Source: Sanyastnella coralliicola
Lineage (GTDB): Bacteria; Bacteroidota; Bacteroidia; Flavobacteriales_D; Sanyastnellaceae
Assembly: GCF_030845195.1 (NCBI RefSeq)
Contig: NZ_CP132543.1
Location: 1,815,501-1,879,500, forward strand
Direction of reading: 5' to 3'
Length of the DNA stretch: 64,000 bases
The notes below the pieces were generated by a model. That model was not told the origin of the DNA and did no database searches. It saw nothing but the letters and a program-made list of their open reading frames with translations. The translations under genes were made by a program, and so were the position numbers. This document shows positions 1 through 64,000 of the stretch, piece by piece (positions within the stretch are counted from its first letter, which is position 1; every line of letters begins with the position of its first letter).

Positions 1-1
1 T

Positions 2-85
2 GGTTGGTTAACAGAAGCGTGGCGAAAAACGTACTGGGAACCACTCGAGCAATTTGTGCTCGAAGAAGAATTTAGTGAAGCATAG
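2..85 (+). CDS. C-terminal end of an unidentified protein (partial)
   Basis: The frame is open from the left edge of the window to a TAG at 83-85 and encodes 27 residues, including WLTEAWRKTYWEPLEQF and an acidic tail. It is followed 27 bases later by a terminator-like hairpin, which fits the 3' end of a real gene. The fragment is too short to assign a family; the aromatic and acidic composition is ordinary for a soluble C-terminus. The gene body lies outside the window. Confidence 0.4.
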   Translation, partial: GWLTEAWRKTYWEPLEQFVLEEEFSEA

Positions 86-112
86 AGAGTAGTTGAGTTG
101 AACTAAGCAAGG

Positions 113-140
113 AAATGGGGGCGCAAGCTCCCATTTTTTT
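113..140 (+). terminator. Rho-independent terminator of the partial gene at the left edge
   Basis: A 10-bp stem (113-122 with 127-136, one G-T wobble), a GCAA tetraloop and a T run to 140. It lies between two convergent genes. The A-rich left arm gives a U tract on the opposite strand too, so it may also end the lipoprotein gene that stops at 139. Confidence 0.75.
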
Positions 141-567
141 ATTCCTCCAACTCAAACGAGACGCACTCCCCTTTCGAGAATCCAAACTCGCCAGTCCAGC
201 GAATAAAACCATCCTGATCAATCACTTCGTATAAACAGGTCGCGTACGGTTCATCACCCAAATACTTCGTCATGCTCAGCGAACCCTCTTCCCCGCATCC
301 AGGCGCTGATTCCCAGAATTCAGAAGCTATATGCGTTCCAATCACAGCGTCATCCACATAAAACGTAAGTACCTCTGCCCCATCCGCCAACAAGGGGAAT
401 GTCACATCCTCATCGTACCAGAAGACCACCTTACCCTCAAACAAACACGAACCATCATCCTCATCTACCGCAGGATCAAAGTTCACTGCATCCATATCTC
501 GACACCCTTCTTGCTTACAAGAGGCCAAGGCTAAAACCACCACCAACACGATATAGATTCGGTTCAC
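139..567 (-). CDS. Small lipoprotein with a GC..DDGSC motif
   Basis: 142 aa. The N-terminus is a lipoprotein signal peptide (hydrophobic VLVVVLALASC, lipid-anchored Cys at 17). Directly after it is one copy of a cysteine and acidic motif that begins GCRDMDAVNFDP and ends DDGSC. The same motif occurs four times in the cupredoxin protein at 16213-17295. The rest, about residues 45-142, has Cys residues and beta-rich character but no family I recognise. It is probably an outer-membrane or periplasm-facing lipoprotein. It stands alone, convergent with the left-edge gene and divergent from tsaD. The function is unknown. Confidence 0.8.
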   Translation of the reverse strand: MNRIYIVLVVVLALASCKQEGCRDMDAVNFDPAVDEDDGSCLFEGKVVFWYDEDVTFPLLADGAEVLTFYVDDAVIGTHIASEFWESAPGCGEEGSLSMTKYLGDEPYATCLYEVIDQDGFIRWTGEFGFSKGECVSFELEE

Positions 568-625
568 ACCGCGAAGTTGAGGTTTTCAATACGTGTGGTC
601 ATCGCGAAACGATCACAACCCCATC

Positions 626-716
626 AGGCGTTAGGCGTTAGGCTATAGGCGTTAGTACCACCTTTAGCCATTTCGCCACTTTGCCATTTCGCCATTTTGC
701 CCTTTAGCCTTTAGCC
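626..716. repeat. Heptamer array (AGGCGTT type) followed by a GCC array of inverse sense
   Basis: Positions 626-653 are four exact 7-bp units: AGGCGTT, AGGCGTT, AGGCTAT, AGGCGTT. Positions 663-716 hold 7-8 bp units of the form TTTAGCCA or TTTCGCCA, roughly the reverse complement theme. The block 633-658 is repeated base for base at 23964-23989. It lies between the lipoprotein and tsaD, ending just before the tsaD promoter. Confidence 0.85.
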
Positions 717-726
717 GGTATAAATC

Positions 727-734
727 TATCTTTG
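727..734 (+). promoter_or_regulatory. tsaD promoter -7 box (TATCTTTG)
   Basis: An exact match to the Bacteroidota -7 consensus TAnnTTTG. Only four bases separate it from the tsaD ATG at 739, so the transcript would have almost no leader. No convincing -33 TTTG at the usual spacing; a TTTG at 696-699 is slightly too far. Confidence 0.6.
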
Positions 735-738
735 CCCC

Positions 739-1752
739 ATGCAACCGCTCATCCTCGCCATTGAATCAAGTTGTGACGATACTTCTGCCGCTGTTTTACG
801 CGGAAACGAAGTGTTGAGCAATGTGGTGGCCAATCAAGAAGTACACGAACTCTACGGCGGAGTGGTGCCTGAATTGGCTAGTCGAGAGCATCAGAAGCAC
901 ATTCTACCGGTCGTAAATGCTGCGTTGGTGAAGGCCGGCGTTGACAAGAAGGAGCTTGATGCCATTGCGTATACCCGCGGACCAGGCTTGCTTGGATCCT
1001 TGCTCGTGGGAGCTTCTTTTGCGAAGAGTTTGGCGTTGGCGCTAGATATTCCATTGCTTGAGGTGCATCACATGCATGCGCATATTTTGGCTCATTTTAT
1101 CCACGATGGGAACGCTGCGCTTCCTGAACTGCCAATGCTATGCTTGACAGTAAGTGGTGGACATACTCAACTGGTGGTTGTGCACGAAACGACTCAAATG
1201 GAAGTCATCGGAGAAACCATCGATGACGCGGCTGGAGAGGCCTTCGATAAGATTGCAAAGATTATGGGATTGCCTTATCCAGGTGGGCCATTGATTGACA
1301 AATACGCCAAAGACGGAGATCCATTGCGCTTTCAATTCTCACATCCGAAGACAGATGGGCTCAACTTCAGCTTTAGTGGTTTGAAAACAGCCGTACTCTA
1401 CTTTCTTCGTGATGCCGTAAAGAAAGAGCCTGATTTCGTGAAAGAGAACTTAGCCGACATCTGCGCTTCTGTGCAGTACACCATTGTTTCTATCCTCTTG
1501 AATCGCCTCAAACAAGCGGCGGAGCAACAACAGATCACTACGCTTGCGCTTGCTGGTGGTGTCAGTGCAAACAGTGAATTACGTCGACGTTTCGAGGAAT
1601 TAGGAGACGAAAACGATTGGAAAACCTTTATCCCAGACTTCAGCTACTGCACAGACAATGCAGCCATGATTGGCATTGCCGGACTCCAGCTCTTTCTAGC
1701 CGAGAAATACGGCGCGCTAGGGAATGCCCCAAGTGCCCGTTGGACTTTCTAA
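739..1752 (+). CDS. tsaD: tRNA N6-adenosine threonylcarbamoyltransferase TsaD
   Basis: 337 aa, the usual length. TsaD transfers the threonylcarbamoyl group to A37 of ANN-decoding tRNAs in the cytoplasm, with TsaB and TsaE as partners. Seen here: an ASKHA-fold start with ESSCDD (9-14), VPELASREH, the metal-binding HHMHAH at 110-115 (ligands H111 and H115), SGGHTQLV, the nucleotide loops GLPYPGGP and FSGLKTAV, then LAGGVSANSELR and the C-terminal CTDNAAMIG. The ATG at 739 gives the standard N-terminus. The adjacency of tsaD to a tamB-like gene is familiar from Bacteroidota genomes. It is an essential housekeeping gene and appears intact. Confidence 0.97.
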   Translation: MQPLILAIESSCDDTSAAVLRGNEVLSNVVANQEVHELYGGVVPELASREHQKHILPVVNAALVKAGVDKKELDAIAYTRGPGLLGSLLVGASFAKSLALALDIPLLEVHHMHAHILAHFIHDGNAALPELPMLCLTVSGGHTQLVVVHETTQMEVIGETIDDAAGEAFDKIAKIMGLPYPGGPLIDKYAKDGDPLRFQFSHPKTDGLNFSFSGLKTAVLYFLRDAVKKEPDFVKENLADICASVQYTIVSILLNRLKQAAEQQQITTLALAGGVSANSELRRRFEELGDENDWKTFIPDFSYCTDNAAMIGIAGLQLFLAEKYGALGNAPSARWTF

Positions 1753-1856
1753 CTGTGGCGAGAATCTTGCATGTAAGAATCATTAACAGGTGACTTGTAG
1801 TTAGTTGACTTACTTTCCCCGTTCACCCTTGTAGAAACAAGTAACTTCGTCGAATC

Positions 1857-4800
1857 GTGAAGAGACTCTGGAAAATATTCCGCAACCTAGCGCTCAGCCT
1901 ACTTGTGCTGGTCGTTTTGCTGTGGATTCTTATCCAGCTTCCGCCAGTCCAAACATGGATTATCGGACAGGTCACGAGCAAAATCAGCGAAGAAACTGGG
2001 TATGAAATGGAAATCGGTCATGTGGATGTCCGTTACCCAGTAGAGTTCGTCTTCGACGACGTTATCTGCTTTGACCTTGCAGGAGACACCCTTCTCAGCG
2101 CTGATGAAATTGCGGTGGGTGCACTTGGGTCGAAATACCTTGAAGGTGAGATCGAAGCACACAGTGTTCAGCTCGAAAGTGCTCACTTTCACCTGACCAT
2201 TTTAAAGGGTGATAGCCTTACCAATCTTGATCCTCTACTTGACTATTTCGCTAGCGCGGAATCGAGTGACTCCTCTACCACTCCAGTTATTAAAGTGAGT
2301 GACTTTCAACTCGAAAGAACACATTTTAGCTTCCACGACTACAACTTTGAACCAATAGATTCGATCGTTGACTTCAATCATTTGGATATCAGAGATATAT
2401 CAACCGATATCACCACCTTCAAGTTTGACAGTTCAGGCATTGATGCCGACATCAATAAGCTCACCTTTATTGAACAATCTGGGTTTGATCTCGACTTACT
2501 CCAAGGTCACTTTAAGATGCGGGAAGACACCTTGCGCATTGATCAAATGACCTTGAATACGCCACGCTCATCGATCGTCGGCTCGTATGAACTGGTCGCC
2601 GAAGAGTGGTCTTATTACGGCGACTTTAATAACCGGGTAACAATGCGCGGGGAGTTCGATCGTTCAACAGTTCACTTCGCTGACATTGCTTATTTCACTA
2701 CAGAGTTAGCTGGTCTCGATCGTTCCGTTGAATTTGAAGGTTTAGTGCGTGGACGCGTATCGAACTTAAAAGGACGAAATCTGTTTGTCGGAATTGACGA
2801 CAACACATGGTTTAAAGGAAACGTTGACTTGGCAGGCCTCCCTGAGATTGACCAGACATTCATTGACCTCACAGTAAAAGAAGTTCAGAGCGTGAAGTCT
2901 GAGTTAGATCAAATTCCACTTCCTCCCTTCTCTTCTAACAAGACGCTTCAAACGCCCAACAACTTTCAGCAGTTGGGAACGATCTCCTTCACCGGTAAGT
3001 TCACTGGCTTCTTAACCGACTTCGTTGCCTTTGGAGAACTGAATACCGCACTCGGACAAGTCAATTCAGATATTGAATTCTATGAATCAGAAAAGACCTT
3101 TGCATACAAAGGGAGTCTCTCTACCAAGAAGTTCGACCTCAAGAAATTTTACAACTCCCCTGATCTTGGGAAATTGACTTCAGATTTTTTTGTCGAAGGA
3201 AGTGGTTTGACTCGAGAAGACTTAGACGTATCGATAGATGGTAAAATTGGAAAGATCGACGTGTTGGGTTATTCGTACAAAAATGTCGTCACAACGGGGT
3301 CATTTCGTCAAGGCTTCTTTAATGGCGAATTATTCTTGAACGACGAAAATGCACAGCTTTCATTTGACGGTCTCATCGACTTTGGCGGTCCAGTGCCGAA
3401 GATGGACTTTTATACTTCGATAACCCACTTAAATCCAGTAAAGCTCAATTTAATTCAGCTCTCGGATTATACATCGCTGAGTGGCGATTTTAGAATTAAA
3501 GGGCAAGGCAGGAACATCAACTCTGTAAATGGATCTATCTCCGGGGAAAATATTCTATTCTGCACACTTAGAAATGAATACCCTATCGCTGATCTTGATT
3601 TAAATGTTTCACAGGGGAAATTTGGTAAAAAGTTCGTGCTTGAATCAGACGTAGCCAGCGGGAAACTCGAAGGTAAATTTGACTTTCAAGGACTTACCTC
3701 TGGAGCTCAAAAAATTATAGCAGATATTATTCCTCAAATTAAAACAGATCAGTCAATTACTAGAGGTAAAGAGGATTTCTCTTTAACACTGAATATTCAC
3801 AATTTCGAACTTGTCTCAGAAGTGTTTATTCCTGAGTTAAATTTAGCCAGTGGGACCCGGTTTAGTCTGTTGATGAATGATGAAAATGAGGAATTTGAAG
3901 CAACCTTCTCTTCAGACTATGTTCAATATCTCGATTACTCCGCAGACACTATTACACTTGATATTTCGCATCCAGACGAGTCCATCTATCTTTCAATCCT
4001 AACTGACGGTTTTCGGTATGGTCCTAATACATTCAAAGACCTCAGCATTGACGTACGTAATGAGCTAGATACAATCTACTCTAACCTCAATTGGGGTACA
4101 AAAGAGGATATAATCCGAGGTGAAATCATGGGTATGAGTGTCATTCAATCCAATAACTCATTCTACAACAGACTCGATGCTGCCACTCTGTGGTTCGATC
4201 AAACTGCCTGGACGCTAAAAGACACCACGACCATCAACGTCCTTAATAAGCGTATTGATATTGAGAACTTTAATTTGGCAAACGAAGAATCTTTTGTTCG
4301 GGTTGATGGTACTATTGATACAATTGAAAGTGAGGAATTAGAAATTGCTCTACAAAACATCCAATTGTCTGCATTCAATTTACTTACATCTCCGGTAGGT
4401 GTAGAACAATCTGGGATAGTTTCCGGTGCACTTACCCTTAGAGACGCATACGACAAAACGTTTATATCGAGTGACTTACAAGTCTTAGACTATACCATAA
4501 ACTCGTACTTGATAGGAAATATTTTAACGGAAACCTCTTGGAGACCATCCGAAAGAAGACTTCTTGTTGCAGGGGAGTTGGAGCGAAATGACCTTCGGAA
4601 AATCAACTTTGGGGGCTTCTATTATCCTGATAGAGAAGAATCTCCAATCGATATTGCTTGTACGCTTGAATCTCAGTCTCTCGATTTCCTGAATGGATTC
4701 ATCGATGAGGGAATTAGCGATATTAAGGGTAATATATCTGGGGTTCTTGATATCGAAGGAAGAGTAGATAATCCTAAGATCGATGGTGTTCTAGACTTCG

Positions 4801-6221
4801 AAGATGCCAGCGTCCATGTAGATTATCTGAATACTCGGTTTTACTTTGAGAATGAAGCACAAGTATTTCCTAACGAGTTCTGGCTTGATTTCCCTGTGAC
4901 CGATGAAAACGGCAATCAAGCGTATATGGCTGGAACCATTCAGCATCAAAACTTCACAAACTGGAATTTTGACATCTTCTTAGATATGTCTCAGGAGCCT
5001 TTTCTAGTATTGAATACAACTGAAAAAGACAACAGCCTTTATTTTGGAAGGGCACTAACCACTGGATTTGTAAGTATCTATGGCGAACAAGACAACCTTG
5101 AGATAGACATCAACGCACGCAGTGAAGGAGGAACTACCCTTGCCCTTCCACTCGGAGGTTCTGAAGAAGTCACCTTCGAAGACTTCATCACTTTCGTTGA
5201 TCCGGATGCCGATGAAGTGGAAGAAGAAGGACTTGATCTATCGGGTATATCCATGAACTTCGAACTAGACATTACTCCTGAAGCGAAGTTCAGAATCATT
5301 TTCGACGAACTCGTTGGAGATGAGATTTCAGGCCGAGGTCAAGGGCATATCAACATGGTTATCAATAATTTGAGCACCTTCAATATGTATGGAGACATTG
5401 AAGTAGTGCAGGGTAAATACCTGTTTACGCTTAAGAATCTCATCAATAAAGAATTCTTGGTGGAACCAGGTGGTAGAATCTCATGGTTTGGTGATCCATT
5501 GGCTGCAGATATCGACCTTCAGGCGGTCTACAAGTTGCACACTTCGCTTTATGACCTTGTCCCTGACGAAACGGATCAATACCGCCAACGTGTTCCAGTA
5601 GATCTCACCATGAACCTCAGTGGAAAGCTCCTGTCACCAGGGATCAATTTTGACATCGAACTCCCATCATCTGATGAGATCACTCAAGCACGTGTTGAGT
5701 CGGCCATCAGTACTGAACAAGAAATGAATCGCCAGGCCTTCGCCTTGTTGGTTCTTCGACGTTTCATCTCCCCTCCTGAAGTTGCCAAGACCAATACCAG
5801 TCTGGGTATCGCCGAGAACTCAACTGAGCTTTTGACTTCCCAGCTCTCGAACTGGCTGAGTCAAATCTCCGATGACTTTGATATCGGGGTGAACTACTCT
5901 CCTGGCGATGAAATCTCTAACGAGGAATTGGCCGTGGCCCTATCCACCCAGCTCTTCAATGACCGTTTGCTCGTCAGCGGGAACTTCGGGGTGGCGACCG
6001 CTCAAAATTCCGCGGCAGGCGAAAACCCTAACTCCTTGATTGGTGACCTTCGCATCGAATACAAGGTCACTCAAGACGGTAAAATCCGCGTCATCGTATA
6101 CAACCAATCGAACCAATTCGATATCGCCAATACACAACAGAGTAACTATACACAGGGACTTGGGGTAGTGTATCAGCAGGAGTTTGACAGTCTCGGTGAG
6201 CTCTTTAGACTAGAACAGTAA
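1857..6221 (+). CDS. tamB: TamB-family translocation/assembly module protein
   Basis: 1454 aa with a GTG start (MKRLWKIF). A single N-terminal membrane helix at about 9-27 is followed by LPPVQTWI and a very long beta-helical body, then the C-terminal TamB/DUF490 domain. That domain shows DFDIGVNYSPG, LFNDRLLVSGNFG and a closing beta strand near VVYQQEFDSLGE. TamB is an inner-membrane-anchored periplasmic bridge that helps deliver lipids or proteins to the outer membrane. The length matches Bacteroidota homologues, which are longer than the proteobacterial ones. The middle, about 3.5-4.6 kb, is visibly more AT-rich than both ends. Codons at 2246-2261 carry one perfect copy of the dispersed 16-bp motif. 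No TamA partner is present next to it. Confidence 0.9.
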   Translation: MKRLWKIFRNLALSLLVLVVLLWILIQLPPVQTWIIGQVTSKISEETGYEMEIGHVDVRYPVEFVFDDVICFDLAGDTLLSADEIAVGALGSKYLEGEIEAHSVQLESAHFHLTILKGDSLTNLDPLLDYFASAESSDSSTTPVIKVSDFQLERTHFSFHDYNFEPIDSIVDFNHLDIRDISTDITTFKFDSSGIDADINKLTFIEQSGFDLDLLQGHFKMREDTLRIDQMTLNTPRSSIVGSYELVAEEWSYYGDFNNRVTMRGEFDRSTVHFADIAYFTTELAGLDRSVEFEGLVRGRVSNLKGRNLFVGIDDNTWFKGNVDLAGLPEIDQTFIDLTVKEVQSVKSELDQIPLPPFSSNKTLQTPNNFQQLGTISFTGKFTGFLTDFVAFGELNTALGQVNSDIEFYESEKTFAYKGSLSTKKFDLKKFYNSPDLGKLTSDFFVEGSGLTREDLDVSIDGKIGKIDVLGYSYKNVVTTGSFRQGFFNGELFLNDENAQLSFDGLIDFGGPVPKMDFYTSITHLNPVKLNLIQLSDYTSLSGDFRIKGQGRNINSVNGSISGENILFCTLRNEYPIADLDLNVSQGKFGKKFVLESDVASGKLEGKFDFQGLTSGAQKIIADIIPQIKTDQSITRGKEDFSLTLNIHNFELVSEVFIPELNLASGTRFSLLMNDENEEFEATFSSDYVQYLDYSADTITLDISHPDESIYLSILTDGFRYGPNTFKDLSIDVRNELDTIYSNLNWGTKEDIIRGEIMGMSVIQSNNSFYNRLDAATLWFDQTAWTLKDTTTINVLNKRIDIENFNLANEESFVRVDGTIDTIESEELEIALQNIQLSAFNLLTSPVGVEQSGIVSGALTLRDAYDKTFISSDLQVLDYTINSYLIGNILTETSWRPSERRLLVAGELERNDLRKINFGGFYYPDREESPIDIACTLESQSLDFLNGFIDEGISDIKGNISGVLDIEGRVDNPKIDGVLDFEDASVHVDYLNTRFYFENEAQVFPNEFWLDFPVTDENGNQAYMAGTIQHQNFTNWNFDIFLDMSQEPFLVLNTTEKDNSLYFGRALTTGFVSIYGEQDNLEIDINARSEGGTTLALPLGGSEEVTFEDFITFVDPDADEVEEEGLDLSGISMNFELDITPEAKFRIIFDELVGDEISGRGQGHINMVINNLSTFNMYGDIEVVQGKYLFTLKNLINKEFLVEPGGRISWFGDPLAADIDLQAVYKLHTSLYDLVPDETDQYRQRVPVDLTMNLSGKLLSPGINFDIELPSSDEITQARVESAISTEQEMNRQAFALLVLRRFISPPEVAKTNTSLGIAENSTELLTSQLSNWLSQISDDFDIGVNYSPGDEISNEELAVALSTQLFNDRLLVSGNFGVATAQNSAAGENPNSLIGDLRIEYKVTQDGKIRVIVYNQSNQFDIANTQQSNYTQGLGVVYQQEFDSLGELFRLEQ
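2246..2261 (+). repeat. Dispersed 16-bp motif, perfect copy
   Basis: TTTCGCTAGCGCGGAA in the tamB-like gene, read there as Phe-Ala-Ser-Ala-Glu. See the finding on this motif. Confidence 0.85.
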
Positions 6222-6226
6222 CTATT

Positions 6227-6396
6227 CCGGCGTCCGGCATCCGGCGTCCGTTTTTTAAGTTCGTGGTTCGTGGTTCGTGGTTCGTGGTTCGTGGTTCGTG
6301 GTTCGTGGTTCGTGGTTCGTGGTTCGTGGTTCGAAACTTACATATCTCCCTTCTTTTTAATGCCGCACAATCCGGAAGCCGGACGCCGGACGCCGG
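6227..6396. repeat. Composite heptamer element: inverted CCGGCNT arms around ten GTTCGTG units
   Basis: The left arm, 6227-6250, is three 7-bp units of CCGGCGT or CCGGCAT followed by T6. The centre, 6259-6328, is ten perfect copies of GTTCGTG plus a partial eleventh. The right arm, 6373-6396, is the inverted form and matches the left arm at 22 of 24 positions. The whole fills most of the 303-base gap between the tamB-like gene and htpG. The frames that stay open across the central array are products of the repeat and not genes. The remaining part (6397-6524) holds the htpG leader, including a GCC-GTTA-GGC mini-hairpin at 6488-6497. Confidence 0.9.
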
Positions 6397-6524
6397 AAAT
6401 TCTTTCCTCATTTCTGCCAAAACGACAGCCCAAACTATGTCATCTTCAATTGGTCTGTACTTTGATATGGCATGAGTGGTTCATTCCGCCGTTAGGCGAA
6501 ACAAACAACAAAAGCGATTAAACC

Positions 6525-8420
6525 ATGCAAACCGGAAGTATTAACGTACAAACCGAGAACATTTTCCCGATTATCAAGAAGTTCCTCTACTCTGATCATG
6601 AGATCTTCTTGCGTGAACTTGTTTCCAACGCTGTTGACGCCTCGCAGAAGGTGAAGACATTGAAGCACGTTGGAGAATTGAAAACAGATCCTTCGAAATT
6701 GAAGGTGGAAGTGATCTTAGATCCAGATAAAGGAACGCTGACCATTCGTGATAACGGTATCGGGATGACAGCTGACGAAGTTGATAAGTACATCAATCAG
6801 ATTGCCTTCTCAGGCGCTGAGGAATTCGTCAATAAATACAAAGACACCGAAGCGAAGAATGCCATTATTGGACACTTTGGTCTTGGTTTCTATTCTGCCT
6901 TCATGGTAGCAGAGAAAGTGGAGATTTTTAGTCGTTCACAACAGCCGAACTCCACTGCAGTACGTTGGGAATGTGACGGTTCTCCTAACTACACTATGGA
7001 AGAAACTGCGAAGAAGACAAAGGGTACAGACATCATACTCCACATCGCAGAAGACTCGAAAGAATTCTTGGAAGAGGAACGCATCAGCGGCATTCTCAAC
7101 AAGTACTGTAAGTTCATGCCAGTACCCATCGTATTTGGCACGAAAACAGAGACCATTGATGATCCTGAAGGAGCGACAGACGAGGAAGGCAACGTAAAGA
7201 AGATCTCTCGCGAAGTTGCAAACACGATCAACAATACTGAGCCAGCCTGGACGAAAAAGCCAGTAGACCTCACTGACGAAGAGTACCAGCAGTTCTACCA
7301 GGAACTCTACCCAATGAACTTCGATGATCCGTTGTTCAACATCCACCTCAACGTTGATTATCCATTCAACTTGACAGGGATCCTCTACTTCCCTGAATTG
7401 AAGCAGAATGTAGAGTTGCAACGCAACAAGATTCACCTCTACTCGAACCAGGTATTCATTACAGACAACGTTGAGAATATCGTTCCTGATTTCTTGACTC
7501 TGTTGCACGGGGTGATTGACTCACCAGACATTCCGTTGAACGTTTCTCGTTCATACCTACAGGAAGATGCCAATGTGAAGAAGATTTCTTCGCACATCTC
7601 GAAGAAGGTTGCTGACAAGCTCAAATCAATGTTTAACGCTGACCGTGAAGACTTTGAGTCGAAATGGGATAGCTTGAAAGTATTCGTTGAGTACGGAATG
7701 TTGACAGATGAGAAGTTCTTTGAGCGCTGCCAAGCATTCAACCTATTCAAATCGACAAAAGACAAGTACTACACACTTGAAGAGCTGAAGGCTGCCATCG
7801 GCGAAAGCCAAAAAGACAAGAGTGGTAAGATTGTGGTGTTATACGCCGCAGATAAAGAAGGACAGCACGAACGCATCGCCCGCGCAGAAGAGCGCGGTTA
7901 TGAAGTGATTCTGCTCGAAGGACCACTCGCATCTCACGTAGTCTCACGTTTGGAGCAACACGACAATGAACTTCAATTCAAGCGTGTAGATGCTGATACC
8001 ATTGAGAAGTTGATCGAGACCGACGAAGAGCTTCCGTCTCTCCTATCAAAAGAACAAGAAGAGAGCCTTCAGCCTATCGTAGAAGGTGTGGTTGGAACGG
8101 AGAACTTCGATGTCAGCTTTGCAGCAATGAGCGCTGATGAACAACCAATTGTGATCACACAAAGCGAGTTCATGCGTCGTATGAAAGAACAACAAGCCGT
8201 TGGCGGTGGTGGATTCACCATGTTCGGGCAGATGCCTGAGAAATACAACTTGGTGATCAATTCAAACCACCCGTTGATTGAAAGCGTGGCTTCGAAAGGA
8301 GAAGACGGAAAAGATATGGTCAAACAGCTCGCTGATCTAGCTCGCCTGAACTCTGGCCTATTGAAAGGTGAAGAGTTGACCAGCTTCGTGAAGCGCTCTG
8401 TTGAACTTCTAGGTAAGTAA
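6525..8420 (+). CDS. htpG: Chaperone protein HtpG (Hsp90)
   Basis: 631 aa. An ATP-dependent cytosolic chaperone of the Hsp90 family. The N-terminal GHKL ATPase domain shows FLRELVSNAVDASQK (N box), DNGIGM at about 76-81 and GHFGLGFYSAFM at about 116-127; the middle domain carries NVSRSYLQED; the C-terminal dimerisation region carries NSNHPLIE. The ATG at 6525 gives MQTGSINVQTE, the usual Bacteroidota N-terminus. It is transcribed alone, and a long hairpin lies behind it. No separate CIRCE-type operator was seen in the leader. Confidence 0.97.
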   Translation: MQTGSINVQTENIFPIIKKFLYSDHEIFLRELVSNAVDASQKVKTLKHVGELKTDPSKLKVEVILDPDKGTLTIRDNGIGMTADEVDKYINQIAFSGAEEFVNKYKDTEAKNAIIGHFGLGFYSAFMVAEKVEIFSRSQQPNSTAVRWECDGSPNYTMEETAKKTKGTDIILHIAEDSKEFLEEERISGILNKYCKFMPVPIVFGTKTETIDDPEGATDEEGNVKKISREVANTINNTEPAWTKKPVDLTDEEYQQFYQELYPMNFDDPLFNIHLNVDYPFNLTGILYFPELKQNVELQRNKIHLYSNQVFITDNVENIVPDFLTLLHGVIDSPDIPLNVSRSYLQEDANVKKISSHISKKVADKLKSMFNADREDFESKWDSLKVFVEYGMLTDEKFFERCQAFNLFKSTKDKYYTLEELKAAIGESQKDKSGKIVVLYAADKEGQHERIARAEERGYEVILLEGPLASHVVSRLEQHDNELQFKRVDADTIEKLIETDEELPSLLSKEQEESLQPIVEGVVGTENFDVSFAAMSADEQPIVITQSEFMRRMKEQQAVGGGGFTMFGQMPEKYNLVINSNHPLIESVASKGEDGKDMVKQLADLARLNSGLLKGEELTSFVKRSVELLGK

Positions 8421-8428
8421 ACACATTC

Positions 8429-8474
8429 CGAACGGGTGAATAGACTTCCGCTCGCGGGGTCGTTCACCCGTTCG
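8429..8474 (+). terminator. Hairpin downstream of htpG
   Basis: A perfect 12-bp inverted repeat, CGAACGGGTGAA at 8429-8440 and its complement at 8463-8474, with a 22-base loop. No T run follows, so this is a processing or pausing hairpin or a weak terminator. Confidence 0.5.
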
Positions 8475-8555
8475 CCATTAAAGCCTGTATCACAGTAGAT
8501 TTCAGGCGTATTTTAGAATCAAGTTTAGAACATAAAGAACCCTAATAAACTGAAC

Positions 8556-9143
8556 ATGAAAACTTTAATCTTTGCCGGTTCGTTCGGAGTACTTCTCCTA
8601 ATCCTCATGTTTGGAGGTTGCGGAACATACAACAGCATTGTTTCAAAGCAAGAGTCGGTAGACGAAGCTTGGGCGAACGTAGAAACCGCATATCAGCGTC
8701 GTTTCGACCTAATCCCAAACCTCGTTGAGACCGTGAAAGGTTACGCTGACTTTGAGAAGTCAACCCTCATTGGCGTGACTGAAGCACGCGCTGCAGCCAT
8801 GGGCGCTATGCGTGCTGCTGGCGAAAGCGGTAAACTTGGTGAATTCCAAGCTGCAAACAACAACCTCGGTGTTGCCATGGGACGTTTCTTCGGCTACACG
8901 GAAAACTATCCAGACCTCAAAGCGAATAGGAACTTCTTGGAACTTCAAGCGCAGCTAGAAGGAACAGAGAACCGTATTTCAACGGCAAGAACCCGCTACA
9001 ACAGGACGGTAAAGGAGTTCAACTCAAAAATCAAGAGATTCCCTGGAATGCTCTTCGCCGGAATGGCAGGCGCTGAAGAACGTGAATACTTTGAATCTGC
9101 GGAAGGAACGGATGTAGCCCCTTCTGTGAATTTCAGCGAGTAA
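8556..9143 (+). CDS. lemA: LemA family protein
   Basis: 195 aa. It starts with a membrane helix (about 5-22, ending GGCGTYNS), followed by the typical LemA helical bundle: WANVETAYQRRFDLIPNLV, ETVKGYADFEK and YNRTVKEFNSKI. LemA proteins are membrane-anchored with an extracytoplasmic coiled domain; the exact role is not established, but they are often paired with TPM-domain proteins, as here. The stop overlaps the next start (TAATG at 9141-9145), so translation is probably coupled. The GC before GTYN resembles a lipobox poorly, hence I favour a membrane helix over lipidation. Confidence 0.92.
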   Translation: MKTLIFAGSFGVLLLILMFGGCGTYNSIVSKQESVDEAWANVETAYQRRFDLIPNLVETVKGYADFEKSTLIGVTEARAAAMGAMRAAGESGKLGEFQAANNNLGVAMGRFFGYTENYPDLKANRNFLELQAQLEGTENRISTARTRYNRTVKEFNSKIKRFPGMLFAGMAGAEEREYFESAEGTDVAPSVNFSE

Positions 9144-9589
9144 TGGCTGAAGATATCTACGACGTTTTCGATGAGACCGCCATTGAGCAATTATTGGCGG
9201 CCATCGCTAACGCCGAAAAGAGTTCCAGCGGCGAAGTCAGAATTCACATTGATAATCATGCGAAAGAAGACCTCATGGATCGTGCAGCATTCCTGTTCGA
9301 AGAACTGGAAATGCACAAGACCAAAGACCGCAACGGTGTACTCTTCTATCTCGCGTTGCTCGATCGCAAGTTTGCCATCCTGGGAGACGTTGGTATCAAC
9401 ACCAAAGTTCCACCCAACTTTTGGGATTCTATCCGAGATGAAATGCAAGGCCATTTCAAGCAAGGTGCGTTCGTCAAGGGATTGTGTGAAGGTGTAGAAA
9501 GAGCTGGAGAAGAATTGAAACGTTTCTTCCCTTATCAGAAAGATGACGTGAATGAATTACCGGATGAAATCAGTTTTGGAGATCAATAG
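9143..9589 (+). CDS. TPM domain protein without signal peptide
   Basis: 148 aa. TPM_phosphatase fold (PF04536 type): AIEQLLAAIANAEKSSSGEVRIH, then NGVLFYLALLDRKFAILGDVGIN and a helical end. It has no signal peptide or membrane helix, in contrast to the next gene. It is the second gene of the LemA-TPM-TPM set and overlaps LemA by one base. In related operons one TPM protein is soluble and one is membrane-anchored, which fits the pair here. The biochemical function is uncertain; TPM proteins are linked to photosystem repair in plants and to membrane integrity in bacteria. Confidence 0.88.
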   Translation: MAEDIYDVFDETAIEQLLAAIANAEKSSSGEVRIHIDNHAKEDLMDRAAFLFEELEMHKTKDRNGVLFYLALLDRKFAILGDVGINTKVPPNFWDSIRDEMQGHFKQGAFVKGLCEGVERAGEELKRFFPYQKDDVNELPDEISFGDQ

Positions 9590-9590
9590 T

Positions 9591-10430
9591 ATGCGGGTTT
9601 GGTTGAGCTTAATTCTCACATTCGTCCTTGGCGGAAGCTTGCTAGCAGCTGATATTCCAGATAGCTATGATGATTTCCGGGCCAAAGACTATGTATTGGT
9701 TTATGATTACGCGGACATGCTCACAGATGCAGAAGAACAGCGTCTGAATAGCAAGTTCAACAAGATCAAAGACCAGACTAGTAATGTCTTTGTGGTGGTC
9801 ACCCATCCTGACTTTTTAGGCGATGAGCCTTTTGCGTTCGCAACAGAATTTGGTGACAGACTCGGTGTTGGTACTTCTAAAAACGACAACGGTGTTGTCA
9901 TCGCTATCAAACCGAAAACTAGCAAGCAAAGAGGCGAGGCCTTTATTGCTGTCGGCTATGGCCTCGAAGGTGCGATCCCTGATGTGTATGCCAAACGAAT
10001 TGTTGACAACGAGCTTATCCCCCACTTTAAGAAGAACTTGTACTACGGCGGTATCGTGGCTGGAGTCAATGTCATGAGCAAGTTGGCTATGGGAGAGATC
10101 AATGAATACATGGGCGACTCTAGCAAGAGCAAAAGCCGCGGTGTTCCCATCTTCGCTATTCTCTTTCTTCTCTTCACTGTAGGTGGTGTCGTAGGCCGCA
10201 TGGGCATTCGCACTTATCGCTATGCTCGATTAAATGATATGAGCTTCTGGGCAGCATGGGCCTTACTCTCACAAGCATCACAAACACATACTGGTCGTTA
10301 TGACGACTTCACTGGCGGTCGTGGTCACTTTGGTGGCTGGGGCGGTGGCTTCGGTGGAGGTGGCGGCGGCGGATTCGGAGGCTTCGGTGGCGGAGGCTTT
10401 GGAGGCGGCGGAGCCGGTGGTTCGTGGTAA
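9591..10430 (+). CDS. TPM domain protein with C-terminal membrane helix and Gly-rich tail
   Basis: 279 aa from the ATG at 9591, one base after the preceding stop. An earlier in-frame ATG at 9552 would place 13 extra residues before a clear signal peptide (MRVWLSLILTFVLGGSLLAA), so 9591 is preferred. Order: signal peptide, TPM domain (about 35-165; ADMLTDAEEQRLNSK, VVVTHPDF, GYGLEGAIPD), a membrane helix (about 185-205, VPIFAILFLLFTVGG) and a tail rich in Gly and Phe that ends GGSW. This architecture is the YgcG type. It is the last gene of the LemA-TPM-TPM operon and probably acts at the cytoplasmic membrane with LemA. Confidence 0.9.
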   Translation: MRVWLSLILTFVLGGSLLAADIPDSYDDFRAKDYVLVYDYADMLTDAEEQRLNSKFNKIKDQTSNVFVVVTHPDFLGDEPFAFATEFGDRLGVGTSKNDNGVVIAIKPKTSKQRGEAFIAVGYGLEGAIPDVYAKRIVDNELIPHFKKNLYYGGIVAGVNVMSKLAMGEINEYMGDSSKSKSRGVPIFAILFLLFTVGGVVGRMGIRTYRYARLNDMSFWAAWALLSQASQTHTGRYDDFTGGRGHFGGWGGGFGGGGGGGFGGFGGGGFGGGGAGGSW

Positions 10431-10455
10431 GTTTTATTCCCTTATTAGTTAAGCA

Positions 10456-11268
10456 TTGAAATACGGAAAATGGATCGGAGGAGCTTTGGGCTGGGCAGTA
10501 GGAGGACCTATTGGTGCGGCATTCGGCTTCTTCATGGGCTACATGTATGATGATAATTCTGGTGAAAAGGCTAGCGCCGAAAACCGTGAACGTTATCGAC
10601 ACCATACCCAAGGAGGTGACTTCGCAGCGAGTTTGATCGCTTTGTCAGCGGGTATCATGAAGGCCGATGGTAAAGTGCTAAAAAGCGAACTCAATTATGT
10701 GAAGGAGTTCTTCTTGAACAACTTTGGGAAACGTGTAGCTGAGCACCATATAAAGGCACTACGTGAAGTGCTTAAGCAAGACATCGATCTTCGGAAAATG
10801 GCGGAACAGATTCGCTATTACATGGAGCATCACAACCGGATCTTGTTGTTGCAGTACCTCTTCGGCATTGCTTACGCAGACGATGACCTCGACAAAAGAG
10901 AACTAGAGTTGTTGCGCAACATGGCCATGTGGATGGGGATCTCAAACAAAGACTTCGAGAGCATCAAGGCCATGTTCCATGCCAGCTCACGTGGTCGTGA
11001 ATACCAACGCTCTTCGCGTTCAAATTACCGCTCTCGTTTCCGCACACGTACCAAGGCACAGGCGCTTGATGACGCCTACACCATTCTTGAAATCAATAAA
11101 ACAGCCACTGATCAAGAAGTGAAATCAGCCTACCGCAGAATGGCACGTAAGTACCATCCAGATAAGAATAGAGGCCTAGGTGAAGAGTACCAAGAAATGG
11201 CCAAAGAGAAGTTCATCAAGGCACAAGAAGCCTATGAGATGATCAAAGAAACACGAGGGATGAAGTAA
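10456..11268 (+). CDS. TerB/J-domain co-chaperone (DjlA-like)
   Basis: 270 aa starting with TTG at 10456; no ATG occurs near the conserved N-terminus (KYGKWIGGALGWAVGGPIG, a Gly-rich membrane hairpin). Next comes a TerB-like helical domain (about 55-170; LSAGIMKADGKVLKSELNYVK and AYADDDLDKRELELL), then a C-terminal J domain (about 200-265) with YTILEINKTATDQEVKSAYRR and the HPD tripeptide that stimulates DnaK. The order membrane segment, TerB, J is that of DjlA. It lies 25 bases behind the TPM operon, probably in the same transcript, and ends in a good terminator. Confidence 0.9.
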   Translation: MKYGKWIGGALGWAVGGPIGAAFGFFMGYMYDDNSGEKASAENRERYRHHTQGGDFAASLIALSAGIMKADGKVLKSELNYVKEFFLNNFGKRVAEHHIKALREVLKQDIDLRKMAEQIRYYMEHHNRILLLQYLFGIAYADDDLDKRELELLRNMAMWMGISNKDFESIKAMFHASSRGREYQRSSRSNYRSRFRTRTKAQALDDAYTILEINKTATDQEVKSAYRRMARKYHPDKNRGLGEEYQEMAKEKFIKAQEAYEMIKETRGMK

Positions 11269-11293
11269 TCCCCTACTCTACTACTAATGAATG

Positions 11294-11318
11294 AGGTCGG
11301 CCTATGGTCGACCTTTTT
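11294..11318 (+). terminator. Rho-independent terminator after the J-domain gene
   Basis: A 9-bp stem (11294-11302 with 11306-11314, one G-T pair), loop TAT, then a five-base T run. Confidence 0.8.
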
Positions 11319-11368
11319 CATTGCATAAATCTTTATAAATAGAAGTCATAAGTGATGTAAATGACCTG

Positions 11369-11713
11369 ATGACTTCTTATTTTAGCTCGCAGATGATGCC
11401 TATGCAAGCTTCTTCCGGACTCAATTCTCGCACCTGTTCAGCCATCGCTTTGTTGATGCTTTTTGTGGTGGCTTTTGCTCAGCTATCCGCCTCAATCATG
11501 CATCATGATGAGTACCTTGCTGAATTAGTCGAGTGCGAAACAGACATTGATTCCGAAAAGGAAACCGAAGAAGTAGACGACATCACGCATCACTTCCTAT
11601 CTTACTTTGCTGATCATGAGTTTCACCAAGAGCTCATTCCTGAATGTTGTGCAGGTGACGTTCAAGAGCTTGCACACGCCAATGAAGTCTTGACCCCTCC
11701 TCCCGAGTGCTAG
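11369..11713 (+). CDS. Small membrane-anchored acidic/His protein of unknown function
   Basis: 114 aa. A hydrophobic segment (about 25-45, AIALLMLFVVAFAQLSASI) is followed by an acidic, His-rich stretch (MHHDEYLAEL, ITHHFLSYFADHEFH) and a Cys-Cys pair near the end (PECCAGDV). Later ATGs at about codons 9, 10 and 12 are possible starts. It lies between the J-domain terminator and the SulP transporter, same strand, 92 bases from the transporter start. The His/Cys/acid content suggests metal binding, but this is only inference. No family recognised. Confidence 0.6.
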   Translation: MTSYFSSQMMPMQASSGLNSRTCSAIALLMLFVVAFAQLSASIMHHDEYLAELVECETDIDSEKETEEVDDITHHFLSYFADHEFHQELIPECCAGDVQELAHANEVLTPPPEC

Positions 11714-11805
11714 GTTATACTTTATCCTTTGATGCGCAGGATTAAGCGTTTCCATTTAACACCATACTTCTGATTTCACCCTTATGGGTGTCAATCCATT
11801 TTCAA

Positions 11806-13401
11806 ATGACTCCAAAACAAACTGGCGGGTTCTTTTCGAACCTCAAATCTGATCTTCCTGCAGCGGTCGTAGTATTTCTCGTTGCACTCCCTTTGTGTCT
11901 GGGTATTGCACTTGCCTCTGACGCTCCCCTTTTCGCTGGAATTATTGCAGGTATCGTTGGTGGTACTGTAGTAGCTCTTATTTCAGGCTCTCCGCTTGGT
12001 GTATCTGGTCCTGCCGCAGGACTAGCACTTATTGTAGCCAACTCCATCAAAGACTTAGGCGGTAACTTCGAAGCCTTCCTCGTAGCGGTGGTGCTTGCTG
12101 GTATCATCCAGATTATTCTAGGTGTGATCAAAGCTGGGGTCATCGGGTATTACTTCCCGAACGCCGTGATAAAGGGAATGCTTGCAGGTATTGGGGTGAT
12201 CATCGCCCTCAAGCAAATCCCACACGCATGCGGATGGGATAAAGACCCAGAAGGAGACTTCGAATTTCTTCAAGTGGATGGTCGCACCACCTTCTCTGAG
12301 ATAATAGCTGGTTTTGAGCACATTAAACCAGGAGCGATTCTTATTACCCTGGTCTCTTTAGCTATCCTCATTCTTTGGGAAAGTAAATGGATGAAGAACC
12401 TTTCATTCACTAAAGTGGTAAAAGGCCCTCTTGTAGTAGTAATACTGGGCATCCTCGCCACATTATGGTACCAGTCATCGGGGGTATTTGTGATGAATCC
12501 AGAACAATTGGTCTCTATAGAAGTGGCCGAATCATTCAGTGGGTTTATTGGCAACTTCACAACACCTGATTGGTCATTCCTTGCTCAAAAGCAGATCTAT
12601 ATTACTGCTGTTGTGATTGCCGTTGTAGCCTCGCTTGAAACACTTCTGTGTGTTGAAGCTACGGATAAACTTGACCCTCAAAAACGCATCACTCCTACGA
12701 ATCGCGAGTTGATTGCGCAAGGAACGGGTAACATGCTCTCTGGTCTGATTGGTGGACTTCCGATTACTCAGGTGATTGTGCGTAGTTCTGCAAATATTCA
12801 ATCAGGAGGACAATCGAAAGCTTCCGCATTCTTCCACGGAATTTTGCTTCTATTGGCTGTGGCCTTCATCCCGCAATGGATCAACTTGATTCCATACGCG
12901 AGTTTGGCTGCGATTCTTCTTGTTGTTGGATACAAACTAGCGAAGCCATCTCTATGGAAAGAGATGTACAACAAAGGAATGATGCAGTTAATTCCTTTCG
13001 TGGTTACCGTTGTTGGTATTGTACTGACTGACCTTTTGATCGGTATCGCGCTTGGAATGGTTGTGGCGATTGCTCAAATCCTTTGGAACAACTACCGCAC
13101 TCCTTACCACTTCGATCCAGATAAGGTTGAAAAAGGAAAGACCATCACAATCAACTTGAGTGAAGACGTAAGCTTCTTGAACAAGGCTGGAATCATTCAC
13201 ACACTAGAACTTCTTCCTGATGATTCTACGGTTGTCTTTGATGCCACGAAAACGAAGACGATTCATCAAGACATTCTCGACATCCTCCAGAATTTCGAAA
13301 TCGATGCCAAGAACAGAGGAATCTCATTGACGCGCATTGGATTCGACAAATTCGGAACGGAGAATACGTTGAAGCAATTCAAAAAGGTGGTGGATTCGTG
13401 A
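11806..13401 (+). CDS. SulP family inorganic anion transporter
   Basis: 531 aa from the ATG at 11806; a GTG at 11788 is in frame but adds six residues outside the conserved N-terminus. About 10-12 membrane helices, beginning DLPAAVVVFLVALPLCLGIALAS, with SGSPLGVSGPAAGLALIV (the SulP substrate-site signature) and SGLIGGLPITQVIVRSSANI. The C-terminus, about 440-531, is a STAS-like domain that is shorter and divergent. SulP proteins move sulfate, bicarbonate or related anions. The substrate cannot be read from sequence; in Bacteroidota many such genes sit beside a carbonic anhydrase and are thought to carry bicarbonate, but none is nearby here. Confidence 0.93.
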   Translation: MTPKQTGGFFSNLKSDLPAAVVVFLVALPLCLGIALASDAPLFAGIIAGIVGGTVVALISGSPLGVSGPAAGLALIVANSIKDLGGNFEAFLVAVVLAGIIQIILGVIKAGVIGYYFPNAVIKGMLAGIGVIIALKQIPHACGWDKDPEGDFEFLQVDGRTTFSEIIAGFEHIKPGAILITLVSLAILILWESKWMKNLSFTKVVKGPLVVVILGILATLWYQSSGVFVMNPEQLVSIEVAESFSGFIGNFTTPDWSFLAQKQIYITAVVIAVVASLETLLCVEATDKLDPQKRITPTNRELIAQGTGNMLSGLIGGLPITQVIVRSSANIQSGGQSKASAFFHGILLLLAVAFIPQWINLIPYASLAAILLVVGYKLAKPSLWKEMYNKGMMQLIPFVVTVVGIVLTDLLIGIALGMVVAIAQILWNNYRTPYHFDPDKVEKGKTITINLSEDVSFLNKAGIIHTLELLPDDSTVVFDATKTKTIHQDILDILQNFEIDAKNRGISLTRIGFDKFGTENTLKQFKKVVDS

Positions 13402-13422
13402 TCTAAAATCGTGATTCTCCCT

Positions 13423-13469
13423 ACAAAGGTCGGTGACGAAAACACTACATTTTCGTGATCGACCTTTGT
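13423..13469 (+). terminator. Long hairpin after the SulP gene
   Basis: Arms 13423-13442 and 13450-13469 pair over 20 positions (outer 10 perfect, one mismatch and one wobble inside), loop of 7. It is followed by CGTTTT, so a moderate terminator. Confidence 0.65.
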
Positions 13470-13500
13470 CGTTTTAGAAAGAACTTGCGGCTATAAACAA

Positions 13501-13773
13501 ATGATTATGAACTTACTGACAGCCGCAAAAGCACTACTCTCTGGAAAGCTTAATTCCAACCCTGCAACGCACTGCCCGAACTGTTGGGGACATCAAGAAT
13601 ACGCTGGTGATTTCCGCTCTGCGTTGTTGAAGGAGAAGATCGATACCAATAATGCCGATGAGAAACTGGGCTGGATTCAAGGATACGCTGCCACTCATCT
13701 TGAGGGCATTCGTTTGAAGGAAACCAATGACGTGCTGTCTTGTTCTAAATGCAAACTCACCTACACGAAGTAA
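13501..13773 (+). CDS. Small zinc-ribbon-like protein
   Basis: 90 aa. Two CxxC pairs, CPNC at about 24-27 and CSKC at about 81-84, suggest a single zinc site closing the two ends of the chain. Between them are GHQEYAGDF and GWIQGYAATHLEGI. It resembles a small conserved Flavobacteria protein without assigned function. Its stop TAA overlaps the msrA-like ATG by one base, so the two are translationally coupled. ATG codons at 13501 and 13507 are both possible. Confidence 0.75.
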   Translation: MIMNLLTAAKALLSGKLNSNPATHCPNCWGHQEYAGDFRSALLKEKIDTNNADEKLGWIQGYAATHLEGIRLKETNDVLSCSKCKLTYTK

Positions 13774-14285
13774 TGAAAATCGGCTTTGGCGGAGGTTGCC
13801 ATTGGTGCACAGAAGCGGTATTCCAACATTTGAAAGGAGTGACAGAAGTTGAGCAAGGATGGATTGCATCTCATGCTCCACAAGATGAATACTCCGAAGC
13901 CGTGATTGTGCACTTTGACCCTGCGATCATTCCGCTCAACGTGCTGGCAGAAATTCATCTTCGCACCCATCAGTCTGGGGTTAACCACAGCATGCGTCAT
14001 AAGTATCGAAGTGCATTATACTTCTTTGATGAAGGCGATCAAGGGGCTCTTTTAAACGCTATCGCGGAAACGGACTTAGGTTTCGAGCCGGTAACTCAGG
14101 TATTGCCTTTCGTTTCATTCAAGGCTAGTCGTGAAGAGATTCAGAATTACTATGCCAAGAATCCTTCGAAGCCTTTCTGTGAGCGTTACATTGACCCGAA
14201 GCTAGAACTGCTTCGTTCGGCTTACACCAAGCACTTTAAGCCTGTTGACTTCGTGGTTGACGAACCCGATAGTACAGTCCGATAG
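13773..14285 (+). CDS. msrA: Peptide-methionine sulfoxide reductase MsrA-like
   Basis: 170 aa from ATG 13773 (TAATG overlap); an upstream in-frame ATG at 13749 lies inside the previous gene. The N-terminus KIGFGGGCHWCTEAVF carries the catalytic Cys (residue 9) in a GCFWC-type motif with His replacing Phe. Other family traces are the repeat of V.G, VHFDP, and HKYRSALYF. The region that is usually HDPTT..N.QGND reads RTHQSGVNHSM, so this is a divergent member. It reduces methionine-S-sulfoxide in proteins. The last 50 bases overlap the convergent glycosyltransferase gene. Confidence 0.85.
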   Translation: MKIGFGGGCHWCTEAVFQHLKGVTEVEQGWIASHAPQDEYSEAVIVHFDPAIIPLNVLAEIHLRTHQSGVNHSMRHKYRSALYFFDEGDQGALLNAIAETDLGFEPVTQVLPFVSFKASREEIQNYYAKNPSKPFCERYIDPKLELLRSAYTKHFKPVDFVVDEPDSTVR

Positions 14286-15405
14286 CCAAGACAATTAGAA
14301 TCAGATTGGCTAAACCCAGAATGCCGCTTTTGTTGAACCATTCTGCGGCAGCTCTGCCCCAAATATCAGGTGTATTCAAACTGTATGGAATCAAGGCAAG
14401 TACCCACAAAACACTCACAATCCACTTTAGAGATCCATTGAGCTGCATCCAAAGCCAAGCGAGTAAAGCGATGAGGGGCATCGTCCACATAAAGTGTTCT
14501 GTATCTGTGTGAACCAAGTTTGGAACGATCGCAACGAGAAAAGCGAATTCAAGGAAACGGAGCTCATTTGCATGTTCTTCCTTCTTCATGTTTCGAAGCA
14601 TCCACACAAGCACAAAAATGGCCACCGCTCCAATGGAGCTGTAGATGAGCCAACTACCATTGATTCCTGTGAGGTTACTAATCATTCCAAACAGTGTGTT
14701 CGGACTCTCCCCTAGTTCTCCATTATGGGCTAAGATGGCCTCCTTCCATTCATTCAACAGCGCCAAGTTTTCGCTCCAACCTAAATGGAGTGATGGCAAC
14801 ATCAGGAGCACGATAATCGACGCAAGGGAGCTTGCGGTCGCTTTCCATTCCTTTCTCAAGACCAGCCATGGTAGGATGACCGCAAAGTGGGGTTTGAAGA
14901 CGAGTGCTAACGCAATCAGTAGCCCTGCGAGTATCCCATTCCGCGCTAGCGAAACAAACGCAGCTAAGACCAGCAGCAATAAAAACCAGTTGACATTGCC
15001 GAGGAGCAACTCTCTAGAAAAGTGTCCAATAAGGGTTAACGAAACGAGCAAAATGGCTATCCCTGACTTTCCAGAAAGATTGAATCTATCTCTGATCGAC
15101 TCCGTCCATCGTGGTGTATACCATGCTATGGCCGCGGAAAGCATCACGAAGTAGATGACTCTGAATGCAAACCAAGAACCGAGAAGATGCGCTGGGTAAA
15201 AGACCATGGCAGCGCTCACTGAATACTTGTAGAATCCTGAACTCAAGCCGAAGGCTTGTCCATAAGGCGAATTGCCATGAAGCAACTGACCCGCAGCGTC
15301 ATAGTACACCTGAAGGTCACGCATTTCGAACCTTCCATTGTACATATTCAATGCACCGTAGGCGATACAAACAAGGAAAATGAGGATTTCAGGAAGTCGC
15401 TTCAC
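14236..15405 (-). CDS. GT87-like polytopic glycosyltransferase (DUF2029)
   Basis: 389 aa, about 10 membrane helices. An early loop has MRDLQVYYDAAGQLLHGNSPYG, which carries the Asp-Tyr-Asp type residues placed like the catalytic loop of GT87 and related GT-C polyprenyl-phosphate-dependent mannosyltransferases. Then SSGFYKYS, repeated helices and a late WLVLRKEWKA loop. The acceptor is unknown; a lipid or surface polysaccharide is likely. It ends inside the msrA-like gene in a tail-to-tail overlap of 50 bases. Its codons at 14939-14954 carry one perfect copy of the dispersed 16-bp motif (read Ser-Leu-Ala-Arg). Confidence 0.75.
   Translation of the reverse strand: MKRLPEILIFLVCIAYGALNMYNGRFEMRDLQVYYDAAGQLLHGNSPYGQAFGLSSGFYKYSVSAAMVFYPAHLLGSWFAFRVIYFVMLSAAIAWYTPRWTESIRDRFNLSGKSGIAILLVSLTLIGHFSRELLLGNVNWFLLLLVLAAFVSLARNGILAGLLIALALVFKPHFAVILPWLVLRKEWKATASSLASIIVLLMLPSLHLGWSENLALLNEWKEAILAHNGELGESPNTLFGMISNLTGINGSWLIYSSIGAVAIFVLVWMLRNMKKEEHANELRFLEFAFLVAIVPNLVHTDTEHFMWTMPLIALLAWLWMQLNGSLKWIVSVLWVLALIPYSLNTPDIWGRAAAEWFNKSGILGLANLILIVLAIGLYYRVRQPRSQQA
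14939..14954 (-). repeat. Dispersed 16-bp motif, perfect copy
   Basis: Reverse complement of TTTCGCTAGCGCGGAA, within the GT87-like gene. In that gene's direction the motif is in forward sense and read Ser-Leu-Ala-Arg. Confidence 0.85.
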
Positions 15406-15482
15406 TCGGCGAAGATAAACAGAGTATCGAGAGGGATTTGAATCCTTCGATTGTATCTTAACAACAACTAATCTTCATCACC

Positions 15483-15590
15483 TTGAAACGCATCCTTTTA
15501 CTATCGATCGTTGTTTTAGGTGTTTCCGTTTCCGCGCTAGCGAAAAAAAATGTAATCAACATATTCTATTGCCGACATGGCCTGACATAA
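15483..15590 (+). CDS. Possible 35-aa secreted peptide or truncated gene
   Basis: A TTG-started frame gives KRILLLSIVVLGVSVSALA, a convincing signal peptide with an Ala-x-Ala type cleavage site, then a short mature part KKNVINIFYCRHGLT and a stop. There is no good ATG. Either it is a very small secreted peptide or, more likely, the 5' remnant of a gene for an exported protein. The codons for VSALAK coincide with a perfect copy of the 16-bp motif at 15530-15545. Confidence 0.35.
   Translation: MKRILLLSIVVLGVSVSALAKKNVINIFYCRHGLT
15530..15545 (-). repeat. Dispersed 16-bp motif, perfect copy
   Basis: Reverse complement of TTTCGCTAGCGCGGAA, 591 bases from the copy at 14939, within the signal-peptide part of the small frame. 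Confidence 0.85.
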
Positions 15591-15599
15591 CCTAGGCCT

Positions 15600-15640
15600 C
15601 AAGATATCTTGTCATTAGCCTAGAAGGCTTGTTATCTTTG
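15600..15640 (+). promoter_or_regulatory. ybaB promoter with overlapping palindrome
   Basis: TATCTTTG at 15633-15640 is an exact -7 box; TTG at 15609-15611 sits 21 bases upstream as a plausible -33. The TTG is the right end of a perfect 12-bp palindrome, CAAGATATCTTG (15600-15611), which could be a repressor site. Confidence 0.55.
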
Positions 15641-15656
15641 CCCCAAATTGACAGTT

Positions 15657-15947
15657 ATGTTCGGAGACATGATGGAAAAGCTGCAGAAGATGCAGCAAGA
15701 AATGAAAGAGAGCAAAGCCCGCTTGGCCAACATCACGGTGGAAGGCCAATATGAAGGAATTGTTATCAAAATGGACGGTAACCGTAAGGTAAAAGACATC
15801 ACAATTGACCCTGCAGTAGCTGAAGACATTGAAGACCTTCAAGACCTGCTAATCGTAGCAATGAACAAGGCTATAGAGGCAGCAGACAATGCCAATGAGT
15901 CTGAAATGTCATCCAAAGCTCAAGACCTATTGGGCGGTATGATGTAA
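15657..15947 (+). CDS. ybaB: YbaB/EbfC family nucleoid-associated protein
   Basis: 96 aa from the ATG at 15657; a TTG at 15648 is in frame but less likely. It begins MFGDMMEKLQKMQQEMKE, a coiled-coil, then VEGQYEGIVIKMDGNRKVKDI and a C-terminal helix rich in Ala and Met (AQDLLGGMM). YbaB dimers bind DNA as tweezers and may influence recombination and nucleoid structure. In many bacteria it sits with dnaX and recR; neither is here. Two small hairpins follow the stop. Confidence 0.93.
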   Translation: MFGDMMEKLQKMQQEMKESKARLANITVEGQYEGIVIKMDGNRKVKDITIDPAVAEDIEDLQDLLIVAMNKAIEAADNANESEMSSKAQDLLGGMM

Positions 15948-15948
15948 A

Positions 15949-15975
15949 CCTGATAAAAATCAGGACAAGTGTCCT
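15949..15975 (+). terminator. Two short hairpins after ybaB
   Basis: CCTGAT-AAAA-ATCAGG (15949-15964), partly overlapped by AGGAC-AAGT-GTCCT (15962-15975). They share bases and so are mutually exclusive. No T run; weak terminator at best. Confidence 0.35.
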
Positions 15976-16033
15976 ACACCTCGCATTTTCATATATTGAG
16001 AGTCGAACTAATCGAATAACACCTCTCAATCTT

Positions 16034-16216
16034 ATGAAGTGTGACTATACTGACCTGAGGGAAAAGTGCGCACAGCCTATTCGCTCATCTAATGACATGG
16101 AGGAAGCTCTTCAGCTTTACGAGGAGCTATCAGATTTCCCACAATTCACGCATGAACACGTGTGCAAATGCTTGCTTGCGCTCCAATTAGTGCGCTCAGG
16201 ACTGAGTATGAATTAA
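16034..16216 (+). CDS. Small hypothetical protein
   Basis: 60 aa, MKCDYTDLREKC then a predicted helical, acidic region (DMEEALQLYEELSDF) and EHVCKCLLALQLV. It has three or four Cys residues. No family recognised. It is the only sensible frame in the gap between ybaB and the convergent cupredoxin gene, whose stop it meets with a four-base overlap. May be genuine or fortuitous. Confidence 0.4.
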   Translation: MKCDYTDLREKCAQPIRSSNDMEEALQLYEELSDFPQFTHEHVCKCLLALQLVRSGLSMN

Positions 16217-17295
16217 TTGCACGACTGACCAAATACCGCAAGGAAACCAAGCAAGTCTCCAGCTCCAATCAGGCCGTCATCATTGAAGTCTCCCGGACAA
16301 GCAGGTACAAATGCAAATGTGCAACTACCATCATCAATGGTCACGGAAGCTTCGTAATTCTCTGCATCAGGGTATGTGCATCCGTAAACGATTTCGCCGT
16401 TGCAGACGCCTGCCCCATCCGACACTGGATTGAAATTCAAAGAAAAGGCATCCGCACAACCTTGACACGCGGCACATTCATCTATACAAACAATGTCAAG
16501 TACTTCAGGCGACGCACTTGCAGTGAAGGATCGATTGAATCCTCCCATTCCATCTGACACACCACATTCTGCGGGAACAGTTTCAAGTCCAGAACTACCT
16601 TCAAATCGGTACTCAATTGTTTGTCCTTCGTTCATCAAGATGGTGAACTCATTCAGTCCGTAGCCAACGTTCGTCATCAAAGCTTGCGAGCCATCAAAAT
16701 CGTTGATATCAGCCGCAAACCTTGCGAAACCAGAAATACCTTGTTGGTTGTACACATCTACGCGAAACGTGATTTCATAGAGACAAGACCCATCGTCTTC
16801 GCCTGCACTTGGATTGAAATTTGAGGCGAAAGGATCGGTACAACCACCTTCAAGACAAGATCCATCATCAAAGTCGGCATCAGGGTTGAAGTTGGGAGCC
16901 AATGCATCCGTGCAACCACCTGTACCAACGATTACTTGGCCCACCATACCATTGATAGCATGAAGGCCTACAGAACAATCATAATTGTATACCCCAGGTA
17001 CTGTGAAGGTGAACGCCCCAATACAAACTCCAGAGGCATTTCCAGAAATAGCTGGAAATGAGAAAGGTTCTGGATTGTCGTATGGCTCTTGGGTGATGCT
17101 ATTGAACGTTCCTTGCGCATTATGGAAACCTCCAATATTTACCCATACTACTGTTTCACCAGGTTCAATATTCACCACCTGTGGGCTGTAACCAAAGCTG
17201 AACGAATCAACGACTACGCCGTCGGTGTTGCATGGGTTCTGGGCAAATAAAGAAAGACTGAGAAAAGTGAAAAGAGCTGAAAGCGACAATTTCAT
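16213..17295 (-). CDS. Secreted cupredoxin with DDGSC repeats and a dockerin-like C-terminus
   Basis: 360 aa. Signal peptide (about 1-19, ending LSLFAQ). A plastocyanin-like domain (about 20-125) with GETVVWVN, FHNAQGTF (His ligand) and a C-x4-H-x4-M cluster in YDCSVGLHAINGMVG, the spacing of a type 1 copper site with a slightly wider Cys-His gap. Then four copies of a Cys/Asp motif of about 21 residues that begins GC and in three cases ends DDGSC (two together at about 130-175, two near 280-330), separated by a beta domain. The last 30 residues, CPGDFNDDGLIGAGDLLGF and onward to FGQSC, look like one EF-hand/dockerin loop. Probably exported or surface-bound; electron transfer or copper binding is inference. 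Confidence 0.85.
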   Translation of the reverse strand: MKLSLSALFTFLSLSLFAQNPCNTDGVVVDSFSFGYSPQVVNIEPGETVVWVNIGGFHNAQGTFNSITQEPYDNPEPFSFPAISGNASGVCIGAFTFTVPGVYNYDCSVGLHAINGMVGQVIVGTGGCTDALAPNFNPDADFDDGSCLEGGCTDPFASNFNPSAGEDDGSCLYEITFRVDVYNQQGISGFARFAADINDFDGSQALMTNVGYGLNEFTILMNEGQTIEYRFEGSSGLETVPAECGVSDGMGGFNRSFTASASPEVLDIVCIDECAACQGCADAFSLNFNPVSDGAGVCNGEIVYGCTYPDAENYEASVTIDDGSCTFAFVPACPGDFNDDGLIGAGDLLGFLAVFGQSCN

Positions 17296-17486
17296 GGTAT
17301 CTGGTTATTTGGTTCTTTCGTAAGAACCTGAAAACATGTGAATTGTTCTATTCTTAAGTGATGCAACATTTGAAAAGCTGAATGCAATAGGGTCCAATGG
17401 GATCAAGACCATTCATGTATTTTCACATTTGTCTCGCAACAAAAGACCTACCTTGTCGCTTAAGTAACCGAATCGAACCAAAAGAC

Positions 17487-20078
17487 ATGAAACCGATCGT
17501 AAGATTAATGAGCCTCTTCATGCTCATCGGGCTTGTTGCTGTCGCTCTCCCGGCAGACGCTCAAAAGAAGAAAAAAAAGAAAAAAGGCAAAGCTGACACA
17601 GAAGAGCCGGCTAAGCCCAAGAAAGACGGAAAAATGCCGTCGGAAATTACCAAGTCATGTGCTGCCTACGAAGGGCTTTTCACCGTTTATCAGGATACTG
17701 TAACCGGGAAATCATACATGCAGGTAAAAGCAGATCAACTGGATAAGGAGTACATCTACTTCTCATTCGTCGAAGATGGTTTGCTCGAAGCAGGATCTTT
17801 CCGTGGTTCTTACCGTGGTTCTAAAGTGATCTCTTTCCACCGTTACTACGATAAGTTAGAGATCAAGCACCAGAACACTTCTTACTACTTTGATGAGAAC
17901 AATGCACTTGCAAAGGCCGCAGAAGCCAACATAAACACACCGATCATTGCTAGTTTGAGCATTGAAGCGATGGATGAAGATTCAGGGGTTTACATTGTCT
18001 CTGCAGACAAGATTTTCTTGAGCGAGACATTCCAAATGATCAAGCCTCCAAGCAGTCCGGCGTTCCCAAGCTTCTTGGGCGGATTGAGCAAGGGGAAAAC
18101 GAAGATTCTTGACATCAATAGCTACCCAGCTAACACTGATATTTCGGTAGAATACGTTTACGACAACCCAGCACCACGTCGTGGTGGAAGCTCTGCAGCA
18201 ACAGATGTTCGTTACGTTAGCATCCGTTACCAGCACAGCTTGATTGAAATGCCTGATAATGACTACCAACCGCGTCGTGATGATCCACGTATCGGTTATT
18301 TCATGACCCAGGTAAACGATATGACCAGCTTTGATGCCACTCCATACCGTGATATGATTCACCGTTGGAATTTGGTAAAGAAAGATCCTAATGCTGCTGT
18401 CTCTGATCCAGTAGAGCCGATCACTTGGTGGATTGAGAACACCACTCCAGAAGAGTTCCGTCCGATCATCAAAGAAGGTGTTGAACGATGGAATGTTGCT
18501 TTCGAAAAGGCTGGATTCAGTAACGCAGTGGTTGTTAAAGTGCAACCAGATGACGCCGATTGGGATGCTGGAGACATTCGTTACAACGTACTTCGTTGGA
18601 CTTCTTCTCCTCAACCTCCGTTCGGTGGTTACGGACCAAGCTTTGTGAACCCACGCACAGGGGAAATCCTAGGAGCAGATATCATGCTCGAATTTGCATC
18701 CATTCGCGGACGCTTGTTCCGTGAAGAGATTTTCTCGCTTGCTGGAACGCAAATGGCTGAAGAAGAATTAACGAAAGAAGACATCATTGCTGATATGCAC
18801 CGCTGCGACATGGGTACAGTAATGCACCGTAACATGATGTTCGGACAAGCAGCCATGCGCGCAATGAACATGGGTGACGCCGCCGAGAAAGACTTTGTGA
18901 AGCAAACTCTTTACCGCCTGTGTCTACACGAAGTGGGGCACACATTAGGACTTTCGCACAATATGCGCGCTTCTACCCTACTCACACCAAAGCAGATTAA
19001 AGACGCAGACGTTGTTGCTGAAATGGGAATGTGTAATTCTGTGATGGAATACCCAGCAATCAACTTTGCTTACGACAAAGAAGACCAAACAGCTTACTAC
19101 GATGGCAACCCAGGATTCTATGATATGTGGGTTATCGAATATGGATACTCACAAGGGCTGGATGATCCTGAAGCAGAAGAGCGTCGACTAGAAGCCATCC
19201 TCTCTCGTTCACACGATCCAAAACTTGCGTTCGGTAACGATGCTGACGATATGCGTTCTCCAGGACGTGGAATCGATCCAGACATCAACATCTACGATTT
19301 GAGTAGCGATCCTGTGGCATACGCTGTTGAGCGTTGTGAACTTGTAAAGAAGGTGATGCCAAAAATTAAAGACAAGTACACTGATGCTGGTGACGGTTAC
19401 CAAGATCTACGCAACGCGTACATGTCGCTGACTGGAGAGTACACAACTCAGCTTGGTGTCATGACGCGTCAGATTGGTGGTGTGCACATCGATCGTGCCA
19501 TTGCCGGTCAAAATGCGGAGAGTGTTCCATTCACCCCTGTTTCTGAAGCAGATCAGAAGGCAGCGATGAAAGGATTGGCAACTTACGCCTTTGCTCCTGA
19601 TGCCTTCGAAGCAGATGAAGAGTTGTACCGCTACCTCATGATGCAACGTCGTGGATTCGGTCACTTCGGCAACAATGAAGACCCGCGTATTCACGATCGT
19701 ATTTTGGCTGCACAGTCATACGCCTTAGCGCACTTGCTTCATCCGAACGTTTTGAAGCGTATTGTAGATAGCCAAGAGTACGGCAACACCTATGAGTTGG
19801 ATGAGTACATGACAGACCTTACGGATGCGATCTTCAAGGCCGATCTACGTACAAAGGTGAACACTCGTCGTCAGAACCTACAGATCTTGTATGTGAAGAG
19901 ACTGATCTCAACGATCGGAGAAAAGAGCCGTTACAGCTTCCATGCACGCAGTATGGCGTTGTATGAGTTGAACCGCATTAACCGCTCTATGCGAAATGCA
20001 TCTTCTCCAGATACAATGACAAAAGCTCACCGCCAGCACATTTCGAAGCTGATCGATGATGCTCTAGAAGGAAAATAA
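17487..20078 (+). CDS. Zinc-dependent metalloprotease (DUF5117/DUF4953 type)
   Basis: 863 aa from ATG 17487. An in-frame codon at 17397 would add 30 residues that lack any signal; the ATG chosen gives MKPIVRLMSLFMLIGLVAVALPADA, a clean signal peptide, followed by a Lys run. The N-terminal half matches the DUF5118/DUF5117 type (DKEYIYFSFVEDGLLEAGSFR). The catalytic met-zincin motif HEVGHTLGLSH is at 481-491 (zinc ligands H481, H485, H491), with a downstream Met turn in SVMEYPAINF. Such proteins are common, large, secreted or periplasmic peptidases of Bacteroidota with unknown substrates. It stands alone, with a strong terminator shared with the convergent trpB2. Confidence 0.92.
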   Translation: MKPIVRLMSLFMLIGLVAVALPADAQKKKKKKKGKADTEEPAKPKKDGKMPSEITKSCAAYEGLFTVYQDTVTGKSYMQVKADQLDKEYIYFSFVEDGLLEAGSFRGSYRGSKVISFHRYYDKLEIKHQNTSYYFDENNALAKAAEANINTPIIASLSIEAMDEDSGVYIVSADKIFLSETFQMIKPPSSPAFPSFLGGLSKGKTKILDINSYPANTDISVEYVYDNPAPRRGGSSAATDVRYVSIRYQHSLIEMPDNDYQPRRDDPRIGYFMTQVNDMTSFDATPYRDMIHRWNLVKKDPNAAVSDPVEPITWWIENTTPEEFRPIIKEGVERWNVAFEKAGFSNAVVVKVQPDDADWDAGDIRYNVLRWTSSPQPPFGGYGPSFVNPRTGEILGADIMLEFASIRGRLFREEIFSLAGTQMAEEELTKEDIIADMHRCDMGTVMHRNMMFGQAAMRAMNMGDAAEKDFVKQTLYRLCLHEVGHTLGLSHNMRASTLLTPKQIKDADVVAEMGMCNSVMEYPAINFAYDKEDQTAYYDGNPGFYDMWVIEYGYSQGLDDPEAEERRLEAILSRSHDPKLAFGNDADDMRSPGRGIDPDINIYDLSSDPVAYAVERCELVKKVMPKIKDKYTDAGDGYQDLRNAYMSLTGEYTTQLGVMTRQIGGVHIDRAIAGQNAESVPFTPVSEADQKAAMKGLATYAFAPDAFEADEELYRYLMMQRRGFGHFGNNEDPRIHDRILAAQSYALAHLLHPNVLKRIVDSQEYGNTYELDEYMTDLTDAIFKADLRTKVNTRRQNLQILYVKRLISTIGEKSRYSFHARSMALYELNRINRSMRNASSPDTMTKAHRQHISKLIDDALEGK

Positions 20079-20098
20079 TATTCCACTAGTTGGAAAAA

Positions 20099-20130
20099 GA
20101 AAAGGCGCTCGAATCATCGGGCGCCTTTTT
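20099..20130. terminator. Bidirectional terminator between the zincin and trpB2
   Basis: Stem AAAAGGCGC (20100-20108) with GCGCCTTTT (20121-20129), 12-base loop, T run on the plus side and A-rich left flank giving U tract on the minus side. It serves both convergent genes. Confidence 0.8.
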
Positions 20131-20152
20131 AATTGAGCCTAACCAAAGCTCT

Positions 20153-21520
20153 TCATACTAGCGACGGAGTCTGAATTTTCTGCAGTGCCTTCTGAACATC
20201 TGCATCTGACAGCTCGTGCTTAACCAAAGATCCTTTGAGGTAATCATCGTATGCTTTGAGATCGAAGTATCCGTGACCGCATAAGTGGATGAGAATGACT
20301 TTACTTTCTCCTGATTCCTTGCACTTCTTTGCTTCGCGAATAGCAGATGCAATCGCGTGGCATGTTTCTGGTGCCGGTAGAATCCCTTCCTTTTGAGTAA
20401 AGAGCACTCCTGCTTCAAAACACTCCAGCTGATCAATCGCTTCAGCCTCAATCAACTTGTCTTTTAGCAACTGACTCACCACAACTCCTGCTCCGTGGTA
20501 ACGCAGACCGCCGGCATGGATAGGTGCTGGAACGAATTGGTGCCCTAGTGTATACATTGGCATCAACGGGGTCATTCCCACCGTATCACCGAAGTCATAA
20601 CGGAACTCTCCTTTGGTCAACTTCGGACATGAAGACGGTTCACTCGCAATGCATCGAATCTTGCGTCCTTGTGTGAAATTCATGCGAAGGAACGGAAAGC
20701 TGATACCGGCGAAGTTTGATCCGCCACCGAAGGGAGCACAGATAATATCTGGCATCTCTCCTGCCTTCTCCATTTGCTTGATAGCTTCTTGTCCGATAAC
20801 CGTTTGGTGAAGCAATACGTGATTCAACACACTTCCCAAAGCGTACTTCGTATCTGGGTCGTTCGCTGCCTTTTCAACCGCCTCTGAAATGGCGATCCCT
20901 AAGCTACCAGGTGAGTCTGGATCTTCAGCGAGGATCTTTCTTCCAGCCTCTGTTGTGTTTGTTGGTGATGCGTGTACATCTGCTCCATAAGTCTGCATCA
21001 ACATTTTGCGATAAGGCTTCTGATCATGGCTAATCCTCACCATGAATACCTCACAGTCAATATTGAACTGGGCGCAAGCGAAGCTCAAAGCCGAACCCCA
21101 TTGACCAGCACCTGTTTCAGTGGTAATCTTCTTTACACCCTCCATTTTATTGTAATAGGCTTGCGCAATAGCAGTGTTGGGTTTGTGGGATCCACTTGGA
21201 GATACTCCCTCATACTTGTAGTAGATCTTCGCCGGAGTATCGAGTGCCTTTTCTAACTCGAATGCTCTGAATAGCGGTGTTGGACGATACTTCAAATAGG
21301 TATCTCTCACCTCATCAGGGATTTCGATCATCTGTTCGGCACTGACCTCCTGTTTGATCAGTTCTTCGGGGAACAATGGAGCTAAGGCCTCAGGACCGAT
21401 GGGCTCCATAGTACCCGGATTTAGTGGGGGCAGCGGCTTGTTCGGCATGTCTGCCACGATGTTGTAAAAGTGCGTAGGCACCTCCTGCGGAAGCAGGTCA
21501 AAACGTCTGTTTTTCATCAT
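20153..21520 (-). CDS. trpB2: TrpB2-type tryptophan synthase beta subunit
   Basis: 455 aa, the longer TrpB2 class (TIGR01415 type). It makes L-tryptophan from indole and serine with pyridoxal phosphate. The PLP lysine is K113 in SPSGSHKPNTA; TETGAGQWGSALSFAC and the phosphate-binding FGGGSNFAG are clear. TrpB2 carries an N-terminal extension, seen here, and typically acts without TrpA. It is a stand-alone gene here. It starts at ATG 21520 (a second ATG follows directly) and lies 43 bases behind the T tract of an attenuator whose leader peptide is rich in Trp codons, which independently supports the tryptophan assignment. Confidence 0.95.
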   Translation of the reverse strand: MMKNRRFDLLPQEVPTHFYNIVADMPNKPLPPLNPGTMEPIGPEALAPLFPEELIKQEVSAEQMIEIPDEVRDTYLKYRPTPLFRAFELEKALDTPAKIYYKYEGVSPSGSHKPNTAIAQAYYNKMEGVKKITTETGAGQWGSALSFACAQFNIDCEVFMVRISHDQKPYRKMLMQTYGADVHASPTNTTEAGRKILAEDPDSPGSLGIAISEAVEKAANDPDTKYALGSVLNHVLLHQTVIGQEAIKQMEKAGEMPDIICAPFGGGSNFAGISFPFLRMNFTQGRKIRCIASEPSSCPKLTKGEFRYDFGDTVGMTPLMPMYTLGHQFVPAPIHAGGLRYHGAGVVVSQLLKDKLIEAEAIDQLECFEAGVLFTQKEGILPAPETCHAIASAIREAKKCKESGESKVILIHLCGHGYFDLKAYDDYLKGSLVKHELSDADVQKALQKIQTPSLV

Positions 21521-21562
21521 GTATTGGTTTGAAATAATTGGAATTCGGAAAAAATGGGCAAC

Positions 21563-21587
21563 AAAAAAGCCCCGCTCGTGCGGGGCT
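21563..21587 (-). terminator. Attenuator terminator of trpB2
   Basis: On the minus strand, AGCCCCGC - ACGA - GCGGGGCT (plus coordinates 21568-21587), an 8-bp perfect GC-rich stem followed by six Ts (21563-21568). It starts 27 bases after the leader peptide stop and ends 43 bases before trpB2. The hexamer GCACGA at the stem-loop junction (plus 21576-21581) is complementary to a segment of the leader (plus 21624-21629), which could form the antiterminator. Confidence 0.85.
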
Positions 21588-21614
21588 CATTAATATCTAT
21601 TCAACATATAGGTA

Positions 21615-21686
21615 TTACCACCAGCACGACTGACGCCATGAGGTGCACCACCAAGAAAGATTTGTATATGTTGTGTTGTTGCGCAT
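21615..21686 (-). CDS. trpL: trp leader peptide (five Trp codons)
   Basis: A 23-codon frame, ATG at 21686 to TAA at 21615-21617. Trp occurs at codons 12, 13, 17, 22 and 23 (SWWCTSW, then CWW before the stop); five of 23 residues for an amino acid that is normally about 1%. A -7 box TATCTTTG lies 8 bases upstream and an intrinsic terminator 27 bases downstream, directly in front of trpB2. This is the layout of a ribosome-mediated attenuator: stalling at Trp codons under starvation would favour an antiterminator. The peptide itself probably has no other function. Confidence 0.85.
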   Translation of the reverse strand: MRNNTTYTNLSWWCTSWRQSCWW

Positions 21687-21694
21687 TGCTATGA

Positions 21695-21702
21695 CAAAGA
21701 TA
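21695..21702 (-). promoter_or_regulatory. Promoter -7 box of the trp leader
   Basis: On the minus strand TATCTTTG, exact TAnnTTTG, 8 bases upstream of the leader ATG. No clear -33 TTTG at the usual distance. Confidence 0.6.
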
Positions 21703-21737
21703 CAGCTTGGTTTTAGAATTCCCTACTTCATCTCACT

Positions 21738-22295
21738 TTAGGGTACAACCTGCTCATATTTCAGGTATCGAAAGTCGTTGAAGAGTATAGATTCATCCGT
21801 CATCTTCTCCAAAGGCATGTCTAATGAATCAGTCACTGCTGCCACGAGTTGTGCGTTCGCACAGTTACATTTGTAAACGTTTCCGAAGTAGGAGAACCAA
21901 TAACTTCCCTGTTGCCAAAGCACTTCACACTCGTTTCCACGATCACAAACATAGCTACCTACGTAATCAGCGCAACGGGCACCTTTCGTGGTCATGACGA
22001 GCCCTTTGAACCGGATACTCGATTCATTGATCAGCTCTACCTCTGCTCTTTCGTTATTTGAAACGGCAATGAGTTTGCCTTCCGAACACTCACATTGATA
22101 TTCTGTCTCATTGTACATTAACACATCGCTCCCGGGGAATGAAAGCTCCAATATGTGTGATGGGCCGTGCATAAATGCCCCTGCCAAAGGCTCGCACTTT
22201 TGATTTTGAAGATCCGCTGCATACAATGCAAAGCCACCTATAAGTACGATGACAACAAGGATGATGCGGTACTTTCCAAATTGCTTCATGATCAT
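21738..22295 (-). CDS. Membrane-anchored Cys-rich protein with an internal duplication
   Basis: 185 aa. An uncleaved signal anchor or signal peptide (about 9-27, RIILVVIVLIGGFALYAA) and an exported Cys-rich part. Two similar blocks can be seen: one containing YQCECSEGKLIAVSNN (about 66-81) and one containing YKCNCANAQLVAAVTDS (about 140-156), each preceded by an aromatic/beta stretch, so the exported part is probably two copies of one small disulfide domain. No known family. It lies alone between trpB2 and the papain-like protease, same strand as both. Confidence 0.75.
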   Translation of the reverse strand: MIMKQFGKYRIILVVIVLIGGFALYAADLQNQKCEPLAGAFMHGPSHILELSFPGSDVLMYNETEYQCECSEGKLIAVSNNERAEVELINESSIRFKGLVMTTKGARCADYVGSYVCDRGNECEVLWQQGSYWFSYFGNVYKCNCANAQLVAAVTDSLDMPLEKMTDESILFNDFRYLKYEQVVP

Positions 22296-22402
22296 TGCAT
22301 GGATTTGGATTACCTAATTAACTCTCAGCCTTAAGTAACACAAAATCAATGGATTTGTTAGTACACTTGATAAATATCAGCTGACACCTACACGTTGAAA
22401 TC

Positions 22403-23950
22403 TCACTGTTTGTCAATACTGATAACGACTCCGATCATTTCTTCCTTCGCTAAATCAGCACTGAAATCGATCATATTCCCACCTTCAAATCGCACGTTCT
22501 GCACACCAAGTAGGCTTTGAAGTTTGTTCGCATAGGTTCCTTGACCAGACGAAAGACGCTGGTTGAAATCGTTGTAATCAATGGGATCTTGAGTTATGAC
22601 TATGGCGATATGATCTCGGTTTCCAACGTCGTCTGTTTTCATAGAGTAGTCACGAGGGAAAAGACGAGTGCCGGTAATTCCACAATATGGTGAGTGCTTC
22701 TCGGTATATGGGAACAACACATAACTACTTCCATCGGTCTCTTCACCAAAAACATAAATGTAACATGGCTTATCGTTGGTAATCTCCACTTTGAACTTGT
22801 CTCCAATTTCCACTGGATCAGCCGTCGAGAACATCCCTTCCATTCCTTGATGGAATCGCATGTACCCCCCATCATTCATTTTCAATCCGATCTCAGCCGT
22901 CAGACGTGATCCAAATGGAGCGTCGGCATTGCCCATTGGATCCATTCCATAGGCCTCACGAACGAAGTAATCGAAGTCTTTGTAGCGAACGTAGGCTACG
23001 CCATCGTTCCCCCAATCTTCACCCCAGCTGTTCATGATTTCGAAGGCTCCACCTTCCAAATAATCGTCATACCCGATAACACACATGGCATGTCCTCCAA
23101 AACCTCGCTGATCATAATCCGTCGCTGAAGGGATCCAAACATTCTTCCCGTGCATGCCTTGCATGAAGCTTCCACCGACCATCATTCCTATCACCACGGG
23201 TGCTCCTTGAGCAATGTGTTGTTTCACCGCCAGTAAATCAACCTCCCTCGCATTGTCACTTTTTGAAAGTCGCTGAAAACCATGGATTGTATAATCTTGC
23301 GCTCGCTCACGCTCGGAACTGTTAGGTTTATCAGAGCAAGAACGCTCATCATAGCCAAATTCACGGAAAGGAAGTACTCCTCCCTCCTGCAAATTCTCCA
23401 TGGCATCTGGGAGGTAAGAACCTTGACAATTGGTCAAGGCAATCTGGTTGTACAGATAACTAGGTGAAAATGCCAGTTGATTCGGGTTCTTCCCAGTTCT
23501 TCTAGATTCAAGAATGGTACGACCTGCATAACTCGCTGCCCATGCCACGCACGACCCTTGTTTCCCTTGGCTTAAACGTTTTGGTGCATATGCTTCTAGA
23601 CTAAAAGACTCTGGAAGCGGGTTCTTGATATTATCAGCCAACGGTTCATAGATTGCCGTATTCTCATGCTTCTCTGCCGAGTACTCTAGTCCGGTTGAGA
23701 ACAGGTTCTCTACGATATTCTGTGTGGTTTCTCCTCCACCTTCAAGTCCGCTGCATCCTCCTCCGAAGAAATACCACAAACCACCGATCACAGCCACTAC
23801 CAACAGCAACTTCGGTTTCTTCAACAAAAGTGGAATCAGATAAACCAAGGGGTTATTCCCCCCACCACCTCCTGTACTGGGACGTCTTCTTCTTCCAGGA
23901 TAATTGTCTTTTGAACGACGGTTGTCGTCCTTTTCCATTCTAACTGGCAT
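22403..23950 (-). CDS. Membrane-anchored C1 (papain-like) peptidase with DUF4384-like tail
   Basis: 515 aa. A short basic, Gly-rich cytoplasmic N-terminus, one membrane helix (about 36-63), then a papain-fold domain. The catalytic Cys is 134 in QGKQGSCVAWAAS, His in GGHAMCVIGYDD, Asn in NSWGEDWG. The C-terminal 150 residues (GDKFKVEITNDKPCYIYVF and onward) resemble the DUF4384 beta domain often found in outer or exported proteins of this phylum. It probably cleaves proteins outside the cytoplasmic membrane. MPVRMEKD has an alternative ATG four codons later (23938). A heptamer array sits directly upstream, at 23957-23984. Confidence 0.88.
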   Translation of the reverse strand: MPVRMEKDDNRRSKDNYPGRRRRPSTGGGGGNNPLVYLIPLLLKKPKLLLVVAVIGGLWYFFGGGCSGLEGGGETTQNIVENLFSTGLEYSAEKHENTAIYEPLADNIKNPLPESFSLEAYAPKRLSQGKQGSCVAWAASYAGRTILESRRTGKNPNQLAFSPSYLYNQIALTNCQGSYLPDAMENLQEGGVLPFREFGYDERSCSDKPNSSERERAQDYTIHGFQRLSKSDNAREVDLLAVKQHIAQGAPVVIGMMVGGSFMQGMHGKNVWIPSATDYDQRGFGGHAMCVIGYDDYLEGGAFEIMNSWGEDWGNDGVAYVRYKDFDYFVREAYGMDPMGNADAPFGSRLTAEIGLKMNDGGYMRFHQGMEGMFSTADPVEIGDKFKVEITNDKPCYIYVFGEETDGSSYVLFPYTEKHSPYCGITGTRLFPRDYSMKTDDVGNRDHIAIVITQDPIDYNDFNQRLSSGQGTYANKLQSLLGVQNVRFEGGNMIDFSADLAKEEMIGVVISIDKQ

Positions 23951-23956
23951 TTTTTT

Positions 23957-24062
23957 AGGCTTTAGGCGTTAGGCTATAGGCGTTAGTACTCTCCGCAATC
24001 CGCGATCCGCGATCCGCGATCCGCGATCCGCAATCCGCAATCCGCAATCCGCAATCCGCAAT
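23957..24062. repeat. Heptamer arrays: AGGCNTT block plus ten CCGCRAT units
   Basis: 23957-23984 is AGGCTTT, AGGCGTT, AGGCTAT, AGGCGTT. 23993-24062 is ten consecutive 7-bp units: one CCGCAAT, four CCGCGAT, five CCGCAAT. Both lie in the 252-base gap between the divergent protease and YkuK-like genes. The remaining part, 24063-24202, holds nothing clear apart from an isolated TGTGGATAA. Confidence 0.9.
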
Positions 24063-24202
24063 CCTTATGACGCAAGTATAGCACTCTAGGTCACAATGTG
24101 CGACACTTAAGTTCAGGATCTCAAGATTGTGGATAACCCATAAGAACTTTCACACCTCCTTAACATCGGTGAACCCTCTCTTTCAATAACTTAATAAGCG
24201 TT

Positions 24203-24676
24203 ATGAATGTGGACGATCCCTCAAGAGTATTTCAGATTATGGGCGGGAGACGACGTGTAGACTTCGTTTCATATGTCCGAGAGTTTACTGACTTGTACCC
24301 TCATTGTGAGGTTCATGTTGGTTGTGACAGTCAGAATCATCGTCAGAATACGGTGTATGTGACTACGATTGTATTCCGTTTTCCAGGTAATGGAGCGCAT
24401 GTGATCTATCGCAAGGAACGTGTGCCTAGGATCCCTGACCTCTGGTCGAAGTTATGGGGAGAGACAGAGCGATCAGTAGAGATTGCGGATGCCATTCGCA
24501 ATGAGCTGGGTGTCCAAATCAAGCAGATTGACCTCGATTTCAATACCGATCCCTCCTATCCTTCAAATAAGCTGTTGAGCGCGAGCGCGGGGTATATTTC
24601 CTCGATGGGCTTTCATAGCCAGGCGAAACCTGGACTCCTTATGGCTGCTTGGGCGGCAGATGTATTGTGCCATTGA
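24203..24676 (+). CDS. YkuK-like ribonuclease H-fold protein (DUF458)
   Basis: 157 aa. The start of an RNase H-like fold is visible: VHVGCDSQNHRQNTVYVTTIVF, where the Asp of CDSQ is the expected first acidic residue, followed by a Gly-rich hairpin, GETERSVEIADAIRNEL and QIDLDFNTDPSYPSNKL. This matches the YkuK/DUF458 family (PF04308 type); the B. subtilis member has no firm function. It is cytoplasmic, has no signal, and lies 35 bases before the SRPBCC gene on the same strand. Confidence 0.8.
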   Translation: MNVDDPSRVFQIMGGRRRVDFVSYVREFTDLYPHCEVHVGCDSQNHRQNTVYVTTIVFRFPGNGAHVIYRKERVPRIPDLWSKLWGETERSVEIADAIRNELGVQIKQIDLDFNTDPSYPSNKLLSASAGYISSMGFHSQAKPGLLMAAWAADVLCH

Positions 24677-24711
24677 GTTGAACACTCTTTGCGCAAAGCG
24701 GTTATCTGAGT

Positions 24712-25209
24712 ATGAAAATGCATCGTTTGACAACCGCACAGTGGCTTCCTATTTCTTTAGAAGAAGCATGGACATTCTTTAGTATGCCAGAGAATCTTGA
24801 CCTCATCACGCCTGATGATATGAGCTTCAATATCCTTTCGGGTTCTGGCGAGCGCACTTATGCAGGACAAGTAATCACTTACAAGATTGCCCCAGTATTG
24901 AATATTCCAATGTCATGGGTGACCGAGATTACTCAGTGTGTTGACAAACACTACTTCATCGATGAGCAGCGATTTGGTCCATACAAATTCTGGCATCACC
25001 TGCATCGATTCAAGGAACAAGATGGTGGAGTTCTCATGGAAGACATCCTTCACTACGCTCTGCCTGGAGGAGCACTAGGAGAGCTTTTCGGTGGACCCAT
25101 GATCCACAAAAAGGTTAAAGGTATCTTCGACTACCGTGGAAAGAAATTGGCAGAGGTATTCCCGGGTGCAAAAGAACCTTTCACACCTACATTGAGAAGA
25201 AGCGCGTAA
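24712..25209 (+). CDS. SRPBCC family protein
   Basis: 165 aa. START/SRPBCC fold: WLPISLEEAWTFFSMPENLDLITPDDMSF at the N-terminus, a beta meander (AGQVITYKI, SWVTEITQ, YFIDEQRFGPYKFWHH) and a long C-terminal helix (IFDYRGKKLAEVF). Such proteins bind hydrophobic ligands; the cell-division inhibitor SulA-like annotation sometimes given to this subgroup is not supported. Likely co-transcribed with the YkuK-like gene. It ends three bases from the end of the convergent glnS. Confidence 0.85.
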   Translation: MKMHRLTTAQWLPISLEEAWTFFSMPENLDLITPDDMSFNILSGSGERTYAGQVITYKIAPVLNIPMSWVTEITQCVDKHYFIDEQRFGPYKFWHHLHRFKEQDGGVLMEDILHYALPGGALGELFGGPMIHKKVKGIFDYRGKKLAEVFPGAKEPFTPTLRRSA

Positions 25210-25212
25210 TTC

Positions 25213-26892
25213 CTACTTCCCTTTTTGCTTGGCCCAAGTATCTTTTAGTGTCACTGTTCGATTGAACACTGGCTTACCCTCTGTGCTATACTTTGAGTCT
25301 ACACAGAAGTATCCTAGACGTTGGAACTGGAATCGATCACCTGACTTAGCCTCCACAAGACTAGGTTCAACTTTCGCATTGGTAATGATTTCCAAAGAGT
25401 CTTCATTGACGAACTCCATGAAGTCACGGTCTTTGTGGGAATCTGGCGCTTCGTCTTTGAATAAGCGATCGTACAGTCGAACCTCAGCATCCTTGGCGTG
25501 CTCTGCACTTACCCAGTGGAGCGTACCTTTTGCTTTGATCCCGCTTGTGTCTTGACCACTGCGAGAGTCTTCGAAGTACTTCACATGAACTTCAGTGACG
25601 TTGCCGTCAGCATCTTTCTTGTGATCAACGTATTCAATGATGTAAGCTGACTTGAGTCGAACAACCTTTCCTGGTGCCAGACGGAAGAACTTCTTTGGAG
25701 CATCTTCCATAAAGTCTGCCTGTTCGATGAACAACTCACGGCCAAAAGGAAGCTCTCTTGTCCCCGCGCTTTCATCTTCAGGATTATTCTCTGTGGTGAG
25801 GAACTCTGTCTTGCCTTCAGGGTAGTTCGTCACTACCACTTTGAGTGGACGCAACACAGCCATGACGCGAGGAGCAATCTTGTTGAGGTGGTCACGAATA
25901 CTGAACTCCAACAAGCCAATGTCAATGATGTTGTTTCGCTTCGCCAAACCAACGCGCTCTGCAAAATCGCGAATTGACTCTGGCGTGTATCCTCTTCGGC
26001 GTAACGCCGAAATCGTTGGAAGACGTGGATCATCCCATCCATCAACCACACCATCTTCTACCAAACGCAGAAGCTTTCGTTTCGACATGACTGTATAGTT
26101 CAAGTTCAATCTGGCGAACTCGATCTGACGTGTTGGGAAAATTTCAAGTTTCTCGATGAACCAGTTGTACAGCGGACGGTGATTCTCGAACTCAAGACTG
26201 CATAACGAGTGTGTAATTTCCTCGATAGAGTCAGACTGCCCGTGAGCAAAGTCATACATCGGGTAAATACACCAATCATCTCCAGTACGGTGGTGCGTTA
26301 CCTTCTTGATTCGATACATGAGCGGATCACGCATGTGCATGTTGGAATGCGACATATCAATCTTAGCACGCAATACGCGAGCTCCTTCTTCAAAGTCGCC
26401 ATTACGCATGCCCTCGAATAATTCAAGGTTCTCTTCTACAGAACGATCGCGGTAGGGAGAATGAGATCCCGGTTCCGTTGGCGTTCCTTTCTGAGCGGCG
26501 ATCTCTTCTGGCGATTGATCGTCAACATAGGCATATCCCTTTTTGATGAGATCTACCGCAAAACCATACAACTGCTCGAAGTAGTCAGAGGTGTATAGTG
26601 GTTCACCAGTCCATTCAAAGCCCATCCACTCGATGTCACGCTTGATGGCGTCGACATACTTCGTGTCTTCTTTGACCGGATTGGTATCATCAAAACGCAA
26701 GTTGGTAACTCCACCGTACTTCTTAGCAAGGGTGAAGTTCACATAGATTGCCTTGGCATGACCAATGTGAAGGAATCCATTTGGTTCAGGCGGGAAACGC
26801 GTATGAATGCGTGCTCCGTGCTTACCATTTTTTACATCCTCCTCAATGATCTGCTCGATGAAATTGAGAGATTTCTCTGCCGTTTCGCTCAT
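25213..26892 (-). CDS. glnS: Glutamine--tRNA ligase GlnS
   Basis: 559 aa. Charges tRNA-Gln with glutamine. Class I signature FPPEPNGFLHIGHAKA (HIGH at 42-45), FDDTNP, and the KMSKS-type loop as VMSKRKLLRLV. The C-terminal anticodon-binding beta barrels run from about 340 (RPLKVVVTNYPEG) to the end. It is the usual GlnRS length. Presence of GlnRS means that this organism has at least a direct route to Gln-tRNA. A single gene, convergent with the SRPBCC gene (3-base gap). A tiny ACGATAA doublet lies at about 26915-26928 in its upstream region. Confidence 0.97.
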   Translation of the reverse strand: MSETAEKSLNFIEQIIEEDVKNGKHGARIHTRFPPEPNGFLHIGHAKAIYVNFTLAKKYGGVTNLRFDDTNPVKEDTKYVDAIKRDIEWMGFEWTGEPLYTSDYFEQLYGFAVDLIKKGYAYVDDQSPEEIAAQKGTPTEPGSHSPYRDRSVEENLELFEGMRNGDFEEGARVLRAKIDMSHSNMHMRDPLMYRIKKVTHHRTGDDWCIYPMYDFAHGQSDSIEEITHSLCSLEFENHRPLYNWFIEKLEIFPTRQIEFARLNLNYTVMSKRKLLRLVEDGVVDGWDDPRLPTISALRRRGYTPESIRDFAERVGLAKRNNIIDIGLLEFSIRDHLNKIAPRVMAVLRPLKVVVTNYPEGKTEFLTTENNPEDESAGTRELPFGRELFIEQADFMEDAPKKFFRLAPGKVVRLKSAYIIEYVDHKKDADGNVTEVHVKYFEDSRSGQDTSGIKAKGTLHWVSAEHAKDAEVRLYDRLFKDEAPDSHKDRDFMEFVNEDSLEIITNAKVEPSLVEAKSGDRFQFQRLGYFCVDSKYSTEGKPVFNRTVTLKDTWAKQKGK

Positions 26893-26977
26893 GAAGCAAA
26901 GTTACATATCATCGACGATAAACGATAAACCTTAATCTAGAATCTATAACTAACTTATTCCTTTTGAAAGCGAAACT

Positions 26978-27262
26978 TTAATCGCAGGTTTGACCGTATT
27001 TGGCTACGAATAGAAGAAGGTCAGAGGCGTCTACTTTACCGTCGCCGTCGATGTCTCCCGTGCATCAAGCGATACTATCGCAAGAGCCCGTCTCCGGATT
27101 CCAAACTCCTCCTACTCCGCAGATTTGATCTACAAACAAACAGGTACCTTTATCAAAGCTAGAAGATGGATAATAATTGAGTGTTGTTTTCACTTCATTC
27201 CCAGTGAGTACTTTCAAATGCAACGGTGATATCACTCGTGAAAGCTCATAAATGTATCCCAT
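26978..27262 (-). pseudogene. Broken exoprotein gene with a dockerin-like C-terminus
   Basis: On the minus strand a frame from about 27262 encodes YELSRVISPLHLKVLTG, LFVDQICGVGGVWNPETGSC and then hits TGA at 27065-27067. The same frame continues without other stops: CTGDIDGDGKVDASDLLLF and on to KYGQTCD with TAA at 26978. The tail is the same module as the C-terminus of the cupredoxin protein at 16213 (GDFNDDGLIGAGDLLGF ... FGQSC). There is no signal peptide; the frame stays open upstream into the neighbouring gene but without a plausible start. I read it as the 3' remnant of an exoprotein gene with a point nonsense mutation. A sequencing error at the TGA cannot be excluded. Confidence 0.65.
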
Positions 27263-27307
27263 TGATAAATGTGAACCTTTCGTTACATCCTTAGTCCCAA
27301 GTACGTC

Positions 27308-27315
27308 TATGTTTG
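27308..27315 (+). promoter_or_regulatory. Promoter -7 box of the cytochrome operon
   Basis: TATGTTTG matches TAnnTTTG and lies 16 bases before the ATG at 27332. Confidence 0.5.
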
Positions 27316-27331
27316 GTTCACACCTTTCGAT

Positions 27332-28027
27332 ATGAATAAATTCGTCACACTCTGTTTTGTGTTTTCACTCATGATTGCGTGTAAACATGAAATTCCAGAA
27401 CCATTATTGGTCATTGATCCTCCAACTGTATCTGAATTCCAATGCAGCGATGATTCAATTTATTTCAATGAACAAGTGCTCCCCATCTTCGCTTCAAGCT
27501 GCGCGGTCCCTGGCTGTCATGATCAATTGAATGCTCAAGAAGGTTTCGTTTTTGATTCTTATGAAAACATCATGGCCTCAGGTGAGATTACTCCTGGAGA
27601 TCTAGACGACGGGGATATTGTTGAAGTCATCAATGAAGATGATCCAGATAAAATTATGCCGCCGCCGCCAAATAACTCCCTATCTCAAGAACAAATCGAT
27701 ATCATAGAGGCATGGATTCTTCAAGGCGCAGTGAATAATAGTTGTCCTGATGCTTTCTGTGACACCCTAGATGTCAGTTACTCAACGCGAATTGAACCGC
27801 TAATCTTAAGCAATTGTTCCGGATGTCATGACAGTGTTGACCCTACAGCAGGCTTGTCACTTACCAGCTACGATCAGATTTCTGAAATTGCGTTGAGTGG
27901 ATCATTGCAAAGTTCCCTTTTAGGAATGAACGGATTCACCCTTATGCCATTTAATGGTAACGAACTTTCAGATTGTCAGATAAGAATGATAGAATTGTGG
28001 ATAGATAATGGAGCTCCTAATGATTAA
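27332..28027 (+). CDS. Cytochrome c-like lipoprotein with two haem motifs
   Basis: 231 aa. Lipoprotein signal peptide (MNKFVTLCFVFSLMIAC, lipid Cys 17). Two haem c-type motifs: CAVPGCH (C-x4-CH, unusual spacing) at about 55-61 and CSGCH (standard CxxCH) near 167-171. Between them is PDKIMPPPPNNSLSQEQIDIIEAWI, the Met-Pro-Pro and Trp-helix pattern of planctomycete-type cytochrome domains, repeated at the end as LMPFNGNELSDCQIRMIELWIDNGAPN. So two tandem cytochrome domains. Probably periplasmic, membrane-anchored, electron transfer. First gene of a tightly overlapping set of four. Confidence 0.85.
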   Translation: MNKFVTLCFVFSLMIACKHEIPEPLLVIDPPTVSEFQCSDDSIYFNEQVLPIFASSCAVPGCHDQLNAQEGFVFDSYENIMASGEITPGDLDDGDIVEVINEDDPDKIMPPPPNNSLSQEQIDIIEAWILQGAVNNSCPDAFCDTLDVSYSTRIEPLILSNCSGCHDSVDPTAGLSLTSYDQISEIALSGSLQSSLLGMNGFTLMPFNGNELSDCQIRMIELWIDNGAPND

Positions 28028-28376
28028 ACGTATTGGAATCCTCGGATTCGTCTTTTGCATTGTGGCCTCTTCCTGTTATTACGACGTAGAGTCTGAACTA
28101 TACCCTCAGCCCTGCGAAGTCAGAGAAAGTCCAACTTACAACGATCAAATTGCACCACTCATTGCACAAAACTGTGCCGTTCCTGGATGCCATTCGAGCA
28201 CTGATCAAGGCGCACCACGTGTCTTCGAAAGCTACGACGCTGTAGTGCAGGCCATTGATGATGGCATCTTTCAAATGCAAGTAATCACCAACAAAGAAAT
28301 GCCGCCTTCAGGGCCGCTACCACCTTGTGACATTCAACTACTAGAAGCATGGCTCGCAGAAGGAACACCGGAATAG
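28020..28376 (+). CDS. Small cytochrome c-like lipoprotein, one CAVPGCH motif
   Basis: 118 aa from ATG 28020, which overlaps the preceding stop by 8 bases; an earlier ATG at 28008 is less likely since the signal peptide starts MIKRIGILGFVFCIVASSC. After the lipid Cys come NDQIAPLIAQNCAVPGCHSST (same C-x4-CH motif as the preceding protein) and MPPSGPLPPCDIQLLEAWLAEG, the same Met-Pro-Pro/Trp-helix end. A single-domain relative of the upstream protein, probably a duplication product. Haem attachment at CX4CH needs proof. Confidence 0.8.
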   Translation: MIKRIGILGFVFCIVASSCYYDVESELYPQPCEVRESPTYNDQIAPLIAQNCAVPGCHSSTDQGAPRVFESYDAVVQAIDDGIFQMQVITNKEMPPSGPLPPCDIQLLEAWLAEGTPE

Positions 28377-29194
28377 TCACCCTTATTGCTATCCTCTTTT
28401 CGCTGTCTGCCAGCGCACAAATGGAGGACTGGGTGCAAACCTTTAAAGACACTCGTGTGATCAACGGACATTCTGTTGAGACCAACTTTAAAGGCGGCAT
28501 GAAATTCATCATTAGCCACCGCTTTGGTCCGCTGAATGGTGGTACATATGAACTCTTTGGTCTCGATCAATCAACGATTCGCATCGGACTAGACTACGGT
28601 ATCACTGATCGACTCACCATTGGTGCTGGTAGATCATCGCTCGGAAAACACTACGACGGTTTCGTGAAGTACCGCCTTCTGATTCAAAAGGAGAACGGCA
28701 CACCCGTTTCTGTGACTGCCTTAAGCAACATGGCCATCAACACCCTACGCTGGGAGAATCCAGATCGTGAGAACTTCACGACTTCGCGCTTCTTCTACAC
28801 GTGGCAATTGATGGTTGCGAAACGATTCAACGACGATTTTGCTCTGCAAATCATGCCGACCTTGGTACACCGAAACTTGGTTCCAAATAGAGATGTAGCA
28901 CATGACGTCTTCTCTATCGGAGCTTCCGCACGATACCAACTCACCAAGCACCTAGCTCTTCAGTTCGAAGGATATTTCATTCCAGAAGATCAACTAGCGC
29001 AAGAATTTGAGATGCCGCTTTCCATTGGTGTAGACATTGAAACGAAAGGCCATCAATTCCAGCTTAGCTTGAGTAATTCGATGGGAATGACAGAGAAGAT
29101 TTTCATTACCGAAACGAGGGGCTCATGGCTTGATGGCGGATTCGGAATTGGCTTCAATATCACTCGTGACTTCAGAATACGCGGACGCAAATGA
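28349..29194 (+). CDS. Outer-membrane beta-barrel protein (DUF5777-like)
   Basis: 281 aa. Signal peptide (MARRRNTGIVTLIAILFSLSASAQ), then alternating beta strands throughout: GGMKFIISHRFGPLN, STIRIGLDYGITDRLTIGAGR, KYRLLIQ, and a C-terminal GFGIGFNITRDFRIRGRK. HRFGPLNGGTYELFGLDQSTIRIGL-type text is typical of the DUF5777 family, which co-occurs with cytochromes and YceI proteins. It overlaps the upstream lipoprotein gene by 28 bases and the downstream cytochrome by 4. Perhaps a partner that holds the cytochromes at the outer membrane; that is inference. Confidence 0.8.
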   Translation: MARRRNTGIVTLIAILFSLSASAQMEDWVQTFKDTRVINGHSVETNFKGGMKFIISHRFGPLNGGTYELFGLDQSTIRIGLDYGITDRLTIGAGRSSLGKHYDGFVKYRLLIQKENGTPVSVTALSNMAINTLRWENPDRENFTTSRFFYTWQLMVAKRFNDDFALQIMPTLVHRNLVPNRDVAHDVFSIGASARYQLTKHLALQFEGYFIPEDQLAQEFEMPLSIGVDIETKGHQFQLSLSNSMGMTEKIFITETRGSWLDGGFGIGFNITRDFRIRGRK

Positions 29195-30231
29195 AATACT
29201 TGATCACCCTTTCCTTTGTGGCTCTCACGCTCTTCGCCTTCCGTACCCCTACTTCTGAGGAAGCCGTTGATCGTGTCATTTCTCCTGAGACTCCACTACA
29301 GGAGGTGCTGCTCATGTTAGGCGAATCAGCTCCGAAGCACTACATCAAGGAGATTGATCCGGAGAAAGCACGCATGGGGAAAGAGATGGTATTCGAAGGA
29401 AGAGCTCAAACCTCAAAACTGGGATACTCCAATTACATCTCAAACATCTTCGTTTGTACTGACTGCCACAACCAGGTACAAGAAGATCCTGATCCAGCAA
29501 ACCCAGATGTCGACGCGCGTTTGAAATACGCAGTAGAGAAGGATCTCCCCTATCTACAAGCCACTACCTTCTGGGGAATGGTGAATAGAAAAACCTGGTA
29601 CAATGAAGACTATGTCCAGAAATATGGCGACCTCGTGGCACCAGCAAAGAACTCTTTGTATGAGTCTACTCAGCTCTGTGCACAAGAGTGTTCAAGTGGA
29701 CGTGAACTCGAAGAATGGGAAGCTGAAGCGATCAATCATTATTATTGGACTCTTCAGCTACGTTTAAAAGATCTGAACCTGAGTATTGAAGAGATGATGG
29801 TGATTGATGAGGCTGTCAACACAAATAATGCAGATCAACATAAAGAAGCCATTGAGCTTTTGGAAGGTCATTACATGACAGCTTCCCCAGCTGATTTTGT
29901 GGAAGTCCCTACTGATCGAAAAGCGGGATATCCCAACACGCAGAAAGGTGACCCTGAAGTAGGACGTATCATTTACGATCGTAGTTGTAAGACCTGTCAC
30001 CGTTATGGTGGGCCTTCTTTGTTCACGCTCGACGAGTCGAAGAAGACCTTCCGAATGATGAAGCGCAACATTGACAAAGATACGCCTTTCGCTTTGTATG
30101 ACATTGTTCGTCATGGAACTTACGCAGAGCCCGGTCACCGCCAGTACATGCCACTCTACACAGCCGATCGAATGAGTGACCAGCAATTGGAAGACCTTCG
30201 CGCTTACATCGAATTCCGCGCAGCGAATTAA
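29191..30231 (+). CDS. Secreted di-haem cytochrome c
   Basis: 346 aa. Signal peptide (MKYLITLSFVALTLFAF). Two CxxCH motifs: CTDCH at about 91-95 in FVCTDCHNQ, and CKTCH at about 267-271 in SCKTCHRYGG. The C-terminal domain has a likely axial Met in RQYMPLYTADRMSD. Between the domains lies CAQECSSGRELEEWE, a Cys pair that may form a disulfide. It starts by ATGA overlap with the beta-barrel gene, the last of the four-gene electron-transfer set. The redox partner is not visible here. Confidence 0.88.
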   Translation: MKYLITLSFVALTLFAFRTPTSEEAVDRVISPETPLQEVLLMLGESAPKHYIKEIDPEKARMGKEMVFEGRAQTSKLGYSNYISNIFVCTDCHNQVQEDPDPANPDVDARLKYAVEKDLPYLQATTFWGMVNRKTWYNEDYVQKYGDLVAPAKNSLYESTQLCAQECSSGRELEEWEAEAINHYYWTLQLRLKDLNLSIEEMMVIDEAVNTNNADQHKEAIELLEGHYMTASPADFVEVPTDRKAGYPNTQKGDPEVGRIIYDRSCKTCHRYGGPSLFTLDESKKTFRMMKRNIDKDTPFALYDIVRHGTYAEPGHRQYMPLYTADRMSDQQLEDLRAYIEFRAAN

Positions 30232-31248
30232 ATGGACACCACTCCCCTGCAGGTCTCGATTATCATGGCAATTAAGGATACTGCTCCTTACCTGCCTGAA
30301 TGCCTTGATTCCATCATTGCACAAACCTATCCACATTGGGAGCTGATCGCCATCAATGACCATTCGACGGATGAAACGCCTGAAATTCTAGCAGAGTACG
30401 CGAAGAAAGATGCACGGATTCGCGTGTTCCATTCTGATCGACCGAAGCTCATCCCGACATTGAAATATGGGTACCCTCATTGCCAAGGTCCACTGATGAA
30501 CCGGATGGATAGTGACGACCACATGCCGGCAGATAAGCTGGAGACCATGGTCAACGAATGGCACAAGTATGGCAAGGGACATGTAATCGTTGGCGGTACA
30601 GAGCATTTCAGAGACGACGGCGAAGTCGGTGATGGATTTAAGCGTTATGATGCTTGGCTAAATCACGTGGCCAAAAACTCACTTCATCTTGAGGAACTCT
30701 ACAAAGAGTGTGTAATTCCTTCCCATTGTTGGCTCATGCACAAAGAAGATCTTGACGCCATTGGTGCCTTTGAACCTGAGATTTACCCTGAAGATTACGA
30801 CCTCACTTTCCGTATCGTTGAAGCCAATCTGAAGATCATCGGTATCGACAAGATTCTTCACCATTGGCGTGATCGAAGCAACCGTATTTCGCGCACTTGG
30901 GAGGAGTACAAAGACAACCGCTACTTCGATTTGAAGGTCACCAACTTCTTAAAGCTACACCACAACCCAGATCGTCCACTAGTCTTATGGGGCGCCGGAA
31001 GAAACGGCAAAGACATGGCCAAACTTCTCCAAGCTCGCGAAGTAGATTTTCATTGGGTTTGCGACAATGAAAATAAGATTGGCCACAATGTTTACGGTGT
31101 GATTATGCAATCAACCAACGCTATCGCGGAATTGGACAATCCACAAGTGATGATCGTCGTTGCAGCTCCAGACGCGAAGGCAGGAATTGAATCAATGCTT
31201 GTTGAGTTAGGGTTGAAGCGAGGTGTTGATTGGTGGTTTTTTGGCTAA
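30232..31248 (+). CDS. GT2 family glycosyltransferase with Rossmann-like C-terminus
   Basis: 338 aa. GT-A fold: VSIIMAIKDTAPYLPECLDSI, INDHSTDETPEI and the metal-binding acidic cluster RMDSDDHM at 91-98 (DXD-like), then the acceptor part. The last 90 residues begin LVLWGAGRNGKDMAKLL, a nucleotide-binding beta-alpha-beta of the type seen C-terminal to some GT2s. Its ATG follows the cytochrome stop directly with no gap, so it is in the operon, although functional linkage is not obvious. Cell-envelope glycan assembly is likely. Confidence 0.85.
   Translation: MDTTPLQVSIIMAIKDTAPYLPECLDSIIAQTYPHWELIAINDHSTDETPEILAEYAKKDARIRVFHSDRPKLIPTLKYGYPHCQGPLMNRMDSDDHMPADKLETMVNEWHKYGKGHVIVGGTEHFRDDGEVGDGFKRYDAWLNHVAKNSLHLEELYKECVIPSHCWLMHKEDLDAIGAFEPEIYPEDYDLTFRIVEANLKIIGIDKILHHWRDRSNRISRTWEEYKDNRYFDLKVTNFLKLHHNPDRPLVLWGAGRNGKDMAKLLQAREVDFHWVCDNENKIGHNVYGVIMQSTNAIAELDNPQVMIVVAAPDAKAGIESMLVELGLKRGVDWWFFG
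31119..31131 (+). repeat. Near match to the dispersed motif core
   Basis: CGCTATCGCGGAA, one substitution from the 13-base core CGCTAGCGCGGAA; the same variant also occurs at 14057-14069 in msrA. Confidence 0.35.
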
Positions 31249-31254
31249 GAGTTC

Positions 31255-31378
31255 TTGGTCTTAAGTTTTTGGTTGTTAGTTTTTGGTTGTTAGTTATTGG
31301 TTTCGGATTTGAAGAAGCTCTAAAGACCAATAACCAATGACTAAAGACCAAAGACCAATGACCAAAGACCAATAACTA
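31255..31378. repeat. Inverted pair of heptamer arrays (TTGGTTG / AAGACCA types)
   Basis: 31255-31303 is seven 7-bp units (TTGGTCT, TAAGTTT, TTGGTTG, TTAGTTT, TTGGTTG, TTAGTTA, TTGGTTT). 31323-31378 is eight units (AAGACCA four times, ATAACCA, ATGACTA, ATGACCA, ATAACTA). The second array is the inverse theme of the first, so the transcript could fold back. The last unit contains the stop codon of the AlbA_2 gene (31376-31378). Confidence 0.9.
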
Positions 31379-32332
31379 AGCAAAATCCGTTTCGCGTAGT
31401 TGCCTTCCTTGCAACTTCAACTTCGTATCCAAGTAATACTCCAGCTCATAGATCCCGTTGCTGTAGTAGAAACGAATCTTCAGCGGGTTTTTGGCGAGTC
31501 CTTCCAGGTGTTCTTTGCGGATGTCTAAGTAGAAGTTCATGAGGGTGTTGACCTCTAACGGAAACAATGGCGTGCTTGCGGGGATGTTGAGCAAGGCTAC
31601 GTCTTTCTGGTATTTGCGGAAAAAACGTTCGAGATCCTGTTTCTTCTTCGAGTTGTCGTAGACATTGGCTGGAAGCTTCAGAATGGTCTTGTAGACGGTT
31701 TCGATTTGACGCGACACGTTGTGCACGTCTAAGACTAAGTGAAGTCGGAACGTGCCAATTCCATCAGGTCCGTTTTCTATGACTTCGCCTTTGAATTCAA
31801 CTGGACGAAGTTTCAAATGTGTTTCTGCAGATCTGCTGAACAAGTCACGCACTTCGTACTCTTCCATTTGCACAGATTCAAAGTTGAAGCGTTTATAGTA
31901 ACGTCCGTCACTGGCCATGTGTGGCGCTTCGTTACTGCGTGGGATCTTCACCACGTATACACTCTGCGAGATCTTGTTCTGCACGCGAATGACATCAATT
32001 TGAAGGTCAGGAATACGACGTTTGATCTTGGAATTGATGACTTGCTCGAGCCATTCTTTAGGGTATCTGTTACCATCAACGAAGGCATAGCCAGCAGCTT
32101 TGTGGTGGCGTTCTGCAAGGCCATAGATGATGATTCCACCATCCGAGTTGGCCATGGATGAGACGTCTTTGCCTATCTCTTTTTTCTTGTTGTCTGTTGA
32201 CGCTAGCGCGGAACCGGCTTTGAATTCAATGTGAACGGATTCTTCTGCTTGGGAACGAATGAGGTAATCGAGGTGAGCCTTGGTGTACTTACGTACTTTC
32301 AGCGGATACTCGATTCTAATTTCCTCTTTCAT
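31376..32332 (-). CDS. AlbA_2 (Schlafen AAA_4-type) domain protein
   Basis: 318 aa. The AlbA_2 domain (PF04326 type, about 20-165) shows ESVHIEFKAG, DVSSMANSDGGIIIYGLAE and HMASDGRYYKRFNFES, the standard three blocks. The C-terminal half has beta strands and no known domain. AlbA_2 proteins are putative nucleic-acid-binding or ATP-binding regulators and related to Schlafen nucleases, also found in defence systems. Translation starts one base after the stop of a Crp/Fnr regulator, so it is an operon. Its codons at 32201-32213 carry a 13-base copy of the motif core (read Ser-Ala-Leu-Ala). Confidence 0.85.
   Translation of the reverse strand: MKEEIRIEYPLKVRKYTKAHLDYLIRSQAEESVHIEFKAGSALASTDNKKKEIGKDVSSMANSDGGIIIYGLAERHHKAAGYAFVDGNRYPKEWLEQVINSKIKRRIPDLQIDVIRVQNKISQSVYVVKIPRSNEAPHMASDGRYYKRFNFESVQMEEYEVRDLFSRSAETHLKLRPVEFKGEVIENGPDGIGTFRLHLVLDVHNVSRQIETVYKTILKLPANVYDNSKKKQDLERFFRKYQKDVALLNIPASTPLFPLEVNTLMNFYLDIRKEHLEGLAKNPLKIRFYYSNGIYELEYYLDTKLKLQGRQLRETDFA
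32201..32213 (+). repeat. Dispersed motif, 13-base core
   Basis: CGCTAGCGCGGAA exact; the two or three bases before it differ from the full 16-mer (14 of 16 match). Lies in the AlbA_2 gene. Confidence 0.75.
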
Positions 32333-32333
32333 C

Positions 32334-32921
32334 TTATCGAAGCTTTTCCCAGCGTTTTCTTTTCAATTTACTGAGGAATTCGGGAGTCATCCCCAGATAG
32401 GAAGCAATATATTTCTGCGGAACCTTTAACTCAAGGTTTGGGTAATTCTTAATGAAACGTTCATAGCGATCTTCAGCTGTCAGCGAGATGCGATGAATGA
32501 TTCGACGTTGGTGCGTAATCAGCGCATTCTGGAAAATGATCCGGTAATACTTCTCAAACTTCGGGTGTTCTCGTAGCAACTCCTCCATCTTCCATTTCCT
32601 CAACGCTAACAAGGTAGCGTCTTCCATACAACGGATGTGATAGGTAGATGTATTGCCTTTGATGAATGCTTCAAGCTCAGCTGTCCACCACCACTCTTGT
32701 GCAAACTGCATGACATGATCGTCGCCGTTCTCATCAACCACATAGGCCATCGTGCAGCCCTCCATCACCCAATAAAACGTATCAGAAAGTTGTCCCGGCT
32801 GTACAATGAAATCGCGCTTAGAAACTTTAATTTCTTCCATTTGCCCGAGCATGATCTCTACCTCTTCAACGGAGAGATCAACATAACGAGAAAGGTTAGC
32901 GTGGATCGCTTGGATGTCCAT
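32334..32921 (-). CDS. Crp/Fnr family transcription regulator
   Basis: 195 aa. Cyclic-nucleotide-binding-like beta roll (about 25-115: KRDFIVQPGQLSDTFYWVMEGCTMAYVVDENGDDHVMQF), a dimerisation helix, and a C-terminal winged HTH (VPQKYIASYLGMTPEFLSKLKRKR). The beta roll lacks a clear RxS cAMP signature, so the ligand is unknown. Its stop is one base from the start of the AlbA_2 gene, which it probably co-transcribes and may control. No obvious Crp-type site was found upstream among the heptamers. Confidence 0.88.
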   Translation of the reverse strand: MDIQAIHANLSRYVDLSVEEVEIMLGQMEEIKVSKRDFIVQPGQLSDTFYWVMEGCTMAYVVDENGDDHVMQFAQEWWWTAELEAFIKGNTSTYHIRCMEDATLLALRKWKMEELLREHPKFEKYYRIIFQNALITHQRRIIHRISLTAEDRYERFIKNYPNLELKVPQKYIASYLGMTPEFLSKLKRKRWEKLR

Positions 32922-32943
32922 GGGTCTAAGATAACACAGTTTT

Positions 32944-33122
32944 ATGGTTGACGGTAGACAGTGGACGGTGGACGGAAGGCTTTAGGCTTTAGGCAATGCG
33001 TTGCTTACTGCGTACGGCCTACTGCCTACAGCAAACATTTTTCACTAAATTCAAACCACGAACTACAAACCACGAACTACAAACCACGAACTACGAACTA
33101 CCCACTACGCACTACGCACTTC
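32944..33122. repeat. Several heptamer arrays (ACGGTGG, AGGCTTT, TACTGCC, AAACCAC/GAACTAC types)
   Basis: 32944-32975: four to five units of ACGGTGG/ATGGTTG type. 32977-32993: AGGCTTT twice plus a partial. 33006-33032: TACTGCG, TACGGCC, TACTGCC, TACAGCA. 33053-33122: ten units, alternating AAACCAC with GAACTAC and then CCACTAC and GCACTAC. All keep a 7-bp period. They fill the gap between the divergent Crp/Fnr gene and the small gene at 33146. Confidence 0.88.
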
Positions 33123-33145
33123 GAACCCGTTGAAACCCTTCTTCA

Positions 33146-33421
33146 TTGAAATTCAAAGATTCCCCTACCAAACACGTTTTTACTTGTAAGCATGTTGTTC
33201 ACGGTGGTGAACAGATTCGTTATGTGGCGCATGACCATGATGGCGATTGGCAATTTATGTGTGGCGCGAATAGCCACTCACCGAGCGAGTCTATGCTGAT
33301 TTCGCTGGAACAAGCGATTGAACTGGATGCTTCCTTGAATGATCTTTACGAGATGCCTCTTGGTGTGGGTGCGTGGAGAGAGGCCAAGGGTGAGCCTTGG
33401 AAGGTGTTTAGGGTGGAATGA
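33146..33421 (+). CDS. Small protein of unknown function
   Basis: 91 aa with a TTG start; the next Met is at about residue 38, within the conserved-looking part. VFTCKHVVHGGEQIRYVAHDHDGDWQF and SLEQAIELDASLNDLYEMPLGVGAWRE suggest a compact alpha/beta domain with a mild similarity in pattern to DUF2185/Imm33-type immunity proteins (a GW-F-G stretch), but this is weak. No signal. Located between two heptamer arrays and upstream of the helicase. Confidence 0.65.
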   Translation: MKFKDSPTKHVFTCKHVVHGGEQIRYVAHDHDGDWQFMCGANSHSPSESMLISLEQAIELDASLNDLYEMPLGVGAWREAKGEPWKVFRVE

Positions 33422-33425
33422 ATTC

Positions 33426-33453
33426 AGGCTTTAGGCCTTAGGCTATAGGCGTT
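33426..33453. repeat. Heptamer array AGGCNTT, four units
   Basis: AGGCTTT, AGGCCTT, AGGCTAT, AGGCGTT then AG. Same unit order as at 23957-23984, with one base changed. It lies 30 bases before the helicase ATG. Confidence 0.85.
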
Positions 33454-33483
33454 AGTTATACTTGCGAAAGACTTTGATTGGAC

Positions 33484-36231
33484 ATGGAACAATTTCCGGA
33501 GGGAATTGAGTTTAAATACTCTTGGCGCACTTATCAGGCTCGGGTTCTTTCTGAACTGAGGCATCATCTGGATGACAATCACCTTCATGTGGTGGCCCCC
33601 CCGGGGTCAGGTAAAACGGTGCTCGGACTTGAAGTAGCTCTTCGATTGAATAAGCCGACGCTTATTCTCGCTCCTACCCTTGCGATTAAGAACCAATGGA
33701 TCAGTCGTTTTTGTGAGTTATTCCTTCAAATTGATACCGAGCCAGATTGGATTTCGAGAGATATTAAGAATCCGAAATTCCTTACGGTGGCAACCTACCA
33801 ATCGCTGCATGCGGCGTATACCGGGATGAAAGAGAGCGAAGGAATAGAGGAAGGATTAGAGGAAGAATTACAAGGAGTATTAGAGGAAGAATTAGAATTA
33901 GAGGAAGAAGGCGTGTTAGCATCGGGGGGCTTCATTTCAGCGTTGGCCTCTGTTTCTTTGGGCACTATTGTGGTAGATGAAGCTCACCATTTGAAGAATG
34001 CATGGTGGAAGTCATTGACAGCGGTGAAAGATGCCCTCAAACCTACCATCGTTGGACTGACTGCCACTCCGCCATTTGATGTTTCGTATCAAGAATGGAA
34101 ACGTTACTTGGAGCTAAATGGCCCCGTTGATACGGAGATACCAGTTCCCGAACTCGTGGCGGAGGGAGATTTATGCCCACATCAAGACTATGTTCATTTC
34201 AGCTTTCCGAATCAAGCAGAGATCGAGCGAATTGAAGCCATCAGAGAAAAGATAGACGGAGCCGTCAGGGAATTGAAGTCTGACATTGACTTCATCAATG
34301 TCTTGAAGTCTCTTCCAATCATTGACCGACCACTGGATAATCTTGATTGGATTTATGGGAATATGGACGAGTACTCTTCATGTATCATCTTCTTAAATGG
34401 TATTGGAGAAGAAATCAGTCTCGATCATTACAACGTAGTGAGTGAAGGCCCCGCTACTTTTCCCGAGCTCGATTTAGAATGGTTGGAGACCCTGTTGGCC
34501 TTCTTCCTGTACTCAAAAGAACCCATGTTCTACAAGCATGAGAAGTTCAGGGAAAAGCTTCGGAACAAACTGAGGTCTCGGGGTGTCTTGCAAGGAACGT
34601 CTATCCGACTCAAGGAAAACAAGCACATCAATCGTTCTCTGAGTACTAGTTTAAGTAAGCTGGACAGTATTGTTGAGATTACTCAGTTCGAACACAAGAG
34701 CTTGAAAGAAGACTTAAGGGAAGTCATATTGACCGATTACATTCGGGCTGAATTCTTGGTCAATTCCACTACCAACGAATTGAAAATCGACAAGATTGGT
34801 GTTGTCTCGATCTTTGAACGCTTGAGAAGAGAACGTCTTGAATCACTTGAGTTGGGCGTTCTATCTGGGTCTGTTGTCATCATTCCCGTTTCCGCGCTAG
34901 CGAGATTCTTAGAATTAGCTCAGCAAAAGGGAATTGAAGACATCACCTCCATACCTCTTCCCTATGACGAAGAATATGTGCGGATCATCACATCGGAAAG
35001 GCTGAAACATCACCTTGTTCAACTGACAACGCAAGTATTCGAAGAAGGATGCTTTCAAGTATTGGTGGGGTCAAAGTCATTGCTCGGTGAAGGCTGGGAT
35101 GCTCCCTCGGTAAACACGTTGATTTTAGCGAGTTTCGTTGGTTCCTATGTCCTATCCAACCAAATGCGTGGACGGGCCATTCGAAAAGATCGATCAAATA
35201 CCGAAAAGACAGGTAACATCTGGCATTTGGTCTGTGTAGATCCGACGAGAGAGGATGGTGGGCAAGATTTAGAATTGCTCGAAAGAAGATTGGGCGGCTT
35301 TGTTGGCGTCGCTCACGGGAATGAACCACGCATTGAAAATGGCACCAAGCGACTCAATATTCCAAAGAAAGAACTGGATGAAGAGCGTTTAGCTCGATTC
35401 AATCAGCAAATGCTCCTTGAAGCAAGTGCAAGAAATACGTTGAAACTCAACTGGGTTACCGCCTTGAATCATGGAACTGTGCTCATTGAAGAAGTGCAAC
35501 TTCCTTTCGCGAGTGACAAGGATAAGAGCTACGCAGAACTGAGAACAATGTACTACCGAAACACCATTGCCTCAGTTATCGGATTATTAATGATTATGAT
35601 GACGTTCAGCGCTGAACTATTTTTTCACACCGTGATGCACTCTCTCGGAACATCGATACACCCCAAAACCTGGATCGCCTACATGCTTGTTTTCGCGGGT
35701 ATATGTATCAGCTTATTTGTAGGTATGCTCTTTAGATCAGCCCGAATGTATCTGAGGTACAGAGACATAACCAAGGATCTACATAACATTGCGGAAGCCT
35801 TGGTTGATAGTCTGTGTGAGTCAAAGGCTTTTCAATCTCGACGTTGGGACATCACGGTCGTATCGCACGTGGATCACAGTGGTGCCATTCACTGCCATAT
35901 CAATGGTGGCACTACCTATGAGAAATCATTGTTCGTCAATAGTTTGATGGAAATTGTTGGGGTCATAGATAATCCCAGGTACATCATTGTCAGAAAGAGC
36001 AAACTCTTTGGGGTGAAGAGCCAACAAGATTTTCATTCCGTCCCAGAGGTATTAGGGGCTAAAAAGAAAACTGCCGTTGGTTTCGAATCGAACTGGAAGA
36101 CGATCGTAGGCGATTGTGAGCTCGTGTATACCAGAACCATTGCTGGTAGAAAACGCCTGCTAAAATCACGAATGAAATCACTGTCGGCACAATTCGTTCC
36201 ACCTGCAGAACGTATGAGTAGATGGAGTTAA
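33484..36231 (+). CDS. Large SF2 (DEAD/DEAH) helicase with two membrane helices
   Basis: 915 aa from the ATG at 33484 (a TTG at 33478 is also in frame). RecA1: SWRTYQARVL (Q-like), VVAPPGSGKT (Walker A, about 38-45), VVDEAHH (165-168 DEAH), GLTATPP (about 192). RecA2: LLGEGWDAPSVNTLI and QMRGRAIRKDR (about 560-567). Between motifs Ib and II is an acidic insert EGIEEGLEEELQGVLEEEL and so on (about 119-143) made from a repeated GAAGAATTAGAG-type DNA. After the helicase core, two strong membrane helices (about 693-712 and 730-750) are followed by a cytoplasmic tail of about 160 residues. Membrane anchoring of an SF2 helicase is unusual. DNA or RNA as substrate is unknown. It carries one near copy of the 16-bp motif (34890). 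Confidence 0.85.
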   Translation: MEQFPEGIEFKYSWRTYQARVLSELRHHLDDNHLHVVAPPGSGKTVLGLEVALRLNKPTLILAPTLAIKNQWISRFCELFLQIDTEPDWISRDIKNPKFLTVATYQSLHAAYTGMKESEGIEEGLEEELQGVLEEELELEEEGVLASGGFISALASVSLGTIVVDEAHHLKNAWWKSLTAVKDALKPTIVGLTATPPFDVSYQEWKRYLELNGPVDTEIPVPELVAEGDLCPHQDYVHFSFPNQAEIERIEAIREKIDGAVRELKSDIDFINVLKSLPIIDRPLDNLDWIYGNMDEYSSCIIFLNGIGEEISLDHYNVVSEGPATFPELDLEWLETLLAFFLYSKEPMFYKHEKFREKLRNKLRSRGVLQGTSIRLKENKHINRSLSTSLSKLDSIVEITQFEHKSLKEDLREVILTDYIRAEFLVNSTTNELKIDKIGVVSIFERLRRERLESLELGVLSGSVVIIPVSALARFLELAQQKGIEDITSIPLPYDEEYVRIITSERLKHHLVQLTTQVFEEGCFQVLVGSKSLLGEGWDAPSVNTLILASFVGSYVLSNQMRGRAIRKDRSNTEKTGNIWHLVCVDPTREDGGQDLELLERRLGGFVGVAHGNEPRIENGTKRLNIPKKELDEERLARFNQQMLLEASARNTLKLNWVTALNHGTVLIEEVQLPFASDKDKSYAELRTMYYRNTIASVIGLLMIMMTFSAELFFHTVMHSLGTSIHPKTWIAYMLVFAGICISLFVGMLFRSARMYLRYRDITKDLHNIAEALVDSLCESKAFQSRRWDITVVSHVDHSGAIHCHINGGTTYEKSLFVNSLMEIVGVIDNPRYIIVRKSKLFGVKSQQDFHSVPEVLGAKKKTAVGFESNWKTIVGDCELVYTRTIAGRKRLLKSRMKSLSAQFVPPAERMSRWS
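33838..33910 (+). repeat. In-frame acidic repeat in the helicase gene
   Basis: Imperfect repeats of GGAAGAATTAGA and related words, encoding Glu-Glu-Glu-Leu blocks between helicase motifs Ib and II. Confidence 0.6.
34890..34905 (-). repeat. Dispersed 16-bp motif, 15 of 16
   Basis: TTCCGCGCTAGCGAGA; the 14 leading bases agree exactly with the reverse motif and one of the last two differs. Lies in the helicase gene and is read Val-Ser-Ala-Leu-Ala-Arg. Confidence 0.8.
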
Positions 36232-36253
36232 CGTTGGTCACTAGCTAAGCATT

Positions 36254-37066
36254 ATGAAAAAGTACCTATTCATCTGGATCTTCGGACTACTTGCCTGCGC
36301 TGGCACCACTCGTTCTGAAGAAGTGGTGAATGAAGCCCTTGATTCAGTAGTTGTTATCCCTATCCAGCCAGTTACTAGCGATTCGGTCCTCGTGATTCCT
36401 GCCGTCGATTCGTCCTCGGTAATGAACGAAGCTCCGATAGTCAGTCACATCGTTGATCCCGCTAGTGGTGAATTATTTATGGCTCACAAAGACTCTTCAG
36501 GGAATCCGTTAAGAAGCCTAGGGAAGCTTAAAGCGCATGTAGAAGCTGAAGGCAAAACTCTCACTTTCGCTATGAATGGTGGCATGTATATGGAAGATCG
36601 TGAGCCATTGGGACTCTACATTGAGAAGGGCCTTCTGAGACGAAAAATGAATTGGAGGAAAGACGCACATGGCAACTTCTACATGCAGCCAAATGGCGTG
36701 TTCTGCTTGACTTCAGATGGGGAAGCAAGAATTATGGCCAGTCAATTCTTCGAGTTCGAAGGAGTGTATTATGCCACTCAATCAGGCCCCCTCCTGCTGA
36801 TTCGTGGAGAAATCAATGATCTATTCAATGAAGGGTCGACCAACTTGAATATTCGAAATGGCGTCGGCATTTTGCCTGACGGAAAAGTCATCTTTGCGAT
36901 GTCGACAGAGAAAATCAACTTTTACGATTTCGCGGCTTTCTTCCAGGAACAGGGATGTCAATTCGCACTTTACCTCGACGGATTCGTCTCTAGACTCTAT
37001 CTCCCAGAAAAAGGCCACCAAGATCTTCAAGGAAACTTCGGCGTCATGATAGGTACAGCGAAATAA
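36254..37066 (+). CDS. Phosphodiester glycosidase family lipoprotein (YigE/NAGPA type)
   Basis: 270 aa. Lipoprotein signal (MKKYLFIWIFGLLAC, Cys 15), a flexible Val/Ser-rich linker, and the NAGPA/DUF2233 domain: LTFAMNGGMYMEDREPLGLYIE, PNGVFCL, QSGPLLLIRGEIN, NIRNGVGILPDGKVIFAMS, and ALYLDGFVSRLYLPE. The family cleaves phosphodiesters to sugars; substrates of bacterial members are mostly unknown. It lies 22 bases after the helicase stop on the same strand, a possible readthrough neighbour. Confidence 0.88.
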   Translation: MKKYLFIWIFGLLACAGTTRSEEVVNEALDSVVVIPIQPVTSDSVLVIPAVDSSSVMNEAPIVSHIVDPASGELFMAHKDSSGNPLRSLGKLKAHVEAEGKTLTFAMNGGMYMEDREPLGLYIEKGLLRRKMNWRKDAHGNFYMQPNGVFCLTSDGEARIMASQFFEFEGVYYATQSGPLLLIRGEINDLFNEGSTNLNIRNGVGILPDGKVIFAMSTEKINFYDFAAFFQEQGCQFALYLDGFVSRLYLPEKGHQDLQGNFGVMIGTAK

Positions 37067-37076
37067 GAAAAGAACA

Positions 37077-37111
37077 TTTCGCCACTTCGCCATTTAGCCA
37101 TTTAGCCTTTC
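37077..37111. repeat. Octamer array of TTTAGCCA/CTTCGCCA type
   Basis: TTCGCCA, CTTCGCCA, TTTAGCCA, TTTAGCC; very similar to the array before tsaD (663-716), with an 8-bp period. It lies between the glycosidase gene and the thioesterase gene. Confidence 0.7.
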
Positions 37112-37151
37112 AGACAAATTTCGAACTACCTTTATCCCTCAATCATATCGC

Positions 37152-37538
37152 ATGACCCTCGAAGAACGCATAGAAGCCTCACAAACGAGCATTTTTAAGG
37201 CAGTATTTCCCAATACTACCAACCACTACGACACCCTCTTCGGGGGAACCGCTATGCAGCTCATGGACGAAGTCGCCTTCATTACGGCTACCCGCTTCAG
37301 TCGTCAACGAATGGTCACGGTATCAAGCGATCGTATCGACTTCAAAAAGCCCATCCCAGCAGGCACCATCGCCGAATTGCAAGGAAAAGTCATCTACCTC
37401 GGTAGAACGAGCCTGAAGATTCGCGTAAATATCTACATCGAACAGATGTACTCTGACCAACGCGACAAAGCCATCACCGGAGAATTCACCTTCGTAGCCA
37501 TCGACGAGAGCAAAAGGCCCGTAAAAATCGAAGCTTAA
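37152..37538 (+). CDS. Acyl-CoA thioesterase (YciA-type hotdog)
   Basis: 128 aa. Single hotdog domain: VFPNTTNHYDTLFGGTAMQLMDEVAFITATRFS contains the conserved Asn, Gly-Gly and Asp/Glu residues of the YciA/BACH group; MVTVSSDRIDFKKPIPAGTI and LGRTSLKIRV follow. Hydrolyses fatty acyl-CoA in the cytoplasm. TACCTTTA at 37127-37134 is a near-consensus -7 box. The 147-base gap behind the gene has a low-complexity pyrimidine-rich stretch (about 37541-37600, CTCTCATT and TTATTC words). Confidence 0.9.
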   Translation: MTLEERIEASQTSIFKAVFPNTTNHYDTLFGGTAMQLMDEVAFITATRFSRQRMVTVSSDRIDFKKPIPAGTIAELQGKVIYLGRTSLKIRVNIYIEQMYSDQRDKAITGEFTFVAIDESKRPVKIEA

Positions 37539-37685
37539 GAAGTCTCCCTCTTTAATTCTCCCTCTCATTCTCATTCACACTCTTATTCTTATTCTTAACC
37601 TAGTTCAATGTACCTACATCTATCTCGTCCATAGCTTTGTTGTTATGTTGAAGCAATCATCGTTTCAACGCACAGAATATCAGCT

Positions 37686-38543
37686 ATGCAAAAGAAAGTT
37701 TTAGGAATACACAAGACAGCAAATGAGCCGGTTGGAGCACTGAGTACCTACAGAGCGCTTCCAACACGAAGTTTACCTGAGCTTGATCCATTTCTATTGA
37801 TCAACCATCATGGATTGCAGACCTTCCCCCCTCGCAATTCAGGTCTTCCGTTTGGTCCTCACCCGCATAAGGGATTTGAGACTTTGACCTTCGTTTTTGA
37901 AGGAAGCGTAGCCCATAAAGATTCTACTGGTGGCGTACATGTCACACACAAAGGAGGTGTTCAATGGATGACTGCGGGAAAAGGAATCGTCCACAGCGAA
38001 GAGTCTGACGATCAATTCAAAGAGCACGGAGGTGACCTCGAAATCATCCAAGTATGGATGAATCTTCCGAAGAGCCTCAAACTCTCCTCTCCTGACTATC
38101 AAGGATACGAAGAGCAAGATCTCGTCCACATCGCTGGTCCAAACGGAGCTTACGAATGGAATATCATCAGCGGTTCCGCCGAAGGCGAAAAAGGCCCACA
38201 TGAATCAAAAACAGATCTGTTCATGTCGAGCCTAGAAGTAAACGCCGGAGAGACTTTTGAAACTGAAGTGTCTCCTGACAGGAATGTCATGTTATACCAA
38301 GTTCGTGGAGCCTCTAAAATCAACGGATTTGAAGTCAACATGCGCGAGATCATCGAATTTGCGAATGAAGGAGAAGCTATTTCCATTCAAGCCAAAGAAG
38401 ATTCGCTCTTCCTCTTCTGTCACGGTGCACCAATCAACGAACCGGTGGTAGCTCACGGTCCTTTCGTGATGAACACACATGAGGAAATTAATGAAGCCAT
38501 CTTCGAATATCAAACAGGAAAATTTGGGAACATTCCCGCTTAA
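37686..38543 (+). CDS. Pirin family protein
   Basis: 285 aa. Bicupin. The N-terminal metal site is visible: GPHPHKGFETLTF (H59, H61) and GIVHSEESD (H103, E105); FEGSVAHKDSTGG precedes it. Pirins bind iron; some act as quercetinases or redox sensors. It stands 17 bases upstream of the YceI gene, the pair likely one transcript. Confidence 0.92.
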   Translation: MQKKVLGIHKTANEPVGALSTYRALPTRSLPELDPFLLINHHGLQTFPPRNSGLPFGPHPHKGFETLTFVFEGSVAHKDSTGGVHVTHKGGVQWMTAGKGIVHSEESDDQFKEHGGDLEIIQVWMNLPKSLKLSSPDYQGYEEQDLVHIAGPNGAYEWNIISGSAEGEKGPHESKTDLFMSSLEVNAGETFETEVSPDRNVMLYQVRGASKINGFEVNMREIIEFANEGEAISIQAKEDSLFLFCHGAPINEPVVAHGPFVMNTHEEINEAIFEYQTGKFGNIPA

Positions 38544-38560
38544 ACATAAAAACGATAATC

Positions 38561-39109
38561 ATGGAAAATACTGCGACAGCAACAAAGTGGATCACAGACA
38601 CAGCGCACTCTGAACTTCAATTCAAAGTGAAGCACCTCGTGATTACAACAGTAACTGGTCAGTTCAAGACATTCAACGGAACCGTTAACAGCGAAAGCGA
38701 AGATTTCAATAACGCGAAGGTCAATATCGATGTAGATCTAAACAGCATATACACAAACAATGACGATCGCGATAACCACCTTCGTTCTGGAGATTTCTTC
38801 GACGTAGAAAATCACCCAAAGATGACTTTCGCTAACGGTGTGCTAGCGCATGACAACGGTGATTACAAACTCACTGGAGACTTGACAATTAAGGGCACCA
38901 CAAAACCAGTAACATTCGATGTTGACTTCAATGGTGTAGCAAAAGATCCTTGGGGTAATATGAAGGCTGGATTCGAATTCTCAACAGCAATCAACCGTAA
39001 AGACTTCGGATTGACATGGAACGCCACTACTGAAGCAGGCGGACTATTGGTTGGAGAAGATGTGAAGATCATCGGCTCAGTTCAGCTGCAGGCGGCAGCT
39101 GAGGAGTAA
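38561..39109 (+). CDS. YceI family lipocalin-like protein
   Basis: 182 aa. WITDTAHSELQFKVKHLVITTVTGQFKTFNGTV, DDRDNHLRSGDFFDVENHPKMTFANG and LTIKGTTKPVTFDVDF are the YceI blocks. The fold is a beta barrel that binds polyisoprenoids. There is no signal peptide, so this member is cytoplasmic. Second gene of the pirin pair, followed by a strong terminator. Confidence 0.93.
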   Translation: MENTATATKWITDTAHSELQFKVKHLVITTVTGQFKTFNGTVNSESEDFNNAKVNIDVDLNSIYTNNDDRDNHLRSGDFFDVENHPKMTFANGVLAHDNGDYKLTGDLTIKGTTKPVTFDVDFNGVAKDPWGNMKAGFEFSTAINRKDFGLTWNATTEAGGLLVGEDVKIIGSVQLQAAAEE

Positions 39110-39132
39110 GATCCTTTTCACAAATAATTTGC

Positions 39133-39161
39133 AAAACCCCGGGAACAAACCCCGGGGTTTT
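39133..39161 (+). terminator. Rho-independent terminator after yceI
   Basis: Stem AAAACCCCGGG (39133-39143) with CCCGGGGTTTT (39151-39161), 7-base loop, 11 bp perfect; T run at the end. Confidence 0.88.
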
Positions 39162-39176
39162 GTTTGTTATAGGGGT

Positions 39177-39569
39177 ATGCATCAGCGCCATGAGATCATC
39201 GGTTTGAAGAGACTGCGGGTGGGAAAGAAGATCGTAGGCTATGAGCGCCAAGAGAATCAAGCCCCCTTCTACAGCAAAGATCTTTTCTGGTGGAACGGTG
39301 AACGCCTTCCTCACTCGGAATTTGACCGAGCCATCGGCCTGCGCGATAAAAACAACCGATACGTCTTCATCAACGACATTGTAGAAGTCGATACAGGCAA
39401 ACGTTTCCGAGGCAAAAAGATGTACCGCATCGCCGAATATGAAGGCAAAGTAGGCTTGATCGCTCTCAAAGGCGATAATCACAAAGAACTCGAACACTTA
39501 CTCGAAGTAAGGAGCTTCGAAGTGTTATCGTTTACTTTCTTGCATGATGATATACCGAACTCTTACTAA
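39177..39569 (+). CDS. Hypothetical protein
   Basis: 130 aa from ATG 39177; an in-frame ATG at 39129 would start inside the terminator stem. MHQRHEIIGLKRLRVGKKIVGYER, KDLFWWNGERLPHSEFDRAIGLRDKNNRYVFINDIVEV and FRGKKMYRIAEYEG suggest an all-beta SH3-like protein of the YopX-like style, though this is only a resemblance. No signal. It lies close behind the YceI terminator, and a heptamer array starts one base after its stop. Confidence 0.6.
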   Translation: MHQRHEIIGLKRLRVGKKIVGYERQENQAPFYSKDLFWWNGERLPHSEFDRAIGLRDKNNRYVFINDIVEVDTGKRFRGKKMYRIAEYEGKVGLIALKGDNHKELEHLLEVRSFEVLSFTFLHDDIPNSY

Positions 39570-39570
39570 G

Positions 39571-39685
39571 AGGCCTAAGGCCTATGGCTTAAGGCGTAAG
39601 TGGATTGTTATGTCCATTCATAAGAGATTAGGCAAAAGCCTTAGGCCTTAGGCCTTAAGCCATATGCCATCAGGCTATAGGCCTG
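39571..39685. repeat. Two heptamer arrays (AGGCCTA and AGGCCTT/ATGCCAT types)
   Basis: 39571-39598: AGGCCTA twice, TGGCTTA, AGGCGTA. 39630-39685: AGGCAAA, AGCCTT, AGGCCTT twice, AAGCCAT, ATGCCAT and further. Mixed sense AGG and GCC words give a fold-back. It covers the gap before the envelope protein gene. Confidence 0.85.
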
Positions 39686-39720
39686 AGAAAAAAGTTAACT
39701 TTAGTCCGAAACCAATTTCC

Positions 39721-41919
39721 ATGAGCTTTCGACTGATTGTCACTTGTCTCTGTCTACTGCCCTTTTTTGCTTCTGCGCAAAGTCTTAAACAATGGACTGC
39801 CCTCGGGGATGATGCATGGGCGCGGAATGATGTGCTTGCTGCTGCGGAGTATTATGCAGAAGCTTACGCCATTGACAGCGCTGACTTTGATATGACCATC
39901 AAATATGCTGAGGCATTGCGGGCTTCTCGAAACTCTAAGAAGGCTGAATACCTCTATGCGAAGGCCTTTAATAAGGATAAAGGGAAACTTTTTGAACTTG
40001 GACAATTCCGCTTAGCGGAGATGCAAAAGGCCAATGGCAAGTACATAGAGGCACTTCGTAACTACAAAAAGTTTAGCAAGAAGTACAAGCGGAAAAAAGA
40101 CAGTTACCTCTACCGTAAATCGTTACAGGAAATTGAGAGCTGTACTTACGCCTTGAACGCTCGTCGTTTGGATGGGCCGGTTACCGTTGAAAGACTTCCC
40201 GGCAATGTCAATACTACAGAGTCTGAATTCGCCCCGTTTCTTTTCGATAGTACCCTTTTCTATTCCTCGTTTAGAGAAGAAGCGAACCACATCTCGTTCT
40301 GGAGAGCCTCAATGGAAGACTCACTCTACAACATTGATCAAGGATACGCGGCCAAGTTTGAGAAAGACTTTGATTCTGGGAACCTTGTCTTCTCCCCTGA
40401 CCGATCCCGAGCTTATTATGTTGAATGTCCGGATAGCTCATGCCGCATCATGGAAGCAGAAGTTGTAGAAGGTCGCATTCAACCAGGGCGTTCTATTCCT
40501 ACCATCAATAGCATCGAATACAACAGCACCATGCCTTGGGTTGGTCTGTACAAAGGACAAGAAGTTCTATTCTACTGCTCTGACCGCCCTGGCACACGCG
40601 GACAGTTGGATATTTGGTGGACGTTCAGAAATGACGACGGAAGTTGGCAAGCGCCGGCAAATGCTGGAGACAACGTGAATACTCCTGATAATGAGCTCTC
40701 GCCTTATTTCATCAATGAGCAGCTGTTCTTCAGTAGCAACTGGCATGTTGGCTTTGGTGGGTACGACGTGTTTCGCTCGAAAGGATATCCCCGCAGTTTC
40801 CAGGAACCTGAGAATCTTGGTTACCCGGTGAATTCAAGTCAAAACGATCTCTACTACCGATACTTTGATGAATTGAACGGCGGCTTGATGGCTTCAAATC
40901 GTCCGGGAAGTCTTGGTAACTCAACTTACTGCTGCAACGACCTCTACTTGGTTCAATTCCGTGATTCGCTTCCTGTAGACACTCCAGAGGTATTCGTTTC
41001 GCTGCGTCAGTTGAATGAATATTTGCCAGTGACCCTCTACTTCCACAATGACGAACCAAACCCTAATACACGGGATACCACCACTACGCTGAGCTACAGT
41101 GATTGTTTTGACTCCTACCAGCAACTCAAAAACAAATACCTCAAAGAGAACGCGAAAGGGTTGTCAGGTGACAAAAAAGAGGAAGCAGAATACGATGTCG
41201 AAGACTTCTATTCACTCTTCCTTGAAAAAGGTTTCAATGACCTCAGCATCTTCTCTGATCTGCTTCTCCAAGAACTAGAAAAAGGGTTCAGTATTCAGTT
41301 GACCATTAAAGGATTTGCTTCTCCCCGTGCCGAGAGTGACTATAACGTCAACCTAACAAGAAGAAGAATTGCCAGCTTAGTAAACTACCTGAACGATGCC
41401 AAGGATGGTGCTTTCATGCCCTACATCAATGGTGAAGCCGATAACCACGCCACCCTCACCTTCACCGAAGTTCCATTCGGTGAATACGAAGCTGACCAAC
41501 AAGTAAGTGATGACCTTTCCGATGAACAAGAGTCAATCTACTCTCGCGGCGCTCGTCTAGAACGAAAGATTGAAATTCAGTCAGTTCAGCGCGGAATGCC
41601 AGATAGCCTTTTCGCTGCTTCTGGCTTTGATAAGCTCGTTCACAATTTTGGGCTTGTTACTTCTAACACTAGCGTGGAAACGCTTTTCCGCTTAACCAAT
41701 AACGGCACTGACACCCTCCGCATAGACTCCATAGCCAGCAGCTGCGGATGCACCGTTCCAACCCTCGAAAAAACAGTCCTCGCCCCAGAAGAATCCACAG
41801 ACATCTTGGTGGTATTCACTTCTGACCAACAAAAAGGACAGGTAGTACGCTCTATTCTTCTCTTTACGAATGAAGCATTGGAGCCGAGGGAGATTCAGAT
41901 TACGGCAGAAATACAGTAA
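39721..41919 (+). CDS. TPR-PD40-OmpA-like-DUF1573 envelope protein
   Basis: 732 aa from ATG 39721 (an earlier in-frame codon at 39664 lies in the repeat). Signal peptide MSFRLIVTCLCLLPFFASA. Order: TPRs (about 20-130, DDAWARNDVLAAAEYYAEAYAID), PD40/WD40-like beta propeller (about 155-420, with SFREE..., LVFSPDRSRAYY, VLFYCSDRPGTRG, FFSSNWHVG, LMASNRPGSLG), an OmpA-related C-terminal part (about 505-620, IKGFASPRAESDYNVNLTRRR), and a DUF1573 domain (about 640-732, SIASSCGCTVPTLEK). The first three are the PorE/T9SS-associated arrangement; the DUF1573 end is not. A near -7 box, TAACTTTA, lies at 39696-39703. Confidence 0.82.
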   Translation: MSFRLIVTCLCLLPFFASAQSLKQWTALGDDAWARNDVLAAAEYYAEAYAIDSADFDMTIKYAEALRASRNSKKAEYLYAKAFNKDKGKLFELGQFRLAEMQKANGKYIEALRNYKKFSKKYKRKKDSYLYRKSLQEIESCTYALNARRLDGPVTVERLPGNVNTTESEFAPFLFDSTLFYSSFREEANHISFWRASMEDSLYNIDQGYAAKFEKDFDSGNLVFSPDRSRAYYVECPDSSCRIMEAEVVEGRIQPGRSIPTINSIEYNSTMPWVGLYKGQEVLFYCSDRPGTRGQLDIWWTFRNDDGSWQAPANAGDNVNTPDNELSPYFINEQLFFSSNWHVGFGGYDVFRSKGYPRSFQEPENLGYPVNSSQNDLYYRYFDELNGGLMASNRPGSLGNSTYCCNDLYLVQFRDSLPVDTPEVFVSLRQLNEYLPVTLYFHNDEPNPNTRDTTTTLSYSDCFDSYQQLKNKYLKENAKGLSGDKKEEAEYDVEDFYSLFLEKGFNDLSIFSDLLLQELEKGFSIQLTIKGFASPRAESDYNVNLTRRRIASLVNYLNDAKDGAFMPYINGEADNHATLTFTEVPFGEYEADQQVSDDLSDEQESIYSRGARLERKIEIQSVQRGMPDSLFAASGFDKLVHNFGLVTSNTSVETLFRLTNNGTDTLRIDSIASSCGCTVPTLEKTVLAPEESTDILVVFTSDQQKGQVVRSILLFTNEALEPREIQITAEIQ

Positions 41920-42058
41920 GGGCTTATGGCTTATGGCTTAAGGCTTAAGCCCGTCTGAATTCTGAATTTCAACTTGAAATTCAGCGACAACTAAAGTACC
42001 TCGAGCTAGAATAGCCATTCTTAAAGACATACGCCTTAGGCCTTAGGCCATAAGCCTT
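41920..42058. repeat. Inverted pair of heptamer arrays (TGGCTTA / GGCCTTA types)
   Basis: 41920-41947: GGGCTTA, TGGCTTA, TGGCTTA, AGGCTTA. 42032-42058: CGCCTTA, GGCCTTA, GGCCATA, AGCCTTA. The latter are the inverse theme. It covers the convergent gap between the envelope protein and the prolyl oligopeptidase, up to the latter's terminator. Confidence 0.85.
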
Positions 42059-42090
42059 AAAAAAAGAAAGCCCCCAAAACGGAGGCTTTC
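42059..42090 (-). terminator. Terminator of the prolyl oligopeptidase gene
   Basis: On the minus strand, GAAAGCC...GGCTTTC stem (42066-42072 with 42084-42090 plus two inner pairs), followed by seven Ts (42059-42065). A second imperfect palindrome lies at 42096-42116. Confidence 0.75.
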
Positions 42091-42128
42091 TGTTAAGGGC
42101 ACGCATGCGTGTCCCTATATTTCTTTTT

Positions 42129-44282
42129 TCAATACTTCGGCGTCACTCCCATGTTCTCAAACATGAAAGCCCACTTATCAGCTTGTTCGTCAAGAATCTT
42201 TGAGGTTGGCTTACCAGCGCCGTGACCTGCGCGTTCTTCGATGCGAATTAGTACTGGTGCCGATCCTTGGTGAGCTTCTTGGAGGCGAGCTGCGAACTTG
42301 AAGCTGTGTGCTGGAACTACACGGTCATCGTGGTCAGCTGTTGTTACCATGGTTGCTGGGTACGCTGTACCGTCTTTCAGGTTGTGAAGTGGTGAGTATC
42401 CGTATAGGTTGTCGAAATCAACTTTTGAGCTGTCTGCACAACCATATTCTGGAATCCATCCCCATCCTACAGTGAACTTGTGGTAGCGAAGCATGTCCAT
42501 CACACCTACTGCAGGGAAGGCAACTTGGAAAAGGTCTGGACGTTGCGCCATACATGCTCCAACGAGAAGACCGCCATTTGATCCACCAGCGATCGCTAGT
42601 TTGTCTTGGCTGGTGTAGCCTTCTGCAATCAGGTATTCACCTGCAGAGATGAAGTCGTCAAACACATTTTGCTTGTTCAACAACATTCCGTCGCGGTGCC
42701 ACTCTTCTCCAAACTCACCGCCTCCACGGAGGTTGGCCATAGCATATACCCCACCATTCTCCAGAAGAATGATGTTTGATGTGCTGAAGCTAGGTGTCAA
42801 TGAAACGTTGAAACCTCCATATCCATAAAGCAAGGTTGGGTTGGTACCGTCAAGTTGTAGTCCTTTCTTGTGAACGATGAACAATGATACTTCTGTACCG
42901 TCTTTGCTTTTGTAGAACACTTGCTTCGACTCAAAGTCGTCTGGATTGAACTGAAGCTTTGGAGAGTAGTACAGTTCTGATTCTCCTGTTTCGATGTTGA
43001 ATTCGTAGATTGATGTTGGGTAAGTGAACGACGTAAATGAGTAGAACAAGGTTGTGTCATCTTTCTTCGCACCGAATCCACCTGCTGAACCAGTGTTGTC
43101 TGGAAGCTGAACTTGTGTCATTTCAGTCCCGTCTAGGTTCCCCATGTACACACGAGTGTTGGCGTTTTCAAGGTAAGTAGCGAAGAGTTTACCTCCACCG
43201 GTACTTGCACCTTCAAGCAAATTGTCTGATTCAGCAATCACTGTCTTCCAGTTCTCTTTAGCCGGGTTGTTAGGATCGATAGAAACTACACGATACTTCG
43301 GCGCATCGATATCAGTTTGAACAAGGAATCGTCCGTCAATGTGGTCAATCACACTGCTTTTATTCTCGAAGCCTGTGAATAGTGGCTGGAATCCTTTTGA
43401 ACGATCAGCGAGGTCCATAAAGTAGCACTCGTAACCATCAGTTCCTGTAGACGCATATAGAATGAGGTACTTATCGTCCTCTGTTGTTCCACACCAGTGA
43501 TACATGTTCGGTGCATCATCATTCGAGTAGATCAACTCATCTTCCGACTGATCTGTTCCCAATTTGTGGTAGTAGACACGGTGGAAGGTATTCGCAGCAC
43601 TGTACTCATCTCCTTCTTGCGGCTCTGGGTAGCGGCTGTAGAAGAATCCATCTTCGTACCACGCAGCTCCTGAGAACTTCACCCAGCGAAGGATATCACC
43701 AGTCTCTTCACCAGTCTCCACGTTCATTACGCGGATTTGACTCCAATCTGATCCGGCTTCGCTGCGGTTGACAGCTACATATTTATCGTCATTTGATGCT
43801 CCCATCAACGATGCCGTTACCGTTCCGTCTTCGCTCAATGCGTTTGGATCGATAAATACTCTGTCTTCTCCATCACGTCCTTTACGCACGTAGATCACTG
43901 ATTGATTCTGAAGACCATCGTTCTTGTAAATGAAGTAATACTCCCCAACCTTATTTGGTGAGCTTACCTTTTCGTAGTTGAAGAGTTGCTCGTAACGATC
44001 ACGAATCGCATCGCGGTACGAGATACTATCTAGGAAACTGCGAGTCACCGCGTTTTGGGCTTTCACCCAAGCGGCTGTTTCTTCTGAATTATCATCTTCT
44101 AACCAGCGGTAAGGATCTTCTACAGGAGTATCCCATAGCGTATCTACCACAGCTTCTTTGCGCGTTTCAGGGTATTCTAGCATGACTGTTGATTCCATTT
44201 CGGCGTTATCGCCAGACGGATCACCACCACATGAAGCAAGGATCATTGCTCCTGCAGCGAGGATGGAGGCTTGTTTGTACAT
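42129..44282 (-). CDS. Prolyl oligopeptidase family serine peptidase (S9A), lipoprotein
   Basis: 717 aa. Lipoprotein signal (MILASC, lipid Cys 18). N-terminal beta propeller opening YRWLEDDNSEETAAWVKAQN, then an alpha/beta hydrolase with Ser in GGSNGG (568), Asp in ADHDDRVVPAHS (about 652-653) and His in RAGHGAG (687). Cleaves Pro-Xaa bonds in short peptides, here probably in the periplasm. A single gene with its own terminator. Confidence 0.95.
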   Translation of the reverse strand: MYKQASILAAGAMILASCGGDPSGDNAEMESTVMLEYPETRKEAVVDTLWDTPVEDPYRWLEDDNSEETAAWVKAQNAVTRSFLDSISYRDAIRDRYEQLFNYEKVSSPNKVGEYYFIYKNDGLQNQSVIYVRKGRDGEDRVFIDPNALSEDGTVTASLMGASNDDKYVAVNRSEAGSDWSQIRVMNVETGEETGDILRWVKFSGAAWYEDGFFYSRYPEPQEGDEYSAANTFHRVYYHKLGTDQSEDELIYSNDDAPNMYHWCGTTEDDKYLILYASTGTDGYECYFMDLADRSKGFQPLFTGFENKSSVIDHIDGRFLVQTDIDAPKYRVVSIDPNNPAKENWKTVIAESDNLLEGASTGGGKLFATYLENANTRVYMGNLDGTEMTQVQLPDNTGSAGGFGAKKDDTTLFYSFTSFTYPTSIYEFNIETGESELYYSPKLQFNPDDFESKQVFYKSKDGTEVSLFIVHKKGLQLDGTNPTLLYGYGGFNVSLTPSFSTSNIILLENGGVYAMANLRGGGEFGEEWHRDGMLLNKQNVFDDFISAGEYLIAEGYTSQDKLAIAGGSNGGLLVGACMAQRPDLFQVAFPAVGVMDMLRYHKFTVGWGWIPEYGCADSSKVDFDNLYGYSPLHNLKDGTAYPATMVTTADHDDRVVPAHSFKFAARLQEAHQGSAPVLIRIEERAGHGAGKPTSKILDEQADKWAFMFENMGVTPKY

Positions 44283-44396
44283 AGCAATTGGTTTTGAGCC
44301 ACCAAGATATATCAGCTATGCATCTGTTCTATAAAAATGTGACCAGCGGTAAGCCTACCGTGTCTTCGCAAAAATTGTCGGGAATGAGCGTTGTGC

Positions 44397-45185
44397 TTAA
44401 AGAAGGGAGATTCTTCCCATCAATTCATCCTTGTAGGTGCGAGATACTGGAATATCACGATCAACCACCTTCACTTGGTATTGAATAGTATCAATATGAT
44501 CGATGAATTCTAGGTTGACAATGAAGTTTCGCGACACACGTACAAATCGTTCTGGAGGGAATTTTTCCAAAAGCTCCTTCAACGACGCCTTCACATTGTA
44601 CTTTTTCTCTGGAAGATGGATACTGCTGTATTTCCCTTCTACTTCGACGTAGCGCACGTCGTCAATTGGAATTTTGCGCAATTTGTTCCCCACCTTAGTA
44701 AAGAAGTATGTCGGATACTCGAGGTGAACCCCATTGCCATTTGAATGATGCCCATTGGTTCCGTTAGTGCCATTGGTTCCGTTGAGGTATGCTTCTGAAG
44801 AGCCGTTACCTGTATCGTACAATAGAGCCAACTCTACAACTCGGCGGATTGAACCTAGGTCTAACGGATTCGGCAGGAATCCGAAAGGCTTGAACTCTTT
44901 CAATTTGGTAAAGACTACATCATCTTTCGTATCCGTAATGAATACGATTGGTGTCTTTCTGTAAGCGTTCGTCGCTTGAATAATTCCCTTCGCTGCCTCA
45001 ATCTGATCTTCTCCCACTTGAAGGATTAATAAATCAGGAATTTGAGCCTGATCTCGGAATTCATCAACAGACGGATAAGCCTCGTATACTACGACGTCAT
45101 AGCCCAGTGCTCCAAGGAGCGTATTGAGTTCAGACCGAATACTTGCTTCGTCAGAAATGACGATTATGTCTGGTGTTTGTTCCAT
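44397..45185 (-). CDS. LytTR-type DNA-binding protein with a degenerate receiver
   Basis: 262 aa. N-terminal receiver fold (about 1-120), C-terminal LytTR DNA-binding domain (about 155-262: YFFTKVGNKLRKIPIDDVRYVEVEGKYSSIHL, RFVRVSRNFIVN). The phospho-acceptor position, normally Asp in PDLILLD, is Gln (PDLLILQVGED), and the conserved Lys in the last strand reads Asn (GFLPNP), so the receiver is probably not phosphorylated. A repeated NGT linker (NGTNGTNG) lies between the domains. No histidine kinase is next to it. DNA target unknown. Confidence 0.88.
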   Translation of the reverse strand: MEQTPDIIVISDEASIRSELNTLLGALGYDVVVYEAYPSVDEFRDQAQIPDLLILQVGEDQIEAAKGIIQATNAYRKTPIVFITDTKDDVVFTKLKEFKPFGFLPNPLDLGSIRRVVELALLYDTGNGSSEAYLNGTNGTNGTNGHHSNGNGVHLEYPTYFFTKVGNKLRKIPIDDVRYVEVEGKYSSIHLPEKKYNVKASLKELLEKFPPERFVRVSRNFIVNLEFIDHIDTIQYQVKVVDRDIPVSRTYKDELMGRISLL

Positions 45186-45280
45186 GTGGTTTCTCGCTGC
45201 TTACATAAGAACAATGACAGCTCAAGGTTGTTCATCTGCGACTTATACCTATTTATGGTCATTTCTGGTGACCTTATTGC

Positions 45281-45288
45281 TATTTTTG
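45281..45288 (+). promoter_or_regulatory. Promoter -7 box of clpS
   Basis: TATTTTTG, exact TAnnTTTG, only 7 bases before the clpS ATG at 45296. Confidence 0.55.
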
Positions 45289-45295
45289 CGTCAGT

Positions 45296-45589
45296 ATGGA
45301 AAGGATTTTGATATCTACAAGTAATCCGCAGGAAGAAGAGGATGTACTGGTCTTAACCGAAGAGGTTGATGAAAAGCAAATTGTGCTCTTCAACGACGAG
45401 GTCAATACCTTCGATTTTGTGATCGAAAGTTTGATCAAAGTTTGTGGCCATGACCCAATTCAAGCGGAGCAATGTACCATCATCGTCCACTTCAAAGGAA
45501 AGTGCTCTGTGAAAAAAGGCACCTTTGAAGACTTAGAACCGATGTGTACCGCCCTACTTGATCGCGGTTTAACCGCTGAAATTCAATAA
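45296..45589 (+). CDS. clpS: ATP-dependent Clp protease adaptor ClpS
   Basis: 97 aa. VLFNDEVNTFDFVIESLIKVCGHDPIQAEQCTIIVHFKGKC is the ClpS core: DEVN binds the N-degron, and the His/Cys-rich segment lines the pocket. ClpS hands N-end rule substrates to ClpA in the cytoplasm. Promoter box lies 7 bases upstream. One base separates its stop from the M48 gene, so the two are an operon. Confidence 0.93.
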   Translation: MERILISTSNPQEEEDVLVLTEEVDEKQIVLFNDEVNTFDFVIESLIKVCGHDPIQAEQCTIIVHFKGKCSVKKGTFEDLEPMCTALLDRGLTAEIQ

Positions 45590-45590
45590 C

Positions 45591-46391
45591 ATGAAGACAC
45601 TACGCGTACTTTCCCTCCTTGCTCTAGTAGCCTACCTAATCAGTTGTGCTAAAGTGCCTATTTCAGGTAGGCGACAGATGAATCTTCTAAACGAAGTCGA
45701 ATTAATCGACATGTCATTGGAGGCATACAATGATTTCCTATCACAATCAAATGTGCTCCCTCCTTCTGATCGCCAAGCCCAGATGGTATCAGAAGTTGGA
45801 CAGAAGATTTCAGTTGCTGTTGAGCAATACATGAACGATAACCACCTTCAGAAGCGCATCGAAGGCTTTCAATGGGAATTCCAGACGATTGATGACCCAA
45901 CGGTAAATGCTTGGTGTATGCCTGGTGGTAAGATTGCGTTCTACACTGGTATTCTCCCGGTATGCGAAGATGAAGCTGGTATCGCAGTTGTCATGGGTCA
46001 CGAAATCGCTCACGCGATAGCTCGACACGGAAATGAGCGCATGTCTAAACAGTTGGTTATTCAAGCTGGAGGTGTCACCCTTGCTGTGCTAACAAGCGAA
46101 AAGCCACAAATGGCGCAAGACCTCTTCCTCATGTCATATGGAATTGGAACGACGCTCGGCTCATTGAAATTCTCACGTCAGCATGAATCTGAAAGCGACA
46201 TGCTCGGTCTTGTCTTCATGGCAATGGCAGGATATAACCCTGAAGAAGCCCCTGCTTTCTGGGAGCGAATGTCAGCGCAAAGCGGCGGACAAGCACCGCC
46301 TGAATTTCTTTCAACGCACCCGAGTCACGAAACACGTATCGCTGATCTGAATGCATTTATGCCAGAAGCGATGCAATACTACAACCCTTGA
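45591..46391 (+). CDS. M48 family metallopeptidase, lipoprotein
   Basis: 266 aa. Lipoprotein signal (ALVAYLISC, Cys 19). Zinc motif HEIAH at 137-141 in VMGHEIAHAIARHGNE; the third ligand is in QHESESDMLG (about 200). It matches the LoiP/BepA-type periplasmic metalloproteases that degrade or repair outer-membrane proteins. Second gene of the clpS operon; its TGA overlaps the hemoglobin start. Confidence 0.93.
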   Translation: MKTLRVLSLLALVAYLISCAKVPISGRRQMNLLNEVELIDMSLEAYNDFLSQSNVLPPSDRQAQMVSEVGQKISVAVEQYMNDNHLQKRIEGFQWEFQTIDDPTVNAWCMPGGKIAFYTGILPVCEDEAGIAVVMGHEIAHAIARHGNERMSKQLVIQAGGVTLAVLTSEKPQMAQDLFLMSYGIGTTLGSLKFSRQHESESDMLGLVFMAMAGYNPEEAPAFWERMSAQSGGQAPPEFLSTHPSHETRIADLNAFMPEAMQYYNP

Positions 46392-46771
46392 TGCAAGGAG
46401 ACATCGATACCTTCGAAAAGGTACAATTGCTGGTAGATTCCTTCTATGGAAAAGTGAGGTCTGATGATCTACTTGGCCCTATTTTCGAAAATGTGGTTCA
46501 GGGTAACTGGCAGCCTCATCTCGAAAAGATGTATCGTTTTTGGCAGACGATTCTTTTGTTTGAGCATACCTATTCTGGCAGCCCCTTCCCTCCACATGCG
46601 AAACTTCCCATTGACAAATCCCACTTCAAGCGTTGGCTAGAACTATTTAGAGCAACAGTGAAGGAAAACTTCGAAGGTGAAAAAGCCACGGAGGCTGTTT
46701 GGCGCGCTGAGAAAATGGGCGAAATGTTCAACTACAAGCTCGAATACTTGCGCTCTAATCCTTCCAATTGA
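46391..46771 (+). CDS. Group III truncated hemoglobin
   Basis: 126 aa from the ATG at 46391 (TGATG overlap; a TTG at 46388 is one codon before). LVDSFYGKVRSDDLLGPIFENV, EKMYRFWQTILLFEHTYSGSP and FKRWLELFRATVKENFEGEKA match the trHbIII group, including the proximal-His helix region (HFKRW). Binds haem and oxygen or NO in the cytoplasm. Third gene of the clpS-M48 operon. Confidence 0.9.
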   Translation: MQGDIDTFEKVQLLVDSFYGKVRSDDLLGPIFENVVQGNWQPHLEKMYRFWQTILLFEHTYSGSPFPPHAKLPIDKSHFKRWLELFRATVKENFEGEKATEAVWRAEKMGEMFNYKLEYLRSNPSN

Positions 46772-46780
46772 TTAATTATC

Positions 46781-46812
46781 AATCGACTTAGATATCGATT
46801 AACATTTTTTTA
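46781..46812 (+). terminator. Probable terminator after the truncated hemoglobin
   Basis: AT-rich stem AATCGA (46781-46786) with TCGATT (46795-46800), 8-base loop, then a T run near 46805-46811. An overlapping ATTGAT/ATCAAT stem lies just upstream. Confidence 0.45.
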
Positions 46813-46841
46813 CGATCTTCAATTCACCTTAACTAATTGTG

Positions 46842-49379
46842 ATGCGTGGATTGATCTTAACCCTCGCAGCAACTTGCTTTGCTTGCTATTCATGTGCCCA
46901 GACTTACGAAGCCCTTGGAAATTCATTGGGGTTATCGGTAGACTACGGGAGTCCAAATTTCGGTAACGGAATCAGTTTGTACGACATCAATGGCGATGGC
47001 TATGATGACCTTACTACGTCAACCGATGGCAATGGAACCCACATTTATCTGTGGAACAATGACTCCTTTGAATTACTCACTGTATTGCCTATTAGTGGTG
47101 ACGCCAAAGCGGTCATCTGGTCTGATGTAGATAATGACGGTGATGCTGATTTGTTGGTCACACAAAGATTCGGATTTGAACAGCTCTGGATTCAAGACAA
47201 CCTCGAATTCACCGATGAAGCATCTGACCGGGGTGTACCTCAAGAAACAGATGCAGACACTTATGGGGCAGCCGCTGGAGACTACGACCTAGACGGCGAT
47301 TTAGACATTTATATCTGTAACTACGACTGGGGTGTAGGGTCGCATAATTGGTTGCTCCGAAACGATGGTACCGGTCATTTTGAGGAAGTTTCAATAGAAC
47401 TCGGAGTAGATAACGGGGTCGTACCGAGCTTTATGCCTAGCTGGGGAGACTTCAATAACGATGGTTGGCCGGATTTGTATGTAATCAACGATAAGTCACC
47501 TAGCAATACCATGTACTTAAACAACGGAGACGGTTCGTTCTCTGACGTCTCGGAAAGTTCAGGAACCGATATCGTGATCGATTGCATGAGTAATACTGTT
47601 GCGGATTACGATAATGACGGTGATCTCGACATATACATGACCAACGATTTTAACGGAAACCGCCTACTCCAGAATAACGGTGATATGACCTTTACCGATG
47701 TCACTGAAACAACGGGAACAGCCGTAGGACGGTTTTGTTGGGGTGCTGCGTTCTTTGATTACGATTGCGATGGAGATCAAGATTTACATGTCAGCACAGA
47801 AGATGCCATGTTCAACCATCAAAACATCTTCATGCGACAAAATGAAGTGGGTTCATTCTCTGAATCAAACAACCTCTTCAATCCTCTCAGTCTTTTTCAA
47901 GCCTATGCCATTGCCACCGGGGATATCGACCGTGATGGATTCCCAGAGATTGCAATTACCAGTCGTACGCCTAACAATGTCTCGTTCTACAAAAACTCTG
48001 GAGCCAACAACTACTGGATTGCTGTGTCGCTTGAAGCAACCGTTTCGAATCCAGAAGCGATTGGTTCTTGGGTTACCGTGACCAATGACTCTGGTTCACA
48101 GTATAAGTACACACAAGCTGGATCAGGCTACCTAGGGCAGAATTCATCGAATTGCTTATTCGGTTTTGGTGCTAACGGCAGTGACGTGACCATTGAAGTA
48201 AACTGGCCATCTGGTTGGACGGATACTGTGAACGCAAACATGAACGATTACAACGCGATTGTTGAAGGTTCGTCCTATGAAGTGATCTTAGCAAATCAAG
48301 AGGAAATATTCATTTGCCCAGGTGACAGTTTGATCTTAGACGCGGGTGAATATGAAGAATACTTATGGTCTAATGGACATAACGAAAGATATCTCACCAT
48401 CTATGAACCAACGAATATATCAGTTCAGGTATTGACCCCTTATGGATTCTTTGCAAACAGTGATGAATTGACCATTTCAGCTGCACCTGAAGCTGAGATA
48501 TTAATGGAAGCACAGGATGTTACTTGTTTCGAAGAAAGTGACGGTGCATTCCTTTGGGAATCTGATCAAGTCAACTTAATCCTGTTCGATGGTAGCTTCG
48601 TCAATTCGAACGTTGAAGGATTGTCAGAAGGATTTTATGAAATGACCCTTTACGACAACTACAACTGTTTAACTGACACAAACATTACAATATCTTCTCC
48701 TTTGCAACTTACTCCTTCTTTCACCATCGTTGAACCACTCTGTTTTGGAGATGACAACGGATGGATTGAAGGTGAATGTACCGGTGGTGTGGGTGAAATC
48801 ACACAGGATCCGGCCAATGCAACGCTGAACAACCTAGTAGCTGGATCGTACTTGATCACCCACACTGATGAAAACGGTTGTGAAATTGATAGTCTCGTAG
48901 TGATTTCTGAACCAGAAGAACTGGTGGTTTCCATTGATGTAACCGACGCCACTGAAGACGCTCTCGGTTCCGCGTTAGCGAATGTAACCGGAGGAACACC
49001 CGATTATACCTATATATGGTCATCAGGCGGAGACGAAAACTTTGAAGAAAATCTAGAAGAAGGAAACTACGTGCTGACGATAGTAGACGGAAACGGCTGT
49101 TTGCTTAACACGCCATTCTCCATTGACTTCATCGTAAGCACAGAACAGCTATCTCGCAACGAATTAAGAATCTACCCGAATCCAACCAACGGACAAATTA
49201 TCATTGAAGGACTGCAAATTGGAGATCAAGTTGATGTAGTCAATGCCTCAGGAGCTCTTGTATTATCAACACAGCCAAGGTCGAATCAACTAGATTTAAG
49301 CCAATTCACTACAGGAGTTTATCTCCTTCGAATCGTATCCGTTGATAAAACATATGCGTTCAGATTAGTTATCGAGTAA
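46842..49379 (+). CDS. FG-GAP/ASPIC-UnbV exoprotein, T9SS sorted (paralogue 1)
   Basis: 845 aa from ATG 46842 (a GTG at 46839 is one codon before). Signal peptide (MRGLILTLAATCFACYSCAQ). Seven or more FG-GAP/VCBS repeats with calcium loops such as DINGDGYDD, DYDLDGDLDIY, DFNNDGWPDLY; then an ASPIC/UnbV domain (AIGSWVTVT, GYLGQNS); SprB-type modules (CFEESDGAFLWE and CFGDDNGWIEG); and a C-terminal T9SS type A sorting domain (LRIYPNPTNGQIII...GVYLLRI). It is a CRTAC1-like exported surface protein of unknown ligand. A one-mismatch copy of the motif (TTCCGCGTTAGCGAA) lies at 48968-48982. Confidence 0.9.
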   Translation: MRGLILTLAATCFACYSCAQTYEALGNSLGLSVDYGSPNFGNGISLYDINGDGYDDLTTSTDGNGTHIYLWNNDSFELLTVLPISGDAKAVIWSDVDNDGDADLLVTQRFGFEQLWIQDNLEFTDEASDRGVPQETDADTYGAAAGDYDLDGDLDIYICNYDWGVGSHNWLLRNDGTGHFEEVSIELGVDNGVVPSFMPSWGDFNNDGWPDLYVINDKSPSNTMYLNNGDGSFSDVSESSGTDIVIDCMSNTVADYDNDGDLDIYMTNDFNGNRLLQNNGDMTFTDVTETTGTAVGRFCWGAAFFDYDCDGDQDLHVSTEDAMFNHQNIFMRQNEVGSFSESNNLFNPLSLFQAYAIATGDIDRDGFPEIAITSRTPNNVSFYKNSGANNYWIAVSLEATVSNPEAIGSWVTVTNDSGSQYKYTQAGSGYLGQNSSNCLFGFGANGSDVTIEVNWPSGWTDTVNANMNDYNAIVEGSSYEVILANQEEIFICPGDSLILDAGEYEEYLWSNGHNERYLTIYEPTNISVQVLTPYGFFANSDELTISAAPEAEILMEAQDVTCFEESDGAFLWESDQVNLILFDGSFVNSNVEGLSEGFYEMTLYDNYNCLTDTNITISSPLQLTPSFTIVEPLCFGDDNGWIEGECTGGVGEITQDPANATLNNLVAGSYLITHTDENGCEIDSLVVISEPEELVVSIDVTDATEDALGSALANVTGGTPDYTYIWSSGGDENFEENLEEGNYVLTIVDGNGCLLNTPFSIDFIVSTEQLSRNELRIYPNPTNGQIIIEGLQIGDQVDVVNASGALVLSTQPRSNQLDLSQFTTGVYLLRIVSVDKTYAFRLVIE
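48968..48982 (-). repeat. Near match to the dispersed motif (one substitution)
   Basis: TTCCGCGTTAGCGAA, C to T in the palindromic core. Lies in FG-GAP paralogue 1. Confidence 0.5.
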
Positions 49380-49400
49380 GCGCTTTATGTATCTTCCGGC

Positions 49401-51761
49401 ATGCGCTGGATTAAACGAATTTTCTTACTCCTCGTCATCATCGCTGGAGTGGCCTCTATCTATGCTTATTGGTATGCATCTTCACGTGTACCTCAATACG
49501 AAGGCGAGATTGATCTCCCAGAGTTGAAAAGCGAGGTAACCACCACTTTCGATGCGCACGGCATCCCTCATATTAAGGGTGAATCAGCCGAAGATGTTTA
49601 TATGACGCTCGGCTATATCATGGCTTCTGAGCGATTATTTCAAATGGAAATGTTGCGACGTGTTGGTCGGGGTGAATTAGCTGAAGTTCTAGGCGATAAA
49701 GGTCTAGGACCTGATCTTTTCTTTCGTGCGTCTGGTATTGCTGAATATGCTGATCGTTCTGCTGAAGCGTTTGAAAGTACTTTCGCTAGCGCGGAAGAGT
49801 TAAATGAGTGCAGAGCATTCATCGAAGGGGTGAACGCCTTCATTCGAACAGGAAAAGAACCGCTCGAATTTAAACTGGCTGGAATTCCCTTGACAGAATT
49901 CGAATTGCGCGATTTATATGCCATCGCTGGTTACATGGCATACAGCTTTGAAATCGCACTTCAGACAGATATGTTGGCAACAGAACTTGAACGCCAACAC
50001 TCTGAAGAATGGCTCCAAAGTATGGGTTTAGTAAGTTCGTCCCTCCCTCCTTTCCGCCCATCGTGTTCAACCGATACTACTGAAACCATACTGCTTCCAG
50101 ATCTCCTTGGGGAACTGGGAATACCTGTGTTTACCGGCTCAAATTCTTGGGCAGTAAATTCTAGTAAAAGCAAGAGTGGAGCTCCCATCTTGTGCAATGA
50201 CACCCATATCGGATACGGGCTTCCACAGGTATGGTACGAGGCGGCACTTGAATTCCCTGGTGTAAAGACCTACGGAAACTTCCTACCTGGGATCCCTTAT
50301 GCCTTGGTCGGACATTCAGATCATCATGGATGGGGACTCACGATGTTTGAAAATGACGACATTGACTTTTACCGTGAATACGAAAATGATGCTGGTGAGT
50401 TTATCTATGAAGGCAACGCCTACGCACCTTCCTTCAAAGAGCATGTGATAAAGGTGAAAGATGCTGCTGACACCACGATTTCGGTGAAGTGGTCAAAGCA
50501 CGGCCCGATAATCAATGAAGTGGTAGAGGAAATTCCAGACTTCCCTCCTTATGCCATGCGTTGGGAATACCTACAAACAGACAACCAACTCATCACTGCA
50601 TTTAGAAATATGATGCGGTCGAATGAATTGGAAGAATTTGAATCAGCGATTGCCCTGATTCACGCACCTGGATTAAGTATCACCTATGCAGATAAAGATG
50701 ACCATATTGGAAACTGGTCTTGTGCCCGTATTCCTCATCACCCTGCTCATGTAAATCCTAAAACCGCGATCGACGGTAGATACGCGAGCAATGAAATCTT
50801 GGGTTACCTTGATTTCAGCAGAAACCCACAGTGTGTTGATCCTGAAGTTGGCTATTTAGGTACAGCGAACGAGGCTCCCGAAATGATGGACTCTGTCTTT
50901 GTTTATGGCTACTACGTCCCGCCTAGCCGTGGAAAGCGTATTAGAAAACTATTATCTGAGACAGATCAATGGGATGTCAGCATGATGAAAGATCTGCTCC
51001 TCGATGTCTATAACGACGACGAAGCCATTATTTCTCAGCGACTTCATCGCATCCTTACCAACAGTGATTTTGAGTGGACAGATATAGAACAGGAAGCCAT
51101 CGCTTTGCTTGATTGGGACGGCCATTATGGAATCAATGAACCTTCTCCAGTAGTATTCACACCGCTTCAAATGGCCATTTTGCGGTCGGGTATGCAAGAC
51201 AAAATGACCCCTGAGCAGTTTGAACGCTTTGCGCATACGCATTGGTGCAAAAGGTTCTTGCATATCGCCTTGAATGATCCAGACCATGAAGTGTGGGATG
51301 TCAGTACCACTGATGCGAAAGAAAAACTACAAGATCATGTTGGTAATGCGTTTAGAAGTGTGGTCGCACAACTGGTCGGACTCTACGGTAATTCTACCAA
51401 AGATTGGTCTTGGGGAGAAGCGCATCAATGGGGGCCTCCTCACCCATTTAAAGACGTTCCAGTCGTAGGTGATTGGTTGAGTCTCGATCCGATGCCAATG
51501 TCTGGAGGAAATGAGACCATTTCTCAGTCTGGTTTCACCCCTTCTTCTGCAGGCTATTACATCGGAAGATTTGGTGCTCAAATGCGCATCGTTTTAGACC
51601 TTTCAGATGTTGGAAATTCGGAGAGTATCGCGCCTACCGGGCAAAGCGGACATCGTATGAGCAAATACTATGATGACCAGGCTGATATGTACCGAAAAGG
51701 TGAGTTCCGACTGCAACGAATTTCGGCTGATCCAAACGGAAAAAAATTAGTGTTTAAGTAG
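49401..51761 (+). CDS. Penicillin acylase family protein (Ntn hydrolase)
   Basis: 786 aa. N-terminal membrane anchor (about 6-24), then an alpha chain (TFDAHGIPHIKGESAEDVYMTLGYIMASERLFQME). The autocleavage site and nucleophile lie in PVFTGSNSWAVN (S247 as the likely catalytic Ser of the beta chain), with CNDTHIGYGLPQVWYE, GLTMFENDDIDFY and SGQSGHRMSKYYDDQ later. The family includes penicillin acylases and N-acyl-homoserine lactone acylases; the substrate is unknown here. Inserted between two members of the FG-GAP paralogue series, 21 bases from the first. It carries a perfect 16-bp motif at 49781-49796. Confidence 0.92.
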   Translation: MRWIKRIFLLLVIIAGVASIYAYWYASSRVPQYEGEIDLPELKSEVTTTFDAHGIPHIKGESAEDVYMTLGYIMASERLFQMEMLRRVGRGELAEVLGDKGLGPDLFFRASGIAEYADRSAEAFESTFASAEELNECRAFIEGVNAFIRTGKEPLEFKLAGIPLTEFELRDLYAIAGYMAYSFEIALQTDMLATELERQHSEEWLQSMGLVSSSLPPFRPSCSTDTTETILLPDLLGELGIPVFTGSNSWAVNSSKSKSGAPILCNDTHIGYGLPQVWYEAALEFPGVKTYGNFLPGIPYALVGHSDHHGWGLTMFENDDIDFYREYENDAGEFIYEGNAYAPSFKEHVIKVKDAADTTISVKWSKHGPIINEVVEEIPDFPPYAMRWEYLQTDNQLITAFRNMMRSNELEEFESAIALIHAPGLSITYADKDDHIGNWSCARIPHHPAHVNPKTAIDGRYASNEILGYLDFSRNPQCVDPEVGYLGTANEAPEMMDSVFVYGYYVPPSRGKRIRKLLSETDQWDVSMMKDLLLDVYNDDEAIISQRLHRILTNSDFEWTDIEQEAIALLDWDGHYGINEPSPVVFTPLQMAILRSGMQDKMTPEQFERFAHTHWCKRFLHIALNDPDHEVWDVSTTDAKEKLQDHVGNAFRSVVAQLVGLYGNSTKDWSWGEAHQWGPPHPFKDVPVVGDWLSLDPMPMSGGNETISQSGFTPSSAGYYIGRFGAQMRIVLDLSDVGNSESIAPTGQSGHRMSKYYDDQADMYRKGEFRLQRISADPNGKKLVFK
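49781..49796 (+). repeat. Dispersed 16-bp motif, perfect copy
   Basis: TTTCGCTAGCGCGGAA in the penicillin acylase gene, read Phe-Ala-Ser-Ala-Glu, the same phase as the copy at 2246. Confidence 0.85.
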
Positions 51762-51832
51762 CCAACCCTTTTCACCTATTTACGTCATAGATATGAACCT
51801 TGACCACACTGGGTCAACTAGACAATTATACT

Positions 51833-54403
51833 ATGACAAGGACAGTAAGTATCCTTACGATACTGTTCCTCCCTGCTTTGCTTTGTGCTCAAACATTTGT
51901 CAATGTTGCGCCTGAGAACAATTTTGTCCACCAGTTCTACGGAACAGAATATGGAACGGGCATCAGTTTCTATGATGTCAATGGTGATGGTTGGGATGAT
52001 ATTACCGTAGGCCAAGCAAACGAAACGATTTCCTTATATCTCAATATAGAAGGTGAATTATCACCTCCAATTTCTATTGGTGCCATCAATGCAAATCCGA
52101 AAGGAATCAACTGGTGTGACTACGATAACGATGGAGATCCTGACCTACTTGTTACCAACTATAATAGTACTAACCACCTCTACCGGAATGATGGAAACTT
52201 CAATAACATGTTGGACGTCACAGCTGAAGTTGGAATTCTCCACGACACATCTTACTTGAGCTATGGCATTTCTTGGGGAGACACCGATCGAGATGGAGAC
52301 TTAGATTTATATATCTGTAATTACAACGCTGACGGCATTACGAATGAGTTCTACGTCAACAATGGTGATGGCACCTTCACGGAATCTGCTGCCATGCTAG
52401 GCGTTGACGATGGCAGCTTGTGGTCTTTTCAGGGGTTATTCACGGATTATGACCATGACTTGTGGCCTGACCTGCATGTCATCAATGACCGATTACCAGC
52501 AACAAATAACTTCTACAAAAACGAGAACGGTAGCTTCTCGAATATTACCACTGAAATCGGTTTGGAGATGTACATCTTCTCGATGAACAACAGCATGGCT
52601 GATTATGACCGAGATGGTGATATGGACCTCTACGTTTCTAATAATCCATTTGGGAACTACTTAATGAGGCAAGAAGAAGACGGAACCTTCTCACACGTTT
52701 CTGAAGAAACAGGTACTTCCGTATTCGATCACAGTTGGAGTGCCCTTTGGATTGACTACGACAATGATGGCTGGGAAGATCTTCACGTAAACTGCTCACC
52801 ATTCTGGGGAGAGCCGGGTCAAAACAGGTTCTTCGTCAACCTTGAAAACGGAACCTTCTTCGAAAACGCCGCAGGAGTTGGCTTAGGCTCAGATAATGGA
52901 GCTACAAATTCTTCAGCTATGGGTGACTTGAATAATGACGGGTTCCCAGATTTCGTTGTCCAAGCTGGCGCTCCTGATTATTCGAGAATTTATCGGAATA
53001 CCGGGAATACCAACGCTTTCTTAACTGTTGACCTCGTTGGCACGGTATCAAATACAGAAGGAATTGGAGCGTGGATTGAAGTTTTTTCGGAAGGAACTAG
53101 CCAACTGAGATACACACAATCAGGGGAAGGATTCCTTACTCACAACTCAGGGAAAGAATTCATCGGACTTGGCCAGGCTGAGGTCATAGACTCAATGATT
53201 GTGGAGTGGCCTAGTGGTCATGTAGATACATTTTACGATGTTGAAATCAACCAACAGCTGAACATCGCAGAGGGCAGCTCAATGATGGCTTCCATCTTGA
53301 ATGAAGGCACTTCTATTTGTGAGGGAGATTCGCTTCTTCTGATTGCGAGTAATGGGATGAATCCTGTTTGGAACAATGGAACTGAGAATGATTCACTCTG
53401 GGTACAAGAACCAGGAGTTTATTCGTACATCACCTACTCTGAGCTCGGTATTCCATATAGCTCAACAGAGTTTACCGTTCAGTCAACTAATGATGCATCC
53501 TACACAGTTACGAATGTTGATCCCGCCTGCTTAGGTTCTGCTGATGGCGAAATTTCCATCGAATTGAATGAGAACGCTATCGCCACGGTAAACGGTGAAA
53601 ACTATGACGAACCATTGATGAACCTACCGGCAGGACAGTATGAACTTATTGTTTCTGAGGAAGGCTTATGTACGGTCACTACCATTGTTGAACTTGTTTC
53701 TCCGCCAGCAATAGAGTTGGAATTATCAATAGAAAATCCGCTGTGTGCAGGAGATTATGGCATGGCTAGCGCCGAAGCTTCCGGGGGTACAGGTGTCATT
53801 TCGATTAACTGGAATGACGTCAATCCTGATGAACTTGAACCTGACACCTATGAAGTCAACGTAATAGACGAAAATGGTTGTAGTATCAGCGAAACCTTTG
53901 AAATCGAATCTCCAGATGAAATCGTCATCGACGTTGTTACTGTTGAATCCACTGAAGGCGACAATGGCTCGATTCAGCTTGACATTTCTGGTGGAGAAGG
54001 CCCGTATACAATTAACTGGAACGGTCCGGATGGATTCTCAGATACGGGTGAATTGATTGAGAACCTCTCTCCTGGTATCTATACCGCTTCTATTGTTGAT
54101 TCAAATGGGTGCATGGAACTTGAAATTATTGACCTCGACAGCATGAACGTTGAGAATTTATTGATTTCTGATTTCCTTATTTCACCGAATCCGAGCAATG
54201 ATGTCATTTACATTTCAAACCTTCCTGTAGGTGCTTTTCAATGTAGTATTTATGGCATTGACGGTAGACTGGTTCAACAGATCATGATCCCTTCAGGAAC
54301 TGAGCAATTAGAGGTGAGTTTTACCTTTGCTGCGAGTGGAATGTTCGTCGTTCAAATTGAATCAAATCAAGGACTAGCGCGCAAGCAAATCATCAAGCGC
54401 TGA
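51833..54403 (+). CDS. FG-GAP/ASPIC-UnbV exoprotein, T9SS sorted (paralogue 2)
   Basis: 856 aa from ATG 51833; a TTG at 51800 adds 11 unlikely residues before the signal peptide MTRTVSILTILFLPALLCAQ. FG-GAP repeats (DVNGDGWDD, DYDNDGDPDLL, DTDRDGDLDLY, DYDRDGDMDLY), ASPIC/UnbV (AWIEVFSEGTSQLRYTQSGEG), SprB-like segments and a C-terminal sorting domain (FLISPNPSNDVIYIS). It is strongly similar to paralogue 3, e.g. MYIFSMNNSMADYDRDGDMD and WGEPGQNRFF are shared, so a recent tandem duplication is likely. Confidence 0.9.
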   Translation: MTRTVSILTILFLPALLCAQTFVNVAPENNFVHQFYGTEYGTGISFYDVNGDGWDDITVGQANETISLYLNIEGELSPPISIGAINANPKGINWCDYDNDGDPDLLVTNYNSTNHLYRNDGNFNNMLDVTAEVGILHDTSYLSYGISWGDTDRDGDLDLYICNYNADGITNEFYVNNGDGTFTESAAMLGVDDGSLWSFQGLFTDYDHDLWPDLHVINDRLPATNNFYKNENGSFSNITTEIGLEMYIFSMNNSMADYDRDGDMDLYVSNNPFGNYLMRQEEDGTFSHVSEETGTSVFDHSWSALWIDYDNDGWEDLHVNCSPFWGEPGQNRFFVNLENGTFFENAAGVGLGSDNGATNSSAMGDLNNDGFPDFVVQAGAPDYSRIYRNTGNTNAFLTVDLVGTVSNTEGIGAWIEVFSEGTSQLRYTQSGEGFLTHNSGKEFIGLGQAEVIDSMIVEWPSGHVDTFYDVEINQQLNIAEGSSMMASILNEGTSICEGDSLLLIASNGMNPVWNNGTENDSLWVQEPGVYSYITYSELGIPYSSTEFTVQSTNDASYTVTNVDPACLGSADGEISIELNENAIATVNGENYDEPLMNLPAGQYELIVSEEGLCTVTTIVELVSPPAIELELSIENPLCAGDYGMASAEASGGTGVISINWNDVNPDELEPDTYEVNVIDENGCSISETFEIESPDEIVIDVVTVESTEGDNGSIQLDISGGEGPYTINWNGPDGFSDTGELIENLSPGIYTASIVDSNGCMELEIIDLDSMNVENLLISDFLISPNPSNDVIYISNLPVGAFQCSIYGIDGRLVQQIMIPSGTEQLEVSFTFAASGMFVVQIESNQGLARKQIIKR

Positions 54404-54436
54404 TTTTCAACGATTTTATTAGAGCTGGAGTCAACC

Positions 54437-54458
54437 ATAGACGTTTTATTACGTCTAT
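54437..54458. other. Hairpin between paralogues 2 and 3
   Basis: ATAGACGT (54437-54444) with ACGTCTAT (54451-54458), loop of 6; no T run. Possible processing or pausing hairpin. Confidence 0.3.
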
Positions 54459-54493
54459 CAAATAACTAAACCAGACCAGCTAGGTCATCTGAC

Positions 54494-54501
54494 TAACTTT
54501 A
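54494..54501 (+). promoter_or_regulatory. Near-consensus -7 box before paralogue 3
   Basis: TAACTTTA, one base off TAnnTTTG, three bases before the ATG at 54505. If used, this gives a leaderless message. Confidence 0.35.
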
Positions 54502-54504
54502 CTA

Positions 54505-57075
54505 ATGAAATCTATCACTGGCATACTGTCAGCGGTGCTCTTGTCCTTCACTCTCTCCGCTCAAAATTTCGTCAACGTTGCGTCCGATTTCGGAATCAAT
54601 CACTCCTTCTACGGACCGGAATACGGCTGTGGTGCAAGTTTTTATGACGTCAACCATGATGGTTGGGACGACTTGACTCTTGTACAGCAATATCAACCCG
54701 TTCTTTTGTACTTGAATAATCAAGGACAGCTCGAAGATCCAATTTATGTTGGGGGTATAAACATGAACCCAAAAGGAATGAGCTGGTGTGATTACGACAA
54801 CGATGGAGACGCCGATCTCATGGTTTGTAATTATGATGGAAAAAACTTCCTCTATCAAAACAACGGTGACCTTGAGGCCATGACGGATGTCACACAGGAA
54901 GCCGGTATCTGGCACGATACCGAATATTTAACCTTCGGATTGTCATGGGGTGACATTGATCGTGACGGGGATCTTGACCTTTATATCAATAACTACAACG
55001 CAGACGGAGTCCCTAACGAATTCTACATAAACAATGGCGATGGAACATTCACGGAATCGGGGGTAGAATACGGAATTGACAATGGGAGTATGTGGTCATT
55101 TCAATCACTCTTTCTTGATACCAATCATGATCTGTGGCCTGATTTGCATGTGATCAACGATCGGCTTCCTGCCACCAACAATTTCTACATCAACCAAGGT
55201 GGTAGTTTCATTGATCAAACCACCGAATTAGGAATGGAGATGTACATTTTCTCCATGAATAACAGCATGGCCGATTATGACCGAGACGGTGATATGGACA
55301 TCTACATCTCAAATAATCCGTTTGGTAACTACCTCATGCAACAGCAAGAAGATGGCACCTACGCAGATGTAGCCGAAGAAGAAAACTGTTTAGTGAACGA
55401 CCATAGTTGGAGCGCCCTGTGGATGGATTACGACAATAATGGATGGGAAGACCTACACGTTTGTACGACCCCTTTCTGGGGCGAACCAGGTCAGAATCGG
55501 TTCTTTATCAATGATCAAGCTGGCGCATTTGTTGAAGATGCCATAGGTGTAGGTCTCCAAGATGACGACGGGGCCACCTCAACCAGCTGCCTCGGAGATT
55601 TAAATAACGATGGTTATGCCGATTTCGCGGTCATCGCTTCTGCTCCTGAAACAAGTAGAGTTTATCAAAATCAAGGAGGAACAAATCACTTCTTAACCGT
55701 AGAATTGAATGGAGTGGTATCCAATACCGAAGGCATCGGTTGCTGGATTGAGGTTTTCACCAATGGCGAAAGTCAAATTCGATATACCCAATCAGGTGAA
55801 GGATACCTTACACAAAACTCAAGGAAAGAATTCTTTGGCCTCGGGGAAATCGAAACCATTGACTCTCTTCAAATTCAGTGGATTAACGGTCATATTGACT
55901 GGTTCTATGACCTCCCAGCAGACCAACATTTATCAATTACTGAAGGCAGTTCATTAACAGCTGAAATCTCAGTGATGGAAGAAACCTTTTGCGAAGGTGA
56001 TTCCGTTCTTTTAATTGCTACGTCTTACGCCAATGCCATTTGGAATAATGAGCAAATCGGTGACTCTATTTGGATTTCCGAACCCGGCGAGTACTACTTC
56101 ACCGGTTACACGCAAGAGGGAATTCCTGTTCAGTCTGCCCCTATTATGGTTGAGTATTCTGAAAATGCCTTGGTTGAAATCGTTTACAATCATCCGAGCT
56201 GTCACGGCGCTGAAGATGGGATGATTGAGTTGATCGCCGAGGTTGATGCCTTGTTATGGCTCAATGATGAGCCTTATGAGGAAGTGGTTTATAACTGTCA
56301 GGAAGGAGTCTTCCACTATCACATTGAGCAAGATGGATTCTGTTCATCTACCCACTCTGTGGAACTTTATGCCCCTGACTCTCTGTACGTTGACCTCGTC
56401 ATTGATCAACCTTTGTGCTTTGAAGAGACGGGCAGCGTTTTACTGAGTATCGAAGGTGGCGTCGAACCCTACATAGTTGATTGGTTTGATGAAGACCCGC
56501 TTGACTTGCTCGAGGGTGATTATTTAGTTTCGATTGCCGACGCACATAACTGCCTCATTGACTCTATCATCAGTGTTACTGCACCTGGAGAGATTATCGT
56601 AGAATCGAATATCACCGAAGCAGATTTAGGTGACAATGGAATCATTAACCTGGTAATTGAAGGAGGTGTTGAACCTTACGAAGTCTTCTGGAATGGACCT
56701 GATGGCTATACTGGGGAAGGCAATAATATCACGGATTTAGAGCCAGGAATTTACACTGGGAACGTGATTGATAGCCACAATTGCAGTAAATTGGTCATTG
56801 TAGATCTTGACGGACTAAGTGCTCAGGAACTGAACCTAAATCAGGTTGAGGTTTATCCTAATCCTTGTGATGAACAGATCTTCATAAACGGTGCTGAATC
56901 AACGTTAACCAAGATACTGGTCTATGACTTAAACGGCCGGAAGATTGAAGAGCACACTGTGCTTCCTACGAATGAAGTCACAATAGTAGATGTTTCTTCT
57001 CTTTCACCGGGTGTCTACATCTTGCACCTTGTAGATACTGTTCATCAGGCCAACGTAGTGATTATGAAGAAATGA
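54505..57075 (+). CDS. FG-GAP/ASPIC-UnbV exoprotein, T9SS sorted (paralogue 3)
   Basis: 856 aa. Signal peptide MKSITGILSAVLLSFTLSAQ. Same layout as paralogue 2: FG-GAP calcium loops (DVNHDGWDD, DYDNDGDADLM, DIDRDGDLDLY, DYDRDGDMDIY), ASPIC/UnbV (GCWIEVFTNGESQIRYTQSGEG), two or three SprB-like modules (CFEETGSVLLSIEGG) and a C-terminal sorting domain (VEVYPNPCDEQIFING...SPGVYILHL). Its stop overlaps the start of paralogue 4 (ATGA), so they are coupled. Confidence 0.9.
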   Translation: MKSITGILSAVLLSFTLSAQNFVNVASDFGINHSFYGPEYGCGASFYDVNHDGWDDLTLVQQYQPVLLYLNNQGQLEDPIYVGGINMNPKGMSWCDYDNDGDADLMVCNYDGKNFLYQNNGDLEAMTDVTQEAGIWHDTEYLTFGLSWGDIDRDGDLDLYINNYNADGVPNEFYINNGDGTFTESGVEYGIDNGSMWSFQSLFLDTNHDLWPDLHVINDRLPATNNFYINQGGSFIDQTTELGMEMYIFSMNNSMADYDRDGDMDIYISNNPFGNYLMQQQEDGTYADVAEEENCLVNDHSWSALWMDYDNNGWEDLHVCTTPFWGEPGQNRFFINDQAGAFVEDAIGVGLQDDDGATSTSCLGDLNNDGYADFAVIASAPETSRVYQNQGGTNHFLTVELNGVVSNTEGIGCWIEVFTNGESQIRYTQSGEGYLTQNSRKEFFGLGEIETIDSLQIQWINGHIDWFYDLPADQHLSITEGSSLTAEISVMEETFCEGDSVLLIATSYANAIWNNEQIGDSIWISEPGEYYFTGYTQEGIPVQSAPIMVEYSENALVEIVYNHPSCHGAEDGMIELIAEVDALLWLNDEPYEEVVYNCQEGVFHYHIEQDGFCSSTHSVELYAPDSLYVDLVIDQPLCFEETGSVLLSIEGGVEPYIVDWFDEDPLDLLEGDYLVSIADAHNCLIDSIISVTAPGEIIVESNITEADLGDNGIINLVIEGGVEPYEVFWNGPDGYTGEGNNITDLEPGIYTGNVIDSHNCSKLVIVDLDGLSAQELNLNQVEVYPNPCDEQIFINGAESTLTKILVYDLNGRKIEEHTVLPTNEVTIVDVSSLSPGVYILHLVDTVHQANVVIMKK

Positions 57076-59627
57076 TATTTCGACTTTCCTTTCTGACCCT
57101 GTTTTCGCTTTTCCTTTCGCAATCGCATGCCCAGTTCACACCAATAGAAATGTCAAATATGAACATTGGATCAAATGGGTTCAATGGAAATGGAGCCAGC
57201 TTCTATGATTTCAATGGAGATGGATTCGATGATGTTAGCCTGGTCAGCGGAGATGGTCAGATAAAGTTCTATATCAATACCACCGAGGGTCAATTTGAAG
57301 AAATTGATCTAGGAATTTACGCTGCGAATGGCTCTCAGGATGCCAAGATGATTAACTGGGTCGACATCGACAATGATGGAGACGAAGATCTTTTCATCTC
57401 GTTCTATCTATCGCCGAATCGTCTTTGGTTAAACAACGGTGACCTTACATTCACTGAAATATCAGAAACCTGTGGGATTCTTCAGACGACTGCCTGGCAA
57501 ACACATGGTGTTTCTTGGGGTGACTACGATCGCGACAGTTACTTAGATGTGTACATCACCAACTACAATGTAGAGGGTATCATCACGAACTATCTCTACC
57601 GAAATCTGGGAGACGGAACTTTTGAGGATGTCACTGATTTCGCCCAAGTATCGAATCAATCTTTCAATTCTTTTCAGTCGCTTTGGTACGATTACAACGA
57701 AGATCTTTGGCCGGATCTGGTCGTGATCAATGATCGACTGCTCTATCCAAATGCCATCTATCAAAACAATGGAGACGGCACTTTCACTGAAGTAACCATT
57801 GACCTCAATTTCGATCAATGGATTTATGCCATGTCAATCACTTGCGGCGACTACGACAATGACGACGATTTCGACATCTATGTATCCAATGGATTTGAAG
57901 GAAATATCTTCATGCAATACAACGGGACGCAATACCAGGATATCGCCCCTGCCCAAGATATGGCCGTGAATTCAGTGTGTTGGGGTGCCACCTGGATCGA
58001 TTATGACTGCGATATGTGGCAGGATCTATATGTGTCTACATATGTATGGGGACAAACAGACCAGCCCAATGCCTTTTTCGTCAATACCGATGGTGAATTC
58101 TCCCGTGATGATGCCATCACTCAAAACGACATCACTGACAATTATTCTCCTATCATTGGTGACCTGACGAATGACGGCTATCCAGACATCTTTATTCATA
58201 CCCTTCAAAGCAATTCGTCAGTTGTTCTTCAAAATGATGGCGGAGACAATCGATGGCTGAAGGTGGGGCTGACAGGAACCTTATCTAATATTCAGGCGAT
58301 TGGTAGCACCATTGAGGTATGGGCAGATGGTATCAAGCAAAAGCGAATGACATTCTTAGGTGAAAACTACTTAGGACAGAATAGTCGCATGCAATTCTTT
58401 GGCCTAGGAGCTGCACAGAATATCGATTCGCTCAAAGTCACTTACCCTTCAGGACATATTGATACCTTCTTCGATTTAGCTCCGAACAATTCGTATGAAT
58501 TTGTCGAAGGTGAAACCTATCAAGCGGAAATCATCGTGACTGGTACCCTTTGCGACCAAGATTCGAATGAACTGAGTATTCAAGCGGAAGATGTAGCCGG
58601 CATCGAATGGCAAGATGGATCAGATGCCGATACGCTAGTCATAACTGAAAGCGGAGAATATTCAGCAACCATCACCAACAATCAAGGAATCTCCACTTCG
58701 GTTTCAATTGAGGTTGAACTCTTTCCTTCCCCGGTTTTGGAGCAAAACATAACGAATGTCACTTGCCATGATTATTCCGATGGTATGATTGAGTTGTTCA
58801 ATGTGAGTGGTATTCCCATTGCTTCTTGCGTTTGGAATAACGACGTGGATGATCTGGCCATCTTCGGTTTAGCAGCTGGCACATATGAATACCTCTGCAC
58901 TGATGAAAATGGCTGCACCGATACAGATTCGATCATCGTAACTCAGCCTGATCAGATTACTGCAGTTCTCTCCATCATCGAGCCTTTGTGCTTCGGCGAG
59001 ACAGGTTCAGTGTCGATTGAGGCTGAAGGCGGCACGGGAACCTTAGAATTCGATTGGAACGGCGAAGATCCTGATGCATTGCTTGCCGGCGAATACACCG
59101 TTGAAGTTAGCGATGAACTTTCTTGTTCAAGCGAATTCACTTTCGGGTTAAGTCAACCAGCGGAGCTTTCTGCGCTTATCGATATTAATAATGCATCCGA
59201 TGGAGATAACGGTTCAGCCAGCGCCGTTGCTGTAGGTGGTACTGCTCCCTATAACTTCCAATGGAGTAACGGGGATATCGGGGAGGTTGCCGATGAACTC
59301 GGTCAAGGAGTATATATTCTGAATGTCACTGATGACAATGGATGCACGTGGTCTATGAGTTTCGAAGTTATTGACCTCTCCGTGGGTGACTTGTCAGAAA
59401 CAATCAACATTTCAGCCTACATCATCGCCGGACAAATCCACATCAACAATCCGCAACAGGTAACAGGAACGATTAGCGCTTATTCAATGAATGGTCAGTT
59501 ATTGATGCAAGATCAATTGAATGGCAATCATTCGTTTAGTCTTCCCCTTGGATTCAGTGGACCGCTAGTTCTGCATCTCAGCACCACCTATGGTGTCTGG
59601 ACTTCCACCGTGCTTTCGATTGATTAG
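57072..59627 (+). CDS. FG-GAP/ASPIC-UnbV exoprotein (paralogue 4, atypical C-terminus)
   Basis: 851 aa. Signal peptide MIFRLSFLTLFSLFLSQSHAQ. FG-GAP repeats (DFNGDGFDDV, DIDNDGDEDLF, DYDRDSYLDVY, DYDNDDDFDIY), ASPIC/UnbV (AIGSTIEVWADGIKQKRMTF), SprB-like modules (CFGETGSVSIEAEGG). The C-terminal domain has the beta strands of a sorting domain (GTISAYSMNGQLLMQDQL, GPLVLHLST) but lacks the YPNP motif; the corresponding stretch reads SAYIIAGQIHINN. Either the sorting signal has decayed or it uses a variant. It overlaps paralogue 3 by four bases. Confidence 0.88.
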   Translation: MIFRLSFLTLFSLFLSQSHAQFTPIEMSNMNIGSNGFNGNGASFYDFNGDGFDDVSLVSGDGQIKFYINTTEGQFEEIDLGIYAANGSQDAKMINWVDIDNDGDEDLFISFYLSPNRLWLNNGDLTFTEISETCGILQTTAWQTHGVSWGDYDRDSYLDVYITNYNVEGIITNYLYRNLGDGTFEDVTDFAQVSNQSFNSFQSLWYDYNEDLWPDLVVINDRLLYPNAIYQNNGDGTFTEVTIDLNFDQWIYAMSITCGDYDNDDDFDIYVSNGFEGNIFMQYNGTQYQDIAPAQDMAVNSVCWGATWIDYDCDMWQDLYVSTYVWGQTDQPNAFFVNTDGEFSRDDAITQNDITDNYSPIIGDLTNDGYPDIFIHTLQSNSSVVLQNDGGDNRWLKVGLTGTLSNIQAIGSTIEVWADGIKQKRMTFLGENYLGQNSRMQFFGLGAAQNIDSLKVTYPSGHIDTFFDLAPNNSYEFVEGETYQAEIIVTGTLCDQDSNELSIQAEDVAGIEWQDGSDADTLVITESGEYSATITNNQGISTSVSIEVELFPSPVLEQNITNVTCHDYSDGMIELFNVSGIPIASCVWNNDVDDLAIFGLAAGTYEYLCTDENGCTDTDSIIVTQPDQITAVLSIIEPLCFGETGSVSIEAEGGTGTLEFDWNGEDPDALLAGEYTVEVSDELSCSSEFTFGLSQPAELSALIDINNASDGDNGSASAVAVGGTAPYNFQWSNGDIGEVADELGQGVYILNVTDDNGCTWSMSFEVIDLSVGDLSETINISAYIIAGQIHINNPQQVTGTISAYSMNGQLLMQDQLNGNHSFSLPLGFSGPLVLHLSTTYGVWTSTVLSID

Positions 59628-59696
59628 AGGATTCTTGTTGAATTGGTATCTTGGCAAAGCGTAGCGTTCCGCCGCTAGGCAGTTAAAAAAGACACC

Positions 59697-60152
59697 ATGC
59701 GTATAGAGGCAAATTCTCCAGAAGAATACATTTCGAAAATCCCCGAAGATCGTCAACCGGTCATGACGAAGTTGAGAGAGGTGATCAACACCAATCTCCC
59801 TGTAGGATTCAAGGAAGTCATGTCGTACAACATGATTGGTTGGGTCGTTCCCCACGACAAATATCCTGCTGGGTACCATTGTGATCCGAAGCTGCCTCTC
59901 CCCTTCATGAACCTGGCTTCACAAAAGAACTTCATCGCCTTTTACCACATGGGAATCTACGCCACACCCGAGCTACTCGACTGGTTCGTAGGCGAATACC
60001 CAAAGTACGTGAGCACGAAGTTAGATATGGGCAAGAGCTGTATTCGCTTGAAGAAGATGGATCAAATCCCATACGAACTCATTGGCGAATTGGTGGCTAA
60101 GATGACCGCTCAAGACTGGATTGATAAATACGAAAGCGAGATCAAACGCTAA
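59697..60152 (+). CDS. DUF1801 (YdhG-like) domain protein
   Basis: 151 aa. ANSPEEYISKIPEDRQPVMTKLREVINTNLP, FKEVMSYNMIGWVVPHD and FIAFYHMGIYATPELLDWF are the DUF1801 blocks; the C-terminal helix is Trp and Lys-rich. Function unknown, cytoplasmic. The ATG follows a short leader with a GCC-GCTA-GGC mini-hairpin at 59671-59680. It is 3 bases upstream of the methyltransferase, an operon pair. Confidence 0.87.
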   Translation: MRIEANSPEEYISKIPEDRQPVMTKLREVINTNLPVGFKEVMSYNMIGWVVPHDKYPAGYHCDPKLPLPFMNLASQKNFIAFYHMGIYATPELLDWFVGEYPKYVSTKLDMGKSCIRLKKMDQIPYELIGELVAKMTAQDWIDKYESEIKR

Positions 60153-60155
60153 ACC

Positions 60156-60956
60156 ATGGAAGACTATCTCAAAGTAAATCGTGACGCGTGGAACAAGCGC
60201 ACGACTGCTCACGTAGATTCTGAATTTTACGATAACGCCACATTCAAAGAAGGCAGAAGCAGTTTAAACGACATTGAGCTTGCCCTCATCCCTGACCTTT
60301 CAGGATTGCGTGTTCTTCATCTTCAATGTCACTTTGGTCAAGATTCAATTTCGCTAGCGCGGAAGGGTGCACAGGTAACGGCGATTGACCTATCAGACGA
60401 AGCCATCAACCAAGGCAAAGCCTTAGCAAAAGAAGTCAACATAGACGTCGAATTCATTTGCTGTGACGTCTACAGCACCCTCGATCACATCGAAGGACAG
60501 TACGACCTCGTCTTCACCAGTTACGGCACCATAGGATGGCTTCCTGACCTCAACAAATGGGCGAATGTCATTTCCCAGAGCCTCAAATCCGAAGGAAAAC
60601 TCGTCTTCGTAGAATTCCACCCCGCCGTATGGATGTTCGATGACAACATCGAACGCATCGCCTATTCATACTTCAACCGCGACGTCATCGTAGAAGAACT
60701 CGAAGGAAGCTACACCGACGGCAGCGAAGAAATCCGCGCCAAATACATCTCATGGAACCACGGCCTCGGTGAAGTATACCAAGCCCTAAAAGCCAACGGC
60801 CTCAACATCGTCGACTTCAACGAGTACGACTTCTCCCCTTACAACTGCTTCGCGACGTCGCATGAAGTTAGTCCAGGGAAATACATGCTGAAGGGCAATG
60901 AGGGGAAGATGCCGATGGTTTATTCTATTGTTGGGGTGAAAGGCGTTGGGCTTTAG
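60156..60956 (+). CDS. Class I SAM-dependent methyltransferase
   Basis: 266 aa. SAM-binding motif I as VLHLQCHFGQDSISLARKGAQVTAIDLSDEAINQGK (Gly-rich loop slightly altered: CHFGQ), motif II at DVEFICCDVY, then DLVFTSYGTIGWLPDLNKW and a C-terminal FSPYNCFATSHEVSPGKY. Small-molecule substrate unknown. Its codons at 60349-60364 carry a perfect 16-bp motif (read Ile-Ser-Leu-Ala-Arg-Lys). Its stop codon lies inside a heptamer array. Confidence 0.9.
   Translation: MEDYLKVNRDAWNKRTTAHVDSEFYDNATFKEGRSSLNDIELALIPDLSGLRVLHLQCHFGQDSISLARKGAQVTAIDLSDEAINQGKALAKEVNIDVEFICCDVYSTLDHIEGQYDLVFTSYGTIGWLPDLNKWANVISQSLKSEGKLVFVEFHPAVWMFDDNIERIAYSYFNRDVIVEELEGSYTDGSEEIRAKYISWNHGLGEVYQALKANGLNIVDFNEYDFSPYNCFATSHEVSPGKYMLKGNEGKMPMVYSIVGVKGVGL
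60349..60364 (+). repeat. Dispersed 16-bp motif, perfect copy
   Basis: TTTCGCTAGCGCGGAA in the methyltransferase gene, read in a different frame from the copies at 2246 and 49781. Confidence 0.85.
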
Positions 60957-60961
60957 GCGTT
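60941..60961. repeat. Heptamer array over the methyltransferase stop
   Basis: AGGCGTT, GGGCTTT, AGGCGTT then AG. It contains the stop codon of the upstream gene (60954-60956) and so encodes its last residues, Gly-Val-Gly-Leu. Confidence 0.7.
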
Positions 60962-61015
60962 AGTAGATTGGTTATTTGACTTCGCATTCAACCGAATGCA
61001 CTCTGAATGTAATAT

Positions 61016-61537
61016 CTAGCCCTTTTCAGCATTGTCGTAACCAATTTCATCCTTCAATATTTCAAGCTCCAAGGCTTCATCCAAATATGGAGCGAGGTAC
61101 TGTCTAACTTCGATCTCCAACTCATCTTCCGTTCGATTGACAATTTGATTTGAAACTAAATAATACTCATCATCAAGTCTATTTATTTCGGAATACATGG
61201 CCTCAGGAAAATCAAACTCATGGCTCAACTTGTACAAGAGCATTGTCGTTCTGCCAAGACTTAATTGACCGTTTGAATTCAGCGATTGAATAATGCTCAT
61301 TAGTTTATCAGTCTCTACTTGAGATCTATTTGAATTAATGAAGGAGCCAAGAACGTCAATCAGTTTATTTCTTTGGTGTGATGATAGAGAGATGTCTATA
61401 AATAATTCATCAGGTTCACTCTCGCGCATTATCAATTGATCAGAATACTCCACTAATCGCTCTTTGCTGAAAAAATTCATCCTAAGACCCATTTGAAGAA
61501 TAGATAACTCCTCTAGAATTAAGATTGGATTTTTCAT
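61016..61537 (-). CDS. Unrecognised protein, accessory cluster
   Basis: 173 aa, cytoplasmic, mostly helical: LILEELSILQMGLRMNFFSKERL, FIDISLSSHQRNKLIDVLGSF, SLGRTTMLLYKLSHEFDFPEAMYSEINRLDDEYYLVS, and an acidic end. The helix and acidic style is that of immunity proteins, but no family is recognised. Codons are more AT-rich than in the window's core genes. First (from the left) of six genes on the minus strand. Confidence 0.7.
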   Translation of the reverse strand: MKNPILILEELSILQMGLRMNFFSKERLVEYSDQLIMRESEPDELFIDISLSSHQRNKLIDVLGSFINSNRSQVETDKLMSIIQSLNSNGQLSLGRTTMLLYKLSHEFDFPEAMYSEINRLDDEYYLVSNQIVNRTEDELEIEVRQYLAPYLDEALELEILKDEIGYDNAEKG

Positions 61538-61620
61538 TTCGATTCAATTACAATGTCCATGAAACACAGCTGTAGAGTTAAAGAGTATCAATCTGATTAG
61601 TTCTAAAAGCACTATCAAGA

Positions 61621-61938
61621 TTATATCGATAAAAAGAAACCAACAGGGGTGCATAAGTAACCAACCGCGAGTAAGTTCAGAAGAAGTCCGATTCTATGGA
61701 ATCTATTCTTTCTTCTCATTCCAATAATACTCAGCGCCAATGAGACGACCATTGCGATCAAATAAGGTAAAGCAATCTTTATCCCACCTGCAGCCACAAC
61801 TGGTTGCATTGCACCACTATCAGAGTCCAGTGTCGAGGTAATAATACTATACGTCTCTATATCGAATAGCCCCTTATTGACTATGAGAAGTGACGCGATG
61901 ATTATTGAAATCAAAGAAAATTGCTTTCCGACGTTCAT
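61621..61938 (-). CDS. Small three-helix membrane protein
   Basis: 105 aa. Three hydrophobic segments (about 8-27, 52-70 and 82-102: FSLISIIIASLLIV, IALPYLIAMVVSLALSIIG, IGLLLNLLAVGYLCTPVGFFL). The loop between the first two is Ser/Thr/Asp-rich. No family recognised. AT-rich, 23 bases from the upstream gene, probably co-transcribed. Confidence 0.65.
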   Translation of the reverse strand: MNVGKQFSLISIIIASLLIVNKGLFDIETYSIITSTLDSDSGAMQPVVAAGGIKIALPYLIAMVVSLALSIIGMRRKNRFHRIGLLLNLLAVGYLCTPVGFFLSI

Positions 61939-61961
61939 TTAGGCTACTGTTGTATCAAATG

Positions 61962-62375
61962 CTATCCAAAGTGACTAAACCCTTCAGAGAACTCAAATTC
62001 ACCTTCAAACTTTCGTTCAATTTTGTTTTTCATGCTTTCTGAGACAAATAAATGATGGTCGAATTGCCATACGCTTCGTTCATTTTCATCCACAATTTTG
62101 ATTTTATCGATGTCAATGTGCTCCTTGACGATCAACTCAAAGAACTCATCCCATTTTTCGTTGGTAACTCTGCGAAGAATCCGGATCGGGCGTATTTCGA
62201 GCTCATTCGACATCAATTCGTCGAAAACAGAGACAAGTTGTTGATTTATGATAGTGTAATCAAAACCTGTCATCAATAAAGCGAACTCATCATATTTAAG
62301 GATACTGAATGTATTCTCATCCAACCTGAAGAGGTTTATAGAAGAGTGGGTTTTAGCTGCGATGTTATAGATCAT
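61962..62375 (-). CDS. Unrecognised protein, accessory cluster
   Basis: 137 aa. SILKYDEFALLMTGFDYTIINQQLVSVFDELMSNELEIRPIRILRR and HIDIDKIKIVDENERSVWQFDHHLFVSESMKNKIE. Soluble alpha/beta, acidic; an immunity-protein-like look but no known family. AT-rich codons. Confidence 0.65.
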   Translation of the reverse strand: MIYNIAAKTHSSINLFRLDENTFSILKYDEFALLMTGFDYTIINQQLVSVFDELMSNELEIRPIRILRRVTNEKWDEFFELIVKEHIDIDKIKIVDENERSVWQFDHHLFVSESMKNKIERKFEGEFEFSEGFSHFG

Positions 62376-62488
62376 TCCATTAATAATATCTGCGAGTAAG
62401 AAACCACATAAGTAATTGAGGCTCTATTCATCTTTTCGAAAGCAACATGCAATTGTTCGAGGGCTTCAAGTACCCCATATCACCCCAA

Positions 62489-62944
62489 CTATTTAACCTG
62501 AATTCCTCGGTTATGAAAAAACCGCATTAACGCTGTACGTTCTGATGCAACAATCTTCCAGTATTCATCTATTGTTTCAATGACTACGCTGTTGCGTTCA
62601 TTTCTCACGGAAACAATATCTGTGATTCTAATTCTCTGATTTAGAAATGAGAAATCACTCATTAGCTCAATCCAGTCATCTCTAAATTTGATACTTCTGA
62701 ATGTGAAGTTGAGGTACAACCGGATTAGAACCAAGCTTCCTATTATGATTGGGATCACAGTAAAAACAAAGGTCTCAGGGTATGGAAAATCAGTGTCATA
62801 GAGCAAAGCATCAAGAACTCTTACGTGCGCCAGACAATAAATCATTGCAAAAGGAAGGCCAAGTGCAATGAGAAGATTGCTGATCACCACTAACCGAGCA
62901 ATTCCTTTTTGACCGACCCTTCTGATTGACTGTGTAAAATTCAT
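62489..62944 (-). CDS. Membrane protein with a PH-like C-terminal domain
   Basis: 151 aa. Two membrane helices (about 19-40 and 60-80, VVISNLLIALGLPFAMIYC and FTVIPIIIGSLVLIRLYL), then a soluble part FRSIKFRDDWIELMSDFSFLNQRIRITDIVSVRNERNSVVIETIDEYW, whose beta-strand run resembles bacterial PH/YdbT-type domains (inference). Function unknown. Confidence 0.7.
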   Translation of the reverse strand: MNFTQSIRRVGQKGIARLVVISNLLIALGLPFAMIYCLAHVRVLDALLYDTDFPYPETFVFTVIPIIIGSLVLIRLYLNFTFRSIKFRDDWIELMSDFSFLNQRIRITDIVSVRNERNSVVIETIDEYWKIVASERTALMRFFHNRGIQVK

Positions 62945-63015
62945 GAAGTTCTAAGAATTCTCCATTCACCCTTAATGAGTGCTTTACTGAATTGACTGCC
63001 TCTTATTCGCTTTAT

Positions 63016-63498
63016 TTACTCAACAGTGATCGGAGCAGCTTCTGACTGATAGTTGGTCATTATCTCCTGAATCTCATCGTCAGTTAGAATCTGCAATTCT
63101 GAATTTTTAATTGCCTTTTCAGCCGGCATCATGGAACGTAAGAGGATTAACTTGAAAGCTTCTTGGCGGTTCTCAAGCTTTTCTGGTTCTGAATTCTTCT
63201 TTTCAAATGCTTGATAAGCCGCGACCATATTCAGCCAGACATTGATCTCCCTATTCGGATTTTGGTCTCTCTTAAAATTGGTGATCGTCTCCTCAAGAGA
63301 GACTGGAAACACTTCATACAAACTCTCATGGATGAAGGTTATTTGGCTCAATTGGTCCTCTGTTAAAGTATCGTGTCTGATTGGACTTGGAGTCAAATCT
63401 TCAGCGTCAACAATTTGAACGCTCGAATCTGATGCCTCTGGTTCAGTGCATGCGAAGCACAGGAGAGATAATAAAGTAACGAGGAACAGTTTATTCAT
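63016..63498 (-). CDS. Lipoprotein of unknown function
   Basis: 160 aa. Lipoprotein signal (MNKLFLVTLLSLLCFAC, Cys 17), an acidic linker and a helical domain (EDQLSQITFIHESLYEVFPVSLEETITNFKRDQNPNREINVWLNMVAAYQAFEKK, ILLRSMMPAEKAIKNSEL). No family recognised. It lies 7 bases downstream of the gene at 63844, same strand. Confidence 0.75.
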   Translation of the reverse strand: MNKLFLVTLLSLLCFACTEPEASDSSVQIVDAEDLTPSPIRHDTLTEDQLSQITFIHESLYEVFPVSLEETITNFKRDQNPNREINVWLNMVAAYQAFEKKNSEPEKLENRQEAFKLILLRSMMPAEKAIKNSELQILTDDEIQEIMTNYQSEAAPITVE

Positions 63499-63505
63499 GT
63501 CGATT

Positions 63506-63844
63506 TTATGTCTGGTTTAATCTCTGTTCTATTTTGTCAATCTGACCGTCCAGAAGAAGTCTGAAATTCTCAATCACTTCGTCCCAGTTTTGAGCAATGC
63601 TCTTCTTGATATTAAACATTGCAGGATCCATGATATCTGGATTTAAATTTAAGGATTGTCTCAAGTACTTGGTTACCTCAAATATCACCTGTTTATCATC
63701 TTCATCATAAACACCAACCCAGAATACACAGTGTTCGTCATCCATGTTCAACGTTTCTTTAATAGCCACTTCAATGGCTTCCATGCTAGGTTCATCAATT
63801 GAGTCTCCCCACCCTTTTTCCAAGTAGCTTTGTGTTACTTTCAT
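63506..63844 (-). CDS. Unrecognised small acidic protein
   Basis: 112 aa. Begins MKVTQSYLEKGWGDSIDEP; HCVFWVGVYDEDDKQVIFEVTKYLRQSL is a beta hairpin plus helix; the end is helical and acidic (DEVIENFRLLLDGQIDKIEQRL). It looks like an immunity-type or small-complex protein, but no family is recognised. Last gene of the cluster; 156 bases to the right edge hold nothing identifiable. Confidence 0.7.
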   Translation of the reverse strand: MKVTQSYLEKGWGDSIDEPSMEAIEVAIKETLNMDDEHCVFWVGVYDEDDKQVIFEVTKYLRQSLNLNPDIMDPAMFNIKKSIAQNWDEVIENFRLLLDGQIDKIEQRLNQT

Positions 63845-64000
63845 TCTATAACATTTTCAATTCGGTCCAATCACTCCGTGAAGTCTGCCTGCAACGAGCA
63901 TCCTACACTGAAAGATCTAGTGACTAATCAATGAATTTCCCTTTACAGCTTGGTCTGTAGAAGTGCAAGAAGTCATTGTGAAATGGTCTTTTCTCCCCTT

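Follow-up and report, generated by a model that had tools for sequence, protein, structure and literature searches.

A predicted tryptophan attenuator in front of a stand-alone trpB2 gene of Bacteroidota and its probable link to indole salvage

Three roles have been proposed for TrpB2 enzymes encoded outside a trp operon: serine deaminase, spare synthase and indole scavenger. The window, that is, the whole stretch of 64,000 nucleotides of the Sanyastnella coralliicola chromosome analysed here, contains such a gene, placed behind what a preliminary description had read as a complete tryptophan attenuator. What is this lone enzyme for, and does tryptophan control its expression? When the minus strand was read base by base, the order was found to be -7 box, leader frame, GC hairpin with U6, and trpB2. 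The box, the 8-nt gap, the 23-codon leader, its five Trp codons, the T6 run and the trpB2 gene were all in place as first described. The features, in the order of transcription, are the following.

21695..21702, minus strand: -7 promoter box TATCTTTG, of Bacteroidota type, 6/6 match to TAnnTTTG
21615..21686 (TAA included), minus strand: predicted leader ORF MRNNTTYTNLSWWCTSWRQSCWW, 23 codons, Trp at codons 12, 13, 17, 22 and 23
21624..21629, minus strand: putative 5' strand of the antiterminator, UCGUGC, in codons 20-21, exact complement of 21581-21576
21576..21581, minus strand: putative 3' strand of the antiterminator, GCACGA, at the end of the terminator 5' arm and in the loop
21563..21588, minus strand: intrinsic terminator, 9-pair stem with 7 G-C pairs, loop ACGA, U6
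20153..21520 (ATG at 21520), minus strand: trpB2, 455 aa, TrpB-like PLP enzyme

The trpB2 gene and the reaction it may serve

The protein scored above the cut-offs of two TrpB2 models (NF009057, 716 bits with a cut-off of 366; TIGR01415, 639 bits with a cut-off of 518.85) and below that of the trpB model TIGR00263 (149 bits as compared to 392.45). The genome is a single contig of 4,097,636 bases, 99.87% complete, and the window gene is its one TIGR01415 match; the same model also matches in 14 of 14 control genomes. Profile searches of the complete genome, which among the trp genes covered trpA, trpB and trpC, found no second trpB and no match for trpA (PF00290) or trpC (PF00218). The trpC and trpA route to indole is therefore missing, as would be expected of an organism that salvages indole, and the bacterium appears unable to make tryptophan from scratch. 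Since trpA, trpC and a second trpB are all lacking, TrpB2 cannot complete the usual pathway, and external indole is its most likely substrate. According to PMC11917138 and PMC11085991, which cite Hettwer and Sterner (2002) and Hiyama (2014), TrpB2 has a high affinity for indole and an archaeal TrpB2 takes part in indole salvage. Indole salvage is the best reading of the role of the window's TrpB2 and would point to indole passing among community members. With both trpA and trpC missing, the presence of an apparent Trp-sensing switch before the lone trpB2 connects the enzyme with the need for tryptophan. The leader had been presented as direct evidence that TrpB2 is used for tryptophan supply; the evidence it gives is indirect, and the supply route would be indole salvage.

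The same gene content is common among the relatives. In 60 genomes, including the window's own, trpA was above cut-off in 7, trpC in 6 and TrpB2 in 3 (the window's genome, G001 and G057). Within the window's family, 35 of 37 genomes were without trpA above cut-off, and therefore most of them appear auxotrophic. Moreover, trpA, trpB1, trpC, trpE and trpG were not found beside trpB2 at 107 of 108 trpB2 loci, within at most 5 kb a side for 80 loci and 1.5 kb for 28, and less at contig ends. The sole locus with an adjoining trp gene is L018 (2442-6975), where trpE and trpG flank trpB2; upstream of trpE, which is spread over two frames and is perhaps frameshifted in this MAG, stands a Trp leader with WWW.

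A different reading keeps the attenuator as stated and has TrpB2 carry out a serine reaction or another beta-replacement, or use intracellular indole. TrpB2 has in the past been put forward as a serine deaminase (PMC1854888), and trpA is also present in 7 of the 28 leader-bearing genomes (the set is defined below), so that salvage cannot be the only setting in which the leader is found. Against this, a Trp-sensing leader suits a Trp-forming reaction, poor deaminase activity is reported for TrpB1 and TrpB2_o proteins in PMC1854888, and external indole is the simplest source where both trpA and trpC are missing. We regard this alternative as unlikely, albeit one that deserves some weight, and retain salvage of external indole as the preferred role.

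Anatomy and predicted switching of the leader

The box TATCTTTG was the sole match of at least 5/6 to TAnnTTTG, the -7 consensus as quoted in PMC7366714, on the minus strand within 21521-21800; 8 nt separate it from the leader ATG (21686). A short frame with tandem Trp codons thus directly follows the predicted promoter. Between leader and trpB2 lies the intrinsic terminator, kept in the sister genome, with the core GCCCCGC-ACGA-GCGGGGC at 21586-21569 and T6 at 21568-21563 (minus strand). An 8-bp GC stem placed 27 bases after the stop codon had been reported; the terminator stands, with 7 G-C pairs that A-U and G-U additions extend to 9, and the gap is 26-28 nt, depending on the chosen start of the stem. 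Because this anatomy and the cross-lineage comparison described below agree, the reading of the window leader as a complete Trp attenuator belonging to trpB2 is well supported at the level of sequence.

The short distance between box and start codon is a recurrent trait. In 20 of 27 trpB2 leaders (a set that does not include L044), a box of at least 5/6 was found 4-8 nt upstream of the ATG, as compared to a background of 5.6% of 3733 ATGs with such a box at 3-9 nt. In leaders of the Bacteroid-trp RNA (RF01692) the distance was 16-18 nt in 18/30 and 4-5 nt in 3/30; since these three share it, short spacing is typical of trpB2 leaders and not exclusive to them. Since transcription would start just before the leader AUG, the mRNA would have almost no 5' UTR, and its leader frame would be translated nearly as in a leaderless message. 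Such messages make up only a small share of mRNAs in Bacteroidota: published figures are 5.5% in Flavobacterium psychrophilum (PMC9723704) and, for 5' UTRs shorter than 10 nt, about 3.7% in Bacteroides thetaiotaomicron (PMC7366714).

The window was compared with the sister locus L002 (from the same genome as G001). From W12 to the U-run there was no substitution in 91 nt, the L002 U-run being longer by one T, and the first 33 nt of the leader had 4 substitutions, every one before W12. The trpB2 genes differed by 112 substitutions in 1368 positions, and the upstream genes by 77 in 558 compared positions. Other intergenic DNA was also fairly conserved (2/51 before the leader, 1/42 after the hairpin), and the segment from W12 to the U-run therefore stands out most clearly against coding DNA. 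Genome G002, of the same genus, retains two genes of the region 17397-24676, the metalloprotease gene (17397-20078) and the one at 24203, with one different ORF between them; it gave no match for trpB2 or its two upstream neighbours, and trpB2 may have been either gained or lost relative to G002. Between genes 22403-23950 and 24203, short repeats of the type RIADCGL/RIADRGS occur in three minus-strand frames (23955-24084).

The effect of ribosome position was modelled by folding the transcript up to the terminator loop, with the RNA masked as far as 12-13 nt past the first base of the A-site codon. For A-site positions from codon 10 to codon 16, UCGUGC paired with the terminator with a probability of 0.82-0.95 (0.89-0.90 at codons 12-13); this value dropped to 0.30 at codon 17 and was 0.00 from codon 18 onwards, including codons 22-24. 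On the basis of this footprint scan, waiting at W12/W13 would favour read-through, and waiting at W22/W23, or a ribosome at the stop codon, would favour termination. The two WW pairs had been treated as equivalent; in the footprint model they are opposites, since codons 12-13 leave the antiterminator free and codons 22-23 hide it. In the fold without a ribosome, a leader hairpin takes up most of UCGUGC. At equilibrium, the terminator was present in the window's full transcript whatever the ribosome state (P = 1.00); because the complete terminator always wins, the switch must be kinetic. In classical attenuators, too, the decision is held to be kinetic. The stability of the leader fold was not unusual (z = -1.49), nor was the window's energy gain in the stalled state exceptional (17.5% of shuffles equal it).

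The mechanism that we infer from these elements is as follows. When Trp-tRNA is plentiful, the ribosome would reach the stop codon and cover codons 20-21, the terminator would form and transcription would end at the U-run. When Trp-tRNA is scarce, the ribosome would stall at codons 12-13 and leave UCGUGC available for pairing with the terminal part of the terminator 5' arm and the loop, so that RNA polymerase could proceed into trpB2; under such tryptophan starvation, TrpB2 would make tryptophan from external indole. The arrangement may vary in detail among lineages. In those of L084, L005/L006, L063, L058 and L065, 16-27 nt separate the last base of the pairing strand from the end of the stop codon; a ribosome at termination might leave this strand exposed there, and a protecting hairpin would have to hide it. 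In the window, it is likely, in our judgement, that a ribosome-mediated attenuator of the Bacteroidota Trp-leader type controls the stand-alone trpB2 for indole salvage induced by tryptophan starvation.

The leader might instead work mainly by letting ribosomes reinitiate at trpB2, or in trans, through its peptide or the RNA left after termination, both modes having been described for other leaders (PMC4833913 and PMC7298713). We consider this quite improbable as the main mode, given that a strong terminator with U6 separates the leader from trpB2 and that the lineage-specific pairing of these two elements suggests that termination is what is controlled; either role could exist in addition to attenuation.

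Recurrence of the leader and of its pairing with the terminator

To compare lineages, the leader after the first Trp cluster was matched, in 12 lineage representatives, with the central 16 nt of its own terminator. In all 12 trpB2-leader lineages, 6-10 contiguous pairs join the leader tail to its own terminator core, and the pairing sequences vary by lineage: UCGUGC/GCACGA, GUGCAGC/GCUGCAU, UCCGACAUG/CAUGUCGGG, UCGUGAAC/GUUCGCGA, GCUGUGAA/UUCACAGC, GCUGUGUA/UACACAGC and others. A leader's own terminator was its best or tied best partner in 10/12 lineages, and when terminators were permuted among the 12 lineages the observed sum was reached in 0 of 50,000 draws (p = 2e-5). Collapsing the Bacteroidales to one (8 lineages) gave p = 1e-4, each leave-one-out run was at the floor of 10,000 draws, and other core widths gave the same result. 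Control segments gave no signal (leader as far as the Trp cluster, p = 0.15; spacer, p = 0.81). The complementarity of UCGUGC and GCACGA, noticed in the window at the outset, is exact, and the proposed antiterminator holds comparatively.

The rule of leader tail and terminator core was framed post hoc, after a weaker first test and inspection of folds. The first test, which matched the leader up to the stop codon with the terminator 5' arm and loop, gave p = 0.016 on 13 lineages (clade-wise Wilcoxon p = 0.11) and was replaced because helices extending beyond the stop codon or involving the 3' arm escaped it. L043, whose lineage is represented by L042, has just a 5-pair helix, at a different place. 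Among RF01692 loci, which were not used for framing the rule, a helix of 6-9 pairs was found in 29/30, the 30th being without a detected terminator; here permutation gave p = 0.025 on 11 terminator cores, with little variation among loci. A leader tail complementary to the terminator core offers a simple sequence rule for finding more such leaders. A pattern of -7 box, ATG and TGGTGG searched for in the genome gave 113 matches, the window's included, as compared to 70 in the reversed control, and is therefore not specific for other Trp leaders.

The best 80 of 410 stretches encoding a TrpB2 relative were scanned with a strict detector that required W.?W in a frame of 8-60 codons starting at ATG and, at no more than 110 nt, an intrinsic terminator; 2 of them have hardly any upstream sequence and were still scanned. 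A match lay before trpB2 in 22 loci. Elsewhere, 1,569,588 nt of strand yielded 6 matches on 5 other locus-strands, one of the 6 being the Trp leader MNNSFRNISWWWRTS before trpE in L018. Considering this difference together with the cross-lineage complementarity, Trp leaders stand before trpB2 more often than expected by chance. Those of L042, L044, L045 and L058, which have weaker terminators, were added by eye. G057, from another family of the same order, encodes a TrpB2 72% identical to the window's, preceded by a leader (MNFSTSTNFWWWHMDRSVQPFYACNLT) and a terminator of its own.

In the window's order TrpB2 was found in 7/399 genomes, and in the window's family trpB2 is present in two other genera. 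The 6 TrpB2 genomes of the order with upstream sequence all carry a Trp-rich leader (6/6), with a terminator in 5/6; the sixth, G963 (L188), has the leader MNVHHTIQRTNGLWWWLPFPEGSPSVRV and N letters at the terminator region, and is the only one not already among the loci above (G939 and G1056 repeat L005 and L006, and G1054, with locus L187, has too little upstream sequence). In the window's class TrpB2 occurs in 28/395 genomes, the window's own included, and the strict detector found a leader in 0/27 of the other trpB2 loci of this sample; the distribution of the switch is patchy. Since only 13 of these 27 genomes have trpA and none of the loci has a strict leader, the loss of trpA is not sufficient for a leader.

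The preliminary description held that related trpB2 genes keeping the terminator and lacking any Trp-rich leader would speak against an attenuator. Such cases were found in part: many related genes are leaderless, and among them L066 keeps a Bacteroidales-type terminator before trpB2 and L071 a degraded one, both without a Trp leader. At these two loci the terminator lies within 60 nt upstream of trpB2 with another gene's end close upstream, and both genomes have trpA. That the window hairpin is likewise a mere terminator of the upstream gene (21738-22295), which runs in the same direction as trpB2 and ends about 150 nt before the hairpin, and the Trp-rich frame a chance ORF, can hardly be credited even with the example of L066, considering that Trp leaders of varied sequence, complementary to their own terminators, recur before trpB2, that a 6/6 promoter box lies between upstream gene and leader with no box of at least 5/6 between hairpin and trpB2, and that L002 shows no substitution from W12 through the hairpin.

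We also counted trpA at loci with and without the leader. A trpA above cut-off was missing at 21/28 leader loci as compared to 27/79 leaderless loci (Fisher p = 3e-4), in a sample with many incomplete MAGs and with three class-sample proteins identical to rows of the first set. The 28 leader loci are the 22 strict ones, L042, L044, L045, L058, the window and L084; L007 and L020, with too little upstream sequence, are left out of the count. On the tree only 4 independent pairs were usable (sign test p 0.125 to 1), too few for more, and the link between leader and trpA loss is therefore claimed as an association only. In L131-L135, which belong to one genus with genomes of 1.5-2.3 Mb without trpA, a short Trp-rich frame with GWGWVW, GWRWVW or GWVWRP-like words lies about 130-350 nt before trpB2, and the detector found no fitting terminator; these frames are perhaps another kind of Trp-sensing leader.

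With regard to the phylum as a whole, we lean, with modest confidence, towards the view that a near-leaderless Trp attenuator, whose tail reads its own terminator core, was gained before stand-alone trpB2 or lost from it several times in Bacteroidota (on a quick TrpB2 tree, at least 7 changes in the presence of the leader are needed), making TrpB2 an indole scavenger induced by tryptophan starvation, often without the rest of the pathway. If true, this would reveal the function of stand-alone TrpB2 in these bacteria.

Comparison with known tryptophan leaders

The nearest known system is the Bacteroid-trp RNA (RF01692), listed in Weinberg et al. (2010; PMC2864571), for which we obtained matches in 41/395 genomes of the phylum, 37 of them above cut-off. 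Like the window leader, it belongs to Bacteroidota and has a short leader with UGG repeats and a terminator. Its leader tail GUCGUGA is complementary to its own terminator core UCACGAC (29/30 loci), a kind of pairing that the window shares, and its tail CGUCAG..UCGUG is similar to the window's CGUCAGUCGUGC. It differs in the distance between box and ATG, usually 16-18 nt there and 8 nt in the window. No TrpB2 was found in about 1.5 kb downstream of the 30 RF01692 loci fetched, and a trpB1-like gene was present in 3; in L137, L139, L145, L160 and L165, which are among the others, there is a gene for which trpE_most was the best model, with 417-439 bits, below its cut-off of 517.7. The RF01692 covariance model (cut-off 49 bits) did not match the window leader, and the window's genome gave no match at E <= 0.001; among the trpB2 leaders tried (L012, L065, L061, L045, L028, L084 and L082), the best score was 40.1 bits, for L012.

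The enterobacterial trp leader (RF00513) resembles the window leader in its tandem Trp codons and in the competition predicted between antiterminator and terminator. With this model the window leader scored 33.0 bits (E = 0.0073), below the gathering score of 41. Unlike in RF00513, a single gene follows in the window, the ATG lies 8 nt after the box and the 5' pairing strand is inside the leader ORF. The window leader works, in its predicted mode, like RF01692 and RF00513 and shares the pairing of the former; by score it is not a member of either.

In the main text of open-licence papers, no attenuator of a stand-alone trpB2 was found for Bacteroidota. PMC1262725 was the only one of these papers to treat trpB2 and a leader peptide together, describing a candidate Trp attenuator before trpB2A of Corynebacterium diphtheriae. 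This candidate is from Actinobacteria and belongs to an operon with trpA beside trpB1EDGC; on that text, the gene is not stand-alone and the organism not an auxotroph. For F. psychrophilum, PMC9723704 speaks of 'strong clues' of leader-peptide attenuation before amino-acid operons. The novelty first suspected for the window leader has therefore to be narrowed, since Trp leaders of Bacteroidota are already contained in RF01692; it holds for the stand-alone trpB2 as target. The principle is already known; the target and its setting are new, and with them tryptophan attenuation in Bacteroidota would reach beyond trp operons to a stand-alone gene that probably serves salvage.
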